NCBI RefSeq assembly: GCF_008086205.1
Contig: NZ_VSKK01000003.1
Location: 186,001-250,000, forward strand
Direction of reading: 5' to 3'
Source of the DNA: Bizionia myxarmorum
GTDB lineage: Bacteria > Bacteroidota > Bacteroidia > Flavobacteriales > Flavobacteriaceae
DNA: 64,000 bases
Positions within the stretch are counted from its first letter, which is position 1, and every line of letters starts with the position of its first letter. Shown here piece by piece: positions 1-64,000 of this stretch. The position numbers and the translations under genes were made by a program. The notes below the pieces were generated by a model. The model did no database searches, had not been told where the DNA came from, and saw nothing but the letters and a program-made list of their open reading frames with translations.

Positions 1-669
1 TAACTCACGGCCAAACATATTCCATTGTAGTCGTCCAATATACATTAAATGGTTATCGTCATTTGCTTTGGCTCCTCTACCAGTTCCTGTAAGAACAGAT
101 ATATGATAGGTGAAATCTGCTAAAGTTTTAGGAAATACACGTCCGTAGAATTCGACGCCTTGTTGCATATCTATGGTAAATGGTCTGTTAATAATGGAAC
201 GATCCATCATTTGCTGTTTCCCAGATGATATATAACGTTCACGACCAAAATGCGTTTTAAATTGACCAATTTGAACATTAAAAAATTGCCAACGCTCAAT
301 CATGACGCGCAAATCTAATAATCTGTTGTTTGCTAAATCATATTGCATATAATACTTTAACCACGGTTTGTACGCATTTCCACCAATTTTTAAACGCGCT
401 CTATTTATATTAAAGCCTGTAGACCTTTCGGTGTTGAAATCGTCAAAAATGACCGGGTTCTGGTCATAGGGTGTAGAAAATCGAAATTGAAAACGAGATT
501 CTATATGTAGTGCAAAGTTTTTGTCTGGAGTGCTAAACTGAAAGCCCTTATTAGTATATTCAATATTTATTTTTTTAGAAGAAATAGAATCAGTTTGTGC
601 TATAAGTGATGTAATAGCTACAAACTGAATTATGAAAACAACAAAAAACTTAAGCGACTTAATCAGCAT
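1..669 (-). CDS. Phosphate-selective porin O/P-type outer membrane protein (partial, N-terminal part)
   Basis: The window holds the first 223 codons of a minus-strand gene that continues past base 1. The ATG at 669 is followed by a signal peptide (hydrophobic stretch FFVVFIIQFVAITSLIAQ, with cleavage expected after IAQ). The mature part is rich in aromatic and alternating residues as in a beta barrel (SRFQFRFST, ARLKIGGNAYKPWLKYYMQYD, QIGQFKTHFGRERY, QGVEFYGR). This pattern fits the Porin_O_P family (OprP/OprO-like), which forms outer-membrane channels for anions or other solutes. The C-terminal half lies outside the window, so the substrate cannot be inferred. It follows the cold-shock gene on the same strand after about 50 bases and may be separately transcribed. 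Confidence 0.8.
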   Translation of the reverse strand, partial: MLIKSLKFFVVFIIQFVAITSLIAQTDSISSKKINIEYTNKGFQFSTPDKNFALHIESRFQFRFSTPYDQNPVIFDDFNTERSTGFNINRARLKIGGNAYKPWLKYYMQYDLANNRLLDLRVMIERWQFFNVQIGQFKTHFGRERYISSGKQQMMDRSIINRPFTIDMQQGVEFYGRVFPKTLADFTYHISVLTGTGRGAKANDDNHLMYIGRLQWNMFGREL

Positions 670-722
670 ACCACTATTAAATAATATTATCCTTGCAGAA
701 ACTTAAGAATAAAAGAATCTTA

Positions 723-1181
723 TTAAATAACCGTTACTTTTACAGCATTTAAACCTTTCATTCCTTTTTCTAATTCAAAAGAAACGGTGTCGTTTTCAGC
801 AATTTCATCAATTAATCCACTCACGTGACAGAAATGTTTTTCTTGAGTTTCAGAATCAATAATAAATCCGAATCCTTTAGAGTTGTCATAAAAAGATACT
901 TTACCTTTTCTAACGGGATCAAATTCTTCGATGTCGCTATCATCACGTTTTGGAATACTTACTTCAATGCTTTCAGCATCTACTTTTACACGCATAGAAG
1001 GATCTGGCGGTGTATCCGTTAAGTTTCCATTAAAATCAACATAAGCAAATTGGATGCCATCACTTCCTCCTTCTTCTTTGTCAACCTTACGGGCTTCCAT
1101 TTTCTTGCGCTTTTCTTCACGTTTCTTTAAGCGCTTTTTCTCTTTTTCACTTTTATTAAATGTCTGTTGCGATTTTGCCAT
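723..1181 (-). CDS. Cold-shock-domain protein with charged N-terminal extension
   Basis: This 152-residue protein has a C-terminal cold-shock (OB-fold) domain at about residues 92-152. The RNP1-like motif KGFGFI is at 102-107 and an RNP2-like HFCHV at 116-120, so it probably binds single-stranded RNA or DNA. Residues 1-40 are very rich in Lys, Arg and Glu (KEKKRLKKREEKRKK), and an acidic linker follows. Bacteroidota often carry such extended CSD proteins of about 150 residues, unlike the 70-residue CspA type. A TATCTTTG box about 127 bases upstream of the ATG implies a long 5' leader. Roles as an RNA chaperone or in cold adaptation are family inference. Confidence 0.85.
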   Translation of the reverse strand: MAKSQQTFNKSEKEKKRLKKREEKRKKMEARKVDKEEGGSDGIQFAYVDFNGNLTDTPPDPSMRVKVDAESIEVSIPKRDDSDIEEFDPVRKGKVSFYDNSKGFGFIIDSETQEKHFCHVSGLIDEIAENDTVSFELEKGMKGLNAVKVTVI

Positions 1182-1268
1182 TTTTTATTTTATAGTAATT
1201 TTTAAGGGTTAAATTGAAGAAATTAAATAATAATAACATGGTTTAAAAAGAACAATGATCGTATTATA

Positions 1269-1315
1269 AACCTAAATTCAGATTTTAGGTTACTCCTGCA
1301 ATGCGTACAAAGATA
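1269..1315 (-). promoter_or_regulatory. Promoter box and hairpin in the cold-shock gene leader
   Basis: A TATCTTTG -7 box reads on the minus strand at 1315-1308. Downstream in the inferred leader is an inverted repeat, AACCTAAA (1269-1276) with TTTAGGTT (1284-1291) and a 7-base loop. The leader to the ATG at 1181 would be about 120 bases. No clear -33 element is seen. A thermosensitive leader is possible by analogy with other cold-shock mRNAs, but this is inference only. Confidence 0.45.
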
Positions 1316-1339
1316 AGGTTTTAATTTACTTTTAAAAAG

Positions 1340-2458
1340 CTACACATGGAATTCTGCAAATTGTATACCTAAAGCCTTCTCAATATCTTGAATGCGTTGG
1401 CGTTCATCATCTAAAATAAGTGCTATAGATCTTCCTGTTTTTCCTGCTCTGGCCGTTCTTCCGCTTCTATGTGTATAATATTCTAGCATTTCTGGTAGTT
1501 GGTGGTGAATAATAAAAGCCAAATCATTAACGTCAATACCTCTTGCCGAAACATCCGTAGAAACTAATATTTGAACCGATTCATTTTTAAAAGCACGCAT
1601 CACTTTATCGCGTTCTTTTTGTTGCATATCACCTTCTAGTGCACCCACTGAAAAGCCTTCGTTTACCAACGCTTCCGCTAAACTTTTAGTTCCTGCTTTC
1701 GTTTTACAGAAAATAATTCCGCGTTGTTTTTTAAATCCGTCTAGCAAATTTGTTAATACGGAAGTCTTATTTTTAATGGAAGTTCTAATGTATTGATGCG
1801 TAATATTCTCATTTACCAAAGCATTTTTATTCACTTCTATACGCACCGCTTTTGGCGACATATAGGTTTTTATAATCTTTTGAATTTCTTCCGGCATGGT
1901 TGCAGAAAATAACCATGTAAAACGTTTCCCCGATGTGTCTTTCAAAATACTATTAATATCTTGTTTAAAACCCATACTTAACATTTCATCCGCCTCATCT
2001 AAAACCAGCGTTCTAATGTTTTTAATATCAATATCACCACGCTCAATTAAATCCAATAAACGACCTGGAGTTGCTACCACAATATGCGTGGTACGTTGTA
2101 AAGCTTTAATTTGTTTTTCTATTTTTTCACCACCATAAACGCCCTCTGAAAATATTTTAGAATCTGAATATTTTGTGAATTTAAAAAGTTGCTTCTGAAT
2201 TTGTTGAACCAACTCACGAGTTGGCGCTAAAATAAGTGCTTGAATTTCAGATTTTGATGGATCAATTTGGTGTAAAATAGGTAAACCATAAGCAGCCGTT
2301 TTACCAGTTCCCGTTTGTGCTAAACCTATTAGATCCGTACCTTTTTGCAATAAGACAGGAATTGCTTGCGCTTGAATTTCAGTGGGTGTCACAATATTGA
2401 GTTCTTTTAAGGCTTTAATATAATCTTTGCGTATGCCTAAATCTGAAAATGATGTCAT
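1340..2458 (-). CDS. DEAD-box ATP-dependent RNA helicase, RhlE-like
   Basis: This 372-residue SF2 helicase has all core motifs: Q motif (FSDLGI and TPTEIQAQAIP near the N-terminus), Walker A AQTGTGKT at 47-54, PTRELVQQ at 79-86, TPGRLLD at about 130, DEAD at 154-157, SAT at 185-187, and the arginine-finger motif HRSGRTARAG at 330-339. The C-terminal tail is short, so this is the minimal core and lacks the basic tail of CsdA or RhlE. It is expected to unwind structured RNA in ribosome assembly or RNA turnover. The ATG at 2458 is preceded by a TACCTTTG box on the minus strand at 2484-2477, and it diverges from rlmF. Placement next to a cold-shock protein fits a role in RNA remodelling. Confidence 0.92.
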   Translation of the reverse strand: MTSFSDLGIRKDYIKALKELNIVTPTEIQAQAIPVLLQKGTDLIGLAQTGTGKTAAYGLPILHQIDPSKSEIQALILAPTRELVQQIQKQLFKFTKYSDSKIFSEGVYGGEKIEKQIKALQRTTHIVVATPGRLLDLIERGDIDIKNIRTLVLDEADEMLSMGFKQDINSILKDTSGKRFTWLFSATMPEEIQKIIKTYMSPKAVRIEVNKNALVNENITHQYIRTSIKNKTSVLTNLLDGFKKQRGIIFCKTKAGTKSLAEALVNEGFSVGALEGDMQQKERDKVMRAFKNESVQILVSTDVSARGIDVNDLAFIIHHQLPEMLEYYTHRSGRTARAGKTGRSIALILDDERQRIQDIEKALGIQFAEFHV

Positions 2459-2544
2459 AGTATTTTAATTGATTGGCAAAGGTAGATTTATTTGACCGTA
2501 ATTATATTATTTATCAGCTAAACTCTTATGTAAGGCCAGAAGTT

Positions 2545-2552
2545 TACCTTTG
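2545..2552 (+). promoter_or_regulatory. -7 promoter box of rlmF (TACCTTTG)
   Basis: TACCTTTG matches the Bacteroidota -7 consensus TAnnTTTG and lies 26 bases before the rlmF ATG at 2579. A mirror TACCTTTG on the minus strand at 2484-2477 serves the divergent helicase. No convincing -33 element was found for either. Confidence 0.5.
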
Positions 2553-2578
2553 TATTATAAATAGCTAAGCGAAAATCC

Positions 2579-3433
2579 ATGCATCCTAATAATATTCACC
2601 TTAAACCCTATTTTTTCGAAGAATTAGTTGCGGTTAATCCTGATTTAGAACCGTTTGTTTTTGTGAATGCTTATCAAACAAAAACCATCGATTTTTCGAT
2701 ACCAGAAGCGGTCTATCAACTTAATAAAGCCATTTTAATTTCAGACTATGGTTTGAAAACGTATCAATTACCAAAAGGTTATTTGTGCCCTCCTATTCCT
2801 GGTCGTGCGGATTATATTCATCATTTGAAGGATTTGATTCAAACAGATTCCAAACCCGTTAAAGGTTTGGACGTTGGCGCTGGTGCAAATACTATTTACC
2901 CTATTTTGGCTACGAAAATTTATAATTGGAAAATGGTTGGTTGTGATATAAACGCAAAATCGGTGGAAATTGCAGAAAATATAATTAATCAGAATCCTAG
3001 TTTAAAGGAATTAGTAGAAATACGCTTTCAAGATAATCCTGCGCATATTTTTGAAGGTATAATCAAAGCAGATGAATATTATAATTTCACCATGTGTAAT
3101 CCGCCCTTTCATGCTTCAGAGCAAGATGCATTAAAAGGTACCCAACGTAAATTGAAGAATTTGAAAATTGATTCAAAAGACATCTTGAATTTTGGCGGAC
3201 AATCCCATGAATTGTGGTGTAATGGTGGCGAAGCTCTTTTTGTGAAAAGAATGATTAAGGAAAGTAAAAAATTCGGTGCTCAAGTAGATTGGTTTACAAC
3301 GCTAATTTCAAAAGCAGAAAATTTACCGAAACTTACCAAACAATTAAACAAACTTGGTGCCACGCAGAAAATAATAGATATGGGTCAAGGCCATAAAATT
3401 TCACGAATTTTAGCTTGGCATTTTCATAATTAA
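2579..3433 (+). CDS. rlmF: 23S rRNA (adenine-1618-N6)-methyltransferase
   Basis: This 284-residue protein has the RlmF layout. An N-terminal segment contains HPNNIHLKPYFFEELV and the conserved GYLCPPIPGRADYIH. A Rossmann-type SAM-binding motif follows (LDVGAGANTIYP), and then the N6-adenine methyltransferase catalytic motif NPPFHAS near residue 176. RlmF methylates A1618 of 23S rRNA, a base near the peptide exit tunnel. It is monocistronic and convergent with rlmI, and the two stop codons overlap by four bases. Length and motifs match the family, and I see nothing unusual. Confidence 0.92.
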   Translation: MHPNNIHLKPYFFEELVAVNPDLEPFVFVNAYQTKTIDFSIPEAVYQLNKAILISDYGLKTYQLPKGYLCPPIPGRADYIHHLKDLIQTDSKPVKGLDVGAGANTIYPILATKIYNWKMVGCDINAKSVEIAENIINQNPSLKELVEIRFQDNPAHIFEGIIKADEYYNFTMCNPPFHASEQDALKGTQRKLKNLKIDSKDILNFGGQSHELWCNGGEALFVKRMIKESKKFGAQVDWFTTLISKAENLPKLTKQLNKLGATQKIIDMGQGHKISRILAWHFHN

Positions 3434-4650
3434 TCCAATTGATAATAACCGCATTTTAAATACGCGCCTTCTGGAAAACCTATAGGATGATCCGTGTCAT
3501 GCTGGGTTTTTAAAATTAATTTATACCGTCTTTTGGACTGGGCAAAACTGGCTTTATTAATATCAAAAAAGGATTCCGCCAGAATTCTAGATGAGCACGA
3601 GGCTAAAATTAACATGCCGCTTTTGTCGGTTAACTTTTCTCCTAGTTGTGCTAATTGTGCATATTTCTTTTTAGCCAATTGAATTTCTGATTGCTGTTTT
3701 GCAAAACTTGGCGGATCAATGACCACCACATCAAATGTTTTTCCAGAGGCAATAAGTTGCTCCATTTCAGCAAAAGCATCGCCCACGATAATATTGTGTT
3801 TTCCCGAATAATCATTTAATCGGCCGTTTTCCAAAGCTATTTCTAAAGCTTGTTTGCTAATATCCAAGCTGGTCACTTCTTTGGCCTGATTGGCTAAAGC
3901 GTGTACTGAAAATCCACCAGCATAGGAAAAAACATCTAAAACGGTTTTACCTTGGCTTAATTCTCCAACCCGCTTTCGGTTATGTCTGTGATCCAGAAAA
4001 TAGCCTGTTTTATGACCTTTTATCACATTTGCCGAAAAGTGAACACCATGTTCAATAAATTTAACGACTTCGTTTTCTAATGTGCCGAATATGACGTGAC
4101 CATCTGTTAATCCGAAATCGGCTTGCTGCAAATTGCGACTTAAACGCATGACAACGGTTTCTACTTTTGAAATATTAATAAGCATTTCCGTAATATCATG
4201 AATGTATGGTAACCAAATTTCTGAATATAATTTGATGACTAAAACCCGATCATACACATCCGCTATTAGTCCAGGAAAACCATCATTCTCGCCAAATAAT
4301 AAGCGATAACTCGTAGTTTTCGATTTTAATAAAGAAGCACGTTTTTGAAAAGCTTGCGCAATTTTATCTTTAAAAAAAGCAGAATTCACAGTTTTGGGAT
4401 CGCCGTGATGCAACATTTTAATTCGAATCGGCGATGATGCATCATACAAACCGACACCAATCAAGGCATTATCTCGTTTTCTGAAAATAACAGCCACATC
4501 TCCAGAATGGCCTTCCTTGTTTATTTTCTCTATACTATTTTCAAAAACCCATGGATGCCCTTGTAACACACTGCGTTCGCCATTTGCGTTTAATTTCACA
4601 GCTAAACGTGATTGTGGTTTTGGAAACTCGGGAAGATTTAATGGCGACAT
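3430..4650 (-). CDS. rlmI: Class I SAM-dependent rRNA methyltransferase, RlmI-like (23S rRNA m5C1962)
   Basis: The protein has 406 residues. An N-terminal PUA-like RNA-binding region (LQGHPWVFENSIEKI, about residues 15-90) is followed by an EEHUD-like middle domain and a C-terminal Rossmann methyltransferase (VLDVFSYAGGFSVHA, then VVIDPPSFAK). This is the layout of RlmI/RlmK-N proteins, which make 5-methylcytosine in 23S rRNA. The tail segment SSRILAESFF lines up with the catalytic Cys region (LASCSSRI). Together with the convergent rlmF it makes a local pair of large-subunit rRNA methylases, each with its own promoter. The ATG at 4650 follows a TATTTTTG box at 4674-4667 on the minus strand. 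Confidence 0.88.
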   Translation of the reverse strand: MSPLNLPEFPKPQSRLAVKLNANGERSVLQGHPWVFENSIEKINKEGHSGDVAVIFRKRDNALIGVGLYDASSPIRIKMLHHGDPKTVNSAFFKDKIAQAFQKRASLLKSKTTSYRLLFGENDGFPGLIADVYDRVLVIKLYSEIWLPYIHDITEMLINISKVETVVMRLSRNLQQADFGLTDGHVIFGTLENEVVKFIEHGVHFSANVIKGHKTGYFLDHRHNRKRVGELSQGKTVLDVFSYAGGFSVHALANQAKEVTSLDISKQALEIALENGRLNDYSGKHNIIVGDAFAEMEQLIASGKTFDVVVIDPPSFAKQQSEIQLAKKKYAQLAQLGEKLTDKSGMLILASCSSRILAESFFDINKASFAQSKRRYKLILKTQHDTDHPIGFPEGAYLKCGYYQLD

Positions 4651-4666
4651 GGTTTTCTAATTTATG

Positions 4667-4674
4667 CAAAAATA
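4667..4674 (-). promoter_or_regulatory. -7 promoter box of rlmI (TATTTTTG)
   Basis: TATTTTTG reads on the minus strand at 4674-4667, 16 bases before the rlmI ATG. It lies directly downstream of the terminator of the preceding M16 protease gene, so the two transcription units abut. Confidence 0.55.
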
Positions 4675-4675
4675 G

Positions 4676-4711
4676 AAAATGCATAGCAGCAAACGAGCTC
4701 CTATGCATTTT
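4676..4711 (-). terminator. Terminator hairpin after the M16 protease gene
   Basis: A perfect 11-bp inverted repeat, AAAATGCATAG (4676-4686) with CTATGCATTTT (4701-4711), has a 14-base loop. On the minus strand it lies 26 bases after the protease stop codon and ends in a T-rich tract that leads into the rlmI promoter. Confidence 0.65.
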
Positions 4712-4737
4712 AAATTTAATTGGTAAGCTTTTACTTA

Positions 4738-7566
4738 TTACATCTTATTTCCAAAAATATCTAATTCAACAACAGGTTTTCCTAGTTCTTTAACTTCTTC
4801 CCATTGCGTCGCTTTATCGCCAACAATAACATAAATCATATCTGATTCTTGTAAATATCGGTTGATAATGTTTTTATAATCAGCTAATGTCATGGCTATT
4901 AATTCGTCTTGGTTTTGTTCTATATAATCATTAGAATAGCCATATTTACTAATATTTCGAAGAATAGATAACTTGGCTCCTAAACTTTCGTAAGCGCGTG
5001 TATTGGCTTTTAAAAGCTTGTTTTTGGTGAGTTCAACATCTTCTTCTGAAAAATTATTCCCATAATTTGAAACCATTTCTTTAATAATCTCCAAAGATTT
5101 TAAAGTCGCATTAGCGCGAACACTAGAGCGCACCGTAAATGGCGAAATTTCTAAACTATTTCCAACACCAGAATATGCGCCATAAGTATATCCTTTTTCA
5201 ATACGTAGCGTTTGAAATAATAATCCACTGGAACCGCCGCCTATAATTTCGTTGGCAAAATCTAAATTATTAGCTTCCGCATTTTTTGACGAAAGCGCTA
5301 ATTTTCCAATATTTAAAACGGATTGTTTAGATTCTGGAACATCAATAAAGTAAATAGTATTTTTATTGTTTTCTGCTGGTAAGTTGAATTTTGGTAATTT
5401 TGGTGCTTCACCTTTCCAAGTATTTAAAGTGGACAAAGCCTTTAAAGTTTCAGATTTAGTCATCGCTCCTGCTAAATGAAAATTGGCATTTTGAGGAACC
5501 AAGTTTGAATAATAGGATTTTAAGTCAGCCACTTTAATGTTTTTAACCGTTTCTAAAGTTCCAGATCCTGGAATGGCAAATGGATGATTTTTCCCATATA
5601 ATAACTGGTTGTATGCCAAACTAGCAATAGCATTGGGGTTGGCTTCTCTATCTTTTAAACTGGTTTCTAGACCTTGCATGAGTCGGGTGAATTCCGTTTC
5701 GTCCCAACGAGGCTCTAAAATAATTTCTTTTATAAGCGCTATGGTTTCATCAAAGTTTTTAGCTAAACAGGATCCCGTAATATGAAAATCTTCATTAGAG
5801 CTATACATATTAATGCTTGCTCCTAATAAGCCAATGGCTTCTTCTAATTCAGCAGGTGTTTTAGTTGCCGTGCCTTCTAACATTAAATTGCTTAACATAT
5901 TGGAGACACCCGTTTTATTTTCTGGATCTAATAATTGGCCACCAGGAATAGTAATATCAAATTGCACTAAAGGAATTTCGGTGTTTTCAATACCATAAAC
6001 CTGCATGCCATTTTCTAAATTGGCAGTCCAAACAATTGGCATTTTAAATTTCGGTAATTCACTAAAAGGAGGTTCACTCCTATCATATTTACTAACTGTT
6101 TTTTCATAATCCGCTTCTTCACCTTGACCAACTTCTTCACTGGCAACATCTTGTAAAATTTCTTCAATCCAAACTTCGGCTTTAGTGGCGTTTTTAATGG
6201 CATATGCCAATTCACCTTTAGGAACAACACTAGTCATAACATAGTTTTTGTTCTTAATATATTGGTTGTAAACGCGCATGACATCAGCAGCAGTAACGGC
6301 ATTAGTTAACTTTGCTGTCTTGGTTATATAACTTGGATCTCCGGTAAATTCATTGTCTTGACCTAATTGGAAGGCTTTGTTTAAAACGGTACTAATTCCT
6401 TGATATAAATTGGTTTCTAATTCCGCTTTAATACGTTTTAAATCGCGCTCATTAACGCCATTTTCTTCAAAGCGTGATAATCCGGAATCAATAGCTTGTT
6501 TAACAGCATTTAAATCTGTTTCCGCATTGGCACGCACGCGAAATATAAATTCTCCAGCCAATTCACTGTTGGATTGGTAGGCACCAATATTAGGCGCTAA
6601 TTTTTGCTCTTCTACAACCACTTGATATAAAGGTGAATTTTTAGAACCACTTAACAACTGTCCTAAAATTTGTAACGCATAAGAGTCTTTATGGTATTCC
6701 TCCACGGATGGAAAAACCATGCGCAATTCTGGAAGTTTGGCAAAATTATCTTCAAAATATAAAGATTTGGTTTTTGCTAAAGTAACGGGTTGTGGTTTCA
6801 ATGCTTCCACATCTGGTCCGCTTGGTATTTCGCCAAACCATTTTTGCACCAATTCTTTAGTTTCTTGAAAGTCAATATCACCGGCAATAACTAAAGTCGC
6901 ATTTTTGGCGCCATAGTATTCGTTGTAAAACTCTTTAACATCATCAATGGTTGCTGCTTGCAAATCGGGCAAAGACCCAATAACAGTCCAGTTATAAGGA
7001 TGGCCTTCTGGATATAAATTTGATCTTAAAATTTCATCTGTATAACCGTAAGCCGCATTATCTACACGTTGACGCTTTTCATTTTTAACTACTTGCTTTT
7101 CACGTTCCAAAGCGGATGTGGTTACGGTATTAATCATGTATCCAAAACGGTCGGAATCAATCCATAAAATTTTCTCGAAAGCATCTTTTGGAACCACTTC
7201 GTAATATACGGTGTAATCATTAGATGTTCCACCATTACGACTTCCTCCCCATTCTGGGATCATTTTTCTGTTAGCACCAACGGGTACGTTTTCAGAATCG
7301 TTGAAACTCATATGTTCAAAGAAATGAGCGAAACCAGTTTTACCAGGCTTTTCACGATTGGAACCCACATGCATAATGGTAGCCACTGCAATTATAGGAT
7401 CACTATTATCTTGATGTAGAATAACTTCTAGACCGTTATCTAAAGTGAATTTTTCATATGCTATTGAAAATTCTTTCTCTGAATTTGGCACATTTGTCTG
7501 GGGTTTGGTTGCACAGGACATACATATTCCGATTAATGCGAATAAAGCATAACGTTTTGATTGCAT
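4738..7566 (-). CDS. M16 family zinc metalloprotease, two-repeat lipoprotein
   Basis: The 942-residue protein has an N-terminal lipoprotein-like signal (ALFALIGICMSC, Cys18). The first M16 half carries the inverted zinc motif HFFEH at 81-85 with the distal Glu near 163 (VKNEKRQ). The second half (from about residue 500) keeps the fold but shows no HxxEH, as expected for the non-catalytic repeat of pitrilysin-like enzymes. It should hydrolyse peptides in the periplasm or at the outer membrane. It is monocistronic. Homologues of this size are common in Bacteroidota and are usually annotated as insulinase-family proteins; the natural substrate is unknown. Confidence 0.9.
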   Translation of the reverse strand: MQSKRYALFALIGICMSCATKPQTNVPNSEKEFSIAYEKFTLDNGLEVILHQDNSDPIIAVATIMHVGSNREKPGKTGFAHFFEHMSFNDSENVPVGANRKMIPEWGGSRNGGTSNDYTVYYEVVPKDAFEKILWIDSDRFGYMINTVTTSALEREKQVVKNEKRQRVDNAAYGYTDEILRSNLYPEGHPYNWTVIGSLPDLQAATIDDVKEFYNEYYGAKNATLVIAGDIDFQETKELVQKWFGEIPSGPDVEALKPQPVTLAKTKSLYFEDNFAKLPELRMVFPSVEEYHKDSYALQILGQLLSGSKNSPLYQVVVEEQKLAPNIGAYQSNSELAGEFIFRVRANAETDLNAVKQAIDSGLSRFEENGVNERDLKRIKAELETNLYQGISTVLNKAFQLGQDNEFTGDPSYITKTAKLTNAVTAADVMRVYNQYIKNKNYVMTSVVPKGELAYAIKNATKAEVWIEEILQDVASEEVGQGEEADYEKTVSKYDRSEPPFSELPKFKMPIVWTANLENGMQVYGIENTEIPLVQFDITIPGGQLLDPENKTGVSNMLSNLMLEGTATKTPAELEEAIGLLGASINMYSSNEDFHITGSCLAKNFDETIALIKEIILEPRWDETEFTRLMQGLETSLKDREANPNAIASLAYNQLLYGKNHPFAIPGSGTLETVKNIKVADLKSYYSNLVPQNANFHLAGAMTKSETLKALSTLNTWKGEAPKLPKFNLPAENNKNTIYFIDVPESKQSVLNIGKLALSSKNAEANNLDFANEIIGGGSSGLLFQTLRIEKGYTYGAYSGVGNSLEISPFTVRSSVRANATLKSLEIIKEMVSNYGNNFSEEDVELTKNKLLKANTRAYESLGAKLSILRNISKYGYSNDYIEQNQDELIAMTLADYKNIINRYLQESDMIYVIVGDKATQWEEVKELGKPVVELDIFGNKM

Positions 7567-7676
7567 AATTTTTAGTTTAGAGTTTAAAGATACTGAAACT
7601 CTATAATTGCTACCAAAAATTAATCGTTAAATAGAAATGTAAGCCGTTAACGCTTGCGGCAAGAAAAGTTTTGAAT

Positions 7677-9023
7677 TTAATTAACTATGATTTTCTTTAT
7701 AAGAGATTGGTTTAAAGAAGCCACTTTTACCAAGTACATTCCAGAACTTAAATGAGAAATATCCAAGGTGTTTAAACCTGAAGTTCCGTTGTGTTGCTTA
7801 ACCATTTGTCCATTGGTATTAAAAATACTGATATTGGAGTTTGGTTGTAAATTTCTAATGTTCAGATAATCAGAAGCTGGATTTGGATAGATTTCAAAAG
7901 AAACTAAACTAGGTTCATCAGCTACGCTTAAAGCATTACAGCCCGTTTCACTTGAAACAAAGTGAGATGCGATGTCAATAACCCAATTAGACAAATATGG
8001 CGCATTCGTGTTGTCTACAAAAATACAGCTTAAGTCTTCATTGTTATCAGCATTAAAAGCAGAAATCTTATCGTTTCTAGAATTACGAATATCTATAGTT
8101 TGCAATTGGTTATTGCCCAAACGAATATGACGTAATTGATCGTTCATGGAAACATCAATATGTTCTATAAGGTTATTGGTAGCGTAAAGAAGAAATAAAT
8201 TAGGCGCATTAAATAATTCCAACTCTGTTATAAAATTATTGTCGCACATTAATCTTTTAACACCGCTATTTTGGGTTAAATCCAACTCTGTGAATAAGTT
8301 GTTACTAATATCAATAAAGGAAATATCAGAACAATCGCTAAAAGAAATAGCATGTAAATTATTGCTTGCACATGATAAGGTTTCCAAGTCAAAGTTATTA
8401 GAAATATTTAAAGCATTCAAGTTATTATCACCACAAAATAAAGATTCTAATTCGTAATTATTACTTAAATCTAAAATACTAATATTATTAGAATAGCACC
8501 AAAGCGCTTCTAACTTCGAATTATTAGAAACATTTAATGAGTTTAAATTATTAAGGTTTGCTGATAAAACTGCTAAATCCAGTAAGTGAGATACTGTAAG
8601 TGCTTGTAATAAATTATTGCTCACATATAATTCCTCAAGATTAATGTTTTGCGAAATATTCAAGTTTTCTATACCATTGTTTTCAACATCTAATATGGTT
8701 AGCGCTAAATTATGAGATAAATCTAACTGTGAAATATTATTATTGTAGCCGTATAAATGTCTTAAATTTACGAAAGCCTCAATACCTGTAAGGTCGTTGA
8801 TGTTTTTATCATAGATATTCAAAGAAATTATACTCTCCGCATCGCTATTCAAAATAGTACCATTAAAACCATTGGTATCAATTCCTTGATTAATTAAAGC
8901 CTGCTCAAAATTGGCATCTGAAATAGCAGTGGTTGTTTGCGCATATGAAAAACCACTTAAAAGAATTAATGTGGCTAATAGGGAAAAACGGTTATTTGAA
9001 AATGTAGAGTTGGTTGAGGACAA
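7677..9023 (-). CDS. Secreted leucine-rich-repeat protein with T9SS type A sorting domain
   Basis: This 448-residue protein begins with a hydrophobic signal (FSLLATLILLSGFSYAQ). About a dozen leucine-rich repeats of internalin/SDS22 style follow, each near 21 residues and of the form LExLxxxNNxLxxLdlSxN, from about 70 to 330. The last 80 residues form a T9SS type A sorting domain (FEIYPNPASDYLNI at its start, GMYLVKVA and QSLIKKIIVN at the end), so it should be exported by the gliding-associated secretion system and cleaved or anchored at the surface. LRRs suggest protein or glycan binding. There is no in-frame ATG near the signal: the best start is a TTG at 9023, and a TACTTTG-like promoter box overlaps it. 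The true start is therefore uncertain. Confidence 0.85.
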   Translation of the reverse strand: MSSTNSTFSNNRFSLLATLILLSGFSYAQTTTAISDANFEQALINQGIDTNGFNGTILNSDAESIISLNIYDKNINDLTGIEAFVNLRHLYGYNNNISQLDLSHNLALTILDVENNGIENLNISQNINLEELYVSNNLLQALTVSHLLDLAVLSANLNNLNSLNVSNNSKLEALWCYSNNISILDLSNNYELESLFCGDNNLNALNISNNFDLETLSCASNNLHAISFSDCSDISFIDISNNLFTELDLTQNSGVKRLMCDNNFITELELFNAPNLFLLYATNNLIEHIDVSMNDQLRHIRLGNNQLQTIDIRNSRNDKISAFNADNNEDLSCIFVDNTNAPYLSNWVIDIASHFVSSETGCNALSVADEPSLVSFEIYPNPASDYLNIRNLQPNSNISIFNTNGQMVKQHNGTSGLNTLDISHLSSGMYLVKVASLNQSLIKKIIVN

Positions 9024-9176
9024 AGTATTTGAGTTTTTATAGCGTTGTTCCGATAAAAGTATTATTTATATGTAGTTGTATCTATTATATTCGATATGTT
9101 AAACATTAAAATCGGTAATCTACTTATTGCAACCAGTTTAACGGATAAAAGCTACCGATAATTTAGTGTTAAAAGC

Positions 9177-9208
9177 TTGAGAAGATCCTTTTAGTAATTG
9201 TATTTTTG
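9177..9208 (+). promoter_or_regulatory. Promoter of the DUF3817/MscS operon (TTG - 21 bp - TATTTTTG)
   Basis: A TTG at 9177-9179 and a TATTTTTG box at 9201-9208 are separated by 21 bases, within the flavobacterial -33/-7 spacing range. The ATG at 9231 follows 22 bases later. Confidence 0.6.
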
Positions 9209-9230
9209 CAATTAATTTAAGAAGATTTTT

Positions 9231-9515
9231 ATGTTAAATTTATTTCGTCTCATTGCCTTTTTAGAAGGAGTTTCTTATATTTTACTTCTTTTTATTGCTA
9301 CACCTATAAAGTATATATCTGGTGATCCACAATATGTAAAACTACTAGGAATGCCTCATGGCGTTTTATTTATTGCCTATGTATCTTTAGCGATTCTAAT
9401 CAGTAAAAAAATGCAATGGTCTAATGGTGTTTTAGCCAAGGTATTATTGGCATCTATAATTCCCTTCGGAACTTTTTATGTAGAATATAAATACTTGAAA
9501 CAAGCGCAATCTTAA
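9231..9515 (+). CDS. DUF3817 small integral membrane protein
   Basis: The 94-residue protein has three predicted membrane helices (about residues 5-24, 42-60 and 67-85). The family signature is visible: FRLIAFLEGVSYILLL at the start, the central GMPHGVLFIAY, and the PFGTFYVEYKY ending. DUF3817 proteins are widespread inner-membrane proteins of unknown function. Its stop overlaps the start of the next gene by one base (TAATG), so the channel gene is translationally coupled to it. The pairing with a mechanosensitive channel may hint at a membrane-stress role, but this is inference. Confidence 0.85.
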   Translation: MLNLFRLIAFLEGVSYILLLFIATPIKYISGDPQYVKLLGMPHGVLFIAYVSLAILISKKMQWSNGVLAKVLLASIIPFGTFYVEYKYLKQAQS

Positions 9516-10759
9516 TGAATGATTTACAATGTTTAATTTATGATTATAGCATAAACGCTGGTTTATCAGAAACTTTAGCCAAATTGGTCAATATGTTTGG
9601 CTTATTATTTGGCTTATTGGTTCTTATCTTTATAACTGATTTAGTAGCGCGTAAAATTCTAGTAAACGTTTTTAATAACGTTGCTTCTAAATCCAAGACT
9701 AATTTTGACGATTTATTAGTAAGTCACAAAGCGCCAAAAAATCTAGCGCACATTGTACCTTTAATAATTACCTTAAAATTATTCCCTTTTGTTTTCTATG
9801 ATTATCCGGGGTTTGAGGAAAATATTATTGTACTTCTTAAGGTTTATGGCGTATTATTAACCGTTTGGATTATCCGCAGTATTCTAAAAACATTTGAATC
9901 TTATTTTAAAACATTACCAAGATTACGAGATAAGCCTATTGATAGTTACATTCAAGTGGGAATGTTATTTATTTGGGTTATTGGCTTCGCATCTATTTTA
10001 GGAATTGTGGTTGATATTTCCTTTGGTAAATTCTTCGGGACTTTAGGCGCGGCTTCGGCCGTTTTATTATTGATATTTAAAGATACTATTCTAGGTTTTG
10101 TAGCTAGTATTCAAGTGGCCATTAATGATTCCGTTCGAATTGGAGATTGGATTACTATGGAAAAATATGGTGCTGATGGTGATGTAATAGAAATTAACTT
10201 GGCTACGGTTCAGGTACAGAATTTTGACATGACTACAACGCATATTCCAACATACGCTTTAATATCCGATTCCTTTAAAAATTGGCGTGGTATGCAGTCT
10301 TCTGGTGGAAGACGTATTAAACGTTCCATTTTATTAAAAGCGAAAAGTATTAAGTATTTAACGGATGATCATATCGATAAATTGAAGAATATTCAACTTA
10401 TTACCGAGTACTTAAATCAAAGACAAAAAGATGTTAACACCTACAATGCATCTAATAATATTGATAAATCGACACTCATAAACGGTCGGAATTTAACGAA
10501 CTTGGGTATTTTTCGTAAATATATGCAGACTTACATTGAAAACCATTCGGCTATTAACAAAGACATGTCTATTATGGTACGTCAGTTAGCACCAACTTCC
10601 CAAGGTCTTCCTTTAGAAATTTATGCTTTTAGTAGTGATAAACGCTGGGCTAACTACGAATATATCATGTCAGATATTTTTGATCACGCTTTGGCTGCCG
10701 TTCCCTATTTCGAATTAGAACTCTTTGAATTATCGACAGGGATTGGCTCTTTAGATTAA
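9515..10759 (+). CDS. MscS-type mechanosensitive ion channel (YbdG-like)
   Basis: The 414-residue protein has about five hydrophobic segments in the first 190 residues. The MscS pore/beta domain follows: SFGKFFGTLGAASAVLLLIFKDTILGF resembles the pore-lining helix, then VRIGDWITME and EINLATVQVQNFDMTTTHIPTYALI. The long C-terminal domain and overall length fit the YbdG/MscM miniconductance group. It probably releases solutes on hypo-osmotic shock. It is translationally coupled to the DUF3817 gene upstream. No C-terminal TPR or cyclic-nucleotide domain is present. Confidence 0.88.
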   Translation: MNDLQCLIYDYSINAGLSETLAKLVNMFGLLFGLLVLIFITDLVARKILVNVFNNVASKSKTNFDDLLVSHKAPKNLAHIVPLIITLKLFPFVFYDYPGFEENIIVLLKVYGVLLTVWIIRSILKTFESYFKTLPRLRDKPIDSYIQVGMLFIWVIGFASILGIVVDISFGKFFGTLGAASAVLLLIFKDTILGFVASIQVAINDSVRIGDWITMEKYGADGDVIEINLATVQVQNFDMTTTHIPTYALISDSFKNWRGMQSSGGRRIKRSILLKAKSIKYLTDDHIDKLKNIQLITEYLNQRQKDVNTYNASNNIDKSTLINGRNLTNLGIFRKYMQTYIENHSAINKDMSIMVRQLAPTSQGLPLEIYAFSSDKRWANYEYIMSDIFDHALAAVPYFELELFELSTGIGSLD

Positions 10760-10853
10760 CTAAATTATGTTAAACTTATCTAAAAATTAGATTTTAAACA
10801 TCTATAAAGTGCTTTTGGTCGTAATTATATAAACTAAAAACTCCACTATAATT

Positions 10854-11690
10854 ATGATCAAAAAAATTTCAATTCTTGTTTTTACAAGTATCGTAATCAT
10901 GTCATGTGTTTCTAAAAAGAAATATGTGGCTCTTCAAAAAGAGAATGGCGAAATAACAAGTGAACTTCAAAAAACACGTGTCGCTAAAGAAGATTTAGAA
11001 AATAAATTCGCTGAAATTCAAGCGCGAATTGATTCCTACAACACAAAGATTAGTAAGTTAACAGAAGACAACGATGCAAAGTTTGTAGCCGTTGGCGATG
11101 ATATGCTTATTTCAAACGATACCCGTAAGCGCATGAATGAAACGCTTAAATTGGTAGATCCTGCCGCTTTAGCTAAAGCAGAAACTTTAAAAGATTCTAT
11201 GAATTTAGCCGTAGGTTATACCTTACGTAAATCTATGGATACTAGCAGCTTAAATGAAGATGAAGATATTGCTATCAATATTGATGAAACGGTAGTAATG
11301 ATTTCAATTTCAGACAAATTGCTTTTCAACACAGCTAGTTATAAAGTAAGTAATAAAGCAAACGGTATTTTACAAAAATTAGCAGATGTTATTAATTCAG
11401 AACCTAGCATTGAAGTTATGGTAGAAGGTCATACAGATGCTAGAAGTATTAATACTGGTGCAGTAAAAGATAACTGGGATTTAAGTGTATTACGTGCCAC
11501 ATCTGTAGTTAGAAAATTACAGAAAGATTACAAAGTAGCTCCAGAGAAATTAATTGCTTCTGGTAGAAGTTTTTATTTGCCGGTAGCAGATAATGATTCT
11601 GCGGATAACCGTTCAAAGAACAGACGTACACGAATCATCATTTTACCAAACATTAATAAGTTTTTTGCCTTAATGGCACCAAGCGAATAA
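10854..11690 (+). CDS. OmpA-family lipoprotein
   Basis: The 278-residue protein starts with a lipoprotein signal (ILVFTSIVIMSC, Cys18). A coiled-coil-like region (about 25-75, ENGEITSELQKTRVAKEDLENKF) comes next, then a C-terminal OmpA/MotB peptidoglycan-binding domain at about 155-265 with the diagnostic VMVEGHTDARS and NRSKNRRTRIIILP. It probably tethers the outer membrane to peptidoglycan. It is followed by a strong terminator, so it ends its transcription unit. Confidence 0.9.
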   Translation: MIKKISILVFTSIVIMSCVSKKKYVALQKENGEITSELQKTRVAKEDLENKFAEIQARIDSYNTKISKLTEDNDAKFVAVGDDMLISNDTRKRMNETLKLVDPAALAKAETLKDSMNLAVGYTLRKSMDTSSLNEDEDIAINIDETVVMISISDKLLFNTASYKVSNKANGILQKLADVINSEPSIEVMVEGHTDARSINTGAVKDNWDLSVLRATSVVRKLQKDYKVAPEKLIASGRSFYLPVADNDSADNRSKNRRTRIIILPNINKFFALMAPSE

Positions 11691-11723
11691 TATATTCACT
11701 TTTATTAATTATTTAGCCCATAT

Positions 11724-11753
11724 AAAAAAGACTGCCTACTGGCAGTCTTTTTT
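11724..11753 (+). terminator. Rho-independent terminator after the OmpA lipoprotein gene
   Basis: A perfect 13-bp stem, AAAAAAGACTGCC (11724-11736) with GGCAGTCTTTTTT (11741-11753), has a TACT loop and ends in a T tract. Confidence 0.9.
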
Positions 11754-11772
11754 ATTTTGTTACTTTGTAGTT

Positions 11773-12585
11773 ATGCTTTCAGAATCAGAAAATATCCAGC
11801 GCCAATATCAAGGTTATAAAAGAACACCGAATTTGTGGGTTGGTGATTCTATTTTTGGTATTTCACAGTTAAATATTATAGGTGATTCACAAGAAAGTTT
11901 TATAAGAAATATCCCCGCAAACATCCGACTAGGAAAACGTGTGGAGCAATTTGTTTTTAATGAATTGGAGCATGATGAAGCTATTTCTATTTTAGTTGAG
12001 AATGTTCAAATACAGGAAGAAAAGAAAACGGTTGGTGAGTTAGATGCCATCATTTCATATCATGGAAAACCCATTCATTTAGAAATTATATATAAATTTT
12101 ACGTTTATGATGAAACGGTTGGAACTTCAGAGTTAGATCATTTCATTGGACCAAACAGAAAGGATAGTTTAGTAGAGAAACTGGATAAGCTAAAAAACAA
12201 GCAGCTTCCACTACTCTATAAAGTACCAACAAAATATTTATTGGAAGACTTAAATTTAAAAAGTGAAAACATGCTTCAAAAAGTATATTTTAAGGCGCAA
12301 CTATTTATGCCTTTTGATAAACAAATTATTCTAAACGACTTAAATCCAGAATGTATAAGTGGGTATTATTTAAGAAAAGATGATTTAAAGCAATTTGAAG
12401 CCTGTAGTTTTTATTTTCCTACCAAACCAAATTGGTTGCAAGACCCACATAGTTCTGTGAATTGGATTAACTATGAAATAGCACAAGTAAGCTTCAACCA
12501 AATTCAAAGCGAAAAATACGCCGCTTGCTGTTGGATAAAAAATGAAAATAATAAACTTGAAAAATGCTTTATTGTTTGGTGGTAA
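11773..12585 (+). CDS. DUF1853 family protein
   Basis: This 270-residue protein has the DUF1853 opening (IQRQYQGYKRTPNLWVGD). The middle segment GELDAIISYHG then PIHLEIIYKFYV shows an acidic/Glu/Lys arrangement that recalls PD-(D/E)XK nuclease folds. The Glu-to-Lys spacing is longer than the classic ExK, so nuclease activity cannot be claimed. The C-terminal half (about 150-270) is conserved in the family but without recognisable motifs. It lies between a terminator and the convergent helicase gene, and no partner gene is evident. Confidence 0.8.
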   Translation: MLSESENIQRQYQGYKRTPNLWVGDSIFGISQLNIIGDSQESFIRNIPANIRLGKRVEQFVFNELEHDEAISILVENVQIQEEKKTVGELDAIISYHGKPIHLEIIYKFYVYDETVGTSELDHFIGPNRKDSLVEKLDKLKNKQLPLLYKVPTKYLLEDLNLKSENMLQKVYFKAQLFMPFDKQIILNDLNPECISGYYLRKDDLKQFEACSFYFPTKPNWLQDPHSSVNWINYEIAQVSFNQIQSEKYAACCWIKNENNKLEKCFIVWW

Positions 12586-12590
12586 AATGC

Positions 12591-14147
12591 TTATTCAGCT
12601 TCTCTGCCGTGAACTTCCAAAAAAACTTCATCAAAATTACTACGCAAATAAGCACGTAATTTTTTACGATAATCATCTTTTAGCCATTCAACAAAATTGA
12701 AGGTACTTTTGCTAATACACTTGGTATAACGGTGAATACGGTAATCAATATCATCACCAAGTTGCTTGGCCAAATCTAATGAATCCCATAAATCTTCACT
12801 GTTTTCAATACAAATTTTGGCATGATGCTCAATAGAGCGTTCCAACACAACTTTAGACGATTCTCCTGCCGTAACAGCTGCAATGTAGGTTTTCTTGATA
12901 TCGAAATAAACGTCTTCAGAATTAGCGAAAGATTCGCGTAAATCGTCCGGCATTTCATAACGGAAATTTTCTTCAATTTCTTCATCCGCTAAAATTCCAT
13001 CCAAATAGAAGTTTGGCGATCTAAAAATACGATGCCAATCTAAATCTGCTCCCCAAGGACCAAAACGGTGTAAATTATTCCCTAAATCTAAAACGGTAAA
13101 AGTGCTTTTGTTTTTAAGAATACGCGATCCTCTACCAATCATTTGGTAATATAAGGTAAGTGACTTGGTGGCTCGGTTCAAAATAATAGATTCCACAGTT
13201 GGCTCATCAAAACCTGTGGTTAAAATACTAACGGAGGTTAAAATAGCATCAGGTGTTTCCTTAAACCATTTTAATATTTTTTTACGCTCTCTTTTGGTAT
13301 TGGTATTATCCAAATGTGCTACAGGATAACCGGCCATTCTAAACGTATCATATACATGTAGCGAGGTGTTAATACCATTATTAAAAATTAGTGTTTTTTT
13401 ACCTTTAGAACGTTCTTCATAAGCTTGAAGTAACTTGGAAAGCATGTCGTTATTGGTATATAAATCTTCTGATGATTTAACGGTATAATCACCATTGGCA
13501 CCAACCACTAATGAGGTTAAACCAACATTATAGGAATAGACTTCAGCTTTTGCTAAAAACTCATTTTCAATAAGCGATTCAATACTTTCACCAACAATTA
13601 ACTCATCATAATTGTCCTTCATTGGTAGCTTAATGTTGGAACTTAATGGTGTTGCTGTTACGCCTAAAATAAAGGCTTTTTCGAAAAATTTAAAGAGTTT
13701 TGTAAATGAGTTGTAATGCGCTTCATCAATAATAACCAAACCGATATCTGAAATATCCAGTTTGTCTTCATTTAAACGGTTATTCAACGTTTCAACCATA
13801 GCCACAAAACAACTATACTCGCTTTGATCGTCTAAATTGGCTTTACTGTTAACCACTTTATTGTCTACACCAAACTCGGTAAGCATACCAGAAGTTTGTC
13901 GGCATAACTCAATTCGGTGCGTCATAACCAACACCTTCTTTTTGTGGTGTTTTAAATATTGTCTTACAATTTCGGAGAAAATAACGGTTTTACCACCACC
14001 GGTTGGCAGTTGGTATAGCAAATGATAATCTTCTGAAGCCTCTTCAAAACTTTTGAAAATTTTGTTAATGGCCCCTTTTTGATAGCTATATAAGTTTTTA
14101 CCTTCCTTTCTATCCTCTAACTCTGATAATGAAATACTCGTGCTCAT
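12591..14147 (-). CDS. SF2 DEAD/DEAH-box helicase (UvsW/type III restriction-like ATPase core)
   Basis: The 518-residue protein has Walker A LPTGGGKT, motif Ia MTHRIELCRQT, DEAH (VIIDEAHYNS), motif III GVTATPLS, and in the second RecA domain motif V (TTGFDEPTVESII) and motif VI QMIGRGSR. The last 110 residues form an uncharacterised alpha-rich tail. The family covers DNA-translocating helicases such as UvsW, RadD and XPB-like proteins. No nuclease or methylase neighbour supports a restriction role. I chose the ATG at 14147. A longer reading from a TTG at 14183 would start upstream of the TATTTTTG promoter box at 14171-14164, so it cannot be in the transcript. Confidence 0.85.
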   Translation of the reverse strand: MSTSISLSELEDRKEGKNLYSYQKGAINKIFKSFEEASEDYHLLYQLPTGGGKTVIFSEIVRQYLKHHKKKVLVMTHRIELCRQTSGMLTEFGVDNKVVNSKANLDDQSEYSCFVAMVETLNNRLNEDKLDISDIGLVIIDEAHYNSFTKLFKFFEKAFILGVTATPLSSNIKLPMKDNYDELIVGESIESLIENEFLAKAEVYSYNVGLTSLVVGANGDYTVKSSEDLYTNNDMLSKLLQAYEERSKGKKTLIFNNGINTSLHVYDTFRMAGYPVAHLDNTNTKRERKKILKWFKETPDAILTSVSILTTGFDEPTVESIILNRATKSLTLYYQMIGRGSRILKNKSTFTVLDLGNNLHRFGPWGADLDWHRIFRSPNFYLDGILADEEIEENFRYEMPDDLRESFANSEDVYFDIKKTYIAAVTAGESSKVVLERSIEHHAKICIENSEDLWDSLDLAKQLGDDIDYRIHRYTKCISKSTFNFVEWLKDDYRKKLRAYLRSNFDEVFLEVHGREAE

Positions 14148-14163
14148 AGATTTTTCCAATGTG

Positions 14164-14193
14164 CAAAAATACGTACTTTTCAAGGTTTATCAA
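14164..14193 (-). promoter_or_regulatory. Promoter of the SF2 helicase (TTG - 19 bp - TATTTTTG)
   Basis: On the minus strand TTG is at 14193-14191 and TATTTTTG at 14171-14164, with 19 bases between. The -7 box lies 16 bases before the ATG at 14147 and inside the alternative longer frame, which decides the start. Confidence 0.65.
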
Positions 14194-14246
14194 GAATTTT
14201 CTCTAAATAATTATAGATACTTTTTCAACAATGCAGTTTTAAAACT

Positions 14247-14254
14247 TATTTTTG
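14247..14254 (+). promoter_or_regulatory. -7 promoter box of the pseudouridine synthase gene (TATTTTTG)
   Basis: TATTTTTG lies 33 bases upstream of the ATG at 14288. The -33 element is weak. Confidence 0.5.
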
Positions 14255-14287
14255 CGACTTCAAAGGTATTTTGTATTTTATTAGATC

Positions 14288-14869
14288 ATGTCTAAAACGA
14301 TTCCCCAGCATTTTAAACTCTTTAAACCTTACGGATTTATTAGCCAATTTGTTATAAATGGTAAGCAAAAACGAAACAAGCGTTTATTGGGTGAATTATA
14401 TGATTTTCCGGAAAATACGATGGCAATTGGTAGGTTAGACGAAACATCTGAAGGTTTATTGTTGCTCACCACTGAAGGTAAAACAAGTACTTTGATTACC
14501 AGTAGTCAAATAGAAAAGGAATATTATGTACAGGTGGACGGCCAAATAACCACAGAAGCTTTGCTCACTTTACAATTAGGCGTTAATATTACGGTAAATA
14601 GTAAACCTTATATTACGGCGCCAGGAAATGCCTTTATATTAGAAAACAATCCTGAATTTCCAGAGCGTGGAAAAAAAATTCGCGATGTTAGACATGGTCC
14701 AACCACTTGGATTTCCATTACTATTAACGAAGGAAAATTTAGACAAGTACGAAAAATGACATCTGCAGTCGGGTTTCCTACGTTGCGTTTAGTGCGCGTT
14801 CGGGTTGGAACAATACTGTTGGGAGATTTAAAAATGGGTGAAGTGGAAATGCTGGAAACAATTCAATAA
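14288..14869 (+). CDS. rRNA pseudouridine synthase, RluE-like (RsuA family)
   Basis: The 193-residue protein has the catalytic motif MAIGRLDETSEGLLLLTT (catalytic Asp in GRLDxxSEG, near residue 52) and the family C-terminal motif EGKFRQVRKMTSAVGFPTLRLVRVRVG. It lacks the N-terminal S4 domain of RsuA/RluB and matches the short RluE form, which modifies U2457 in 23S rRNA of E. coli. The start KLFKPYGFISQF is also typical. It is a single gene with its own promoter, convergent with the next gene with two bases between the stops. Confidence 0.88.
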   Translation: MSKTIPQHFKLFKPYGFISQFVINGKQKRNKRLLGELYDFPENTMAIGRLDETSEGLLLLTTEGKTSTLITSSQIEKEYYVQVDGQITTEALLTLQLGVNITVNSKPYITAPGNAFILENNPEFPERGKKIRDVRHGPTTWISITINEGKFRQVRKMTSAVGFPTLRLVRVRVGTILLGDLKMGEVEMLETIQ

Positions 14870-14871
14870 AA

Positions 14872-15558
14872 CTATTCCTTTACAACAATAAGTGTGGCTT
14901 TTACACCAGTTGCTAAATTCCACTGACTGGAGGCAATAATTTTGCCGGATTCATCCTGCACCTGCAATTCAGCCGTATTGGGTCCCGATTCACCCTGATT
15001 TAAAGCTTGGAAATCAATTTTATTAAAACCTTTAACTAAAGGCAAAATAAAACCTTTAAAATTGGATTCTAATAGTACATTGTGTTTTACAATTTCATCG
15101 TTAACAAAAATACGTACACGATCGCCGTCTGGATACATATGATCTCTATAAATAATGTTCACGCGATCTGCATTAGTGGTGAAATCGCCTAAATATTGAG
15201 TCGTAGTACTTCCCATTTGAGCGCTTTTTGGATCATTTTCATTAAAATTTAAATGCTTTTTCACCTGCTTTTCATATAATTCACCTGGATTACCAAATTT
15301 TTCAGTTTCCATAGTGAAGCCTTTATCATCCAAATTTAATTTTGAATTTGTAGGAATTGATAAGCCATTTACTTTTCCGGAGTTAGGTTTAGAAAATCCA
15401 TTATTTTCAATAGGTTTAATAGAAAAGCCGCTACTCCCCGATTCCTGTTTTATGGCAGGAATGGATGTAGACATATTTGGGTTATCATTAATTTGCGAAA
15501 ATGCAGATGTAACAACAACCATCATTCCTATAAATAAAATATAAACTTTCATGTTCAT
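14872..15558 (-). CDS. Secreted protein of unknown function
   Basis: I do not recognise this 228-residue protein. It has a signal peptide (VYILFIGMMVVVTSAFSQ). A low-complexity Ser/Asn/Gly-rich region follows at about 25-95 with repeated GFS or GLS motifs (SGFSIKPIENNGFSKPNSGK). The C-terminal part (about 115-228) is probably beta-rich (YLGDFTTNADRVNIIYRDH, GDRVRIFVNDEIV, GFNKIDFQALNQGESGPNTAELQVQD). The C-terminal domain looks like a small immunoglobulin-like or jelly-roll fold, but no catalytic motif is visible. It is probably periplasmic or surface exposed. Confidence 0.6.
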   Translation of the reverse strand: MNMKVYILFIGMMVVVTSAFSQINDNPNMSTSIPAIKQESGSSGFSIKPIENNGFSKPNSGKVNGLSIPTNSKLNLDDKGFTMETEKFGNPGELYEKQVKKHLNFNENDPKSAQMGSTTTQYLGDFTTNADRVNIIYRDHMYPDGDRVRIFVNDEIVKHNVLLESNFKGFILPLVKGFNKIDFQALNQGESGPNTAELQVQDESGKIIASSQWNLATGVKATLIVVKE

Positions 15559-15846
15559 AAAGTAATAATCAAACTTATTCGGGTAGTTATTTCAAAAACT
15601 ATACCCAAAATATTTAACTGGGATAAATATATAGTAAAATTGAGTATTTAATTAATTGAATATATGATTTTAAGAGAACATTAATAATAACGTGGCTTTT
15701 CATCGATTATTAAATGATAAGAACTATTCTTTCGATTCCGATAAAATGTTAAATTCTGTTAAATAACTACAATGTATTGCATAGTACTGTAACAGATTAG
15801 TTTTACTGTCGTCTTTCTTCTATAACAATCATTTAAACTAAAAATC
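15559..15846. other. AT-rich intergenic region upstream of the small-ORF transcript
   Basis: No gene of normal length is visible. Near its end is the partly palindromic ATGTATTGCATAGTACTG (15772-15789). It looks like a regulator binding site, since ATGT...ACAT-type palindromes are typical of PadR-family operators, but this is only a resemblance. Confidence 0.4.
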
Positions 15847-15933
15847 ATGAGAACTTTAAACAACAATCAGTTAACCAACAGAACCAACACAACTAAAAGT
15901 CATAATTGGAATCTTAAAAGACGTTTTAGATAA
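15847..15933 (+). CDS. Possible 28-residue small ORF
   Basis: ATG at 15847 to TAA at 15931-15933 encodes a 28-residue peptide rich in Asn, Thr and basic residues, beginning MRTLNNNQLTNRT and ending NLKRRFR. It has no hydrophobic segment. It lies 34 bases before a second small ORF, and a terminator follows both, so the pair could be a leader or small-protein transcript. Coding status is unproven; the region could equally be a small RNA. Confidence 0.3.
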   Translation: MRTLNNNQLTNRTNTTKSHNWNLKRRFR

Positions 15934-15967
15934 TCTTTTTATATTCATCAATCAAAAAAATCGTGTT

Positions 15968-16099
15968 ATGCAAGCAATAATCAAAATATTAAGAGATTCT
16001 AATGAGCTTACCAACTGTTCTCAAAAGAGAATATTTTTTAATAATAAACGCCATCAGCAAGGCACGATGTGGACAGGAATCAAACGTTATATACAGTAA
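15968..16099 (+). CDS. Possible 43-residue small basic protein
   Basis: ATG at 15968 to TAA at 16097-16099 encodes 43 residues, from MQAIIKILRDSNELTN to TMWTGIKRYIQ. It is basic and has a potential amphipathic helix at the N-terminus. A strong terminator begins 23 bases after the stop, which supports expression of the region. I know no family for it. The ORF could be chance in an AT-rich transcript. Confidence 0.35.
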   Translation: MQAIIKILRDSNELTNCSQKRIFFNNKRHQQGTMWTGIKRYIQ

Positions 16100-16122
16100 T
16101 TTGAATTAGTTAAAGTCGGAAG

Positions 16123-16149
16123 AAACCAGCATATGTTGCTGGTTTTTTT
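16123..16149 (+). terminator. Rho-independent terminator after the small ORFs
   Basis: Stem AAACCAGCA (16123-16131) with TGCTGGTTT (16137-16145), a 5-base loop and a run of seven T ending at 16149. Confidence 0.85.
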
Positions 16150-16212
16150 ATGTAAAATTCTAGAAAGTTTAAAATTCGCTAAAGCTCTGGCTTGCACAAA
16201 TAGAATAGATTT

Positions 16213-16291
16213 CTAATCCTCTAATCCTCTAATCCTCTAATCCTCTAATCCTCTAATCCTCTAATCCTCTAATCCTCTAATCCTCTAATCC
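16213..16291. repeat. Tandem repeat of the 8-bp unit CTAATCCT, about 10 copies
   Basis: Nine perfect copies of CTAATCCT run from 16213 to 16284, followed by a tenth that ends CTAATCC at 16285-16291. The stop codon (TAG) of the minus-strand 3D-domain gene is made by this last unit, so the array lies immediately 3' of that gene and does not change its frame. An 8-bp unit is prone to copy-number change by slippage. Confidence 0.97.
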
Positions 16292-16707
16292 CGTTTGGTT
16301 TCTAACAAAGGTTCATTCTTAATACCATATACAATTTGAACTTTTTTTCTACCCCACTCCTTCGCAGCTTTGATATTTAATCCCATATAAATATCAATAT
16401 GATTTTTCTTTCGGCTATGCATTTTATCTTTCACAAGATATAAACCTTCCAAACCTTGAATAGAAACCGGCGTATTGTGTTTTAACCCTTTTCTAATTAA
16501 ATCATTTGAAACGGCAATATATTTTAACCCCGGAAATAAGCTATCACCGAAAGCGGTAATATGTGGGTTTGAAGATGTTTGGTTGGTTACAGAATTATAG
16601 GCAGTTGCGGTGACAGTCAGATGTTGCCATGTATATTCTGGCGGATTATCTGGTTTGCATCCAGCAATAACAAGTAGGATAAGTACAATTTTAAAGGATG
16701 TCTTCAT
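16285..16707 (-). CDS. 3D-domain lipoprotein
   Basis: This 140-residue protein has a lipoprotein signal (IVLILLVIAGC, Cys17) and a 3D domain with the conserved opening LTVTATAYNS, the GLKYIAVSNDLI segment, and the Asp-containing core LVKDKMHSRKKNHIDIYMG. The 3D domain is a double-psi beta barrel found in lytic transglycosylases (MltA) and in stationary-phase cell-wall enzymes. It is unclear whether this minimal version is catalytic. Its stop codon lies in the first unit of an 8-bp tandem repeat. It diverges from the M19 dipeptidase gene. Confidence 0.8.
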   Translation of the reverse strand: MKTSFKIVLILLVIAGCKPDNPPEYTWQHLTVTATAYNSVTNQTSSNPHITAFGDSLFPGLKYIAVSNDLIRKGLKHNTPVSIQGLEGLYLVKDKMHSRKKNHIDIYMGLNIKAAKEWGRKKVQIVYGIKNEPLLETKRD

Positions 16708-16804
16708 AAGCTATAACCTTTATAAAGATAGTATTTTCTAAAGAATCTATCATCCAACTAACTTTTTTTGTAACTTCACGCCTAGCTAAAAAATCAAATT
16801 AAAG

Positions 16805-18142
16805 ATGAAATCAATTTACGTAACAAGTGTTTTAGTACTTATGTTATTCAGTTGTGAAAATGGCACAAAGAAAACTGAAATTATCAATCCAGAAAAAGAA
16901 CTCGTTGTGGTAACACCAGAAATGATTGAACGCGCTAAAGGCATTCATGAACGCGTTATTACTTTGGATACACATGATGATTTTGATATTAATAATTTCA
17001 CGGATTCCATAAACTACACGCAAAATTTAAAATCTCAAGTTACCCTTCCTAAAATGAAAGAAGGTGGATTGGATGTGGCTTGGTTTATTGTTTATACAGG
17101 ACAAGACACCTTAACTACTGAAGGTTATAACAAGGCTCATGAAACAGCTATGGGTAAATTTAATGCCATTCACCGTTTAGTGACGGACATTGCTCCAGAA
17201 GAAATTGAACTCGCTGTAAATTCAGATGATGTGAGACGAATTTATGCTTCTGGAAAAAAAATTGCCATGATCGGTATTGAAAATGGCTATCCAATTGGGA
17301 TGGATGTTAAAAATGTTGGAAAATTTTACAATTTAGGTGGTCGCTACATGTCTCTCTCTCATAATGGTCACAGCCAATTAAGTGATAGTAATACAGGTGA
17401 AAAAGACAGTATCTGGCTTCACAATGGCTTAAGTCCATTAGGAAAAGAAGTGATTGTTGAAATGAACCGTTTGGGAATGATGGTCGATGTATCACACCCT
17501 TCAAAAGAAGCTATGCGCCAAATGATAGAATTAAGTAAAGCACCAATTATAGCATCGCATTCATCTGCTCGTGCACTTTGCGATCATAGTCGTAATTTAG
17601 ATGATGAGCAATTACAATGGATGAAAGATAATGGTGGCGTTGTACAAGCGGTAGCTTTTGATGCGTATTTAAACACTGAAAAAGTAGAAGCTAGACAAGA
17701 AGCTTTAAAAGGTATTCAACAACAAGTTGCCGATTCTATGGGTGTTAAATGGTATAATTCTCGCGAAGAAGTTATGGCATTAAGTAAGGACGAAAGAGAA
17801 GCTTTTTATGGTTATTACGGAGACGTTAATCGTGCAGCAAATGATAAGGCCAAAGCTATTGCAGACTTTCCTCCTGCTGTAAACGTTTCAGATTTTGTAG
17901 ATCATATTGATTATATGGTTGGTAAAATTGGAATTGAACACGTTGGTATTAGTAGTGATTTTGATGGAGGCGGCGGAATTGAAGGTTGGGCTGATGCTTC
18001 TGAAACATTTAATGTAACTTTAGAACTAGTTCGTCGTGGTTATACGGAAGCCGAAATTAGCAAGCTTTGGAGTGAGAACTTATTACGCGTTCTAGATAAA
18101 GTACAAGCTATTGCTCTTGATATGCAAAAAACAGAAAGTTAA
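16805..18142 (+). CDS. Membrane dipeptidase, peptidase M19 lipoprotein
   Basis: The 445-residue protein starts with a lipoprotein signal (VLVLMLFSC, Cys17). The amidohydrolase-type metal ligands of renal-dipeptidase enzymes follow: DTHDDFD (HxD), the bridging Glu in GIENGYP, SHNGH, VDVSHPS, the HSS of IASHSSARAL, and HVGISSDFDGGGG. M19 enzymes cleave a range of dipeptides, including L-D forms from cell wall. The gene ends with a terminator. An insertion near 290-345 (around VKWYNSREEVMALSKDEREAFY) is seen in many Bacteroidota homologues. Confidence 0.92.
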   Translation: MKSIYVTSVLVLMLFSCENGTKKTEIINPEKELVVVTPEMIERAKGIHERVITLDTHDDFDINNFTDSINYTQNLKSQVTLPKMKEGGLDVAWFIVYTGQDTLTTEGYNKAHETAMGKFNAIHRLVTDIAPEEIELAVNSDDVRRIYASGKKIAMIGIENGYPIGMDVKNVGKFYNLGGRYMSLSHNGHSQLSDSNTGEKDSIWLHNGLSPLGKEVIVEMNRLGMMVDVSHPSKEAMRQMIELSKAPIIASHSSARALCDHSRNLDDEQLQWMKDNGGVVQAVAFDAYLNTEKVEARQEALKGIQQQVADSMGVKWYNSREEVMALSKDEREAFYGYYGDVNRAANDKAKAIADFPPAVNVSDFVDHIDYMVGKIGIEHVGISSDFDGGGGIEGWADASETFNVTLELVRRGYTEAEISKLWSENLLRVLDKVQAIALDMQKTES

Positions 18143-18160
18143 TTATAATAATATATAATG

Positions 18161-18202
18161 AAAAACAGCATGTAAGTTTAAAACCTTCATGCTGTTTTTT
18201 TT
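18161..18202 (+). terminator. Rho-independent terminator after the M19 dipeptidase
   Basis: Stem AAAAACAGCATG (18161-18172) with CATGCTGTTTTT (18188-18199), a 15-base loop and T tract to 18202. Confidence 0.85.
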
Positions 18203-18241
18203 ATGTTATAATCTGATTTATATCAGAAATAAGTTGAAAAT

Positions 18242-20248
18242 TTAATAGGATAATAAATCTTTTAAAGCCGTTTCAAACTTCCCTTTCGCTAAATATTGCG
18301 CTTCCAATTGGTTTATAAAAGGAATAGGTGTTTCCATACTAGCCACGCGCTTAACCGGCGCATCTAAATCTTGGAAACAGTTTTCCATAATCATTGCTGA
18401 AATATCAGAAGCAATACCACCAAATAGAGAATCTTCTTGTAAAATAATAGCTCTACCTGTTTTTCTAACAGATTCATATATAGCTTCCGTATCTAAAGGT
18501 TGTAAACTACGTAAATCAATTAAATCCGCTTGAATGTCTGGATTGTTATCCAAGGTTTCTAAAGCCCAATGTACAGCGGCTCCGTAAGAAATGATGGTAA
18601 CATCTGCTCCTTCACGTAAACGTGCTGCTTTTCCAAAAGGAATGGTAAAATAATCCGTTGGTACATCTTGACGAATGCTTCTATATAAAGCCTTATGTTC
18701 AAAAAACAATACTGGATTTGGATCATTTATTGCCGTAGCTAATAATCCTTTGGCGTCATACGGAAATGCGGGGTAAACTACTTTTAAACCTGGTGTTTTT
18801 GTAAACCAGGCTTCATTAGTTTGTGAATGAAATGGTCCAGCTGCCACGCCAGCGCCACAAGGCATTCTAACCACTACATCAGCATGTTGATTCCAACGAT
18901 AATGCGATTTGGCTAAATAATTTACAATGGGGTTAAATCCGGAGGTTACAAAATCGGCAAACTGCATTTCTACAACCGACTTTATTCCTGAAATAGAAAG
19001 TCCCATGCCAACTTCTACAATGGCAGATTCGCAAATAGGTGTATTTCTGACACGGTCTTTTCCAAATTGTGCTACAAAACCATCGGTAATTTTAAAAACC
19101 CCACCGTATTCGGCAACGTCTTGACCCATGATTACCAAATCATCATGACGTTCCATAGATTGTTTTAAACCTTCGGAAATAGCGTCAATCAAACGAATTT
19201 CTTCTGTTTTTGAATTTGGTTTAACTTCTTGATATTCAAATGATTTGTAAACATCATTTAATTCTTCCGTTTCACTAGCAATAATTAACTCTTCATTAAA
19301 AGCTAGTTGTAAATGCTCATTAATTTCATTCACAATAGCTTCTTTCTTTTCCACTTCATCAGCTTCTAATAAAATACCTTCTTCTTTTAAAAATGCTTGA
19401 AAATTTTCTAAAGGATCTTTTTTAGCCCACATATCCAAAAGGTCTTGCGGCACATATTTAGTACCACTCGCCTCTTCATGACCACGCATTCTAAAGGTTT
19501 TAAATTCTATTAAAATAGGACGTGGATTCTGACGGACACTTTCTGCCAAGTCGCGCATTTTTGTATAAACTTCAATAATATTATTCCCATCAATGATATG
19601 AGATTCCATACCGTAACCTAAAGCACGATCGGCAATATGTTCACAGTTATATTGTTCATTGGTTGGTGTAGATAAGCCGTAGCCATTGTTTTCCACACAA
19701 AATAAAACCGGTAATCCCCAAACAGAGGCTACGTTTAAAGCTTCGTGAAAATCACCTTCACTTGTTCCGCCTTCTCCTGTAAAAACAGCCGTAACTTCTT
19801 TGGTGTTTTTCAGCTTGCTCGCTAAAGCAATTCCATCTGCAACGCCCAATTGCGGGCCTAAATGGGAAATCATACCTACAATATTGAATTCTTGAGTTCC
19901 AAAATGGAAAGAACGATCACGACCTTTGGTGAAGCCATTCGCTTTTCCTTGCCATTGGCTAAATAAACGGTATAAAGGAATATCACGTGTGGTGAAAACG
20001 CCTAAATTACGGTGCATAGGCAAGATGTATTCATTGGAATTCAAAGCCATGGTGACGCCCACAGAAATAGCCTCTTGGCCAATTCCTGAAAACCACTTGG
20101 ACACTTTACCTTGACGCAATAGAATGAGCATTTTCTCTTCTATTAAACGCGGCTTAAGCATGCGATGATAGAGTTCCAATAATTCACTACTATCTAGACC
20201 TAATTTATTATATGCTATATTACTCACGGATGTTGCTGTATGACTCAT
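18242..20248 (-). CDS. 2-oxoacid dehydrogenase E1, fused alpha and beta subunits (branched-chain type)
   Basis: The 668-residue protein joins E1-alpha (about 1-330) and E1-beta (about 345-668). The thiamine diphosphate motif is in the alpha half (GEGGTSEGDFHEALN through VENNGYG). The beta half has VIMGQDVAEYGGVFK, the transketolase-like pyrimidine domain, and a C-terminal transketolase domain (LIDLRSLQPLDTEAI). Fused E1 proteins of this length are typical of flavobacterial branched-chain 2-oxoacid dehydrogenase complexes, which make the branched acyl-CoA primers of iso-fatty acids. E2 and E3 genes are not nearby. The ATG at 20248 is convincing. Confidence 0.9.
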   Translation of the reverse strand: MSHTATSVSNIAYNKLGLDSSELLELYHRMLKPRLIEEKMLILLRQGKVSKWFSGIGQEAISVGVTMALNSNEYILPMHRNLGVFTTRDIPLYRLFSQWQGKANGFTKGRDRSFHFGTQEFNIVGMISHLGPQLGVADGIALASKLKNTKEVTAVFTGEGGTSEGDFHEALNVASVWGLPVLFCVENNGYGLSTPTNEQYNCEHIADRALGYGMESHIIDGNNIIEVYTKMRDLAESVRQNPRPILIEFKTFRMRGHEEASGTKYVPQDLLDMWAKKDPLENFQAFLKEEGILLEADEVEKKEAIVNEINEHLQLAFNEELIIASETEELNDVYKSFEYQEVKPNSKTEEIRLIDAISEGLKQSMERHDDLVIMGQDVAEYGGVFKITDGFVAQFGKDRVRNTPICESAIVEVGMGLSISGIKSVVEMQFADFVTSGFNPIVNYLAKSHYRWNQHADVVVRMPCGAGVAAGPFHSQTNEAWFTKTPGLKVVYPAFPYDAKGLLATAINDPNPVLFFEHKALYRSIRQDVPTDYFTIPFGKAARLREGADVTIISYGAAVHWALETLDNNPDIQADLIDLRSLQPLDTEAIYESVRKTGRAIILQEDSLFGGIASDISAMIMENCFQDLDAPVKRVASMETPIPFINQLEAQYLAKGKFETALKDLLSY

Positions 20249-20335
20249 AAAAATAGTTTGTCAAATATACTATAAATTGAGAATTTAAATAATTATCTCA
20301 TCATAATTAGTATTCCACACTTTATAATGTTTTCG

Positions 20336-20343
20336 TACATTTG
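20336..20343 (+). promoter_or_regulatory. -7 promoter box (TACATTTG) of the oxygenase-operon region
   Basis: TACATTTG lies 29 bases before the ATG at 20373. It probably drives the 20.4-24.3 kb gene string, whose members are separated by few or no bases. Confidence 0.5.
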
Positions 20344-20372
20344 TAATACATACTTACTAAAATCAATACATT

Positions 20373-21323
20373 ATGAATATCATACCAAGTGTTAATTTAA
20401 AAGATTTCACATCAGGAGATCCTAAAAGAAAACAGCAATTCGTTGATGCTATAGGAAAAGCCTATGAAGACATTGGATTTGTGGCTTTAAAAGGACATTT
20501 TTTAGATGATAAATTAGTTGATAACTTATATAGTGAAGTCAAAAATTTCTTTGCACTACCTCTTGAAACCAAGCAGAAATATGAAATTGAAGGTATTGGT
20601 GGTCAGCGTGGTTATATTTCCTTTGGAAAAGAAAGTGCAAAAGGTAAAAAGGAAGGCGATTTAAAAGAGTTTTGGCATTTTGGTCAGTTTGTTGAAGATA
20701 ACCCGAAATTAGAGGCTGAATATCCTAGAAATGTGGGTGTTGCAGAATTACCAGAATTCAATAAAGCTGGTAAGGAAACCTACCGTATGCTAGAGAAAAC
20801 GGCTAAATATGTGTTGCGTGCCTTGGCTTTACACCTTAATTTAGAAGAAACATATTTTGATAATTATATTCATAATGGGAACAGTATTTTACGTCCTATT
20901 CACTATCCACCTATTTTAGATGAGCCCAAAAACGCCGTTCGTGCTGCAGCTCATGGTGATATCAATCTAATCACTTTATTAATGGGTGCTCAAGGTCGTG
21001 GATTACAAGTACAAAATAATAAAGGTGAATGGTTAGATGCTATTGCAGAGCCTGATGAAATAATGATTAATGTGGGCGATATGTTATCACGTCACACGAA
21101 TAATAAATTAAAATCCACAATTCACCGCGTTATTAATCCGCCAAGAGAACTTTGGGGAACGTCACGTTACTCAATTCCATTTTTTATGCATCCTGTAAGC
21201 GATATGAAATTGGATGTTTTAGATAGTTGTATAGATACTAAAAATCCGAAGCAATTTGATGATATTACAGCTGGCGAATTTTTAAATGAGCGTCTGATAG
21301 AATTAGGATTAATTAAAAAATAA
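20373..21323 (+). CDS. Fe(II)/2-oxoglutarate-dependent oxygenase, isopenicillin N synthase family
   Basis: The 316-residue protein has the DIOX_N region (residues 5-110) and the 2OG-Fe(II) core. The iron ligands are His194, Asp196 (AAHGDINLITLL) and His251 (STIHRVINPP), and the 2-oxoglutarate-binding RxS motif is in TSRYSIPFF. The family hydroxylates or oxidises small molecules; plant and fungal members make flavonoids and antibiotics. Homologues in Bacteroidota are common but lack an assigned substrate. It is two bases upstream of the SUI1 gene and probably heads that operon. Confidence 0.88.
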   Translation: MNIIPSVNLKDFTSGDPKRKQQFVDAIGKAYEDIGFVALKGHFLDDKLVDNLYSEVKNFFALPLETKQKYEIEGIGGQRGYISFGKESAKGKKEGDLKEFWHFGQFVEDNPKLEAEYPRNVGVAELPEFNKAGKETYRMLEKTAKYVLRALALHLNLEETYFDNYIHNGNSILRPIHYPPILDEPKNAVRAAAHGDINLITLLMGAQGRGLQVQNNKGEWLDAIAEPDEIMINVGDMLSRHTNNKLKSTIHRVINPPRELWGTSRYSIPFFMHPVSDMKLDVLDSCIDTKNPKQFDDITAGEFLNERLIELGLIKK

Positions 21324-21325
21324 GC

Positions 21326-21655
21326 ATGGATTTACAAGATCAGTTAAAAAATCTGTTTCCAGAACATATCACGGAAGAACCCGAAAACACAAGCGATACT
21401 GAAAAAGGTTTATGGATTCAGGATGATCCGTTGTTGTGTAAATATGAAAAGCGCAAAGGAAAACCCATTACTATCATAGATGGTTATACTGGAGCTTCTG
21501 AAGATTTTAAATTGCTTGCTAAAGAATTAAAAACCACCTTAAGTGTTGGTGGTAGTTTTAAAGATGATAAAATAATTATTCAAGGCGATTATCGCGATAA
21601 AATTATGACTATTTTAAAAGATAAAGGCTTTTTGGTAAAGCGTGTTGGTGGGTAA
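21326..21655 (+). CDS. SUI1/eIF1-like translation factor, YciH type
   Basis: This 109-residue protein has a SUI1 domain at about 38-109, with KYEKRKGKPITIIDGY and the conserved LAKELKTTLSVGGSFKDDKIIIQGDYRDK motif region. YciH-type proteins resemble eukaryotic eIF1 and in E. coli influence start-site fidelity under stress. The last base of its stop is the first base of the next start (TAATG), which couples translation. Confidence in the family is high; the exact role in Bacteroidota is unproven. Confidence 0.9.
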   Translation: MDLQDQLKNLFPEHITEEPENTSDTEKGLWIQDDPLLCKYEKRKGKPITIIDGYTGASEDFKLLAKELKTTLSVGGSFKDDKIIIQGDYRDKIMTILKDKGFLVKRVGG

Positions 21656-22584
21656 TGAAAAGCAAAACGCTTCATATAACGCAAGGACAAAGTTTAACGC
21701 AAATTCTGCAGGATTTGGATATTCCTGGAACTTATTTGACATGGCAGGAAATGTTATGCGAAGGTCCTACTCCAGTTCAAGTGGATTCTCAAAGGTTTTT
21801 TGATACTAGAAGCGAATTTTTAAAAGAGGCTTATGACATTGAAGTTAATGATGAAGAAATAAAAAGTGAAATTCGAATTTTAGATAACCCAGAAGCATTC
21901 TCGGAAATTGTACTTTGGTTTACTTATGATTTATTTTGCCATATTAATTTATTAGGCGTCATTAAATTACTTCAAGAAAAAAATATAAAATTACCGCTGT
22001 ATTTAGTCTGTAGTGGCCGTATTTCGGGTGAAACAAACCTAAAGGGATTAACGGAATTAACTCAAGACCAATTATTAAATCATTATGAAAGTAAAGTGCT
22101 TTTAAAACAAGAAGATGTTGAATTGGCACGATCCGTTTGGCATATATACTGCGGAAAAGATCATAATTTATTAAAGCCTTATATTGTAAAAAAATCTGCT
22201 TTTTTATATTTAAATAGTTGTTTGAAAGCGCATTTAAAGCGGTTTCCCGATTTAAAAAATGGCTTAAGCACATTAGAAGAAAATATTTTAATATTAATTA
22301 GAGATAAAAACATTAAAACCCGACATCACTTATTGGGTTATGCTTTGAATTTCCAAGGGTATTATGGGTATATTGACATGCAATTAGATAGAAAAATTGC
22401 TTCATTATCCATGTTTTTTGAGGAAACCGAAAGTTATATTAAATTGAATAGAAAAGGACATGAAGCCCTTATTGGATCTCATAATTATGCTTCAGAAATT
22501 AATAATTGCATCGTATTTGGCGGTGTGAATCGTTTAGACTTTTATTTTAGTACTGAACAAAACAAACTCATAAAAAAAAATTAA
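21655..22584 (+). CDS. DUF1835 domain protein
   Basis: This 309-residue protein opens with the DUF1835 signature (TLHITQGQSLTQILQDL and LTWQEMLCEGPTPVQ). A second uncharacterised helical region includes ARSVWHIYCGKDHNLLKPYI. No signal or membrane segment is seen, so it is cytosolic. DUF1835 is found in many bacteria without a known function. It is coupled by one base to the SUI1 gene and precedes the phosphorylase by three bases, so all belong to one operon. Confidence 0.8.
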   Translation: MKSKTLHITQGQSLTQILQDLDIPGTYLTWQEMLCEGPTPVQVDSQRFFDTRSEFLKEAYDIEVNDEEIKSEIRILDNPEAFSEIVLWFTYDLFCHINLLGVIKLLQEKNIKLPLYLVCSGRISGETNLKGLTELTQDQLLNHYESKVLLKQEDVELARSVWHIYCGKDHNLLKPYIVKKSAFLYLNSCLKAHLKRFPDLKNGLSTLEENILILIRDKNIKTRHHLLGYALNFQGYYGYIDMQLDRKIASLSMFFEETESYIKLNRKGHEALIGSHNYASEINNCIVFGGVNRLDFYFSTEQNKLIKKN

Positions 22585-22587
22585 AAC

Positions 22588-23460
22588 ATGCCTATAAAAG
22601 AATCTGAACTCATTTTAAATCCCGATGGTAGTGTTTACCACTTGAATTTAAAACCAGAAAACATTGCAACCACTATTATTTTTGTTGGTGATCAAGATCG
22701 AGTAGAAAAAATTACAAAACATTTTGATTCTATTGAGTTTTCCACTCAAAAACGTGAATTTAAAACTCAAACAGGTTTATATAAAGGCAAACGTTTAAGT
22801 GTTATTTCCACAGGAATTGGTCCGGATAACATTGATATTGTTGTTAATGAACTGGATGCTTTGGTAAATATCAATTTAAAAACGCGCCAGCCTAAAAAAG
22901 AAATTACAGCTTTAAATATTATCCGAGTTGGCACATCTGGCTCACTTCAAAGTGATATTCCTGTAGACAGTTTTGTATTAGGAACGCATGGCTTGGATTT
23001 AACAGGTTTACTTCACTTTTATCAAATTGAACCAATTTCAAATCCTGAAATGGAGAACGCATTTATAAAACACACCAATTGGCACCCAAATAAGGCAAGA
23101 CCTATTTTGATAGCCAATAGTTCAACTTTAGAGAAACATTTTACATCAGAAAGAACCTTTTCTGGAATTACAGCTACAGCTGTTGGATTTTACGGGCCTC
23201 AAGGCCGCGTTTTGCGTCTACCAGTTCAAGATGCCGAATTAAACGATAAAATGGATTCGTTTGAATTTAATAACAACCGAATTAGCAATCTAGAAATGGA
23301 AACTTCTGCTATTTATGGATTGTCCAAATTATTAGGACATCATGCTTTATCGTTAAATGCCATAATTGCCAACCGCGCCAATGGAACATTTAGTGAAAAT
23401 CCAAAAAAAATAGTGGAAGAATTAATTGAATATACTTTGGGGAAAATTTCAACTTTATGA
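22588..23460 (+). CDS. Nucleoside phosphorylase, PNP/UDP family type 1
   Basis: The 290-residue protein has the phosphorylase fold. The GD-x-R phosphate-binding motif appears as VGDQDRVEKI, the STGIGPDNIDIVVNEL region follows, then IRVGTSGSLQ, the nucleoside-binding Glu motif NLEMETSAIYGLSKLLGH, and NRANG. The closest type is uridine phosphorylase, which cleaves uridine to uracil and ribose-1-phosphate in pyrimidine salvage. The exact base preference cannot be read from sequence. Its stop overlaps the next start by four bases (ATGA). Confidence 0.85.
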   Translation: MPIKESELILNPDGSVYHLNLKPENIATTIIFVGDQDRVEKITKHFDSIEFSTQKREFKTQTGLYKGKRLSVISTGIGPDNIDIVVNELDALVNINLKTRQPKKEITALNIIRVGTSGSLQSDIPVDSFVLGTHGLDLTGLLHFYQIEPISNPEMENAFIKHTNWHPNKARPILIANSSTLEKHFTSERTFSGITATAVGFYGPQGRVLRLPVQDAELNDKMDSFEFNNNRISNLEMETSAIYGLSKLLGHHALSLNAIIANRANGTFSENPKKIVEELIEYTLGKISTL

Positions 23461-24311
23461 GGACTGTAAAAATAGGTGGTGTTCCAGAACATTTCAATTT
23501 AGCTTGGTATTTAACACTGAAAAACGGTGATTATAAAAATGAAAATATCAATCTACGCTGGTATGATTTCCCGGACGGAACGGGCGCTATGAGTAAAGCT
23601 TTACGTGATGGCGACATTGATATGGCTGTTATTTTAACAGAAGGTATTATAAAAGATATTATTGAAGGCAATCCATCTAAAATTGTCCAAACCTTTGTAA
23701 AAACACCTTTAATTTGGGGAATTCATGTAGGGGCAAATTCGAAATATAAAACACTTAATGATTTAAAAGGAACCAAAGCTGCTATTAGTCGTTATGGTTC
23801 TGGATCCCATTTAATGGCATATATAAATGCCCAAAATAACGATTGGGATTTAAATAAAGATTTGAAATTTGAAGTCGTTAATAATTTAGATGGCGCTAAA
23901 GATGCTTTGACCGATGGTTCTGCCGATTATTTTATGTGGGAAAAATTCATGACCAAACCACTGGTAGATAAGGGTATTTTTAGACGTTTGGAAGATTGTC
24001 CAACGCCATGGCCCTGTTTTGTTATTGCTGCTAGCGATGATTTTATAGCGAATAGATCTGATGAATTAAAATCAATATTAGATATTATTAATAAATCTAC
24101 TGAAGGTTTTAAATCCATTCCTAATATTGATGCTGTGATTGCTAAACGCTACGATCAGAAATTGGAAGATGTACAACAATGGATCTCTTTAACTGAATGG
24201 TCTCAAAGTACCATTTCAGAAAAGAGTATTAATGCCATACAAGAACAACTTTTAGCACTTGATATTATTCCTAAAACGGTTGCTTACGATAAGTTAGTTT
24301 ACAAGATTTAG
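23457..24311 (+). CDS. Periplasmic-binding-protein-like protein without signal peptide
   Basis: This 284-residue protein has the two-lobe binding fold of the SsuA/THI5/TauA group (VKIGGVPEHFNLAWYL, then GDIDMAVILTEGIIKDIIEGN, then LNDLKGTKAAISRYGSGSHLMAY). It has no signal peptide or lipobox: the binding domain begins at residue 3. Similar signal-less forms are known in bacteria and fungi (Ca3427-type proteins). It is therefore probably cytosolic and may bind a pyrimidine, thiamine precursor or similar ligand. It is translationally coupled to a nucleoside phosphorylase, and no permease or ATPase genes are nearby. Confidence 0.75.
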   Translation: MRTVKIGGVPEHFNLAWYLTLKNGDYKNENINLRWYDFPDGTGAMSKALRDGDIDMAVILTEGIIKDIIEGNPSKIVQTFVKTPLIWGIHVGANSKYKTLNDLKGTKAAISRYGSGSHLMAYINAQNNDWDLNKDLKFEVVNNLDGAKDALTDGSADYFMWEKFMTKPLVDKGIFRRLEDCPTPWPCFVIAASDDFIANRSDELKSILDIINKSTEGFKSIPNIDAVIAKRYDQKLEDVQQWISLTEWSQSTISEKSINAIQEQLLALDIIPKTVAYDKLVYKI

Positions 24312-24334
24312 GTGTTATAAAAATCTTTCAATAC

Positions 24335-24829
24335 ATGAAGTATCTTATTATTTTAGTGTTATTTTCTTTTTTTTTAATTAGTTGTAAGGCCACTCATAAC
24401 GTTCAGTACTTTAAAAGTGGTATTGAAATTCATCCAGAACTTAAAGTTGCAGCAGCAGATTCTTCTTATGCTAAAGAGTTGCGCATTTTAAACAAAAATC
24501 CTTATTACACCATGATGATTTTATTTGAAGATTATGGAAGATGGGATAAAGAACTAGCACCAAAAGAAAATTATAAATTGTTTTTTGTTTGGCAAAATGT
24601 AAAGCTATTTGAAAATAGTACAGAACTTTACACCGTTGTTACGGACCTTACTGATTTGTATTCTTCTGTATGGGTTTTTGATGCGAATAAAAAGGACTGT
24701 TTAGCAGATACGTCACCTATAAAAAAAGCGATTATTAATTATTTTGCAAAAGGTATGAAGCGTGTGTCGATCAACGACGATTTTTTTACTGCCTATCGAT
24801 TTACAAATCAAAATATAGTTCGGGAATAG
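24335..24829 (+). CDS. Hypothetical lipoprotein
   Basis: The 164-residue protein has a lipoprotein signal (YLIILVLFSFFLISC, Cys17). I recognise no family. The mature part contains an aromatic core (PYYTMMILFEDYGRWDKELAP, KLFFVWQNVKLFENSTELYTVVTDL), probably an alpha/beta fold. It begins 23 bases after the binding-protein-like gene and may be the last gene of the operon. Confidence 0.6.
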   Translation: MKYLIILVLFSFFLISCKATHNVQYFKSGIEIHPELKVAAADSSYAKELRILNKNPYYTMMILFEDYGRWDKELAPKENYKLFFVWQNVKLFENSTELYTVVTDLTDLYSSVWVFDANKKDCLADTSPIKKAIINYFAKGMKRVSINDDFFTAYRFTNQNIVRE

Positions 24830-25058
24830 CAAGATTTATAAAATTGATAAACTTGTGTCTAAAAACTTACGTTAGTTTATAGTTATTGGGAATAAAATTA
24901 ACTCTTCTATTTTAACAGTTTTCTAATTTAAAATTTTAAAGCACCTAGTAATCATAACGTTAAAATTCTACCTAATAACGATAAATGTTAAAAGTTCCAT
25001 AAATTTTAGTTAAATTGACTTATATTTGATTCTTGAGTTTAACAAAAAATTATCGCTT
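24830..25058 (+). other. Intergenic region with imperfect direct repeats
   Basis: No gene is visible. Two imperfect copies of an ACCTAnTAAnnATAAnnGTTAAAA-like segment lie at 24943-24965 and 24970-24993. A TATATTTG -7 box is at 25021-25028. Confidence 0.4.
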
Positions 25059-25244
25059 ATGCTATTGATCATTACTATAATACTTTCTTCTTTGATTGCG
25101 ATTAATTTTTTATTGCTCATATTTAGTTGCAATAAATGTACTAAAAAACCAGTCGCTAAAATTGAAAATACAGCAACATATTCAGTACAAAAACATACCG
25201 TAATCGCCACTGAAACGGTTCAATTAGCCCCAACGGGAAGCTAG
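25059..25244 (+). CDS. Small single-pass membrane protein, unknown
   Basis: The 61-residue protein starts at the ATG at 25059, because the earlier TTG at 25026 is part of the TATATTTG promoter box. It has one long membrane helix (about residues 3-24, LIITIILSSLIAINFLLLIF), then CNKC and a 35-residue polar tail. It could also be a lipoprotein because a Cys follows the helix, but the hydrophobic stretch is longer than usual for one. No family is recognised. Confidence 0.4.
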   Translation: MLLIITIILSSLIAINFLLLIFSCNKCTKKPVAKIENTATYSVQKHTVIATETVQLAPTGS

Positions 25245-25276
25245 AAAAAATCCAATTTAATACGCAACCTTTTTCA

Positions 25277-25284
25277 TATTTTTG
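25277..25284 (+). promoter_or_regulatory. -7 promoter box (TATTTTTG) of the 25.3 kb lipoprotein gene
   Basis: TATTTTTG lies 20 bases before the ATG at 25305. Confidence 0.45.
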
Positions 25285-25304
25285 CATCTACCAATAAATT
25301 AAAT

Positions 25305-25904
25305 ATGAAATTTCTATCTGTTGCTTTCTTATCATGTTTATCACTTTGCGTATCTATGTGTTGCACAGGTGAAGATGATTATAACTACTCCAATACCGAC
25401 GTTAGAAATGATTCGGTTATTCAAATTGAAGATAATGTTACCGATCTGCAAGTGGATGACACTATTTATATTACGACAACTTTAAATAACGAACAGATTT
25501 CTACAGCTAATAACACCGTTCTTTTAACGAATTATTTAAATATGGATTCGCCTGATAATTTCTATTATTACTATCTGAATTTATATAAAGAAACAGCTTA
25601 TAACACCTACTCCTTAATTGAAATAAGTCCAGAAGCTATAGAAGTTTTAGAAGGGAATACAAGTATTGATTCTCAAAGTTTATTTGTGCGCTGTGAATTT
25701 AACAATACAGCTTTCATAAACAAATTTGGGATTAAACTTTTAGAGCCAGGACGTTATTATTTGGCAGGATCTAAAGATTATTATAATTCCGGTCAAGAAT
25801 TGGCTAGAATAAGTGGTAATAGTTTTGGCACGGATTATATTACTATTTATTCCAATATTATCAATTCCGATTCAAATGGGCATTACTTTTTTACGGTTAA
25901 CTAA
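25305..25904 (+). CDS. Hypothetical lipoprotein
   Basis: The 199-residue protein has an N-terminal signal with several cysteines (VAFLSCLSLCVSMCC) and the likely lipidated Cys near residue 19-20, followed by an acidic TGEDDYNYS. The rest is probably beta-rich and Asn/Tyr-rich (DNFYYYYLNLYKETAYNTYSLIEI). I see no known domain. It has its own promoter and is convergent with ung, with the two stops adjacent. Confidence 0.6.
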   Translation: MKFLSVAFLSCLSLCVSMCCTGEDDYNYSNTDVRNDSVIQIEDNVTDLQVDDTIYITTTLNNEQISTANNTVLLTNYLNMDSPDNFYYYYLNLYKETAYNTYSLIEISPEAIEVLEGNTSIDSQSLFVRCEFNNTAFINKFGIKLLEPGRYYLAGSKDYYNSGQELARISGNSFGTDYITIYSNIINSDSNGHYFFTVN

Positions 25905-26570
25905 TTACCAATTTATAGGCAATTTTCCTTTAGCTTTTAAAATCTGATTTGCCTTACTAAAATGTTTGTTTCCAAACCAATATCCACGATTAGCACTTAA
26001 TGGCGATGGATGTCCGCTGGTTAAAATAGTATGTTTTGAAGCATCAATTAACTTTGACTTCTTTTTAGCAAATCCGCCCCAAAGTAGAAAGACAACATCT
26101 TCTTGATTTTCGCTAATCGTTTTTATTACAGAATCGGTAAAAATTTCCCAACCTTTTTTTTGGTGACTTCCAGCTTCGTGAGCCCTCACGGTTAGAGTCG
26201 CATTTAATAATAAAACACCTTGCTCTGCCCAAAATAATAAATTACCATTTTCTGGATACGTTTTGTTAACATCTGTTTCAAGTTCCTTAAATATATTTCT
26301 CAAGGATGGCGGATGTGGAATAGAATCGTGAACACTGAAGCATAAACCGTTTGCTTGCCCTACTCCATGATAAGGATCTTGGCCAATGATAACTACTTTT
26401 ATATCATTAAAATGGCAAGCATTAAAAGATTGGAAAATTTCAGAAGTTGGTGGATAGCAGGTTGCGTTCTGATATTCAGTTTTTACAAATACCATTAAAT
26501 CTTCAAAATAGGGTTTATTAAACTCTTCTTGTAAAAAGGGTTTCCAGCTCTCGTGAATTTTTACATCCAT
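25905..26570 (-). CDS. ung: Uracil-DNA glycosylase
   Basis: The 221-residue protein is a family 1 UDG. The water-activating motif GQDPYHG contains Asp65, and the DNA-intercalation motif HPSPLSANRG contains His187. The KKGWEIFTDSVI and LLWGGFAKKKSKLI segments are also conserved. It removes uracil from DNA in base-excision repair. Its length is typical, and it is monocistronic. Confidence 0.95.
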   Translation of the reverse strand: MDVKIHESWKPFLQEEFNKPYFEDLMVFVKTEYQNATCYPPTSEIFQSFNACHFNDIKVVIIGQDPYHGVGQANGLCFSVHDSIPHPPSLRNIFKELETDVNKTYPENGNLLFWAEQGVLLLNATLTVRAHEAGSHQKKGWEIFTDSVIKTISENQEDVVFLLWGGFAKKKSKLIDASKHTILTSGHPSPLSANRGYWFGNKHFSKANQILKAKGKLPINW

Positions 26571-26635
26571 TTCTTATATCTTTATTATGTCTGCACTAAA
26601 TTAATATTATCTTTATCCTCTTAAAATAATTTCTC

Positions 26636-28129
26636 TTGAAAAAAATAAAATTTCCTACCGCTCAAACTATTTTATTAATAATAGCTGGATTAGTAGCTTT
26701 ATTAACGTGGATTATTCCAGCCGGAAAATATGATACGCTAGCTTTTGATAAAGCTAGTAATAACTTTACACGTACGCATTTAGAAACTACTGAAACACTA
26801 CCAGCAACTCAAGAGACCTTACAAACCTTAAACATAAATATTCCTATAGAAAAATTCACCAACGGTGATATTTTTAAACCTATTTCTATTCCCAATACCT
26901 ATGAAGTAGTAAGTGCCAAGCCTCAAGGTTTAGTTTCTTTTTTCCAATCGCCCGTCAAAGGAATTATTGAAGCGTCGGATATCATCTTCCTAGTTCTGAT
27001 AATAGGTGGATTAATTGGTATTATGAATTATACAGGTGCTTTTGATGCTGGTATTGTTTGGTTAGCTACGGCACTAAAAGGTAATGAATACATTTTAATA
27101 ATTTTAGTAACGACACTGATTGCTTTGGGAGGAACAACCTTTGGTCTAGCCGAAGAAACTATTGCCTTCTACCCTATTTTAATCCCTATGTTTTTGGCAG
27201 CTAAATATGATGCTATGGTGCCATTAGCGTCCATATATTTAGGTTCTGCTATTGGAACTATGGTTTCCACCACCAATCCTTTTAGTACCATAATAGCATC
27301 GGATGCTGCTGGTATTAATTGGACAACAGGTTTAACGGGCCGTATAATAACTTTAGTTATAGGCTTAACCATCTGTATTGTTTATATTTTGCGCTATGCT
27401 AGTAAAGTAAAAAAAGACCCTACAAAATCGATCATTTATAGCCAAAAGGATGAAATTGAAGCACATTTCGGTGTAAAAAGCTCTACCGTTTTAAAGTTAA
27501 CCATGCGCATGCGTTTAATTTTAATCATTTTTACCTTGTGTTTTGTGGTTATGATTTATGGCGTTTCGCAATTAGAATGGTGGTTTGTTGAAATGACTAC
27601 GGTCTTTCTTGTTGGTGCTATTCTTATCGGAATTATTGGAAAAATTCAAGAAACAACTTTCGTAGAAACCTTTGTTAGAGGCGCATCCGATTTATTAGGC
27701 GTGGCTTTGATTATTGGTATTGCGCGTGGTGTTTCAGTTTTAATGAATGATGGTTTAATTAGCGACACTATGTTATATCACGCCAGCACCGTAACGGAAG
27801 GCATGAATAAAGGTGTTTTTGCAAACGCGATGTTATTTATTTACAGCGGATTATCATTCTTTATACCAAGTTCATCTGGAATGGCCGTTTTAACAATGCC
27901 AATCATGTCGCCTCTAGCAGATACAGTTGGATTTGGTCGTGAAGTTATTGTAAATTGTTACCAGTATGGTTTGGGTTTATTCGCTTTTATTAATCCAACC
28001 GGATTAATTTTAGCGTCATTGGCAATCGTAAAAGTGGGTTATAACAAATGGTTAAAATTTGTATGGCCGCTTCTTCTAATATTAACCGTTTTCACCATGA
28101 TCGTTATTACGCTACAAGTGTATCTGTAA
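26636..28129 (+). CDS. YfcC family inner-membrane carrier (C4-dicarboxylate/AbgT-like)
   Basis: The 497-residue protein has about 12 hydrophobic segments. Family features include the N-terminal FPTAQTILLIIAGLVALLTWIIPAGKYD and the conserved TTFGLAEETIAFYPILIPM and SFFIPSSSGMAVLTMPIMSPLAD loops. The family moves amino acids, peptides or dicarboxylates; the substrate is unknown here. The start is a TTG at 26636. A TAA lies in frame at 26627-26629 just upstream, and homologues begin with the same KKxKFPTA sequence, so this non-ATG start looks genuine. Confidence 0.88.
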   Translation: MKKIKFPTAQTILLIIAGLVALLTWIIPAGKYDTLAFDKASNNFTRTHLETTETLPATQETLQTLNINIPIEKFTNGDIFKPISIPNTYEVVSAKPQGLVSFFQSPVKGIIEASDIIFLVLIIGGLIGIMNYTGAFDAGIVWLATALKGNEYILIILVTTLIALGGTTFGLAEETIAFYPILIPMFLAAKYDAMVPLASIYLGSAIGTMVSTTNPFSTIIASDAAGINWTTGLTGRIITLVIGLTICIVYILRYASKVKKDPTKSIIYSQKDEIEAHFGVKSSTVLKLTMRMRLILIIFTLCFVVMIYGVSQLEWWFVEMTTVFLVGAILIGIIGKIQETTFVETFVRGASDLLGVALIIGIARGVSVLMNDGLISDTMLYHASTVTEGMNKGVFANAMLFIYSGLSFFIPSSSGMAVLTMPIMSPLADTVGFGREVIVNCYQYGLGLFAFINPTGLILASLAIVKVGYNKWLKFVWPLLLILTVFTMIVITLQVYL

Positions 28130-29113
28130 TTACTTATTATTTTTAATATTAAGAAAATTTAATGTTTTTTGATTCACGGCATCTGCTTGATCAATACTTA
28201 AAAAGTGACCTGCATTTTTTATAATTTGACCTTGCCCATAAGGTAAAATTTCATTCGCCATTTTAATAGTTTTGCTATTGTTAATGGCGTCATCATCGCC
28301 AATTAAAACCAAGACAGGCATTTTAAGCGACTGCAAATCCCTTTTGGAAAAAGGTTGCATTGCCATGATAAATTTACTGATGGAATCTTTAGTATGTGAT
28401 TGATAAAATTGTTCTAAATAGATTTTATTAATATTATCCACATTACTAGACATGGTTTTTAAAGTTTGCGTCGTTTTTGTATCGTCAGAAGAAAACATGG
28501 TAATAATATTCTTTAATAAGTCCATACTCGGTCTAATCCAAATAAAGGTCTGCGCCGGACTTAATAACACTATTTTTTGAATACGGTCTTGATTATACAA
28601 AGCAATCTTAACAGATAACCATCCGCCTTTTGAAGCACCCATTAAACTGAATTTTTCCAATTCCAAGGCATCAAAAATTTCATAATACCAAGGTGCAATT
28701 TCATCCACATTATCAAATGTCTTTGTGTTTAATGACTTTCCAGGTTCCAGAATAAAATCAATCGCATATACTCTATAATCTAGAGAAAACGCCTTCGCAT
28801 TCGGGTACCACATGGTAGACGTGGCATTCATACCATGCAATAATACCAAAGGTTCTCCATTTTTTGGACCGCTAACTATAACATGAGCGGTTCCAACACT
28901 TGTTGGGATATATAATTCCTCATAAGGCGTGCCCCAAAGTTTTAAAGAGGCATCATAAGCTTTAAAGTACGTTTTAAATTGGGCGTCAGGATTCAGGACG
29001 TAATCTGGTTTTGCAGTATATTTTGAATAGTCTTTTTTATTTGAATGTTCATTGTTACAAGAAATTATAACTATTGCAAGCGCTAATAACCCTATTATTT
29101 TTCTAATTTTCAT
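28130..29113 (-). CDS. Alpha/beta hydrolase lipoprotein
   Basis: This 327-residue protein has a lipoprotein signal (IIGLLALAIVIISC, Cys19). The hydrolase core has the oxyanion-loop motif VLLHGMNATSTMWYPN, the nucleophile elbow GASKGG, an acid in LIGDDDAINN and the catalytic His in NAGHFLS. It is a periplasmic or envelope esterase/hydrolase of unknown substrate. Its stop directly abuts that of the carrier gene. Confidence 0.85.
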   Translation of the reverse strand: MKIRKIIGLLALAIVIISCNNEHSNKKDYSKYTAKPDYVLNPDAQFKTYFKAYDASLKLWGTPYEELYIPTSVGTAHVIVSGPKNGEPLVLLHGMNATSTMWYPNAKAFSLDYRVYAIDFILEPGKSLNTKTFDNVDEIAPWYYEIFDALELEKFSLMGASKGGWLSVKIALYNQDRIQKIVLLSPAQTFIWIRPSMDLLKNIITMFSSDDTKTTQTLKTMSSNVDNINKIYLEQFYQSHTKDSISKFIMAMQPFSKRDLQSLKMPVLVLIGDDDAINNSKTIKMANEILPYGQGQIIKNAGHFLSIDQADAVNQKTLNFLNIKNNK

Positions 29114-29146
29114 AAATTAATTTTCTAAAACTTCAAAGCTACATAA

Positions 29147-29175
29147 TTTGTTTTAAAACATAATACGTATTTTTG
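29147..29175 (+). promoter_or_regulatory. Promoter of mutS2 (TTTG - 17 bp - TATTTTTG)
   Basis: TTTG at 29147-29150 and TATTTTTG at 29168-29175, spaced by 17, form one of the best -33/-7 matches in the window. The ATG at 29217 follows 41 bases later. Confidence 0.7.
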
Positions 29176-29216
29176 TAATCCCAAAAAAATGCAATCCTTT
29201 GCAGATAAGGAATTTT

Positions 29217-31388
29217 ATGATACATATTCACGAAAAAACCCTTCAAGATCTTGAGTTTTCAACCATTCTACAGCAAGTTAGCGCATTGTGCGTAACAGGT
29301 TTAGGTCAAGAAGCTGCGCTACAAATTGCACCTTTAAGTACGAAAGAAACTGCCATAAACGCACTAGCTTTAACCCATGAATACTTGGCTTCTTATTATA
29401 ATGATAATCGCATTCCAAATCATGGTTTTGAAACGATTACTAAAGAATTAAAACTCTTAAAAATTGAAAACACCTATTTAGAAGCTGCAAGTTTAAAAAA
29501 AGTGGTGTCTATTTCGCTTACTGCAAACGACATCGTATTATTTCTTAAAAAATTTCAAGAATATTATATAAATTTATACGCCTACGCATCAGAAATTGAA
29601 GTAACTAAAGTTTTAATTGAAGAAATTGATACCATTATTGATCGTTTTGGCGATGTAAAAGATGACGCTTCGTCGCTCTTAATAGAATTGCGTCAAGGCA
29701 TCAATAAAATAAAAGGTAAAGTAAATCAGAGTTTTGCTTCGGCCTTAAATACCTATCACAATTTAGATTATTTAGATGATATTCGAGAATCTGTAGTGGA
29801 TAACAAGCGCGTTTTAGCTGTTAAAGCTATGCACAGACGCAAGGTGAAAGGTTCCATTATGGGCGGCAGCAAAACAGGAAGCATTGTATATATTGAACCT
29901 GAAACAACTTTACAATACACGCGAGAACTTAATAATTTGGAATATGAGGAAAGTGAAGAAGTTGTGCGTATTTTAAAATCACTTACCGATTTCATTCGTC
30001 CTTTTTTACCGTTATTAAACCAATATCAGGAGTTTTTAACGGAAATTGATATTATATCTGCAAAGGCTAAATACGCCAGATCCATGGATGCTATTTTACC
30101 TGAAATTAGCAACGATCGTGAATTATTTTTAAGAGATGCCTATCACCCACTTTTATATATAAGTAATAAAAATAAAGACAAAAAAACGTATCCGCAGTCC
30201 ATTCATTTAACGCAGGATAATAGGATAATCGTTATTTCTGGGCCTAATGCTGGTGGAAAAAGTATCACTTTAAAAACAGTCGGATTATTGCAAATTATGC
30301 TACAATCTGGCCTTTTAATTCCTGTGCACGAGCGTAGTAAAGTGTTTTTATTCGATAGAATTATAACCGACATTGGTGATAATCAATCTATTGAAAATCA
30401 TTTAAGCACCTACAGTTACCGCTTAAAACAGATGAATTATTTTCTTAAGAAATGTAACAAAAACACGCTATTTCTTATTGATGAATTTGGAACAGGAAGT
30501 GACCCTGAATTAGGTGGTGCTTTGGCTGAAACATTTTTGGAAGAATTTTACCATCGTGAAGCTTTTGGGATTATAACAACCCACTACTCCAATCTTAAAA
30601 TTCTAGCAAACGAATTACCATATATGCAAAATGCCAATATGATGTTCGACGAAAAAACGCTAGAACCTATTTATAAATTGGCATTAGGACAAGCCGGAAG
30701 TTCATTTACGTTTGAAGTGGCTCAAAAAAATGGTATTCCTTACGGATTAATTAATCGGGCGAAAAAGAAAATTGAGCAAGGAAAAGTTCGCTTTGACAGA
30801 ACCATTGCCAAATTGCAGAAAGAACGTTCAAAATTGGAAAAAACGGAGCAATCTTTAAAAATCAATGAACGAAAGAAAGAAGCTGAAGCTGATAAGTTAG
30901 AAGAAACGAATACGAAAATCCAAAAGAAACTAGAAAGCTATCAAGAATTGTATGATAGTAACCAGCGGTTAATTTATTTAGGACAGAAAATTGATGATTT
31001 ATCGGTGAAATACTTTAATAACAAACAGAAGCGCGAGCTTATGGATGAGTTATTTAAGTTAGTTCAGATTGAAAACTCAAAACGCCAAAAAACAACTGTA
31101 AAGAAACAAAAAGCAGAAAAAGCCAAAGTACAACAGGTAAAGCAAGAGGCTGAAAAAACGGTTGCTGTCATTCGTGAAAAGAAAAAAGTTGCTAAACAGA
31201 AAGAAAAAGATAAGCCTGCAGCTCCTAAAGCCATTTTAAAAATCGGTGATCGGGTTCGTATGCAAGATGGTCGTGCCGTGGGAAGTATTGATAGCATTGA
31301 AAAAAATAAAGCTATAGTAAATTACGGCATGTTTACAACGAACGTTAGTATGGACCAATTGGAATTGGTAGAAGCGGTTAAAAAATAG
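29217..31388 (+). CDS. mutS2: MutS2-type ATPase lacking the Smr domain
   Basis: The 723-residue protein has the MutS2 opening HIHEKTLQDLEFSTIL, a core with MGGSKTGSIVYIEP, Walker A GPNAGGKS near residue 343, and Walker B LFLIDEFGTGSDP. A long charged coiled coil follows (about 500-670) and a KOW-like end (KIGDRVRMQDGRAVGSI). The C-terminal Smr nuclease/RNA-binding domain of Bacillus-type MutS2 (about 785 residues) is missing. MutS2 proteins are involved in suppressing recombination and in splitting collided ribosomes. I use the ATG at 29217, because a TTG reading from 29199 adds six codons that homologues lack. Confidence 0.9.
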   Translation: MIHIHEKTLQDLEFSTILQQVSALCVTGLGQEAALQIAPLSTKETAINALALTHEYLASYYNDNRIPNHGFETITKELKLLKIENTYLEAASLKKVVSISLTANDIVLFLKKFQEYYINLYAYASEIEVTKVLIEEIDTIIDRFGDVKDDASSLLIELRQGINKIKGKVNQSFASALNTYHNLDYLDDIRESVVDNKRVLAVKAMHRRKVKGSIMGGSKTGSIVYIEPETTLQYTRELNNLEYEESEEVVRILKSLTDFIRPFLPLLNQYQEFLTEIDIISAKAKYARSMDAILPEISNDRELFLRDAYHPLLYISNKNKDKKTYPQSIHLTQDNRIIVISGPNAGGKSITLKTVGLLQIMLQSGLLIPVHERSKVFLFDRIITDIGDNQSIENHLSTYSYRLKQMNYFLKKCNKNTLFLIDEFGTGSDPELGGALAETFLEEFYHREAFGIITTHYSNLKILANELPYMQNANMMFDEKTLEPIYKLALGQAGSSFTFEVAQKNGIPYGLINRAKKKIEQGKVRFDRTIAKLQKERSKLEKTEQSLKINERKKEAEADKLEETNTKIQKKLESYQELYDSNQRLIYLGQKIDDLSVKYFNNKQKRELMDELFKLVQIENSKRQKTTVKKQKAEKAKVQQVKQEAEKTVAVIREKKKVAKQKEKDKPAAPKAILKIGDRVRMQDGRAVGSIDSIEKNKAIVNYGMFTTNVSMDQLELVEAVKK

Positions 31389-31437
31389 GGTTTATAAAGC
31401 AAATCTATTTTAATGCGTACACTACCGATTTCTTCCT

Positions 31438-31445
31438 TATTTTTG
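31438..31445 (+). promoter_or_regulatory. -7 promoter box very close to the DCC gene start
   Basis: TATTTTTG at 31438-31445 ends only four bases before the ATG at 31450. If used, the transcript would be leaderless or almost so. Confidence 0.45.
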
Positions 31446-31449
31446 TATT

Positions 31450-31869
31450 ATGATAGACGGTTTACCAGAAAATAAACAATTAATACTTTTTGATGGTGTT
31501 TGCAATTTGTGCAACAGTGCCATTAATTATATCATTGTGCACGATAAAAATAATGTGTTTTTGTTTGCGCCTTTGCAAAGTGACGCTGGAAAACACGTTA
31601 TTGAAAAATTTAAAATAGATACCAATCAAATTGATTCTATTCTTTTGTATGCTTCAGAAAACGATTTAACTTATAAATCAACTGCTGCGTTGAAAATTTC
31701 TAAAAAATTAGGTTTCCCTCACAATTTGCTGGCTATATTTTTTATTATACCCACTTTTATACGAAACGGTATTTATGATTTTATTGCTAGAAATCGCTAT
31801 AAATGGTTTGGTAAAAAAGACGCCTGTATGATTCCTACTAAAGAATTAAAGGCTAAATTTTTGAATTAA
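31450..31869 (+). CDS. DCC-family thiol-disulfide oxidoreductase-like protein (DUF393)
   Basis: The 139-residue protein has the family signature FDGVCNLCN (Asp15, Cys18, Cys21: DxxCxxC) and the typical ending (IARNRYKWFGKKDACMIPT). DCC proteins have a thioredoxin-like fold and are predicted redox proteins, often near the membrane; the substrate is unknown. It is preceded by a -7 box very close to the ATG. Confidence 0.88.
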   Translation: MIDGLPENKQLILFDGVCNLCNSAINYIIVHDKNNVFLFAPLQSDAGKHVIEKFKIDTNQIDSILLYASENDLTYKSTAALKISKKLGFPHNLLAIFFIIPTFIRNGIYDFIARNRYKWFGKKDACMIPTKELKAKFLN

Positions 31870-31979
31870 ATTGCCTGCTTATTTCTATATTTAAAAGTCT
31901 TGTTTTATTCATGATTTTTTTGGGCTTTAAACTTATAATTATAACAGTTATTTAACAACTGTAAGTAGCAGAATAAAAC

Positions 31980-31987
31980 TACTTTTG
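31980..31987 (+). promoter_or_regulatory. -7 promoter box of the RarD-type permease (TACTTTTG)
   Basis: TACTTTTG at 31980-31987 contains the TTG that would start a longer frame at 31985. The true ATG is at 32009, 21 bases downstream. No clear -33 element is seen. Confidence 0.55.
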
Positions 31988-32008
31988 CTCATTAATTATT
32001 TTTCACGA

Positions 32009-32920
32009 ATGAATACCACAAAACATTATCTAGCTGCTACATTAGCCTTTACAATTTGGGGGTTTTTCAGTTTGGTTTTAAAACCTTTATCTGATTTTAC
32101 AGCTTTTGATATTTTAAGCTATCGGTCTATTGTTGCAGCTTCTATTATGTTGGTTGTTACCTTATTTTTAAGGCCTAAAGTTTTAAAAAAGAATATTGCT
32201 GTATTCAAAGCACTTGAAAAAAAAGAGCGCATTCGGATTCTTTTTATTAATATTTTTAGTGGCTTATTTTTGGCGTTAAATTGGTATATTTTTATATATG
32301 TCATGAATCATGTAAGCGTTAAAGCTACATCATTAGCCTATTTAATATGCCCAATTCTCACCATGGTTCTGGCCTTTATAGTTCTGAAAGAAAAGCTTTT
32401 TAAGCTTCAATGGTTTTCTGTAATATTAAGTTTTACAGCTTGTATTTTATTGTCTCTAGGCAATTTTACCGATCTACTTTTTAGTATGGTAATAGCTTTA
32501 ACCTACGCTATTTACTTGGTTTTACAACGACGGAATCAGGAAATGGATCGTTTTTTAATATTAACGGTTCAAATTGTGTTTGCCGTTATTATTTTAAGCC
32601 CATTTTTCTTGACTTATGAATTTGAAACGCCTAAAACTAATTATTTCTATAGTATGATTGCTTTAATAGCAGTAGGTTTTACTATAATTCCAATGTTTTT
32701 GAATATTTATGCGTTGCGTGGTTTAAATTCTTCTGTGGTAGGTATATTCATTTATTTAAACCCTTTAATTAACTTTTTTCTGGCGGTATTTTATTTTAAG
32801 GAGTCTATAACCTTTTTACAAGGTTTAAGTTATGGATTAATATTAATTTCTATTATAATTTTTAATATACCTGCTTTAAAGCATCGTATTAATAGAAGAC
32901 GAGCCGCTCATATTCAATAA
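32009..32920 (+). CDS. rarD: EamA family permease, RarD type
   Basis: The 303-residue protein has ten predicted membrane helices and the two EamA repeats. The N-terminus TKHYLAATLAFTIWGFFSLV and the NWYIFIYVMNHVSVKATSLAY segment are typical of RarD (chloramphenicol-sensitive) proteins of the drug/metabolite transporter superfamily. The substrate is not known. I place the start at the ATG at 32009, because the TTG of an upstream promoter box gives a false longer frame. The gene is followed by a terminator-like hairpin. Confidence 0.88.
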   Translation: MNTTKHYLAATLAFTIWGFFSLVLKPLSDFTAFDILSYRSIVAASIMLVVTLFLRPKVLKKNIAVFKALEKKERIRILFINIFSGLFLALNWYIFIYVMNHVSVKATSLAYLICPILTMVLAFIVLKEKLFKLQWFSVILSFTACILLSLGNFTDLLFSMVIALTYAIYLVLQRRNQEMDRFLILTVQIVFAVIILSPFFLTYEFETPKTNYFYSMIALIAVGFTIIPMFLNIYALRGLNSSVVGIFIYLNPLINFFLAVFYFKESITFLQGLSYGLILISIIIFNIPALKHRINRRRAAHIQ

Positions 32921-32956
32921 AAAAAGGCCTCGGGAGCAATTCGAAACCTTTTTTTT
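32919..32956 (+). terminator. Terminator-like hairpin after rarD
   Basis: AAAAAAAGG and TCG pair with CGA and CCTTTTTTT across a small CC/AA internal loop, with a 9-base loop, ending in eight T (to 32956). Confidence 0.65.
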
Positions 32957-33284
32957 AAAACTAACTAAAAACTAAACTATGTTTAAAGTGTTTAGCACCA
33001 CTATCTTGGATAGAATAAAGATAGTTATGATATCTTGATTTGTACTAAAAAACCGACAAACCGAAATTATATTTGTTGAGTTAATGATTATTGCAAAAAG
33101 CTTCTATGAAATGCTTCAAATTTTTTCGAATTCTTATATTTTAAACTTTAATATTTCGAATAATATATTTTCAAAACTGTAATTTAGTCTTTAACTATTT
33201 TCAAATTAATATGAATTAATTGTAAGGCTCCTTTCTTTCTTTTTATCGAAATGTAGTCTGTACTATTCACAAAAAAATTTAAAA
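32957..33284. other. Gene-free AT-rich region with an inverted repeat
   Basis: No credible gene is visible; the longest ATG frame encodes 18 residues (32979-33035). A perfect 8-bp inverted repeat, ACTATCTT (33000-33007) with AAGATAGT (33018-33025), could be a binding site or weak hairpin. I see nothing else. Confidence 0.4.
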
Positions 33285-34061
33285 GTGTCAAAAAAGTTAA
33301 CCAAATCGCAACTTAAAGAATTTCTTGACGAAAAAGTTCTACAATACAATACCCGCGATTTTCTAGATACAGATCCTATTAAAATTCCCCATATGTTTTC
33401 AAAAAAAGAAGACGTTGAAATTGCTGCCTTTTTAACGGCTACCATTGCTTGGGGAAATAGAAAAAGTATTATTAACAATGCCGAACGCATGATGCAAATG
33501 CTGGATCAAGAACCGTATCAATTTATAATGCAGCATCAAGAATCGGATTTAGAAGCGCTGCAGCCTTTTGTACATCGCACTTTTAATGGTTTTGATTTTA
33601 TCTCATTTATAAAAGGATTACAACATATTTATCAGAATCATAACGGACTGGAAGCTGTTTTCGCTAAACATGCAGAATTGACCAGTGTTCAACCAGCTAT
33701 TCATCATTTTAAAAAGACCTTTTTTGAAATTGAGCATTTACCACGAACACAAAAACATATCTCAGATCCTTTGAAAAACTCTGCCGCCAAACGCATTAAC
33801 ATGTTTTTACGTTGGATGGTCAGGCCAGAAAATACAGGTGTCGATTTTGGTATATGGAAAACATTGCATACCAAACAACTGTCGTGTCCATTAGATGTGC
33901 ATTCTGGTAATGTAGCTAGAAAATTGGGCTTATTAACCCGAAAACAAAACGATGCCAAAGCAGTTTTAGAATTAGACACCAATCTTCGGAAGTTAGATGC
34001 CAACGACCCTGTGAAATATGATTTCGCGCTTTTTGGATTGGGTGTTTTTGAAAATTTCTAA
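33285..34061 (+). CDS. TIGR02757 family protein (DUF2400)
   Basis: This 258-residue protein has the family features DPIKIPHMFSKKEDVEIAAFLTATIAWGNRKSI near the start and the C-terminal GIWKTLHTKQLSCPLDVHSGNVARKLGLL, ending in DPVKYDFALFGLGV. The function is unknown; the C-terminal part recalls the helix-hairpin-helix DNA glycosylase fold (LDVHSGNVAR resembles VDTHV...R). The start codon is GTG at 33285, as no ATG lies nearby in frame and the reading fits family N-termini. It is the only gene in its unit. Confidence 0.82.
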   Translation: MSKKLTKSQLKEFLDEKVLQYNTRDFLDTDPIKIPHMFSKKEDVEIAAFLTATIAWGNRKSIINNAERMMQMLDQEPYQFIMQHQESDLEALQPFVHRTFNGFDFISFIKGLQHIYQNHNGLEAVFAKHAELTSVQPAIHHFKKTFFEIEHLPRTQKHISDPLKNSAAKRINMFLRWMVRPENTGVDFGIWKTLHTKQLSCPLDVHSGNVARKLGLLTRKQNDAKAVLELDTNLRKLDANDPVKYDFALFGLGVFENF

Positions 34062-34107
34062 CTTAATTCTGTATCTTTAAACATTCACTTAACTATATTT
34101 TATTTCA

Positions 34108-35592
34108 ATGAAAAAACTACTCTTTATTATCAGTGTTTTATCGCTAGTATCTGTACAATCTCAAAATAGAAAAATCCCGGTTGATACGGTTGTTGTTACC
34201 AAACACAACGCTACTATTAATGGTGTTAGCATGGATTATTCAGCATCAACAGGTACCCAACCCGTTTGGAATAGCGATGGCGATCCCATTGCAACGCTTT
34301 TTTACACCTACTACCAACGTAGTAATGTAAAAGATGTCGCCAACAGACCCTTGGTTATTTCCTTTAACGGTGGACCTGGTTCTGCATCAGTTTGGATGCA
34401 TATTGCTTATACAGGACCGCGAATTTTGAATATTGATGATGAAGGATATCCGGTTCAACCTTATGGCGTAAAAAATAACCCATATTCTATTTTAGATGTG
34501 GCGGATATTGTTTTTGTAAATCCTGTAAATACGGGATATTCACGAATGATTGAAGATAAAGATGGCAAAATGCCCGATAGAAAGAATTTCTTCGGAATTA
34601 ACGCGGACATTCGCTATTTAGCAGAATGGATTAACACTTTTATGTCTAGAAATAACCGTTGGGAATCTCCGAAATATTTAATCGGAGAAAGTTATGGTGG
34701 ACCACGTGTTATGGGTTTAGCGGAAGAATTACAAAGCAACCAATGGATGTATTTAAATGGTGTGATTTTAGTTTCACCAGCCGATTATAAAATCTATTCT
34801 ACCGACCAGCCAATTTACTCCGCTTTAAATTTACCGTATTTTACAGCAGCCGCTTGGCATCAAAAAGCCTTGGCTCCTGCCCTTCAACAAAAGGATTTAT
34901 TAGACATTTTACCAGAAGTTGAAGCTTACGCCATCGATAAAGTGATGCCAGCAATTGCTAAAGGTGGCTTTATTTCTTCGGAAGAAAAAAATGCCGTAGC
35001 CGAAAAAATGAGTTTATATTCAGGCTTAAATAAAAAAGACATTATAGATCATAATTTAAATATTCCAACTAACTTTTTTTGGAAAGAATTACTTCGTGAT
35101 CGTGGTTTTACTATGGGCAGATTGGATTCTCGTTATTTAGGTGTTGATAAAATGACCGCGGGAAATTCACCTGATTATAACCCGGAACTAACCTCTTGGT
35201 TACATTCCTTTACGCCAGCCATAAATTATTATTTGCGCGAGCATTTAAATTTCAAAACAGATATGAAATATAATATGTTTGGCGATGTGCATCCATGGGA
35301 TAGAGATAATGATAATACACGAGATAGATTACGCCAAGCCATGGCTCAAAACCCTTATTTAAAGGTTTTGGTACAATCGGGTTATTACGATGGTGCTACT
35401 ACTTATTTTGCTGCTAAATATACAGTTGCACAAATGGATCCTGCAGGAACTATGAAAGATCGTGTTAGCTTTAAAGCATACAGAAGTGGCCATATGATGT
35501 ATTTACGAAAAGAAGATTTAAAGACTGCTAATGATGATATTCGCGAGTTTATCAATAACTCATTATCTAAAGGTAAGTCGGCTAAATATTAA
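34108..35592 (+). CDS. S10 family serine carboxypeptidase-like protein
   Basis: The 494-residue protein begins with a signal peptide (KKLLFIISVLSLVSVQSQ). It carries the oxyanion motif SFNGGPGSASVW, the nucleophile motif GESYGG with Ser195, the acid motif SGYYDGATTYFAAKY and the catalytic His in YRSGHMMYL. Peptidase S10 enzymes remove C-terminal residues at acid pH; this one should act in the periplasm or outside. Lack of a lipobox or T9SS domain suggests it is periplasmic. Confidence 0.9.
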   Translation: MKKLLFIISVLSLVSVQSQNRKIPVDTVVVTKHNATINGVSMDYSASTGTQPVWNSDGDPIATLFYTYYQRSNVKDVANRPLVISFNGGPGSASVWMHIAYTGPRILNIDDEGYPVQPYGVKNNPYSILDVADIVFVNPVNTGYSRMIEDKDGKMPDRKNFFGINADIRYLAEWINTFMSRNNRWESPKYLIGESYGGPRVMGLAEELQSNQWMYLNGVILVSPADYKIYSTDQPIYSALNLPYFTAAAWHQKALAPALQQKDLLDILPEVEAYAIDKVMPAIAKGGFISSEEKNAVAEKMSLYSGLNKKDIIDHNLNIPTNFFWKELLRDRGFTMGRLDSRYLGVDKMTAGNSPDYNPELTSWLHSFTPAINYYLREHLNFKTDMKYNMFGDVHPWDRDNDNTRDRLRQAMAQNPYLKVLVQSGYYDGATTYFAAKYTVAQMDPAGTMKDRVSFKAYRSGHMMYLRKEDLKTANDDIREFINNSLSKGKSAKY

Positions 35593-35620
35593 TTCTTAAA
35601 TACTTCTTCTTGCTAATAAT

Positions 35621-35656
35621 AAAAACACCTGATGATTTATTTCATCAGGTGTTTTT
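35621..35656 (+). terminator. Strong terminator between the S10 and M61 genes
   Basis: A perfect 15-bp stem, AAAAACACCTGATGA (35621-35635) with TCATCAGGTGTTTTT (35642-35656), has a 6-base loop. It is flanked by A and T tracts and can act for both convergent genes. Confidence 0.9.
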
Positions 35657-35681
35657 TATGTTTAAACTTCTAAAGTTAAAA

Positions 35682-37574
35682 TTATCCTTTTAGCCAAGCG
35701 TTCCGCAATTCTATTTGAGCTGCTGTAGCATCTGCTTTTGCATGCAAACTATTTCCAGTTGTAAAAGTTGGAGTAAGTGCTTTTTTAATAACAATATCTT
35801 TACCATCTCTGCTTAATACTATGTTCACTTCTTGCCCTTCAGACCAAGAAAAAACGTCTTGAAAAATACTATTTGCATTTTGTATGGTAACAGCTGTTCC
35901 GTCTATAGATTTGATAACATCGTTTGGCATAGCGCCGTTCTCTTCCCAGAAACTATTTCCTAATACATTCTCTGTAAAGAAAATCGTTCCATTTTCTTGG
36001 CTTCCTGTTACAATTAACGCACCATTTCCTTGGATATAGTTTGTCTTAATTTGGCCTTCGCCAATTTCAAGTCCTACTTTTTCAAAAAAGGATTCGTAAT
36101 TAATTGGCATTTCACCAATAACATGTTTATCAAAAAATGGACGTAACGTTGGGTAAGTCATAGCTACCATTTCATCCATGATTTTATCATCATCAAATGG
36201 CTTGTTTTTACCATATTTCATCGATAGTTCTTTCATCATAGATAAAATGCCACGATTACCATTACTACCTTCACGAATTAAAATATCGATACACATACCT
36301 ATTAACGCACCTTTTTGGTACACATTATAATATTGACTTGCATATGGCTCATCTAATACATTTTCACTCATTTTAGTAAAACTCATAGAATCATTCATAC
36401 CACGAGAGGTGCCAATTTTATCCATGATTTTTCCATAAAACTCATCTTCAGAAATTAAATCTTGATCTACTTGAAAAAGTGTTGCGAAGTATTCTGTAAC
36501 ACCTTCATACATCCATAAATGTTTCGAAAATGTTGGTGCATTATAATCAAAATAATGAACATCATCTGAATGAACACCTAATGGCGTTACAATATGAAAG
36601 AATTCATGAGATACAATATCAATCATACTTTCGTCTAAAGCCTTACTGGACATAGATTCTGGCATAACTACGGTAGTAGACGTATGGTGCTCTAATGCAC
36701 CAAAACCTTTAGGTGATCCTGCTTTACCATCAGATAAATACACATAAATATCATAACGAGGTGTACTATTAATATCACCTAAATATGTTTTTTGTGCTTG
36801 CATCATTTTTTGCATCGCATCTTTCATAGATTTTGCAGAGTGAATGCCGTTTGGTGAATACACACTCAACATCACTTTAATATCGCCTACTTGAAATTCT
36901 TCAACATCTAATTTCCCGTACATCATTGGGTTGTCTGTAATATCAAAATAACGTGGAGCAAAATAGGAAGACGTCATAACGCTTCCGTCTGCACTTGTTT
37001 TTGTATCTGCTAATTGTAATGAAGATGTTCTAACTATATCTGCTGGTGCAATAACATCTACTTTATATTGGCTGTTTTTTAAAGAATCAAAATAACCAAC
37101 ATAACCATGTAAGTTTAATAGGTAATTATTTGGTTCAATGTTCGTACCTGCTGGAGAAAAAGGGGCATCGCCGCCAATTCCACCTGTTGTTTCTTGATCA
37201 AAAGTATCATTTACATAATACGTAATGTAATCTAATTGTTTAGCATTATCAATAGTCCAAGAGTTGGTATCAATCTTGTTTGTCGCTAATGTATTTCCGT
37301 TATAATCATAAGCTTCAAACGTATCCACGTATTTTCCAAAATCACTCACAGAATACGTTCCTTGAACAACTTTAGGAAGTCTGTACGTGACCGTTTCAAC
37401 CGTAAAACGCCCAGGATTAATATTTACAGGTATCTTATCATCAATTAATTTAGTGATGTCAATTACCGTTTCAATGGGGTTGCTAGTGGCTAAATCGTCA
37501 CTACTTGTTTTGGTCGTGGTTCCACAAGCAACAAGCATTGCAGATAAACCAAAAATGGCTAGAGTTTTTTTCAT
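35682..37574 (-). CDS. M61 family metalloprotease lipoprotein with PDZ domain
   Basis: The 630-residue protein has a lipoprotein signal (SAMLVAC, Cys17). An N-terminal beta domain is followed by the catalytic domain with HEFFH at 323-327 and the third zinc ligand Glu357 (WMYEGVTEYFA). A C-terminal PDZ-like domain (about 500-600, GNSFWEENGAMPNDVIKSIDGT) completes the M61 glycyl-aminopeptidase layout. The family cleaves glycine and alanine N-termini. Tyr/His residues around GALEHHTST match the family. It is probably envelope-anchored. Confidence 0.9.
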   Translation of the reverse strand: MKKTLAIFGLSAMLVACGTTTKTSSDDLATSNPIETVIDITKLIDDKIPVNINPGRFTVETVTYRLPKVVQGTYSVSDFGKYVDTFEAYDYNGNTLATNKIDTNSWTIDNAKQLDYITYYVNDTFDQETTGGIGGDAPFSPAGTNIEPNNYLLNLHGYVGYFDSLKNSQYKVDVIAPADIVRTSSLQLADTKTSADGSVMTSSYFAPRYFDITDNPMMYGKLDVEEFQVGDIKVMLSVYSPNGIHSAKSMKDAMQKMMQAQKTYLGDINSTPRYDIYVYLSDGKAGSPKGFGALEHHTSTTVVMPESMSSKALDESMIDIVSHEFFHIVTPLGVHSDDVHYFDYNAPTFSKHLWMYEGVTEYFATLFQVDQDLISEDEFYGKIMDKIGTSRGMNDSMSFTKMSENVLDEPYASQYYNVYQKGALIGMCIDILIREGSNGNRGILSMMKELSMKYGKNKPFDDDKIMDEMVAMTYPTLRPFFDKHVIGEMPINYESFFEKVGLEIGEGQIKTNYIQGNGALIVTGSQENGTIFFTENVLGNSFWEENGAMPNDVIKSIDGTAVTIQNANSIFQDVFSWSEGQEVNIVLSRDGKDIVIKKALTPTFTTGNSLHAKADATAAQIELRNAWLKG

Positions 37575-37645
37575 TATAATAGATTAATTAAGTTTTTTAC
37601 TTGACGCTCAAATGTACAATGTGTTACACATTTTCGTTATAACTT

Positions 37646-37674
37646 TTTGTTAAAATGAAGTTTAGCTATATTCG
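37646..37674 (+). promoter_or_regulatory. Promoter of the GT2 gene (TTTG - 17 bp - TATATTCG)
   Basis: TTTG at 37646-37649 and TATATTCG at 37667-37674 are 17 bases apart. The -7 box ends four bases before the ATG at 37679 and covers the alternative upstream ATG frame (37655), so the shorter frame is preferred. Confidence 0.5.
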
Positions 37675-37678
37675 CATT

Positions 37679-38686
37679 ATGTCTAATCCGCAGATAAGTA
37701 TTGTCACACCCTTTAAAAACACCGAAAATTTTCTTTCGGAATGTTTGAAATCCATTATTGGTCAAAGCTATACCAATTGGGAGCTTTTGATTGTTGATGA
37801 CCACTCTACTGACGCCAGTTATAAGCTAGTTTCAGAATTTGCGAAGCTGGATGAACGCATTAAATTGTATAAAAATCCAGGTTCAGGAATAATTGAGGCG
37901 TTGCAATATGCTTTTTTACAAAGTTCTGGAAATTATATAACGCGAATGGATAGTGATGATATTATGTTGTCAAATAAGCTTGAAGTCATGCTGGAGAGTT
38001 TAGAACAGCATGGAAAAAGACATGTAGCCATAGGTCAAGTAACATATTTTCGGGAAGGTGGGATTAGTGATGGCTATGCTCAATATGAAACCTGGTTAAA
38101 TGATTTAACAGAAACCGGATCTAATTATTCTGAAATTTATAAAGAATGTGTGATTCCCTCGCCTTGCTGGATGGTACATCGCGATGATTTTATAGCTTGT
38201 AATGGTTTTAGTCCAAAAACTTATCCTGAAGATTATGATTTAGCATTTCGGTTTTATAAGCACAATTTAAAATGTATTCCCTGTTCAGAAATCCTGCATT
38301 TATGGCGAGATTATAATGCACGTACGTCCAGAACGCATGAACATTATGCCGAAAACAATTTTCTAGAATTGAAAGTGCATTATTTTTTAGAATTAGATTA
38401 TCAGACTTCTAGACCTTTAGTGCTTTGGGGAGCAGGAAAAAAAGGTAAAACGGTCGCGAAATTATTGCAAAAACAAAATATACCATTTTACTGGATTTGC
38501 GATAATCCTAAAAAGATTGGCAAAGCTATCTATACTATTACGTTACAAGATGCTTCTTATCTAAAAACGTTTAACAACCCGCAATGTATAATCACGGTTG
38601 CCAATAAAAAAGAACAGACATTTATTAGAAAACAGCTATCAGATTTAGAGATGAAATCAGAAATCGACTACTTCTTTTTTTGTTAA
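37679..38686 (+). CDS. Family 2 glycosyltransferase with C-terminal nucleotide-binding-like domain
   Basis: The 335-residue protein has a GT-A domain (about 5-220) with ISIVTPFKNTENFLSECLKS, the DDHS motif, the metal-binding RMDSDDIM, and YPEDYDLAFRFYKHNL. The last 90 residues (LVLWGAGKKGKTVAKLLQKQ) form a Rossmann-like extension. Flavobacterial homologues with the same fusion exist. It should transfer a sugar from a nucleotide sugar to an unknown acceptor. I prefer the ATG at 37679, since a promoter box overlaps the earlier ATG at 37655. Confidence 0.85.
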   Translation: MSNPQISIVTPFKNTENFLSECLKSIIGQSYTNWELLIVDDHSTDASYKLVSEFAKLDERIKLYKNPGSGIIEALQYAFLQSSGNYITRMDSDDIMLSNKLEVMLESLEQHGKRHVAIGQVTYFREGGISDGYAQYETWLNDLTETGSNYSEIYKECVIPSPCWMVHRDDFIACNGFSPKTYPEDYDLAFRFYKHNLKCIPCSEILHLWRDYNARTSRTHEHYAENNFLELKVHYFLELDYQTSRPLVLWGAGKKGKTVAKLLQKQNIPFYWICDNPKKIGKAIYTITLQDASYLKTFNNPQCIITVANKKEQTFIRKQLSDLEMKSEIDYFFFC

Positions 38687-38731
38687 TCGTTTAATTTGTT
38701 GTTAAAAGGTTTTCTATTTCACTGTAAACAC

Positions 38732-38739
38732 TATTTTTG
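38732..38739 (+). promoter_or_regulatory. -7 promoter box (TATTTTTG) of the BatA-like operon
   Basis: TATTTTTG at 38732-38739 lies 18 bases before the ATG at 38758 and probably drives the four overlapping genes that follow. Confidence 0.5.
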
Positions 38740-38757
38740 TAGGAAACACTATTAGGA

Positions 38758-40683
38758 ATGCAGTTTAAAAATCCTGAATTACTTTATGCGCTATTTTTGC
38801 TCCTTATTCCCATTATTGTTCATTTATTTCAATTGCGCAAATTTCAAAAGGAATCTTTTACCAATGTGGCTTTCTTAAAAAAGGTAACCCTTCAAACACG
38901 CAAAAGTTCTCAAATTAAAAAATGGCTAACCTTATTAACACGAATGCTTTTATTGGCATGCGTTATCGTAGCTTTTGCACAACCTTTCACTTCCAAAACC
39001 AATAGCCTTAATACCACACCAGAAACCGTTATTTATTTGGATAATAGTTTTAGCATGCAAGCCAAAGGCGATCAAGGAGAGTTATTAAAACGTGCGGTTC
39101 AAGAATTGGTAGAAAATTTAAATCCGGATGATCAAATTTCATTAGTTACCAACACGGCCGTTTATAAAAATACCACACTAAAAAGTATTCAAAATGATTT
39201 GTTGAAACTGGATTATTCAGCCAATCAATTACCCTATGATGCGGCTATTTTGAAAAGCTCCAAACTTTTTAGCAAATCCCCGAATATGAATCGGAATCTG
39301 GTTTTTATTTCTGATTTCCAAGAGCAGAAAAAAGCATTTGAAGCGCCCAATGATTCATTTTATAAAATACACGCTGTTCAATTAAAACCAGTAAATACGC
39401 AGAATATAGCTATAGACAGTTTAAGTATATCAAGTACTACGGCAAGTAGCACTACTTTACAAGTTTATTTAAAAGCGACTGGAAAAACAAATACGTCAGT
39501 ACCAGTTTCCTTATTTGATGGCGAAAAATTACTAGCAAAAACAACTGCCAACCTTACGGAAAAAGCTATTGTAGCGTTTACACTTACGGAAAAAAGTATT
39601 AGTAATGGCCGAATAGTAATTGATGATATCGGTTTACAATTTGATAATGATTTGTTTTTTAATATCAATGAATCTGCAATAATCAACGTTTTAACCATTC
39701 ATGAAAAAACGGCAAGCAACTATTTAGAGCGTTTATTTGCTTCTGAAGAATTTGAATTAACAAGCACAAGCTTAAATCAATTAAATTATAGTGCTATTGA
39801 AAAGCAGCAATTAATTGTTTTAAACGAATTGGAAGCTATTCCCAGTTCTTTAAGTAATTCCCTTTCAACTTTTATGAAGCAAGGCGGATATGTGCTAGTT
39901 ATTCCGGCAGCTAATTCTCAAATAGAAACGTACAACAAGCTTTTAGGCCTCTATGGTATTCAAAGCCAAGCAGCCATCACCTCTGAAAAACGTGTAACCC
40001 GAATTAATTACGCACATCCTATTTATAAAAATGTGTTTGAGAAACAGGAATCCAATTTTCAATATCCAAAAGTGAATACCTATTTTCCAATTTCGGCTAC
40101 AAATAGTTCTGTAGTATTATCCTTTGAAGATGGAAAACCTTTTTTACTGACCCAAAAGCAGCTAGCGGTTTTTACAGCGGCTTTAAATTCAGATAACTCT
40201 AATTTTAGCGAATACGATTTAATTGTACCAACCTTTTATAATTTAGCGCGACAAAGTATACAAAAACCGCAATTATATTATATCATTGGTGCCGAAAACA
40301 AATTTGATATCCCCGTAAATTTGGAGCAAGATGGTGTCGTGTCATTAGCCAATGAAACGGTGAGCATGATTCCTATGCAACAATATTTTAATGATAAAGT
40401 AACTATAACAACCATTGATAATCCAGATATAGCAGGTGTTTACCGTATTGAAAATAAGAATTCAGCCATTGGCAACGTCAGTTATAATTACAACCGAGAA
40501 GAAAGTGATTTAAGTTATCAAGATTTAAGTCAGTTGGAAAATGTTGAAGTCAGCGATTCGGTTATCTCCATATTCGAAACTTTAAAAAGTGATACAAAAA
40601 TCAATGCGCTATGGAAATGGTTTGCTATTTTTGCACTAGCTTTTATTATTATTGAAATGCTCATATTAAAATATTTTAAATGA
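38758..40683 (+). CDS. BatA-type membrane protein with VWA-like domain
   Basis: The 641-residue protein has the BatA N-terminal module (FKNPELLYALFLLLIPIIVHLFQLRKF, helix 1, then a second helix near 60). A VWA-like domain with a MIDAS-like DNSFSM follows at about 90-250, then a long periplasmic region, and a C-terminal membrane helix (WKWFAIFALAFIIIEMLIL). Related Bat proteins belong to aerotolerance/MoxR-associated operons. Here no MoxR ATPase is adjacent. Its stop overlaps the next start by four bases (ATGA). Confidence 0.82.
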   Translation: MQFKNPELLYALFLLLIPIIVHLFQLRKFQKESFTNVAFLKKVTLQTRKSSQIKKWLTLLTRMLLLACVIVAFAQPFTSKTNSLNTTPETVIYLDNSFSMQAKGDQGELLKRAVQELVENLNPDDQISLVTNTAVYKNTTLKSIQNDLLKLDYSANQLPYDAAILKSSKLFSKSPNMNRNLVFISDFQEQKKAFEAPNDSFYKIHAVQLKPVNTQNIAIDSLSISSTTASSTTLQVYLKATGKTNTSVPVSLFDGEKLLAKTTANLTEKAIVAFTLTEKSISNGRIVIDDIGLQFDNDLFFNINESAIINVLTIHEKTASNYLERLFASEEFELTSTSLNQLNYSAIEKQQLIVLNELEAIPSSLSNSLSTFMKQGGYVLVIPAANSQIETYNKLLGLYGIQSQAAITSEKRVTRINYAHPIYKNVFEKQESNFQYPKVNTYFPISATNSSVVLSFEDGKPFLLTQKQLAVFTAALNSDNSNFSEYDLIVPTFYNLARQSIQKPQLYYIIGAENKFDIPVNLEQDGVVSLANETVSMIPMQQYFNDKVTITTIDNPDIAGVYRIENKNSAIGNVSYNYNREESDLSYQDLSQLENVEVSDSVISIFETLKSDTKINALWKWFAIFALAFIIIEMLILKYFK

Positions 40684-41933
40684 ACGTACTCATAAAATAT
40701 GCCACAATAATTGATTCCAAAAGCGATTTTCATAATCAGACTGTCGATATTTTAATTGAAAAAGGAATTATCACCGAAATAGCATTAATTGTTAAAAATA
40801 CTAAGGATTATAAAGAAATTAGCTTAGACAATCTACATGTGTCTCAAGGTTGGTTTGATAGTAGCGTCAGTTTTGGAGAGCCAGGTTATGAGGAGCGCGA
40901 AACCATACTTAATGGTCTAAAAACAGCTGCTCACTCGGGTTTTACAGCGGTTGCACTCAACGCCAACTCCAATCCCGTAATTGCTAGTTATGCTGATATT
41001 TCACTAGTAAAAGCCAAAGCACAAAATCATGCTGTTTCCTTATACCCTATCGGTGCTTTAACTAAAAATGGTTTAGGCGAAAATATGGCCGAATTGTATG
41101 ACATGAGTCAGGCAGGAGCAGTTGCTTTCTACGATTACCAGAAACCAATTGAAAATCCAAACCTGATGAAAATTGCCTTGCAATATGCCAGTAATTTTGA
41201 TGGATTGATTTTATCATTTCCGCAAGAATCTCGCATTTCCAGATCGGGTGTTATGAACGAACATATTTCCAGTACGCGATTGGGTTTAAATGGAAATCCC
41301 ACTCTAGCCGAAGAATTACAAATAGCTCGCGATTTATTTCTTTTAGAATATACGGGAGGAAAATTACACATTCCAACCATTTCTTCTGGGAAATCCGTGG
41401 AGCTGATACGTGAGGCTAAAAAGAAGAAACTAGATGTAACGTGTAGTGTGGCAATTCACAATTTATTCTTTACGGATGAAGCGTTAGAAACTTTCAATTC
41501 AAACTTTAAGGTTTTGCCTCCAATTAGAACGAATTCAGACATTAAGGATTTAATTGAAGGTATAAAAGATGGTACCATAGATATGGTAACATCAGACCAT
41601 AATCCCATAGATATAGAACACAAAAAAGTAGAATTCGATCATGCTAAATATGGCACGATTGGGTTGGAATCGGCTTTTGGAGCTTTACAAACGCTATTCT
41701 CCGTTAAAAAAACGGTTGAAATTTTAACCAAAGGAAAAGAACGTTTCGGTGTAGAATCTACGTCTATTTCAATTGGAGAAAAAGCCAACTTAAGTCTGTT
41801 CAATCCGAAAGAAACCTACACGTTTAGTAAGAAACATATCATATCCACTTCTAAAAACGCCATTTTTGAAGGTTCAGAATTGAAAGGAACGGTATATGGT
41901 GTTGTTGCCAATAATAAAATGATATTGAAATAA
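40680..41933 (+). CDS. Dihydroorotase-like protein, probably non-catalytic (pseudo-DHOase)
   Basis: This 417-residue protein has the class I dihydroorotase fold, but key residues are changed. The canonical DxHxHxREPG is here D60-S-S-V-S-F-G-E-P-G: both metal His are Ser (62 and 64) and the substrate-binding Arg is Gly66. The HVST motif near residue 230 reads HIPTISSGKSVELI, with a Thr in place of the metal His. SDHNP retains Asp, but the following His of DHAPH is Ile. It is probably a structural or regulatory relative, like the pseudo-DHOase partners of aspartate carbamoyltransferase. It overlaps its neighbours in a tight operon. Confidence 0.82.
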   Translation: MNVLIKYATIIDSKSDFHNQTVDILIEKGIITEIALIVKNTKDYKEISLDNLHVSQGWFDSSVSFGEPGYEERETILNGLKTAAHSGFTAVALNANSNPVIASYADISLVKAKAQNHAVSLYPIGALTKNGLGENMAELYDMSQAGAVAFYDYQKPIENPNLMKIALQYASNFDGLILSFPQESRISRSGVMNEHISSTRLGLNGNPTLAEELQIARDLFLLEYTGGKLHIPTISSGKSVELIREAKKKKLDVTCSVAIHNLFFTDEALETFNSNFKVLPPIRTNSDIKDLIEGIKDGTIDMVTSDHNPIDIEHKKVEFDHAKYGTIGLESAFGALQTLFSVKKTVEILTKGKERFGVESTSISIGEKANLSLFNPKETYTFSKKHIISTSKNAIFEGSELKGTVYGVVANNKMILK

Positions 41934-42265
41934 TGATGACAGAAGAAACTATTAAAGAGGGAAAAACCATGGCTTTAGTTGCCTACTTCACTATTGTTGG
42001 TAGTATTATTGCTATTATCATGAATAGTGATAGAAAAAACCCGTTTACCTCATTTCATGCCAAACAAGGACTGGGTTTAAATTTAACCTATATGATTGTA
42101 GGCTATTTTATTAGCTCTTTTGACAGTTTTGCAATTTCCATTGGATTTTGGATTGCCATAGGTGTACTTTTCATGTACGGAATTTATTCAGCAATTACAG
42201 AAAACTGCAAACAAGTACCGCTTTTAGGAGCTTTGTATCAAAAATTATTCGCAACAATAGCTTAA
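41933..42265 (+). CDS. Small membrane protein, DUF4870/Tic20-like
   Basis: The 110-residue protein has three hydrophobic segments (about 12-30, 45-62, 66-88) and the family-like motif NPFTSFHAKQGLGLNLTYMI. The function is unknown. Its ATG overlaps the preceding stop by one base, and a second ATG lies three bases downstream. The next gene starts two bases after its stop. Confidence 0.75.
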   Translation: MMTEETIKEGKTMALVAYFTIVGSIIAIIMNSDRKNPFTSFHAKQGLGLNLTYMIVGYFISSFDSFAISIGFWIAIGVLFMYGIYSAITENCKQVPLLGALYQKLFATIA

Positions 42266-42267
42266 AT

Positions 42268-42918
42268 ATGTCTACACAACCTTTACATTATATAACCAGA
42301 CCTTCTACTTTAAAAGAAAACGCGCCTTTACTCATTTTATGTCATGGTTATGGTAGCGATGAAAACGACTTATTTTCTTTTGCAGAAGAACTTCCGGAAG
42401 AATTATTTATCATTTCACTTCGTGCACCACACGCCATGCAACCTTATGGCAATGCTTGGTATTCCATTAATTTTGATGCAGATAAAGGCAAATGGAGTGA
42501 TGATGAGCAAGCTAAAGATTCCCGCGATCAGATAGCCCAATTTATAGATTACGCTTGTGGAAAATATCCGGTTAATAACGAAAACGTCAATTTACTTGGG
42601 TTTAGTCAAGGCACCATTTTAAGTTATGCTGTAGCTTTAACCTATCCTGAAAAAATAAAAAATGTAATTGCGTTGAGTGGTTATATTAACCCGAATATTA
42701 TTCCAGAAAACCCATCAGAAAAGGATTATTCTAATTTGGATTTTTACTGTTCTCATGGAAGTGTAGATCAAGTTATTCCCGTGGATTGGGCAAGACAAGC
42801 ACCTAAATTTTTAGAAAATTTGAACATTAAGCATCAATACGCCGAGTTTCCAGTTGGTCACGGCGTAGCACCACAAAACTTTTACGATCTTAAAAAGTGG
42901 TTAATTGATAGGATATAA
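42268..42918 (+). CDS. Carboxylesterase/phospholipase-type alpha/beta hydrolase
   Basis: The 216-residue protein has APLLILCHGYGSDENDLF, the nucleophile motif LGFSQGT, the acid in GSVDQVIPV and the catalytic His in PVGHGVAP. This is the acyl-protein thioesterase/carboxylesterase (YpfH-like) fold, soluble and cytosolic. The longer frame from 42148 lies inside the previous gene, so I use the ATG at 42268. It ends a four-gene overlapping cluster and its 3' end overlaps the convergent next gene by 18 bases. Confidence 0.87.
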   Translation: MSTQPLHYITRPSTLKENAPLLILCHGYGSDENDLFSFAEELPEELFIISLRAPHAMQPYGNAWYSINFDADKGKWSDDEQAKDSRDQIAQFIDYACGKYPVNNENVNLLGFSQGTILSYAVALTYPEKIKNVIALSGYINPNIIPENPSEKDYSNLDFYCSHGSVDQVIPVDWARQAPKFLENLNIKHQYAEFPVGHGVAPQNFYDLKKWLIDRI

Positions 42919-43416
42919 AAAAGATTCTACCACTTTGAAAGTCAATTGCTCATCTTCACTTAAATTATAAGTTAAGAACATTTCGCCCCAATATTTTCCA
43001 TCGGTAAAATTGGCAATAATCCATTTATGGTTTAAAACCCTAACTTGATCAATCATCATTTTTCCACCGTTTAATGCCGCATAAGGAATTAAGGGATGCT
43101 GATCGCCTTTCACTAAATTCAATTCGTATAATTGATCTTTAATAAACGGAATAAGCTCATTTACGCGGTAGCCTTCAGCTTCTAAATAACTTAAAGCGGA
43201 TTCTGTATTCATCACAGAAAATTCAGATAAATCCATAACTTGATCGCGCAAATTAGAAATAGTATCTGCAAATTTCCCCGCATCTCTTTCATGATGGGCT
43301 ACTTTTTTATCAATGATGCCTTCGTAAGAATCCAAAATTCGCTTGGAATTTACATATTGAAACACGACTAAAAGTAGTGCGAAAATAAACAGGTACATAA
43401 ATATTTTATTCTTCAT
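42901..43416 (-). CDS. Conserved membrane-anchored protein, unknown
   Basis: The 171-residue protein has a single N-terminal membrane helix (FMYLFIFALLLVVFQYV). A coiled-coil-like region at about 28-65 is followed by a compact domain (YRVNELIPFIKDQLYELNLVKGD, and VLNHKWIIANFTDGKYWGEMFLTYNL). Related proteins occur in other flavobacteria without known function. It is one base from the MBL-fold gene upstream (overlap at 43416), so the two are co-transcribed. Confidence 0.65.
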   Translation of the reverse strand: MKNKIFMYLFIFALLLVVFQYVNSKRILDSYEGIIDKKVAHHERDAGKFADTISNLRDQVMDLSEFSVMNTESALSYLEAEGYRVNELIPFIKDQLYELNLVKGDQHPLIPYAALNGGKMMIDQVRVLNHKWIIANFTDGKYWGEMFLTYNLSEDEQLTFKVVESFLYPIN

Positions 43417-44177
43417 TATATGGTAATTTGTAAGTTATCGTAAGCTAAAAAAACATTTTCTGGTAAAGACTGTTCTACAATATCGTGGAACCCTAACATA
43501 TGGCTGATATGCGTTAAATAAGCACGTTTGGGTTTTACTTGGGCAATAATTTTTAAAGCTTCTTCTAAATTTAAATGTGAAGGATGCTCTTTTTCTCGCA
43601 ATGCATTTATTACTAAAACATTTAAGCCTTTCAATTTCTCTAATTCAGCAGCTTCAATGGTTTTCATATCGGTTACATAGGCAAAATTCTCAAACCGATA
43701 ACCGAAAACCTGGAGATTATAATGCATAAAATCTATAGGCATGACTTCCATATTACCTAAAAGAAATGGATTGTTTTTTACTTCATTAATCACAACACTT
43801 GGTGCACCCGGATATTTGTTTTCTGTTTCAAAAATATAATCAAACCGACGTGTTAATTCCCTTATAACTCGCTTGTGTGCGAAAATAGGAATAGCACCTT
43901 GCCTAAAAAAATAAGGTCTAATATCATCCAATCCAGCTGTATGATCGGCATGCTCATGGGTAAAAATAACACCATCTAATTTGGTGCAATTGGCGCGTAA
44001 CATTTGCTGTCTAAAATCTGGACCACAATCAATGACATACGTGTACTTTTCCCATTCCACAAGTACCGAAACCCGTAAACGTTTATCTCTAGAATCCGTG
44101 CTTAAACAGACGGGATGATTACTTCCAATAACAGGAATTCCTTGTGATGTTCCAGTGCCTAAAAACGTTATTTTCAA
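43416..44177 (-). CDS. MBL-fold metallo-hydrolase, PhnP-like
   Basis: The 253-residue protein has FLGTGTSQGIPVIGS and the metal-binding HEHADH (His74, His76, Asp78, His79), with further ligands in the C-terminal half (LTHISHMLGF). PhnP-type enzymes are phosphodiesterases that act on cyclic phosphates; the true substrate here is unknown. The best start is the TTG at 44177, which gives the conserved MKITFLGTGTS opening. The longer frame from a GTG at 44225 begins upstream of the TATTTTTG promoter box at 44202-44195. Confidence 0.85.
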   Translation of the reverse strand: MKITFLGTGTSQGIPVIGSNHPVCLSTDSRDKRLRVSVLVEWEKYTYVIDCGPDFRQQMLRANCTKLDGVIFTHEHADHTAGLDDIRPYFFRQGAIPIFAHKRVIRELTRRFDYIFETENKYPGAPSVVINEVKNNPFLLGNMEVMPIDFMHYNLQVFGYRFENFAYVTDMKTIEAAELEKLKGLNVLVINALREKEHPSHLNLEEALKIIAQVKPKRAYLTHISHMLGFHDIVEQSLPENVFLAYDNLQITI

Positions 44178-44194
44178 TAGTTTTAATTTTAAAA

Positions 44195-44202
44195 CAAAAA
44201 TA
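44195..44202 (-). promoter_or_regulatory. -7 promoter box of the MBL-fold gene (TATTTTTG, minus strand)
   Basis: TATTTTTG reads 44202-44195 on the minus strand, 17 bases before the TTG start at 44177. It decides that start. A divergent promoter for the next gene lies 30 bases away. Confidence 0.55.
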
Positions 44203-44212
44203 AGGTTATTTT

Positions 44213-44242
44213 TTTGTTTGACCACCCGTTTTAATACCTTTG
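44213..44242 (+). promoter_or_regulatory. Promoter of the 44.3 kb conserved gene (TTTG - 18 bp - TACCTTTG)
   Basis: TTTG at 44213-44216 and TACCTTTG at 44235-44242 are separated by 18 bases; the ATG is at 44269. It forms a compact divergent promoter region with the MBL-fold gene. Confidence 0.6.
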
Positions 44243-44268
44243 TGCCTCAGAAATAATCGAAGTTTAGA

Positions 44269-45726
44269 ATGGAAATTAGCTTAAAAGGTGATAAAGAGTT
44301 TAATGAGATTCCGTCATTAAACACAAAGGCACTTCGTATTAATTTAAACGAAAATATTTACGGAACTTTTTCCGAAATTGGCGCTGGCCAGGAAACCGTT
44401 CGTAACTTTTTTAGAGCTGGTGGTGCTTCTGGCACGATTGCAAAAGCCATGTCTGCTTACGATAAAGATTTTAGCGATGCCATTTATGGCATAGAAGCAG
44501 ATGGGCGCTATGTTACAGAAACACGTTTATTAAAAATGCTAAACCATGAAATTGATATCATGGAAAAGCGTTTAACTAGAGATAAGCATCCTAATAAATT
44601 ATTCTTTTCTTACGCCAATACCGTTGCCACCATTGATTTTGCTAAAAAATTCAAAGGTCATGGTTGGGTAGGAATTCGCTATCAAATTGAAGCCGATCAG
44701 CCTTATAATGAGATTTCTTTACACTTACGTTTTAAAGAAAATGATGCCCGTTTGCAGCAGGAAACTTTAGGCGTTTTAGGTACTAACTTAATTTACGGTG
44801 CTTTTTATAAATATAATGAGCCTAAAAAATTACTCCGTTACTTATACGACCATTTGGATAAAGATCAATTAGAAATTGATACCATTAACTTCTCAGGCCC
44901 CGCTTTTAAGGATGTAGATAACCGGCTAATGAGTTTACAATTAGTGAAAAATGGCATGACAGATGCCGTTATGTTTGCACCAGATGGTAATAACGTGCTT
45001 CCAGCTAAAGTGCTTTATAAAAAGAATATTTTAGCCTTAAGAGGTAGTTTTAGACCAGTAACGAAGGTAAATATAGATATGTTTGAAAAATCATATGATA
45101 TGTTTATTAAGGAAAATAAGGTCGATAAAGATAGAACCCAAGTTGTTTTTGAAATTACCTTATCCAATTTACGAGCTGAGGGTGAAATTGATGAACAAGA
45201 TTTTATGGATCGGGCGAAATTGCTCTGTTCTTTAGGGCATACTGTTTTAATTTCCAATTTTCAAGAATATTATAGGTTGGTGGAATACTTCTCACAATAC
45301 ACCAAAAATCGCATGGGTCTCGCCATGGGCGTTAATAATTTAGTGGATATTTTTGATGAAAAATATTACCGTCATTTAAGTGGTGGTATTTTAGAGGCTT
45401 TTGGAAAATTATTTTTCAAAGATTTAAGGGTGTACCTCTACCCTATGCAGGATGAAAATGGTGAAGTAACTACCAGTGAAAATTTAAAAGTTCACCCACG
45501 TATGAAAGAACTTTATAAATTCTTTAAATATAATGGCAAGGTGGTTGATATTACAGATTATGACAACACCATCTTAACGGTGTTTTCAAGAAATGTGCTT
45601 AAGAAAATTGCAGATGGCGATGAAACTTGGGAAACTATGTTACCCGAAGGTGTTTCAAAACTCATTAAAGAAAAGAGTCTGTTTGGCTATGAAGCAGAAG
45701 AAATGTTTCGATCCAAAAACCACTAG
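44269..45726 (+). CDS. Conserved cytosolic protein of unknown function
   Basis: The 485-residue protein has no signal or membrane helix. It contains recognisable conserved stretches (IYGTFSEIGAGQETVRNFFRAGGASGTIAKAMSAYDKDFSD, split here for brevity, and LGVLGTNLIYGAFYKYN), so it belongs to a family found in many bacteria, sometimes mislabelled as a TonB-dependent receptor or nucleotidyltransferase. No motif supports either name. It is probably an alpha/beta protein. It precedes the thioredoxin-like lipoprotein by 14 bases and may be co-transcribed with it. Confidence 0.65.
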   Translation: MEISLKGDKEFNEIPSLNTKALRINLNENIYGTFSEIGAGQETVRNFFRAGGASGTIAKAMSAYDKDFSDAIYGIEADGRYVTETRLLKMLNHEIDIMEKRLTRDKHPNKLFFSYANTVATIDFAKKFKGHGWVGIRYQIEADQPYNEISLHLRFKENDARLQQETLGVLGTNLIYGAFYKYNEPKKLLRYLYDHLDKDQLEIDTINFSGPAFKDVDNRLMSLQLVKNGMTDAVMFAPDGNNVLPAKVLYKKNILALRGSFRPVTKVNIDMFEKSYDMFIKENKVDKDRTQVVFEITLSNLRAEGEIDEQDFMDRAKLLCSLGHTVLISNFQEYYRLVEYFSQYTKNRMGLAMGVNNLVDIFDEKYYRHLSGGILEAFGKLFFKDLRVYLYPMQDENGEVTTSENLKVHPRMKELYKFFKYNGKVVDITDYDNTILTVFSRNVLKKIADGDETWETMLPEGVSKLIKEKSLFGYEAEEMFRSKNH

Positions 45727-45740
45727 AACATCAAAAACTT

Positions 45741-46304
45741 ATGAATTTTAAATTTATTTTTTCTGCATTATTATGCTTTTCTGCTTTGTTTTCTTGCAAA
45801 ACAGCAGATGCCCAATCAATTAAAGAAGTTACTGATAACCAAGTTGCTGAATGCACTTCTTGTGATTTAATTGGTGAAATTTCCCGAGCACAATTAGTTG
45901 ATAACCCCATTTTTAATGAATGGTTTTCAGAAAGTTATGAAAATTATGAATTACATAGTGACGCAATGAAAACATTGAACGATGTTTCAACTGAAAACTT
46001 AAGCTTTAAAATTATTTTGGGTACCTGGTGCAGTGATAGTCATCGTGATGTGCCACGCTTTGTGAAAATTTTAGATTTTTTAAATATTGATGACAAGTCT
46101 ATTGAATATTACGCATTAGATGCCGAGAAAATGTCACCAGAGAAAATTGAAGAAACCTATAGCGTCATTCAAGTTCCAACGTTTATAGTGTATAAAAAGG
46201 ACGTAGAATTGAATAGAATTGTTGAAATGTCTATCCGTACTTTAGAAGAAGATTTAGCTATTATTCTTACAACCAATGACTACAAAAATGTTTACGCCGA
46301 TTAA
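45741..46304 (+). CDS. Thioredoxin-like lipoprotein with a single active-site Cys
   Basis: The 187-residue protein has a lipoprotein signal (FSALLCFSALFSC, Cys19). The thioredoxin fold shows the motif GTWCSDSHRDVPRF, where the CxxC of thioredoxins is CSDS (Cys97, Ser100), and the cis-Pro loop VIQVPTFIVYKKD. It has only one active-site Cys and so cannot form the usual disulfide by itself. It may bind or reduce partner proteins via a monothiol mechanism, or be non-redox. It is anchored in the envelope. Confidence 0.78.
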   Translation: MNFKFIFSALLCFSALFSCKTADAQSIKEVTDNQVAECTSCDLIGEISRAQLVDNPIFNEWFSESYENYELHSDAMKTLNDVSTENLSFKIILGTWCSDSHRDVPRFVKILDFLNIDDKSIEYYALDAEKMSPEKIEETYSVIQVPTFIVYKKDVELNRIVEMSIRTLEEDLAIILTTNDYKNVYAD

Positions 46305-46369
46305 TAATTGCGTTTACTTGTTTTAATAATTATCTTAAAGTCCACTTTAAATTTTAATTTTCTGAAGAA

Positions 46370-47071
46370 ATGATACGAACTCTCTATAGGTCTTTTATAG
46401 TTTTATCTGCCATGCTATTATTTAATTGCAAGGAAAAGAATGAATCAACTTCCAATCTAGAGATCAATGAAACTGCTAAAAAGGAAAAAGTGATTGACAC
46501 CGTTTTCAATCATATTTATACTGAAATAGATGATAAGAAATATGACTTTAGTTATAATGTCGATACTTTAGATGTTTTTCTAACAACCAACTACGGTAAA
46601 ACAAAGATATTTTTTGAATTCACCAAGGAGATTACATTTGTACCAGACTCTAAACATGACCGCTTAAATGGTTTTTACGATAAAAATTATAAATTAGATA
46701 TTCGAAATATAACGTTTAATGATAGTCTAATTACCTATAAGGAATATAAGGACGACATCTTTCATCAGGACAATGAGATTCTGGTATCAGAAAACATAAC
46801 CAAGACTGACTTTTACGAATCTTTAGATTCTAATTTTTTATTAGATGGAAAATCTATTCATGACAAGCTAATTGAAAAACCATGCGCTTCTTGTGTGGTT
46901 GTTTTAACCATTTTAGCAACCAATGTTGTGGGTGACTCCAGAGGAAGTAATAAAGAATTATGTGAGCAGCAGAATGCATTAGTTGCGGTAAACTGTGCGA
47001 ATAAAGATGATTTTTGTTTAGAAAGTGAAGGCCCCTGTAAATTGAAATGTGTTCCCTGTTCTACTTTGTAA
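46370..47071 (+). CDS. Lipoprotein with Cys-rich C-terminal tail, unknown
   Basis: The 233-residue protein has a lipoprotein signal (FIVLSAMLLFNC, Cys20). The mature part is acidic and polar for about 150 residues (including ITFVPDSKHDRLNGFYDKN). A C-terminal Cys-rich region follows (EKPCASCVVVLTILATN, NKELCEQQ, VNCANKDDFC, GPCKLKCVPC) with eight Cys in about 63 residues. I recognise no family. Such tails suggest disulfide-bonded extracellular domains. A terminator follows. It and the next unit look like accessory genes compared with the housekeeping flanks. Confidence 0.65.
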   Translation: MIRTLYRSFIVLSAMLLFNCKEKNESTSNLEINETAKKEKVIDTVFNHIYTEIDDKKYDFSYNVDTLDVFLTTNYGKTKIFFEFTKEITFVPDSKHDRLNGFYDKNYKLDIRNITFNDSLITYKEYKDDIFHQDNEILVSENITKTDFYESLDSNFLLDGKSIHDKLIEKPCASCVVVLTILATNVVGDSRGSNKELCEQQNALVAVNCANKDDFCLESEGPCKLKCVPCSTL

Positions 47072-47095
47072 AATAAACACAGCATAATATATTTA

Positions 47096-47120
47096 AAAAG
47101 CGACCTAAATAGGTCGCTTT
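47096..47120 (+). terminator. Terminator after the Cys-rich lipoprotein gene
   Basis: A perfect stem AAAAGCGACCT (47096-47106) with AGGTCGCTTTT (47111-47121), loop AAAT. It is nearly the same as the hairpin at 48505-48530. Confidence 0.85.
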
Positions 47121-47535
47121 TACTTTTAAGTTAAGAACGCATCCAATTTCTTTATCCTCTTCAAAATACTTAAAACTAACAATCCATTTTTAGCTAAAGT
47201 GCTCAAAATTTGGCGTTTTACGGGAAAACCGTAACAGTATTTTTACTTTTCGATGAACTACACATATTTAACCCAAAATAGTTGTGTGTTTATTTTTTTT
47301 TTTTTTTTTAGTTTCGAGGTGTTAAAACATATTTTGTTTATTTACAGTCTTCAAAATCATGTATTTAACACAAAGATTAATCTTATGGAAGCGCTTGCTT
47401 TTTTATTGAATTCTAAATAGATAAGGACTGTATTTGTTTATTTAGAGAGATTTCAAAAGACTGTTAATAAGACTGTTACTATTGTTTAACCATTTTTAGC
47501 AATAAAAATTTGCTAAAAAGTAAAATCTCATTATT
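47121..47535 (+). promoter_or_regulatory. Gene-free leader region with repeats and a poly-T tract
   Basis: This 415-base gap upstream of the interrupted lipoprotein gene has no ORF of note. It holds a run of 17 T at 47293-47309. The perfect 10-bp direct repeat AAGACTGTTA lies at 47457-47466 and 47469-47478 (12-bp period, close to one helical turn). A perfect 10-bp inverted repeat, TTTTTAGCAA (47493-47502) with TTGCTAAAAA (47510-47519), ends 16 bases before the ATG at 47536. Confidence 0.6.
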
Positions 47536-48201
47536 ATGAAAATTAACAAATACTGCAAGTTTATAATTTTATTAAGTATTTCCGTGTTATAACTTAATTG
47601 TTCCGATGATTCAAGTGAAGACATTGAAAATAAACAACAAAATCAAAATGTAAATTTAACTCACTCAAAATTAGAAAAAAACACATTAGTTAATGACACA
47701 TTATTTATTAACTATATTGATAACGTTGTATCACAAGCAGACAAGCAAGTAGACTTGAATTCACTAAATCTAATTTTACAGAAAGATCAAAATACATTAA
47801 CAAAACAAGATTTAAAAGATTTAGCAGAATTATTGGGCTATATTGACTTTAATGATATGGAAACATATTACGAAGTGCAGAATGAACGGATCTATAAATT
47901 AGATAAAAAATACGATTTGTCCAACCCCAATAATATCCCTATATTAGAACAAGCTACCACAGATGTTTATAACAAACATCACTCATATGTTCCTGTACCC
48001 GGTGGAGGTTCAATCGGCTCAACTTGTTTAGAGCGATATAACAATTGTATAGCAGGAGCTTTGGCAATGGCCATTCTTGAACATTTTGGTTGCGCAGCTT
48101 TAGACACAACTGTAGTATTAGGTATTTTATGCCATTCCGCAGTTACAGCTTTACAGATATCAGCAAATAATCAATGTAGATATGATTTAGAAGATTGTTA
48201 A
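47536..48201 (+). pseudogene. Lipoprotein gene interrupted by one in-frame TAA in the signal peptide
   Basis: ATG at 47536 opens a frame of 221 codons plus stop in which only codon 19 (TAA, 47590-47592) interrupts. Before it comes a hydrophobic signal (KFIILLSISVL), and after it LNCSDDS. The TAA falls at the -3 lipobox position before Cys22, where Leu (TTA) is expected, so a single T-to-A change explains it. The rest is intact: a polar middle and a C-terminal region with six Cys, including CLERYNNC and CRYDLEDC (each C-x6-C) around hydrophobic helices. This tail resembles disulfide-bonded helical bacteriocin-like or saposin-like domains, a resemblance only. A start at the TTG at 47755 is unlikely. 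Confidence 0.75.
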
Positions 48202-48222
48202 TAATTAGTAAAAATTTAAAAT

Positions 48223-48486
48223 ATGAAAGACAAAATATTTTCAATAAAATTTTTAAGATTTATTCCAATTATATTAGTGATTTTGGGTTATATCTTAACT
48301 AAACAACTGGATATCTTTACGTCAGAACAAGATATATATGTATTGATTTTATTCAATGCAATAGCATTTATTTCTTTATTTTTTTTATATAAAAATAAGG
48401 TAAATAAGATTTCAGTTCAAAGAATAGCAGTATTAGGAATTGCTATTTTGTTAAGTGTTATATTGTATTTTATGTATTTGCCATAG
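48223..48486 (+). CDS. Small three-helix membrane protein, possible partner of the upstream lipoprotein
   Basis: The 87-residue protein has three predicted membrane helices (about 10-26, 39-56, 66-85) and a basic loop (YKNKVNKISVQR). It starts 21 bases after the interrupted lipoprotein gene on the same strand and is followed by a terminator, so the two form a unit. Size and topology resemble immunity proteins of secreted peptides or toxins, but no homology is claimed. Confidence 0.5.
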   Translation: MKDKIFSIKFLRFIPIILVILGYILTKQLDIFTSEQDIYVLILFNAIAFISLFFLYKNKVNKISVQRIAVLGIAILLSVILYFMYLP

Positions 48487-48504
48487 AACTATTTGGTTGG
48501 AGTA

Positions 48505-48530
48505 AAAAGCGACCTAATCAGGTCGCTTTT
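48505..48530 (+). terminator. Terminator after the three-helix membrane protein gene
   Basis: Stem AAAAGCGACCT (48505-48515) with AGGTCGCTTTT (48520-48530), loop AATC. The stem is identical to the one at 47096-47121; only the loops differ. Confidence 0.85.
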
Positions 48531-48535
48531 GTTTT

Positions 48536-48988
48536 TTAACCCAAAATCTGATCTGTATGTGCTTTGGTTTTAACTTTGGATATAACATCTTCAATTAAGC
48601 CATTTTCATCAATTACAAAGGTTGTTCTATGAATCCCGTCATATTCCTTACCCATGAATTTTTTCGGTCCCCAAATACCATAAGCTTCAATAACCACTTT
48701 ATCTTCATCTGCTAAAAGCGGATACGGGAAATTGTATTTATTTTTAAAATTACTTTGTCTTTTTTCGCTATCAGCACTTACACCTAAAATATCATAACCT
48801 GCTTTTTGGAATCGGCTATAATTATCACTTAAATTACAAGCTTCAGCAGTACAACCCGGCGTACTCGCTTTCGGATAAAAAAATAAAACTAATTTTTTTC
48901 CATTGTAATCCTTTAAAGAAATAGTATTTCCATCTTGATCTTTTGCGGTAAAATCTGGCGCTTTATCTCCTGCTTTTAAATTTGTCAT
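48536..48988 (-). CDS. bcp: Thiol peroxidase, bacterioferritin comigratory protein type
   Basis: The 150-residue peroxiredoxin has the peroxidatic Cys46 and resolving Cys51 in TPGCTAEAC, preceded by LVLFFYPKAS, and the DGIHRTTFVID segment. Bcp-type proteins use thioredoxin to reduce hydrogen peroxide and organic hydroperoxides. I start at the ATG at 48988; a longer frame from a TTG at 49036 runs into the divergent nth gene. The gene diverges from nth. Confidence 0.92.
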   Translation of the reverse strand: MTNLKAGDKAPDFTAKDQDGNTISLKDYNGKKLVLFFYPKASTPGCTAEACNLSDNYSRFQKAGYDILGVSADSEKRQSNFKNKYNFPYPLLADEDKVVIEAYGIWGPKKFMGKEYDGIHRTTFVIDENGLIEDVISKVKTKAHTDQILG

Positions 48989-48990
48989 AG

Positions 48991-48998
48991 TATCTTTG
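48991..48998 (+). promoter_or_regulatory. -7 promoter box of nth (TATCTTTG)
   Basis: TATCTTTG at 48991-48998 contains the TTG that would start a longer frame at 48996. The ATG at 49029 follows 30 bases later. Confidence 0.55.
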
Positions 48999-49028
48999 TT
49001 AATTTCAACTTCTGTAAAAATACAACTT

Positions 49029-49688
49029 ATGACCAAGCAAGAAAAGGTAGATTTCGTTATAAAAACGTTAAAGGATATTTATCCCACCATTCCAGTGCCT
49101 CTAGATCATAAAGACCCTTATACTTTACTTATTGCCGTTTTAATGTCTGCTCAATGTACGGATGTTCGGGTAAATCAAATTACGCCGAAACTGTTTGCTA
49201 AAGCCGATAACCCATATGATATGATAAAACTTACGGTTGAAGAAATTCGTGATATAATTAGACCTGTAGGTTTATCACCTATGAAAAGTAAAGGTATTCA
49301 CGGCTTATCACATATTTTAATTGATAAACACGGCGGTCAGGTTCCAAAAACTTATGAACACTTGGAAGAATTACCTGCAGTTGGTCATAAAACGGCAGCA
49401 GTTGTTATGTCTCAAGCCTTTGGAATTCCCGCTTTTCCAGTAGATACGCATATTCACAGACTCATGTATCGATGGGGATTTACAAATGGTAAAAATGTAG
49501 TTCAAACGGAACGAGATGCCAAACGCTTGTTTCCAGAAGCCGTTTGGAACGATTTACATTTACAAATAATTTGGTATGCACGTCAATATTCACCAGCGCG
49601 TGGTTGGGATTTGGAAAAAGATGTGATTACTAAAACTATTGGTAGAAAAACGGTTTTAAACGATTATTATGCTAAAAAGAAGAAGTAG
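49029..49688 (+). CDS. nth: Endonuclease III-type DNA glycosylase without the Fe-S cluster
   Basis: The 219-residue protein has the helix-hairpin-helix motif ELPAVGHKTA with catalytic Lys121 and the catalytic Asp139 in FPVDTHIHR. It removes oxidised pyrimidines and nicks DNA at abasic sites. The four C-terminal Cys that bind [4Fe-4S] in E. coli Nth are absent. The region instead reads WYARQYSPARGWDLEKDV, and the only Cys in the protein is Cys43. Cluster-free endonuclease III relatives are known. The start ATG at 49029 follows the promoter box. Confidence 0.88.
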   Translation: MTKQEKVDFVIKTLKDIYPTIPVPLDHKDPYTLLIAVLMSAQCTDVRVNQITPKLFAKADNPYDMIKLTVEEIRDIIRPVGLSPMKSKGIHGLSHILIDKHGGQVPKTYEHLEELPAVGHKTAAVVMSQAFGIPAFPVDTHIHRLMYRWGFTNGKNVVQTERDAKRLFPEAVWNDLHLQIIWYARQYSPARGWDLEKDVITKTIGRKTVLNDYYAKKKK

Positions 49689-49872
49689 GCGAAAATGAAT
49701 GTAGACCCTTCCGATGTTATCAGAACTGCTAGAATATAGAGGTTAGACTTAAGTGGTTAATCTTTCAGATTTTGACTATAAATTTAAGAAATAGGTACAC
49801 ATCCTCACATTGAAAGTATTGCAAAATCTAATAGTAGTTGAAATTTTCCTTGATTTATGAAAAGTGAAATAG
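49689..49872. other. Short gene-free stretch between nth and the sigma-factor region
   Basis: The longest ATG frame encodes 14 residues. Nothing is recognised until the hairpins at 49873-49926. Confidence 0.4.
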
Positions 49873-49892
49873 ATTCCTGCCTTTGCAGGAAT
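49873..49892. repeat. Short palindromic intergenic element
   Basis: ATTCCTGC (49873-49880) and GCAGGAAT (49885-49892) form a perfect 8-bp inverted repeat with loop CTTT. Such ATTCCTGC...GCAGGAAT palindromes are often dispersed in flavobacterial genomes; only one copy was noticed here. Confidence 0.6.
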
Positions 49893-49896
49893 AAAA

Positions 49897-49926
49897 AAAA
49901 AGTCCTGAGACTAATCAGGACTTTTT
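49897..49926 (-). terminator. Bidirectional-type terminator near the 48-codon ORF
   Basis: A perfect 12-bp stem, AAAAAGTCCTGA (49897-49908) with TCAGGACTTTTT (49915-49926), has a 6-base loop. It lies just after the minus-strand small ORF (stop at 49933) and can also serve nth. Confidence 0.85.
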
Positions 49927-49932
49927 CAAAGT

Positions 49933-50079
49933 TTAGTTGAGAAGCGCTTCAAACTTCATCTTATTACAATTTATAACACTTAAAGCCTTGGAATAATCAA
50001 GAAGAAACTTTACAGTTTCCGCTTTGGGGTTTAAATCAAGTACATTGATTTGTTTTTTTTGAGAGTAAAGTTTCGCCAT
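49933..50079 (-). CDS. Small 48-residue protein downstream of the sigma factor
   Basis: ATG at 50079 to TAA at 49935-49933 encodes 48 residues, from MAKLYSQKKQINVLDLN to KMKFEALLN. The middle part (PKAETVKFLLDYSKALSV) is helical and amphipathic. It lies 59 bases after the sigma-factor stop and directly before a terminator, so it is likely the last gene of that unit. From memory, similar short proteins (KKQ...P..ETV.F.L.YSKAL) occur in flavobacteria, so it seems real. The function is unknown; a regulatory or small binding role is conjecture. Confidence 0.55.
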   Translation of the reverse strand: MAKLYSQKKQINVLDLNPKAETVKFLLDYSKALSVINCNKMKFEALLN

Positions 50080-50138
50080 TTATATTAGCTGTTTTTGGTT
50101 TATACTTTACTAAACGTTTCATCTTAAGATATATTGTA

Positions 50139-50729
50139 TCAATTAGTTAAAACAATATTATGTTTATCTATTATCTTTCTCATATTAATTAATGCATAGC
50201 GCATTCTGCCTAAAGCGGTGTTTATACTAACGCCTGTTTTTTCTGATATTTCCTTAAAACTCATATCATTATACATGCGCATCATTAAAACTTCTTTTTG
50301 GTCTTCTGGCAATTCTTCAATTACACGACGCACATCATGTTCCACCTGATCTTTAATAAGACTACGCTCCACATCCAACGTGCTATCACTTAAAACTGAA
50401 AATATATTGAAGTCCCCTGTGTTGCTAAATTTAGGCATGCGGTTGTTTTTTCGGAAATGATCTATGACCAAATTATGCGAAATACGCATCACCCAAGGTA
50501 AAAACTTACCTTCTTCATTGTATTTTCCCGCTTTTAAGGTGCGGATAACTTTGATAAAAGTATCTTGAAAAATATCATCGGCAATATCCCGATCATATAC
50601 TTTTGAATAGATAAAACTGAATATACGCTGCTTATGCCTATTGATTAAAACTTCAATAGCTTGCTCGTTTCCGTGAATATATTTGGTAACCAAGGTAGCA
50701 TCCGTGATAAGATTTTCCTGCATAATCAT
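50139..50729 (-). CDS. ECF-type RNA polymerase sigma factor
   Basis: The 196-residue protein has sigma region 2 (about 20-90; QRIFSFIYSKVYDRDIADDIFQDTFIKVI, LPWVMRISHNLVIDHFRKN) and region 4 (about 130-185; EELPEDQKEVLMMRMYNDMSFKEISEKTGVSINTALGRMRYAL), shown in parts. No anti-sigma gene is next to it. Homologues in Bacteroidota are common, including ones with a role in stress or surface functions; the regulon is unknown. The ATG at 50729 and that at 50723 are both possible. It diverges from uvrA. Confidence 0.9.
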   Translation of the reverse strand: MIMQENLITDATLVTKYIHGNEQAIEVLINRHKQRIFSFIYSKVYDRDIADDIFQDTFIKVIRTLKAGKYNEEGKFLPWVMRISHNLVIDHFRKNNRMPKFSNTGDFNIFSVLSDSTLDVERSLIKDQVEHDVRRVIEELPEDQKEVLMMRMYNDMSFKEISEKTGVSINTALGRMRYALINMRKIIDKHNIVLTN

Positions 50730-50928
50730 TACTTCTTTACCAGAACAAGTCTGGGTTGGGGTTAAAAAGATATTATAAAGTAATGTTAAACGTATAGGCT
50801 ACTCTTGTGATTTTTAGGTTTATAGAATCCAAATATAACAACAATACTATTACAATAGCAAACTTATTTTCATTTTTTCTAAAAATAATTTGTAATCCAA
50901 TCTATTTTTTAATAAAATTTTCTTGTGG

Positions 50929-50936
50929 TATCTTTG
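50929..50936 (+). promoter_or_regulatory. -7 promoter box of uvrA (TATCTTTG)
   Basis: TATCTTTG at 50929-50936 lies 24 bases before the ATG at 50961. No LexA-type palindrome was seen near it. Confidence 0.5.
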
Positions 50937-50960
50937 CAAGAATAATTCCGCTAAGAGCTT

Positions 50961-53747
50961 ATGATTCCTAATATTTCCGAAATCAACCCCAAAGAAAACA
51001 TCATTATTAAAGGTGCGCGTTTGCACAATTTGAAAAATATTGATGTGGTAATTCCTAGGAATAAACTCGTTGTTATAACTGGTTTATCAGGTTCGGGAAA
51101 ATCTAGTTTAGCATTTGATACGCTGTACGCAGAAGGTCAAAGACGCTATGTGGAAAGCTTATCTAGTTATGCCAGACAATTTTTAGGCCGTTTAAACAAA
51201 CCCAAAGTAGATTATATAAAAGGTATTGCGCCAGCCATTGCTATAGAGCAGAAAGTGAATTCTACCAACCCACGTTCAACAGTTGGAACGTCTACCGAGA
51301 TTTACGACTATCTGAAATTGTTGTTTGCTAGAATAGGAAAAACTTACTCGCCAAAGTCAGGCAGAGAAGTAAAAAAGGATACGGTTGCAGATGTTTTAAA
51401 ATTTGTAAAAGCATTTCCGGAAGGTGAAAAGCTTCTCCTCCTCGCTCCTATTTATTTAGAGGAAGGCAGAACTTTAGAAGATAAATTGAAGGTTTTATAT
51501 CAGCAAGGTTACGCCAGAATTAAAGTGAAAGATTCTGTTGTTAGAATAGAGGAAAATTTAGAAACCAAAGAGAAACCAGAAAATATCTATTTGGTTGTGG
51601 ATCGGGTTATTTCAAAAGATGAAGAAGATTTCTATAATCGATTAGCAGATGCTATTGAAACTGCTTTTTTTGAAGGTAAAGGCAATTGTTATATCGAATC
51701 GCTTTCAAATAATAAACAAGAACATTTCAGTAATAAATTTGAACTGGATGACATTGATTTTCTGGAGCCAAATGTGCATTTATTTAGTTTTAATAATCCT
51801 TATGGCGCCTGTCCAACTTGTGAAGGTTACGGCGATGTTATTGGTATTGATGAAGATTTGGTGATACCTAACACCGGATTATCCATTTATGAAAACGCTG
51901 TTTTTGCCTGGCGCGGCGATAGTATGGGTTGGTATCGTGATCAATTGGTTAACAATTCCCATAAATTCGATTTTCCTATACATAAACCATATTATGAATT
52001 AACAGCCGCCCAAAAGCTATTAGTTTGGAATGGTAACTCGTATTTTGAAGGTTTAAATAGTTTTTTTGCAGAGTTAGAATCTAAAGCATACAAAATTCAG
52101 AATCGTGTGATGCTTTCCCGATATCGTGGAAAAACAAAGTGTAAAACCTGTAAAGGCAAACGTTTACGCGTGGAAGCGGAATATGTAAAAATTGCTGACG
52201 CTACCATAACTGATTTGGTAGATATGCCTTTAGATGTTTTGGCAGAATTTTTCAAAAATCTTAAATTAAACGATCACGATACACAAATTGCCAAGCGTTT
52301 ATTGAAAGAAATAAATAATCGCCTAGCTTTTTTAGATAATGTAGGATTGAGTTATTTAACGCTTAACCGAAAATCCAATACTTTATCTGGTGGTGAAAGT
52401 CAGCGCATTAATTTAGCAACCTCTTTAGGCAGTAGCTTAGTGGGTTCTATGTATATTTTAGACGAACCTAGTATTGGGTTGCATCCTAAAGATACCGAAA
52501 GATTGATAGGTGTCTTAAAAGCACTTCGCGATTTAGGAAATACGGTAATTGTGGTGGAACACGATGAAGATATCATGATGGCTGCTGATGAAATTATAGA
52601 CATTGGTCCTGAAGCAGGAACTTTTGGTGGTAACGTTGTAGCAACTGGAACGTTTCAGGATATTTTAAAATCGACCTCGTTAACCGCCCAATATTTAAAT
52701 GGGGATTTGGAAATTAAAGTCCCTAAAAAGAGACGCACTTCTAAATATGCAGTGGAGATTATTGGTGCTAAAGAAAATAACTTAAAAAATATTGACGTGA
52801 CCTTGCCGCTTGGCATGTTAACCGTTGTAACCGGTGTTTCAGGAAGTGGAAAAAGCACCTTGATAAAAAAGATTGTGTATCCTGCTTTACAGAAGAAGAT
52901 TACTGATTATGGTGATAAACCTGGACAATTTTCTGAACTAAAAGGAAATTTCACAAATGTTAAGCATATTGAATTTGTAGATCAAAATCCTATTGGTAGA
53001 TCGTCACGCTCCAATCCTGTAACCTATATTAAAGCTTATGATGATATTCGGGCACTTTTTGCCAGTCAGAAATTAAGTAAAATTCGAAATTACCAGCCCA
53101 AACATTTTAGTTTTAATGTGGACGGCGGTCGTTGTGAAACGTGTAAAGGTGACGGTGAAGTGACTATAGAAATGCAATTCATGGCAGATGTGCATTTAAC
53201 CTGTGAAACCTGTAATGGCAAGCGTTTTAAAAAGGAAGTTTTAGAAGTTACGTTTGAAGGTAAATCCATTGATGATGTTTTGAGCATGACCATTGATGAT
53301 GCTATTGCGTTCTTCACTGAATTTGAACAAACTAAAATTCAGACAAAACTACAGCCATTGCAAGATGTAGGGTTAGGATATGTTACTCTGGGTCAAAGTT
53401 CTTCTACACTTTCTGGTGGTGAAGCCCAGCGAATAAAACTGGCTACGTTTTTAGGTAAAGGCAGTAAAAGCGATCAGGCCTTATTTATTTTTGATGAACC
53501 AACAACCGGTTTGCATTTTCATGATATTCAAAAATTATTAAAATCCTTTAATGCCTTAATTGAAAAAGGCCATTCCATTATCGTTATTGAACATAATTTA
53601 GAACTTATTAAATGCGCGGATTACATCATCGATTTAGGGCCTGAAGGTGGGGAACGCGGTGGCTATTTAATTGCTGAAGGCACACCAGAGGAATTGGTTA
53701 AGAATAAAAAATCCATTACGGGTAAATACTTAAAAGCGAAACTTTAA
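50961..53747 (+). CDS. uvrA: UvrABC excinuclease subunit A
   Basis: The 928-residue protein has both ABC ATPase halves: Walker A GLSGSGKSSLAFDT near residue 32 and GVSGSGKSTLIKK near 630, and signature motifs LSGGESQRINLA and LSGGEAQRIKLA. Zinc-binding Cys pairs CPTCEGYG, CKTCKGKR and CETCKGDG/CETCNGKR are present, and two Walker B regions (DEPSIGLHPKD, DEPTTGLHFHD). It detects bulky DNA lesions for nucleotide-excision repair. Its length is near the usual 940. Confidence 0.97.
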   Translation: MIPNISEINPKENIIIKGARLHNLKNIDVVIPRNKLVVITGLSGSGKSSLAFDTLYAEGQRRYVESLSSYARQFLGRLNKPKVDYIKGIAPAIAIEQKVNSTNPRSTVGTSTEIYDYLKLLFARIGKTYSPKSGREVKKDTVADVLKFVKAFPEGEKLLLLAPIYLEEGRTLEDKLKVLYQQGYARIKVKDSVVRIEENLETKEKPENIYLVVDRVISKDEEDFYNRLADAIETAFFEGKGNCYIESLSNNKQEHFSNKFELDDIDFLEPNVHLFSFNNPYGACPTCEGYGDVIGIDEDLVIPNTGLSIYENAVFAWRGDSMGWYRDQLVNNSHKFDFPIHKPYYELTAAQKLLVWNGNSYFEGLNSFFAELESKAYKIQNRVMLSRYRGKTKCKTCKGKRLRVEAEYVKIADATITDLVDMPLDVLAEFFKNLKLNDHDTQIAKRLLKEINNRLAFLDNVGLSYLTLNRKSNTLSGGESQRINLATSLGSSLVGSMYILDEPSIGLHPKDTERLIGVLKALRDLGNTVIVVEHDEDIMMAADEIIDIGPEAGTFGGNVVATGTFQDILKSTSLTAQYLNGDLEIKVPKKRRTSKYAVEIIGAKENNLKNIDVTLPLGMLTVVTGVSGSGKSTLIKKIVYPALQKKITDYGDKPGQFSELKGNFTNVKHIEFVDQNPIGRSSRSNPVTYIKAYDDIRALFASQKLSKIRNYQPKHFSFNVDGGRCETCKGDGEVTIEMQFMADVHLTCETCNGKRFKKEVLEVTFEGKSIDDVLSMTIDDAIAFFTEFEQTKIQTKLQPLQDVGLGYVTLGQSSSTLSGGEAQRIKLATFLGKGSKSDQALFIFDEPTTGLHFHDIQKLLKSFNALIEKGHSIIVIEHNLELIKCADYIIDLGPEGGERGGYLIAEGTPEELVKNKKSITGKYLKAKL

Positions 53748-54838
53748 GCAAACATAAAAGCAAAACCCAATACAACTACGCCTGTTAGTATAACAACGGG
53801 AATAAAAAGTGCAGTTATTAAACTAGCCTTTTAAAAACTTTTAATGGCGCTTTGTTTATAAAAGCGTTTCATGGCTAGAACGAGATATACAAAAGTGGAT
53901 AAAATAAGTATCAAGTCTAACCAATTTGGAATATCTATAATATAGTTAAAACCTAGTAGCAAGCTAAATACAGTAAATAGAAAGGCGAAATAGTAAAAGC
54001 TAAAAACCAAATGATGCGTATAGCTTCCACTCATTCTGTAAAATAGCCTTATTAGTAAAGCGAAAATTGGTAACACAAAAAACATAGCAATGGGAATGGT
54101 ATCAAAAAATGTTTTAAATAAACCACCCGCTCTTTTTAGTTTATAGAATTTTAATGCTTGTTTATACATTCTGGTTTTAACGGTTCCAGCATCATCTGAA
54201 CGCCCCATTTCTCTATAAATAATTTCTTCTGGCGCATCTATTGCTATTAAAGAATCTAATTTTTTTTCAATGGGACCTAAAGAAAATTCAACGGCTCTAA
54301 AATCTTTGGCTGAAACAATGGAATCTATTTGCTTATCTGTCATTCCGGTGTAAAGCTGATTATCTTTTAATACTTTACGCACATCCATTCTATCCGTAGA
54401 ATCTATTTTTAATTTTTTAAGGTTCTTTTCAGTATTGATGGCATCGTGAAAAGAATCTCCAGTGGACGTTTCTGTTATAACCTTTCTATCAAAACCTTTG
54501 GCCAAATTAGCGTCTAATTTTTCGGTCCAAATTGAAACTTAAAAGGAATTTAAAGAGAAAAATATAATGGCTATAAACAAATACATTTGAGCTGGATGCA
54601 AAAACAATAAGCGTTTTCCTACAATAAATTGTTCGGCCAAATATCCAGGTTTTAATAAAAGTGGTAAAAAACTCTTAAAAAAACGCGCATCAAAGGAAAA
54701 GTAATTACTTATAGTATTGTAAAATAAAACTTTCAGCGTAAGCGCGTCATTTCGTTTTTGGCCACAATGCGGGCAAAATGCGAAAGCTTCGTTGTAGGTT
54801 GTTTCACAATTTTTACATAAATGCTTACTATTTGCCAT
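53744..54838 (-). pseudogene. DUF3667 zinc-ribbon membrane protein gene with two in-frame TAA codons
   Basis: From ATG at 54838 a 364-codon frame runs to a TAA at 53746-53744, with only two interruptions: TAA at codon 100 (54541-54539) and TAA at codon 336 (53833-53831). All three parts fit one DUF3667 protein. It has an N-terminal zinc ribbon (CKNC...CPHCGQKR, Cys8, 11, 22, 25), a GKR-type segment and membrane helix up to codon 99, a polar middle, helices at about 245-330 (KRFYKQSAIKSF), and a last hydrophobic helix (LITALFIPVVILTGVVVLGF) after the second TAA. No frameshift is seen, so the pieces look like nonsense-interrupted parts of one gene. It is convergent with uvrA, overlapping by four bases. 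Confidence 0.75.
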
Positions 54839-54922
54839 GAGATCTGATTGATTTTATAAATCTATAAAAAAGAATTCGTTTTTATAAAATTTGAAGATTC
54901 TGACAATCAAATACTTACCAAT

Positions 54923-54939
54923 TTGGCACGACAATTGTT
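54923..54939 (+). promoter_or_regulatory. Sigma-54 (-24/-12) promoter of the first paralogue
   Basis: TTGGCACG ACAA TTGTT (54923-54939) matches the RpoN consensus YTGGCACGrnnnTTGCw at 15 of 16 scored positions, with T for C in the -12 GC. It lies 64 bases before the ATG at 55004. Confidence 0.7.
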
Positions 54940-55003
54940 TATCTACTAAAACATAGCGATAGCCGAAAAGCTAATGAGTAGGCATAATCTAAATCCTAAT
55001 AAG

Positions 55004-55717
55004 ATGAAAAAACAAGTACTTTTATTTACAGCTTTGTTAATAGGATTAACAACTGTAAAAGCAAACGAAATCGCGTCTGTATCTACAGCTGGTGATTTAA
55101 AGATTTTTAATGCAGGCTATGCACAACCTATTATTTTTATGGAATGTGGCATTGAGTTTATGGTCTTCCCAGACGGTAGTTTTGATTTTAATACTAATAC
55201 CAGACAGCAGACCAGTAATTTTGATGATAATTATTATCACAGAAATTCAAACCAAACCCGTCGTGGATCTGTTAATAGCACTTTTGGAGCGCCAAGAACT
55301 AGAAGCAACGTTCGTTATTCAGCACCAAGAGATCAAGGTGTTTTGTTAACACATGATGCAAATGGTCAAGTTAGGCGCATTGGAAATGTGTTTATTAATT
55401 ATGACCGTAATGGTAAAATTAAACGCGCAGGTTCGGTATACATGAGCTATAATAGTCGAAATGGCTTATTAACGCAAGTTGGAGGTTTACATATTAATTA
55501 CAACCATTGGGGTGAAATTATTAGTCAATTTGGTATGGTAAATCCTTTTAATAATGTGTGTCAATTTCATAATATTCCTAACTGTACATTAAATCATGGT
55601 TCTGGAAATCATCAAAATAATTATAATAACAACAGCGGTAATTCAGATGATAATTATTATTATAAATCTGAAAAATCAAATCTTGAAGATATACAAAAAT
55701 CCAAAAAAGATAATTAA
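55004..55717 (+). CDS. Secreted protein of a sigma-54-controlled paralogue pair, unknown
   Basis: The 237-residue protein has a signal peptide (KKQVLLFTALLIGLTTVKA) from the ATG at 55004; a longer frame from 54974 adds ten residues and is less likely. The mature part has FMECGIEFMVFPDGSFDF, also found in the downstream paralogue, then an Asn/Arg-rich linker. Short repeats of about 18 residues follow (INYDRNGKIKRAGSV, MSYNSRNGLLTQVGGL, INYNHWGEIISQFG), probably beta strands. The tail is Asn-rich. I recognise no family. It is followed by a long hairpin terminator. Confidence 0.65.
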   Translation: MKKQVLLFTALLIGLTTVKANEIASVSTAGDLKIFNAGYAQPIIFMECGIEFMVFPDGSFDFNTNTRQQTSNFDDNYYHRNSNQTRRGSVNSTFGAPRTRSNVRYSAPRDQGVLLTHDANGQVRRIGNVFINYDRNGKIKRAGSVYMSYNSRNGLLTQVGGLHINYNHWGEIISQFGMVNPFNNVCQFHNIPNCTLNHGSGNHQNNYNNNSGNSDDNYYYKSEKSNLEDIQKSKKDN

Positions 55718-55750
55718 TACAGTTTAAGTTTTTAGTTGGTTAATTAGTGT

Positions 55751-55788
55751 TAAACCCCAGATAATAAAATCCTATTATCTGGGGTTTA
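55751..55788 (+). terminator. Strong terminator between the two paralogues
   Basis: A perfect 16-bp stem, TAAACCCCAGATAATA (55751-55766) with TATTATCTGGGGTTTA (55773-55788), has a 6-base loop and a T-rich 3' side. It makes the paralogues separate transcription units. Confidence 0.9.
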
Positions 55789-55844
55789 TTTTTCAAACAT
55801 ATTCAATAGCTTGATTATAAAGTAATTGTAATGATTAATAGTTT

Positions 55845-55861
55845 TTGGCACGTTGTTTGTT
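55845..55861 (+). promoter_or_regulatory. Sigma-54 (-24/-12) promoter of the second paralogue
   Basis: TTGGCACG TTGT TTGTT (55845-55861) matches the RpoN consensus at the -24 element, with 4-base spacing to TTGTT. It has the same TTGT variant -12 as the first site. The ATG at 55897 follows after 35 bases. Confidence 0.7.
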
Positions 55862-55896
55862 TTACTATAAATGAGTTTAATTAATACCTAGTAATC

Positions 55897-56991
55897 ATGA
55901 AAAAATTCGCATATATTTTATCCGTTCTATTTATATCTAGTACAGCCATTATGGCCAGCACTGATGAAATAGCTTCTACTCCAACCTACTCTAATAGTTA
56001 TAGTGGTTATGGAAATAACTTTATTTTTGTTGAAGGTGGTATTGAGTTTTCCATTTTCCCTGATGGTCAATTTGATTTTCATATGGGGAATTATACCAAC
56101 AATATGAATGTTTCGGTAAATTCACCTAATGTGAGTATCAGTTTTAATACGGGCTATGATTATAATGCCTTTGTTCAATATGATGAATATGGTGCCATTG
56201 TTCAAGTAGAGCATGTGCCGGTTTTTTATGATTATTATGGTCGAGTCGTTCGTGTTGGTGATGTGAATATTCGTTATAATAATTATGGTTACTTATCAAA
56301 TGTAGGTGGATTGTATGTTCATTATAACAGATACAATCATTTTAGCCATTGTACAGGTTTTATAAACCCATTTAACCGAGTATATGTTTACAGACCTTGG
56401 CATACTTATTATGTGGTTCCTGCTTACAACTACCGCGTAGTTTACACAACGCCGTACAGACAACATTATACGCCGGTTAGATATACATATAGTACACCAT
56501 ATACTCATAATTATAGACGCACAACTGCTGTGGCAACTAGACGTGGAAATCAAATTACGAGACGTCAAGAATTAGCGACACCTAATAGACGTAATAATTC
56601 TGTAGCGCAGCAAACACCGCGTTCAAGAACTAATGCAGCAGAACAAGCGCCTAGAGTTAGAAGTAAATCGGAAGTAAAAACTAGAAGTTCGGAGCCAAGA
56701 CGTTCAAATGCATCCCAAGCGCCGCGTTCTCATTCTGGCAGTGAGGTGAAATCTCAACCTAGAACACGAAATAATAATACCGTGCAAACTAGGGGTTCAA
56801 GTAGACAAATATCAGCCAGAAATTCGGCAGAGAGAAATACGAGATCACATGCTATTAAACAGCCAACAACACGAGTTAATCCAAGAAATGAGGTTCAAAG
56901 AAAACCGAATGTCTCTAATTCTCGTACATATGCTAAAGAAAGAAATACTTCTAATACATCTCGTCAAACGGATTCTAGAAGAATTCAATAA
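55897..56991 (+). CDS. Secreted Arg-rich protein, paralogue of the 55.0 kb gene
   Basis: The 364-residue protein has a signal peptide (KKFAYILSVLFISSTAIMA). Its N-terminal half matches the previous protein: FVEGGIEFSIFPDGQFDF, then repeats FYDYYGRVVRVGDVNI and YNNYGYLSNVGGLYVHYN. A Tyr/Pro-rich linker follows (YYVVPAYNYRVVYTTPYR). The last 150 residues are low-complexity and strongly basic (many Arg, Ser, Asn and Gln, such as RSRTNAAEQAPRVRSKSE). The basic tail suggests binding to an acidic polymer such as LPS, eDNA or nucleic acid, which is speculation. Confidence 0.65.
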   Translation: MKKFAYILSVLFISSTAIMASTDEIASTPTYSNSYSGYGNNFIFVEGGIEFSIFPDGQFDFHMGNYTNNMNVSVNSPNVSISFNTGYDYNAFVQYDEYGAIVQVEHVPVFYDYYGRVVRVGDVNIRYNNYGYLSNVGGLYVHYNRYNHFSHCTGFINPFNRVYVYRPWHTYYVVPAYNYRVVYTTPYRQHYTPVRYTYSTPYTHNYRRTTAVATRRGNQITRRQELATPNRRNNSVAQQTPRSRTNAAEQAPRVRSKSEVKTRSSEPRRSNASQAPRSHSGSEVKSQPRTRNNNTVQTRGSSRQISARNSAERNTRSHAIKQPTTRVNPRNEVQRKPNVSNSRTYAKERNTSNTSRQTDSRRIQ

Positions 56992-57060
56992 AAACACATT
57001 GGTTGGTTAGTTAGAAAGTCCTGCGATATGTATGCCTCAAAGCTACATCGTGGGATTTTC

Positions 57061-58521
57061 TCATTTAAAGCGTTTCAGTATTTTATTGATTAGTTGGGTA
57101 ATGTCTTCAGAAAAATCCAAGATATAAACAGTATAACCATAGAATATAGTAATGAGAATAGATTTCAGAGCGATGTTTATTAGTGGATGCCATGAGAAAT
57201 CCCAAAAATAAAAAATGCCTAAACTAACAATAACTAATAAGAGTACTTTTACTGTATTTACACTAAAAGGTTGCATTTTCAGTTTCGACTGAACAAACCA
57301 CAGTTTGGCAATATTGTAAAACAATATGGCTAGAAAGGTGGCAAAAGCAGCGCCATTAATACCATACAAGGGTATGAAAACAATGTTTAAACCAACGGTT
57401 AAAATAGCTAAAAACACCCCAAGTACTAAAACCATGCGGTAATAATCACTATTAAATAAAATGGCGTTGTTATTGCCTAGTAAACTGTCTGTGAGCTTAG
57501 ATAGACTAATAACGATGACAACAACGAGCGCGTCAGCATAATTTTCATTGATAAAATTATAAAGTTCATTGATGTTTAAAATAATTAATAGAAATATAAA
57601 TCCGCTTATTATAAATAGGCTCAAGGAACTTTTTTTGTACAGGCTTTTCAGCTCTACTTTATTCTTTTCGTTAAGCAGCTTAGCCGTTAATGGACTAATT
57701 ATTTGATGCATAGAGCGGCTGGGAACCGCAATCACCGAAGCAATATATATGGCAACACCATAATATGCAACATACTCGATATCCACGTATCTATTCAGCA
57801 TTACGGTGTCCATTTCAAGGATAACATTGGCAACAGATCCTGCAATAATAATTAATGACGTATATTTTAAAACAGATTTCAGATTATTAATTTTCACTAT
57901 TTTAAAGACAGGAAAACGTAAGCTAAATGCATATAATTTCATAATTATAGCACGAATTATGTAAACCCCAGTTAAACTATAAATAAGTTGTTGTACATTA
58001 ATAAATTCTAAATAGAGGCAAAATAATAAAATCATTGTTCCAGCTCTATGAAAAACTTCTTTCATCAAGTTTCCAAAAACACTTTTCATTTGCACGCGAG
58101 ACCATGCATAGAAAATTTCGAAATATGAGAATGATACGGCTGAAATAAAAATAAGCCAGACATAATCTTTTACAATGGCATTATTACCAGCCAGCCACGT
58201 ACTAATAACATCAAAAGCCATATAGCCTGCAATAGAGGCTGGAATTATAATAGCTAAAGGTAGAAACAACATTAATAATAAAAAACCGTTTTGCGATTGG
58301 CGAGTTTTATAGGTAGAGTAAAACTTTATAAGTGTATTATGCGCACCAAAAGCCAGAATGGGCATCATAACATTGGCAGTCGAAAAAATATAAGTTATTA
58401 AGCCAAAGTATTCATCCGTTACAAATTCCGTAAATAAAAACAAGACATTTATAGCACCCAATCCAAAACCTAAATAGGTTATAATGGTATTTTTAATGGA
58501 CTGATTGGTGACGATTCCCAT
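57061..58521 (-). CDS. Polysaccharide flippase, Wzx/MATE-like
   Basis: The 486-residue protein has about 12-14 membrane helices with a polysaccharide-biosynthesis (oligosaccharide flippase) fold. Typical features are the N-terminal NTIITYLGFGLGAINVLFLF, LMKEVFHRAGTMILLF, and DTVMLNRYVDIEYVAYYGVAIYI. It should move lipid-linked glycans across the inner membrane. The start follows the GT stop codon without a gap, and it is the last gene of the operon. Confidence 0.88.
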   Translation of the reverse strand: MGIVTNQSIKNTIITYLGFGLGAINVLFLFTEFVTDEYFGLITYIFSTANVMMPILAFGAHNTLIKFYSTYKTRQSQNGFLLLMLFLPLAIIIPASIAGYMAFDVISTWLAGNNAIVKDYVWLIFISAVSFSYFEIFYAWSRVQMKSVFGNLMKEVFHRAGTMILLFCLYLEFINVQQLIYSLTGVYIIRAIIMKLYAFSLRFPVFKIVKINNLKSVLKYTSLIIIAGSVANVILEMDTVMLNRYVDIEYVAYYGVAIYIASVIAVPSRSMHQIISPLTAKLLNEKNKVELKSLYKKSSLSLFIISGFIFLLIILNINELYNFINENYADALVVVIVISLSKLTDSLLGNNNAILFNSDYYRMVLVLGVFLAILTVGLNIVFIPLYGINGAAFATFLAILFYNIAKLWFVQSKLKMQPFSVNTVKVLLLVIVSLGIFYFWDFSWHPLINIALKSILITIFYGYTVYILDFSEDITQLINKILKRFK

Positions 58522-59799
58522 TTATAATAAATTTGCTAAATCTTTAGTAAGTGCTTTTCTGCTGTATTTTTGTAAGCCTATGCCATGAGATTGCAAAGTA
58601 CCCAATTTATAAGCGTCATAATACGATTCAATTTGTGCTTTTAAAGACTCATAATCAGCATAATTAAAATAATTTCCTGTGTTGGTTTCTTTTATAATGG
58701 TTGCCACATCAGATCCTTCTGGACCTAAAGCAATAATAGGTCTTTCTGAAACCATATACTCAAATAACTTTCCAGGAATAATACATCGTGTATCTGGCGA
58801 ATCTATTTCAATTAAAACCAATACTTGTGATTTTTTTTGAAACTTAATAGCTTCTTCATGTGAAACATAACCAATGTTATTTAAATAATCACTTAAATTA
58901 TATGTATCTAGTGATTTAAGAATATCGTCACTTACAAAACCCACTAAATTTAGTTCAAAGTCTTTTGCGAAGGTTGCGTTTTCTGCAATTAAATCTCGAA
59001 GAACTTGCCACAATATTTCGGGATTTCGCTTCGATAATAAAGAGCCAATATGCGCTATAGAGAACCTGACATCTAAATCTTGTTTTGAAACAGGATTCAC
59101 ATCAAACCCATTGGTAATAACAGCAATAGGCTTATGTGTTTTAGTTTTAAATTCCTCTTGTGTAACTTGGCTCGTAACTATAATCTGGTCTGCCGTATTT
59201 AAAACGGACTGCTCCAATAGTTTGTGCTTGTTTTCAGCAGATTTAGTCAACTTTAACTGTTTGTGGTAGCCAATGGTTGTCCAAGGATCTCGGAAGTCTG
59301 CTAACCAGGTAATATCTAATTTCTTTTTAAGTTCTAAACCTATCAAATGCAAACTATGCGGCGGCCCTGTAGTAATAATTGTATCAATTGCTTCCCTTTT
59401 TAGATAGTCCTTTAAAAACGCCACAGACGGTTTAACCCAGCTTTTTCTAGCATCTGGGATAAAAAAGTTGCCGCGAATAAAAAGTAGTGATTTTTCTAAA
59501 GTGGTTTGCTTATCATCGTTGGTAATAATGCCTTTACTAATGGTATCTGTTTTCTTTTTTGAAAACAAACCGGCCAATTTATAAGGTTCTGATATGGGTT
59601 GTTTGATAATGGTTAGCGATTCGGGAATTTCAGAAAGTAAACTTTCATCTGTAATAGGATAATTTGGATTTTCAGGAATATAAACAATAGGTTCTACATT
59701 CAATTCGGGTAAATATTTTACGAATTTCAACCAACGTTGAACCCCTGGTCCGCCTGCTGGTGGCCAGTAATACGTAACAATAAGAACCTTTTTGCGCAC
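58522..59799 (-). CDS. Family 4-like glycosyltransferase
   Basis: The 425-residue GT-B protein has the N-terminal VLIVTYYWPPAGGPGVQRWLKF typical of sugar transferases of surface-glycan clusters, DTIITTGPPHSLHLIG, WLADFRDPW, and the C-terminal donor-site region IPGKLFEYMVSERPIIALG. I start at the GTG at 59799, which is one base after the YfhO stop, giving MRKKVLIV. The longer frame from 59856 would overlap YfhO by 56 bases. It probably adds a sugar in the glycan pathway with the flippase. Confidence 0.87.
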   Translation of the reverse strand: MRKKVLIVTYYWPPAGGPGVQRWLKFVKYLPELNVEPIVYIPENPNYPITDESLLSEIPESLTIIKQPISEPYKLAGLFSKKKTDTISKGIITNDDKQTTLEKSLLFIRGNFFIPDARKSWVKPSVAFLKDYLKREAIDTIITTGPPHSLHLIGLELKKKLDITWLADFRDPWTTIGYHKQLKLTKSAENKHKLLEQSVLNTADQIIVTSQVTQEEFKTKTHKPIAVITNGFDVNPVSKQDLDVRFSIAHIGSLLSKRNPEILWQVLRDLIAENATFAKDFELNLVGFVSDDILKSLDTYNLSDYLNNIGYVSHEEAIKFQKKSQVLVLIEIDSPDTRCIIPGKLFEYMVSERPIIALGPEGSDVATIIKETNTGNYFNYADYESLKAQIESYYDAYKLGTLQSHGIGLQKYSRKALTKDLANLL

Positions 59800-59800
59800 A

Positions 59801-62212
59801 CTAATCAGTTTTGCGTTTAAATCCGTAATACAAACCTCCCAAACAAAGTAATCCAAAAATTACTGAACTGGCTAAAGCAATTAATCCGCCTGTTTTTATA
59901 ACCTCTGGTTCAAACTTAAATTCAATAGTATGCTTTCCTGCTGGAACATTCATGGCACGTAAAACGTAATTTACGCGCGTATATGGCGATAATTCTCCGT
60001 CTATATAAACGTTCCATCCGTGACTATAATATATTTCAGAAAATACGACAAAACCTGCTAAATTAGATTCTGATTGGTACTTAATATAATTGGGTTTATA
60101 GTCTTCAACCTGAATAGTGGCGGACGAATCTATCGGGAAGGTTTGACTTTCCAAGCCTTTCATAGTTGTTAAGGCAACTTGTTTCGTGTTTAAACTATCC
60201 AATTTTAAAATTTCAATATTGGCATCGTTAACTTGCTCTAGTTTTTGAACAAACCACGCATTACCATTGGCATCTGTATTAGTGTATGGGAATACAGTAT
60301 CATCGTCATCTTGAGCGATAATATATTTAGTATTCAACATATTCAGAACATTGATGTTGTTTTGTGAAATATGAAAGTCGTATAATTCATTAAAACGCTT
60401 CAATTTTGCAGCATGATATCCTGAAACCGAATTATGGAAATAGGAAGCTCTTGCGCCACCTGATGTCAAATCTAAAACTCGGAAATTTCCAGGGTCTTTT
60501 TGTATTTCTAAATCGGCAGCATTAGCTTGATAAGGTTTGTTAACTTGAATAGAGGAAACAAAATTGTCGTTATTCACATAACGTCTATCTACGCCTACTA
60601 AATCGAAGACAATTAGACCAGCGAAAATTATAATTACCAATGTTTCAGAGAGTTTTTCTTTAAGAAACATAAATATGGTTCCCGCAGAAAGCAATACTAA
60701 AATTAATGTTCTCAAGCTATCTTGTGTGAAAAATGCCTTTCTATCTTTAATTACTGCATCAATAAATTGCGGACCATAATTCTGACGGTAAATCCCGTCA
60801 TTGGCACCCACGAAATTAAATAATGATGTTTTAAACAATACGAAAACCACAGCCAAACCGGCGGTAATAATGGCCGTGTATTTTAAAGCTTTTAGTTTTT
60901 CTTCACGCTTTTCTAATGGATTAAACAAGCGCACCAATCCAAAAATACCCAGAATTGGAATACACAGTTCTAAAATAACTTGAATAGAACTTACGGCTCT
61001 AAATTTGTTATACATAGGAACAAAATCGATGAAGAAATCAGTTAAAAAGCCGAGATTCTTCCCATAAGATAATAATAGCGACAAAACAGTTCCGCCAACG
61101 AGCCACCATTTTAAGCGGCCTCTGACTAAAAATAAAGCCAAAACAAATAGGAATAATACAACAGCTCCAATATAAGCTGGCGCTTCCACAATGGTTTGAT
61201 CTCCCCAATATGTAGGCATTTGTTTCACCTGCTCTAAAGCTTGAAGCGGCGTGGCACCAAGACCAATAAAATAATCATATGAAGCAGAATCTTTCCCAAC
61301 GTCTTCATAGCTTCCACCACCTAAAAAGCGCGGAATATATAAATTAAATGTTTCTAAAATACCATAACTATATTCGGTAATGTAAGCTTTATCTAACCCT
61401 GAAGTGGCTTCTTTTATAGATCCATCTGAGTTAATGCTTAAATCGCTTTGGCTACGGGTACTTTCTGCAGCATATTCTTGAGTTGCTAGAATATTTGTGG
61501 CGTTTAAACCAATGGCTAAAATAACGGCAGCTACCATAATTCCAACCGATTTAAAATAGTGTTGCAAAAGTTTTTTCTTGTAAGCGTCTACAAAATAAGC
61601 CACTCCCAAAACAAGGACCAAAAACATTAAGTAATAGGTCATTTGAAAATGGTTGGCTACTAACTCCAATGCCATAGCCACAACCGTCAATAAAAACCCT
61701 GAAATATAGTGTTTCCTAAACGTAAGAATTATGCCGCTTAATACCAAAGGCATATAAGCAATGGCGTGTGCTTTACTGTTATGGCCAACGCCCAAAATTA
61801 TTATTAAATAGGTTGATAAACCAAAAGCAAGAGCACCTAAAGCAGCTAACTTAAAGTCAACTTTTAATGTAAGTAATAATATGTAAAATCCTATAAAATA
61901 GAGGAATAGATAATCTGCAGGCCTTGGCAGGAAGCGTAAAGTTAAATCAAGTTGCTTGATATAGTTGTGCGGATAATTTGCACCTAATTGGTAGGTTGGC
62001 ATACCGCCAAATGCACTGTTTGTCCAATAGGTTTCTTCGCCTGTATCCTCTTTATAATCTTTTTGCTGCTTGGACATACCAATATAATGCTTGATGTCAC
62101 TTTGGTAAATTTCTTTACCTTTTAAAACAGGACTGAAATACGCTAGGGAAATACAAATAAACCCTACTAATACAAGAATGTGAGGTAGGATTTTTTTTAC
62201 TGAAAATTGCAT
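59801..62212 (-). CDS. YfhO family membrane protein
   Basis: The 803-residue protein has about 12 membrane helices and a C-terminal beta-rich domain. Recognisable segments are YFSPVLKGKEIYQSDIKHYIGM near the N-terminus, LALGLSTYL-like AFGLSTYLIIILGVGHNSKA, SGGARASYFHNSVSGYHAAKLKRF and the end region GWNVYIDGELSPYTRVNYVLRAM with AGKHTIEFKF. YfhO proteins resemble GT-C glycosyltransferases and in Firmicutes take part in lipoteichoic-acid glycosylation. In Bacteroidota the acceptor is unknown. It is co-transcribed with the two genes that follow. Confidence 0.88.
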   Translation of the reverse strand: MQFSVKKILPHILVLVGFICISLAYFSPVLKGKEIYQSDIKHYIGMSKQQKDYKEDTGEETYWTNSAFGGMPTYQLGANYPHNYIKQLDLTLRFLPRPADYLFLYFIGFYILLLTLKVDFKLAALGALAFGLSTYLIIILGVGHNSKAHAIAYMPLVLSGIILTFRKHYISGFLLTVVAMALELVANHFQMTYYLMFLVLVLGVAYFVDAYKKKLLQHYFKSVGIMVAAVILAIGLNATNILATQEYAAESTRSQSDLSINSDGSIKEATSGLDKAYITEYSYGILETFNLYIPRFLGGGSYEDVGKDSASYDYFIGLGATPLQALEQVKQMPTYWGDQTIVEAPAYIGAVVLFLFVLALFLVRGRLKWWLVGGTVLSLLLSYGKNLGFLTDFFIDFVPMYNKFRAVSSIQVILELCIPILGIFGLVRLFNPLEKREEKLKALKYTAIITAGLAVVFVLFKTSLFNFVGANDGIYRQNYGPQFIDAVIKDRKAFFTQDSLRTLILVLLSAGTIFMFLKEKLSETLVIIIFAGLIVFDLVGVDRRYVNNDNFVSSIQVNKPYQANAADLEIQKDPGNFRVLDLTSGGARASYFHNSVSGYHAAKLKRFNELYDFHISQNNINVLNMLNTKYIIAQDDDDTVFPYTNTDANGNAWFVQKLEQVNDANIEILKLDSLNTKQVALTTMKGLESQTFPIDSSATIQVEDYKPNYIKYQSESNLAGFVVFSEIYYSHGWNVYIDGELSPYTRVNYVLRAMNVPAGKHTIEFKFEPEVIKTGGLIALASSVIFGLLCLGGLYYGFKRKTD

Positions 62213-62241
62213 GAAATTGGATTAATCAATGAAGGCGAAAA

Positions 62242-62535
62242 TTAATCAATTTCTTCGTAATCTACATATTCACCAACGTTTTTATTTGAAGTATTTGATT
62301 GCGGTACTTTATCTATCACCGTTTCTCCTTCATTTTTTGTAGATTGTTGCTGTTGCGGCTGTCTTTGGTTGAATTGTTGCCCAAATTGGGCACCAAATTT
62401 AGCCTCGGCTTTTTTCGCAACATAACGCATTAAAGCAGGTGCAAATAATCGGGAAAGTATCTTTATACCATACCAAACCAATAATATGATTAAAATTGTC
62501 CTAAAGACGCCATAAAAAGATGCGTGTTGAAGCAT
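62242..62535 (-). CDS. DUF4834 family protein
   Basis: The 97-residue protein has one N-terminal membrane helix (VFRTILIILLVWYGIKIL) and a Gln/Asn-rich polar tail ending GEYVDYEEID, which is the DUF4834 pattern of Bacteroidota. The function is unknown. It heads the glycan operon, 29 bases before YfhO. A TATTTTTG box on the minus strand at 62558-62551 lies 15 bases upstream. Confidence 0.8.
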   Translation of the reverse strand: MLQHASFYGVFRTILIILLVWYGIKILSRLFAPALMRYVAKKAEAKFGAQFGQQFNQRQPQQQQSTKNEGETVIDKVPQSNTSNKNVGEYVDYEEID

Positions 62536-62550
62536 ATCACTAAATTTTTA

Positions 62551-62621
62551 CAAAAATACAATTCTTATCTATTTAAATTACCCCTTAATTACTTAAAAAA
62601 AGTATAAAATATCTATATTTG
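62551..62621. promoter_or_regulatory. Divergent promoter region (minus TATTTTTG; plus TATATTTG)
   Basis: TATTTTTG reads on the minus strand at 62558-62551 for the DUF4834 operon. TATATTTG reads on the plus strand at 62614-62621 for the outer-membrane gene at 62639. Confidence 0.55.
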
Positions 62622-62638
62622 AAATCAAAGACAAACTT

Positions 62639-63619
62639 ATGAAATCTATCCAAACTTATTTATTTCTACTTGTTTCGTTTACAACACTTTATTCACACGC
62701 CCAATATACGGAAGTTATAAATTCTAACCGACCAGGCGATTCAAGAAGTGCTTTTTCAGTAGGAACCAATGTCGTACAATTTGAAGTTGGACCTTATATT
62801 TTGAATGAAAAACACAATCTTTTAAATAGAGAGGATAAAAGTTATGGTGCTGATTTTGCATTGCGATACGGTTTATTGTTTCCGCAATTGGAATTAAATG
62901 TGGAAGGGACTTTCCAATCCACAGATCGCTCCTACACGGGGATTGTTGCCAATGATGCAACGTTTAGTAATTTTAAAACCTTAACAGTTGGTGCTAAATA
63001 TTTAGTATATGATCCCTACAAAAATGCTGAAGAAGATAAACCTAATATAAGAAGTTGGAAAGCCAACCGAACTTTTAAATGGAAACAATTAATTCCTGCT
63101 GTTGCTGTTTATGCCGGCGCTAATTTTGATACAAAAGACAATCCATTTACTGCCGCAAGTATTGAAGGTTTTAGTCCGAAAGCCATGATAGGAACTCAAA
63201 ATAACTTTGCTAGCGGCTGGGTATTTGTTACCAACTTTATTATGGATAGAATAGGAACAGACCAATCCGATTTCTCGTTTATTTTAACACTTACCAAAGC
63301 AGTTACCGATCAATGGGTTGTATTTGGTGAAAGTGAAAATATTAGCAGTGATTTTTACGCCGATAACTTAATTCGATTTGGTGGTGCCTATTTATGGAGT
63401 AAAAATTTCCAATTGGATACAGCACTTACTTTTAATACAAAAGATACACCATCAGTTTTCGGTGTAACTATTGGGGCTTCTTACCGTTTAGATTTTCATA
63501 AGGATAAACAAGGTAATGATGGTACATCGGCGGATGAAGAATTAAAACGTCGTGAAAATAAATCACGTGGAAAAGATGAAAACAAACGCGAAAAGCAAGA
63601 TACAGATTTTAATGGTTAG
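62639..63619 (+). CDS. Outer-membrane transporter-like protein
   Basis: The 326-residue protein has a signal peptide (YLFLLVSFTTLYSHAQ), then VINSNRPGDSRSAFSVGTNVVQFE and a series of amphipathic beta strands (FALRYGLLFPQLELNVEGTF, TVGAKYLVYDPYK, WVVFGESENISSDFYAD, RFGGAYLWSKNFQLDTALTF). It fits the Phenol_MetA_deg/transporter-type barrel family. The last 40 residues are charged and disordered. The substrate is unknown. Confidence 0.8.
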   Translation: MKSIQTYLFLLVSFTTLYSHAQYTEVINSNRPGDSRSAFSVGTNVVQFEVGPYILNEKHNLLNREDKSYGADFALRYGLLFPQLELNVEGTFQSTDRSYTGIVANDATFSNFKTLTVGAKYLVYDPYKNAEEDKPNIRSWKANRTFKWKQLIPAVAVYAGANFDTKDNPFTAASIEGFSPKAMIGTQNNFASGWVFVTNFIMDRIGTDQSDFSFILTLTKAVTDQWVVFGESENISSDFYADNLIRFGGAYLWSKNFQLDTALTFNTKDTPSVFGVTIGASYRLDFHKDKQGNDGTSADEELKRRENKSRGKDENKREKQDTDFNG

Positions 63620-63642
63620 AATAATTAGACGCTGAAAAATAA

Positions 63643-64000
63643 ATGATACAATTACACGAAGTAAAAAACAAGAAGGAGCTTAAAAGTTTCGTGACATTTC
63701 CATTTTCGTTATACCAAGATTCAAAATATTGGGTACCGCCTATTATTTCGGATGAAGTGGCCACTTTAAGTGCCGATAAAAACCCAGCATTTCTTCATGC
63801 AGATGCACGATTTTTTCTGGCATACAAAAACAATGAAATCGTAGGCCGCGTGGCAGCCATTGTTAACTGGACCGAAATTAATGAGCAGAAAGTAAAAAAA
63901 ATGCGTTTCGGTTGGTTTGATACTATTGATGATATTGAAGTTTCAAAAGCACTTTTAAATCAAGTGGCTGAAATAGGAAAAGAACACAATCTTGAATATG
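63643..64000 (+). CDS. GNAT-like protein (partial, N-terminal)
   Basis: ATG at 63643 opens a frame that runs off the window with 119 complete codons. It contains FVTFPFSLYQDSKYWVPPI, then NPAFLHADARFFLAYKNNEIVGRVAAIVN, which resembles the acceptor region of a family of GNAT-like N-acyltransferases in Bacteroidota. The acetyl-CoA motif lies further along outside the window. It begins 23 bases after the outer-membrane gene and may be co-transcribed. Confidence 0.7.
   Translation, partial: MIQLHEVKNKKELKSFVTFPFSLYQDSKYWVPPIISDEVATLSADKNPAFLHADARFFLAYKNNEIVGRVAAIVNWTEINEQKVKKMRFGWFDTIDDIEVSKALLNQVAEIGKEHNLEY

Follow-up and report, generated by a model that had tools for sequence, protein, structure and literature searches.

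Two neighbouring paralogous genes in the window (the whole 64 kb stretch of DNA that was analysed) appear to be transcribed separately, each from its own -24/-12 promoter, by RNA polymerase containing sigma-54. The reading that we favour, and consider highly probable, is that these promoters have a form characteristic of the lineage, that they depend on an activator of the receiver-less AAA+/Fis type (L005 below), and that a pseudoknot at the start of the gene 1 message acts in addition on translation. Sigma-54 control of both genes is, judged from sequence comparison, very likely, and the evidence as a whole suggests that the gene pair is controlled at both transcription and translation. A conserved set of predicted sigma-54 targets is now available for the Flavobacteriaceae.

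Putative sigma-54 promoters precede two paralogous genes

Gene 1 (55004–55717, plus strand) encodes the small paralogue, a predicted exported protein of 237 aa, and gene 2 (55897–56991, plus strand) encodes the large paralogue of 364 aa. Both were taken from the list of open reading frames (ORFs), and BLASTP aligns their products with an E of 3e-23 and identity at 58 of 187 positions. The signal peptides of both proteins were assigned by eye only. The gene 2 product combines a signal-like N-terminus with a repeat domain and a long tail rich in Arg, Ser, Thr and Asn, and its structure model, which is of low confidence (mean pLDDT 36.9), has strands up to residue 154. Neither protein matched a Pfam family, and a score of 17.2 bits to the thiovarsolin model of NCBIfam (cut-off 35 bits) was taken as chance. 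Named relatives of gene 2 are found in Bizionia argentinensis and in two Olleya records. The upstream bases of the Bizionia locus (L019) are identical to those in genome G004, which belongs to the same genus as the window, so that the genus was placed at or close to Bizionia, in the Flavobacteriaceae. The listed ORF of gene 1 begins at an ATG at 54974, and the start at 55004 is supported by the spacing between the DUF805b RNA described below and the ATG in relatives. In the alignment of five genus genomes, the in-frame ATG at 54974, 30 nt 5' of the likely start, lies inside this RNA.

A strong hairpin with a T tail separates the two genes (55751–55788, plus strand; -22.9 kcal/mol, z -6.2) and is called as an intrinsic terminator by terminator scan and fold. 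Because of this terminator, the genes are expected to give separate transcripts. On the opposite strand, a match to mir-5897 (33.8 bits; gathering threshold 90) corresponds to the terminator hairpin and was discarded. Another hairpin, 3' of gene 2 (57014–57060, plus strand; -20.3 kcal/mol, z -3.2), is a possible terminator that the terminator scan did not recover.

A previous sequence-only reading had placed a site of the form TTGGCACG-N4-TTGTT just upstream of each of two related ORFs with a terminator between them, and this arrangement holds in every part, the paralogy by BLASTP and the terminator by its hairpin and T tail. The cores of gene 1 (TTGGCACGACAATTGTT, 54923–54939, plus strand) and gene 2 (TTGGCACGTTGTTTGTT, 55845–55861, plus strand) lie exactly where described and are the only two exact matches in the 64 kb window. 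With up to two mismatches allowed, the window contains 6 matches against 1.88 (sd 1.27) expected, and the looser pattern TGGC-N7-TTGNW shows no clear enrichment there (9 against 4.94 expected, with 7 of 100 shuffles reaching 9). The site alone is therefore insufficient for the case, which is carried by conservation. Both window sites have GG at -25/-24 within TGGCAY, a fixed spacing from the -24 half to the -12 G that is the same in the relatives displayed, and T as the -12 base, the C of the Pseudomonadota GC doublet being absent. By the usual sigma-54 spacing, transcription on the plus strand would start at 54950 for gene 1, 12 nt past the -12 base at 54938, and at 55872 for gene 2, in agreement with the earlier estimates of about 54950 and 55873; the gene 2 leader would then be 25 nt long, and no structure is predicted in it.

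Genus alignments (five genomes for gene 1, six for gene 2) revealed no upstream activator (enhancer) block common to both promoters. Three to four of five genus genomes retain a block between gene 1 and its divergent neighbour; this block may belong to that neighbour instead. The neighbour itself consists of two ORFs on the minus strand (54539–54838 and 53831–54505, of 99 and 224 aa, the second starting from TTG), possibly representing one membrane protein whose gene is interrupted.

The sites are conserved across the Flavobacteriaceae

All 25 gene-2-type upstream regions, our own included, carry at least 10 of the 11 core bases and 15 carry all 11, while only 0.06% of 5000 first-order resamplings of such regions reach 10. 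One locus (L019) was omitted from this set since its upstream bases are identical to those of another (L023), and one of uncertain type (L044 in genome G007, 37% identity) was retained. Among 92 loci that carry the DUF805b RNA, at least 9 of the 11 core bases are found at 32 of the 33 that encode a paralogue; the remaining paralogue gene (L193, the same as L051) has the RNA but lacks the site. The scoring pattern behind both of these counts presupposes the -24/-12 spacing. Within the genus, conservation covers the core and the leader and does not extend upstream of the gene 2 -24 element.

The gene 2 family was found in 23 of 25 genomes of Flavobacteriaceae, including our own, and in none of 15 genomes from other families of the order; rpoN is present in all 40 genomes of the order that were searched. 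The best explanation of these data is that both genes belong to an old sigma-54 regulon of the Flavobacteriaceae for exported and envelope proteins.

The roles of RpoN in Bacteroidota had been called little known in the sequence-only reading, which is partly outdated: in Flavobacterium psychrophilum, a member of the same family, the mapped sigma-54 (SM4) regulon comprises chaperones, the sprB operon, lipoproteins and exported proteins of unassigned function, with lon and clpB among its genes (PMC9723704). Its -24/-12 elements and its exported proteins, lipoproteins and chaperones have their likeness here. In Flavobacteriia more widely, genes for chaperones and proteases are predicted to be enriched among those under sigma-54 (PMC12316311). 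No Bacteroidota sigma-54 paper naming TTGGCACG was found by title in the literature searched, the coverage of which leaves out most subscription journals.

The -12 base points to a lineage form of the promoter

The sigma-54 consensus of Pseudomonadota is TGGCACG-N4-TTGCW, and most characterised sigma-54 promoters carry C at -12. The sites described here share with those of Pseudomonadota the -24 half, the spacing to the -12 G and the T run before -24; they differ from them at -12. In 60 genomes of the family, 49 of which had a match, TTGGCACG-N4-TTG-N-W occurs 107 times against 20 times in reversed form, so that about a fifth of the 107 sites may be chance. The -12 base in these sites with a perfect -24 half is A in 46, T in 38, G in 18 and C in 5, which means that C is replaced in 102 of 107. 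The T at -12, which had been regarded as rare, is thus common in the family, and it is C that is rare.

Neither is this base constant at the loci under study. It is T, G, A, A and G before gene 1 in five genus genomes, T in 20, A in 3 and G in 2 of the 25 gene-2-type regions, and A in 22, G in 9 and T in 3 of the 34 DUF805b loci with a site. The argument that a shared T makes the match non-random consequently fails, the gene 1 base being variable within the genus and a base other than C being the rule, and the textbook reading, which took a rare T common to both sites as evidence, was rejected for the same reasons. The match is non-random because of its conservation across genera.

A plain scan of our own genome is noisy: TGGCAYR-N4-TTGNW matches 23 times against 13 for the reversed form, and 12 of the 23 lie inside long open frames. 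The stricter TTGGCACG-N4-TTG matches 5 times against 1. C at -12 is found in 2 of the 23 sites, one of which precedes a glutamate-dehydrogenase-like gene. The sites upstream of lon (TGGCATATTAATTGAA) and, by eye, of clpB (TGGTTAGATTTTTGAA) have no C at -12.

Judging by these counts, the missing -12 C is a lineage trait, and we file the two promoters as a lineage variant rather than as textbook members of the class. The form that best explains the data has a strict -24 half (TTGGCACG) and a -12 half in which TTG precedes A, T or G. In other bacteria the helix-turn-helix (HTH) of RpoN reads the -12 element, according to the part of the study compared (PMC3162934); this HTH is conserved in our RpoN alignment, and the sequence gives no ready explanation for the lost C. 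This corrects the -12 consensus for genome scans in the family, where a strict search for TTGCW would overlook 102 of the 107 sites.

RpoN and its candidate activators

The genome (3.36 Mb), in which the window occupies C10:186001–250000, contains one rpoN, the presence of which had been proposed as a check on the promoter assignment. Its product (486 residues) aligns over residues 2–485 to solved sigma-54 chains with an E of 1.5e-71 and retains the HTH stretch STvSRv and ARRTVAKYRE. The activator domain gives 12 matches, four of them strong (225–244 bits) and the others scoring at most 37.6 bits. Activators are few both here and in F. psychrophilum, for which three are given in the part of the text compared (PMC9723704).

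The four strong candidates differ in architecture. L002 is a GAF/PAS hybrid activator with GSFTGA. L003 is a response regulator with an AAA+ domain, GAFTSA and no HTH detected by Pfam; GAFTSA also replaces GAFTGA in L241, L244 and L245. FlgR-like activators have no DNA-binding domain, combining an AAA+ domain that carries GAFTGA with the absence of an HTH; L003, the second core activator, was considered as a possible member of this class: Pfam gives AAA+ and no HTH in it, and GAFTSA takes the place of GAFTGA. L004 is an NtrC-type response regulator with GAFTGA that adjoins a kinase and lies 5' of the glutamate-dehydrogenase-like gene, and L005 is a receiver-less AAA+/Fis protein with GSFTGA that lies 5' of an LptE-like gene (the neighbours of both were named by eye). 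The pairing of a sigma-54-dependent regulator with LptE at the L005 locus likewise appears in F. psychrophilum, in Table 2B of the paper (PMC9723704).

With the L005 product as query, the best hit has 58–100% identity in each of the 40 genomes, two of these hits being over part of the length. In one genome, G014, for which a completeness of 100% is listed, L005 has two matches at E up to 1e-20, one of the L005 type (GAFTGA, Fis-like end) and one of the L003 type (GAFTSA, no HTH seen); this genome keeps the large paralogue with TTGGCATGCTGTTTGAT upstream. Since it has the promoter and two activator types, these appear to suffice there, the L005 type being the more probable activator. From this phyletic pattern, obtained with one genome and one query, the receiver-less Fis-type protein is the best candidate for the activator of the gene pair. 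That the two genes would be switched on by a specific signal, as had also been proposed, follows from general sigma-54 biology.

A probable pseudoknot RNA lies at the predicted 5' end of the gene 1 transcript

The only Rfam match above threshold in the window is DUF805b (RF02914, clan CL00115) at 54953–54984 on the plus strand, which scores 37.2 bits against a gathering threshold of 35.6. It starts at +4 of the predicted sigma-54 transcript of gene 1 and is read here, from covariation, as an H-type pseudoknot, a pairing absent from the nested structure line of the Rfam model. The gene 1 message thus probably begins with a small pseudoknot RNA, placing a widespread RNA, with its putative pseudoknot, at the extreme 5' end of a predicted transcript. 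The nested fold of the gene 1 leader is not favoured by ViennaRNA (z 0.35); nested folding models no pseudoknots. A published description of DUF805b or of its pseudoknot was not found in the literature searched, from which most subscription journals are absent, and in the part compared, the F. psychrophilum SM4 text mentions no RNA element at the starts (PMC9723704), whereas DUF805b stands at gene 1 here.

A search of 149 genomes of the family gave a DUF805b match at E up to 0.001 in 91 and one above the cut-off in 69. Our own genome has two above the cut-off, and the second, on contig C16, has no sigma-54 site within 300 bases upstream. The 92 loci examined comprise these two and 90 among the matches listed, mostly the best-scoring first, with a few chosen as known neighbours of gene-1 relatives (for example in G001), so the shares given here are not those of a random sample. 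At 33 of them the RNA precedes a member of the paralogue family, defined by an E up to 0.001 to the profile of the window's two proteins, while among the other 59 only 2 have at least 9 of the 11 core bases (L095 and L102, two of the 34 loci with a site, at which a paralogue was not called). The pairing of sigma-54 site and DUF805b is thus nearly confined to one gene family, and common ancestry may account for it instead of a functional link. By eye, many of the remaining genes at DUF805b loci resemble small exported proteins or peptides. At four loci without sigma-54 sites (L078, L082, L096 and L104), a short palindrome (e.g. GTTGTACAAC) was seen by eye just 5' of the RNA.

The position of the RNA is narrowly set on both sides. 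The core starts 27–31 nt before the RNA in 33 of the 34 loci with a site (47 nt in the other), which puts the first RNA base at about +1 to +5 in those 33. From the 3' end of the RNA to the ATG of gene 1 there are 19 nt, and this distance is 19–21 nt in 28 of the 33 paralogue loci. Irrespective of the gene that follows, it is 14–27 nt to the first ORF in 86 of the 90 loci with a called ATG, a count that skips ATGs less than 8 nt past the RNA and so hides an in-frame ATG inside it. Such a near-constant distance to the start codon suggests that the RNA acts on the start of translation.

The pseudoknot is indicated by covariation between the NCC of the loop, which precedes GAAAA, and the GGN of the 3' end, with the combinations GCC/GGC (44), ACC/GGU (14), UCC/GGA (7), CCC/GGG (4), ACU/AGU (3) and others. 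Full pairing is present in 76 of 82 distinct sequences and incomplete in 6. As the parse allowed only C or U at two positions of the loop and only G or A at two of the 3' end, the variable pair is the sole free test; it takes all four Watson-Crick types, and the 76 paired sequences compare with an average of 44.5, and at most 56, in 2000 shuffles, which ignore relatedness.

A proposed model for two layers of control

We propose that an activator of the L005 type, sensing an envelope or surface signal, would open RNA polymerase-sigma-54 at both promoters, and that genes 1 and 2 would be transcribed separately. The gene 1 transcript would start almost directly with the DUF805b pseudoknot, which, about 20 nt before the ATG and hence at the upstream edge of the initiating ribosome, might tune translation. 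The gene 2 transcript, with its short leader free of predicted structure, would lack this layer. Extended to the family, the proposal becomes tentative, and we rate it somewhat below an even chance: in Flavobacteriaceae sigma-54 would use a -12 element without C, and an exported-protein family would have the sigma-54 start built into the first bases of the pseudoknot at a near-constant distance from the start codon, forming a two-layer switch: the transcript would be made only when the activator permits it, and its translation, in a group without Shine-Dalgarno sequences, would be set by the 5'-terminal pseudoknot sitting against the upstream side of the ribosome.

Three other explanations were weighed against the favoured reading. 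DUF805b might act in DNA or as a spacer rather than as RNA structure, for which its nearly fixed place after the promoter and the weak nested fold predicted for the gene 1 leader could be cited; we regard this as improbable, given that its loop and 3' end covary in pairs outside the Rfam nested line, with 76 of 82 sequences fully paired, and that 57 of the 59 loci examined outside the gene family have the RNA and no sigma-54 site. Slightly less probable, and held unlikely, is transcription by a housekeeping sigma factor from a TAnnTTTG box, with another regulator binding the TTGGCACG sites. The start sites of both genes are predicted positions, and boxes with one mismatch occur at 54886, 55725, 55787 and 55839, but an exact TAnnTTTG, from which a start had been named as counting against sigma-54, is absent from both upstream regions and leaders in the window. 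Among the 25 gene-2-type upstream regions, 4 have a box near the site (shuffles give 10%), and in three of these it overlaps the -24 element itself; the -24/-12 spacing is constant in the counted loci, though the scoring pattern assumes it. The presence of rpoN, the conservation of the sites and the absence of the box together give the earlier assignment of sigma-54 promoters its support in sequence.

Still less credible is the view that sigma-54 binds both sites but initiates transcription at only one, the other having been left over from the gene duplication. Many sigma-54 binding sites in E. coli are intragenic and need not be gene promoters, as reported in the part of that study compared (PMC4591121); here, however, different genera retain each kind of site upstream of its own gene, and a terminator separates gene 1 from gene 2.

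Further candidate targets and a pre-terminator element

Outside the window, a lipoprotein-like gene (G000:C5:475630; L109, L239) has TTGGCACG-N4-TTGAA upstream, as it also does in four other genera (L131, L132, L133 and L157). Its product has no NCBIfam match, and the gene is a possible third conserved member of the regulon.

Directly before the terminator-like hairpins of genes 1 and 2 stand two related elements, TTAGTTGGTTAATTAG after gene 1 (55732–55747, plus strand), with 2 mismatches to TTGGTTGGTTAGTTAG after gene 2 (56999–57014, plus strand). They are the only TTGGTTGGTTAGTTAG-like sites in the window, 2 against 0.05 expected, and both follow the sigma-54 genes. Elsewhere in the genome, the element was also observed after clpB and in a candidate small RNA (loci L235, L230 and L231). 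With up to two mismatches, TTGGTTGGTTAGTTAG has 8 matches in the genome (7 places, as two overlap) against 3 for the reversed pattern. Five of these places, two of them judged by eye, stand before hairpins: gene 1, gene 2, the candidate small RNA, clpB and L236; the other two places are L237 and L238. The first three have sigma-54 sites, clpB has a weaker one (by eye), and L236 has none directly before its last gene. The reading of TTGGTTGGTTAGTTAG as a mark of sigma-54 transcripts was not adopted.

The candidate small RNA, which would be driven by sigma-54, lies at G000:C8:83438 (L122, L219), where the roughly 115 nt that come after TTGGCACGAATATTGAA contain no called ORF and end in a hairpin and a T run. 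It is 87–92% identical in five other genus genomes and has matches in 13 of 40 genomes overall, most of those outside the genus being short; the same layout was recognised by eye at three further loci (L141, L142 and L144).
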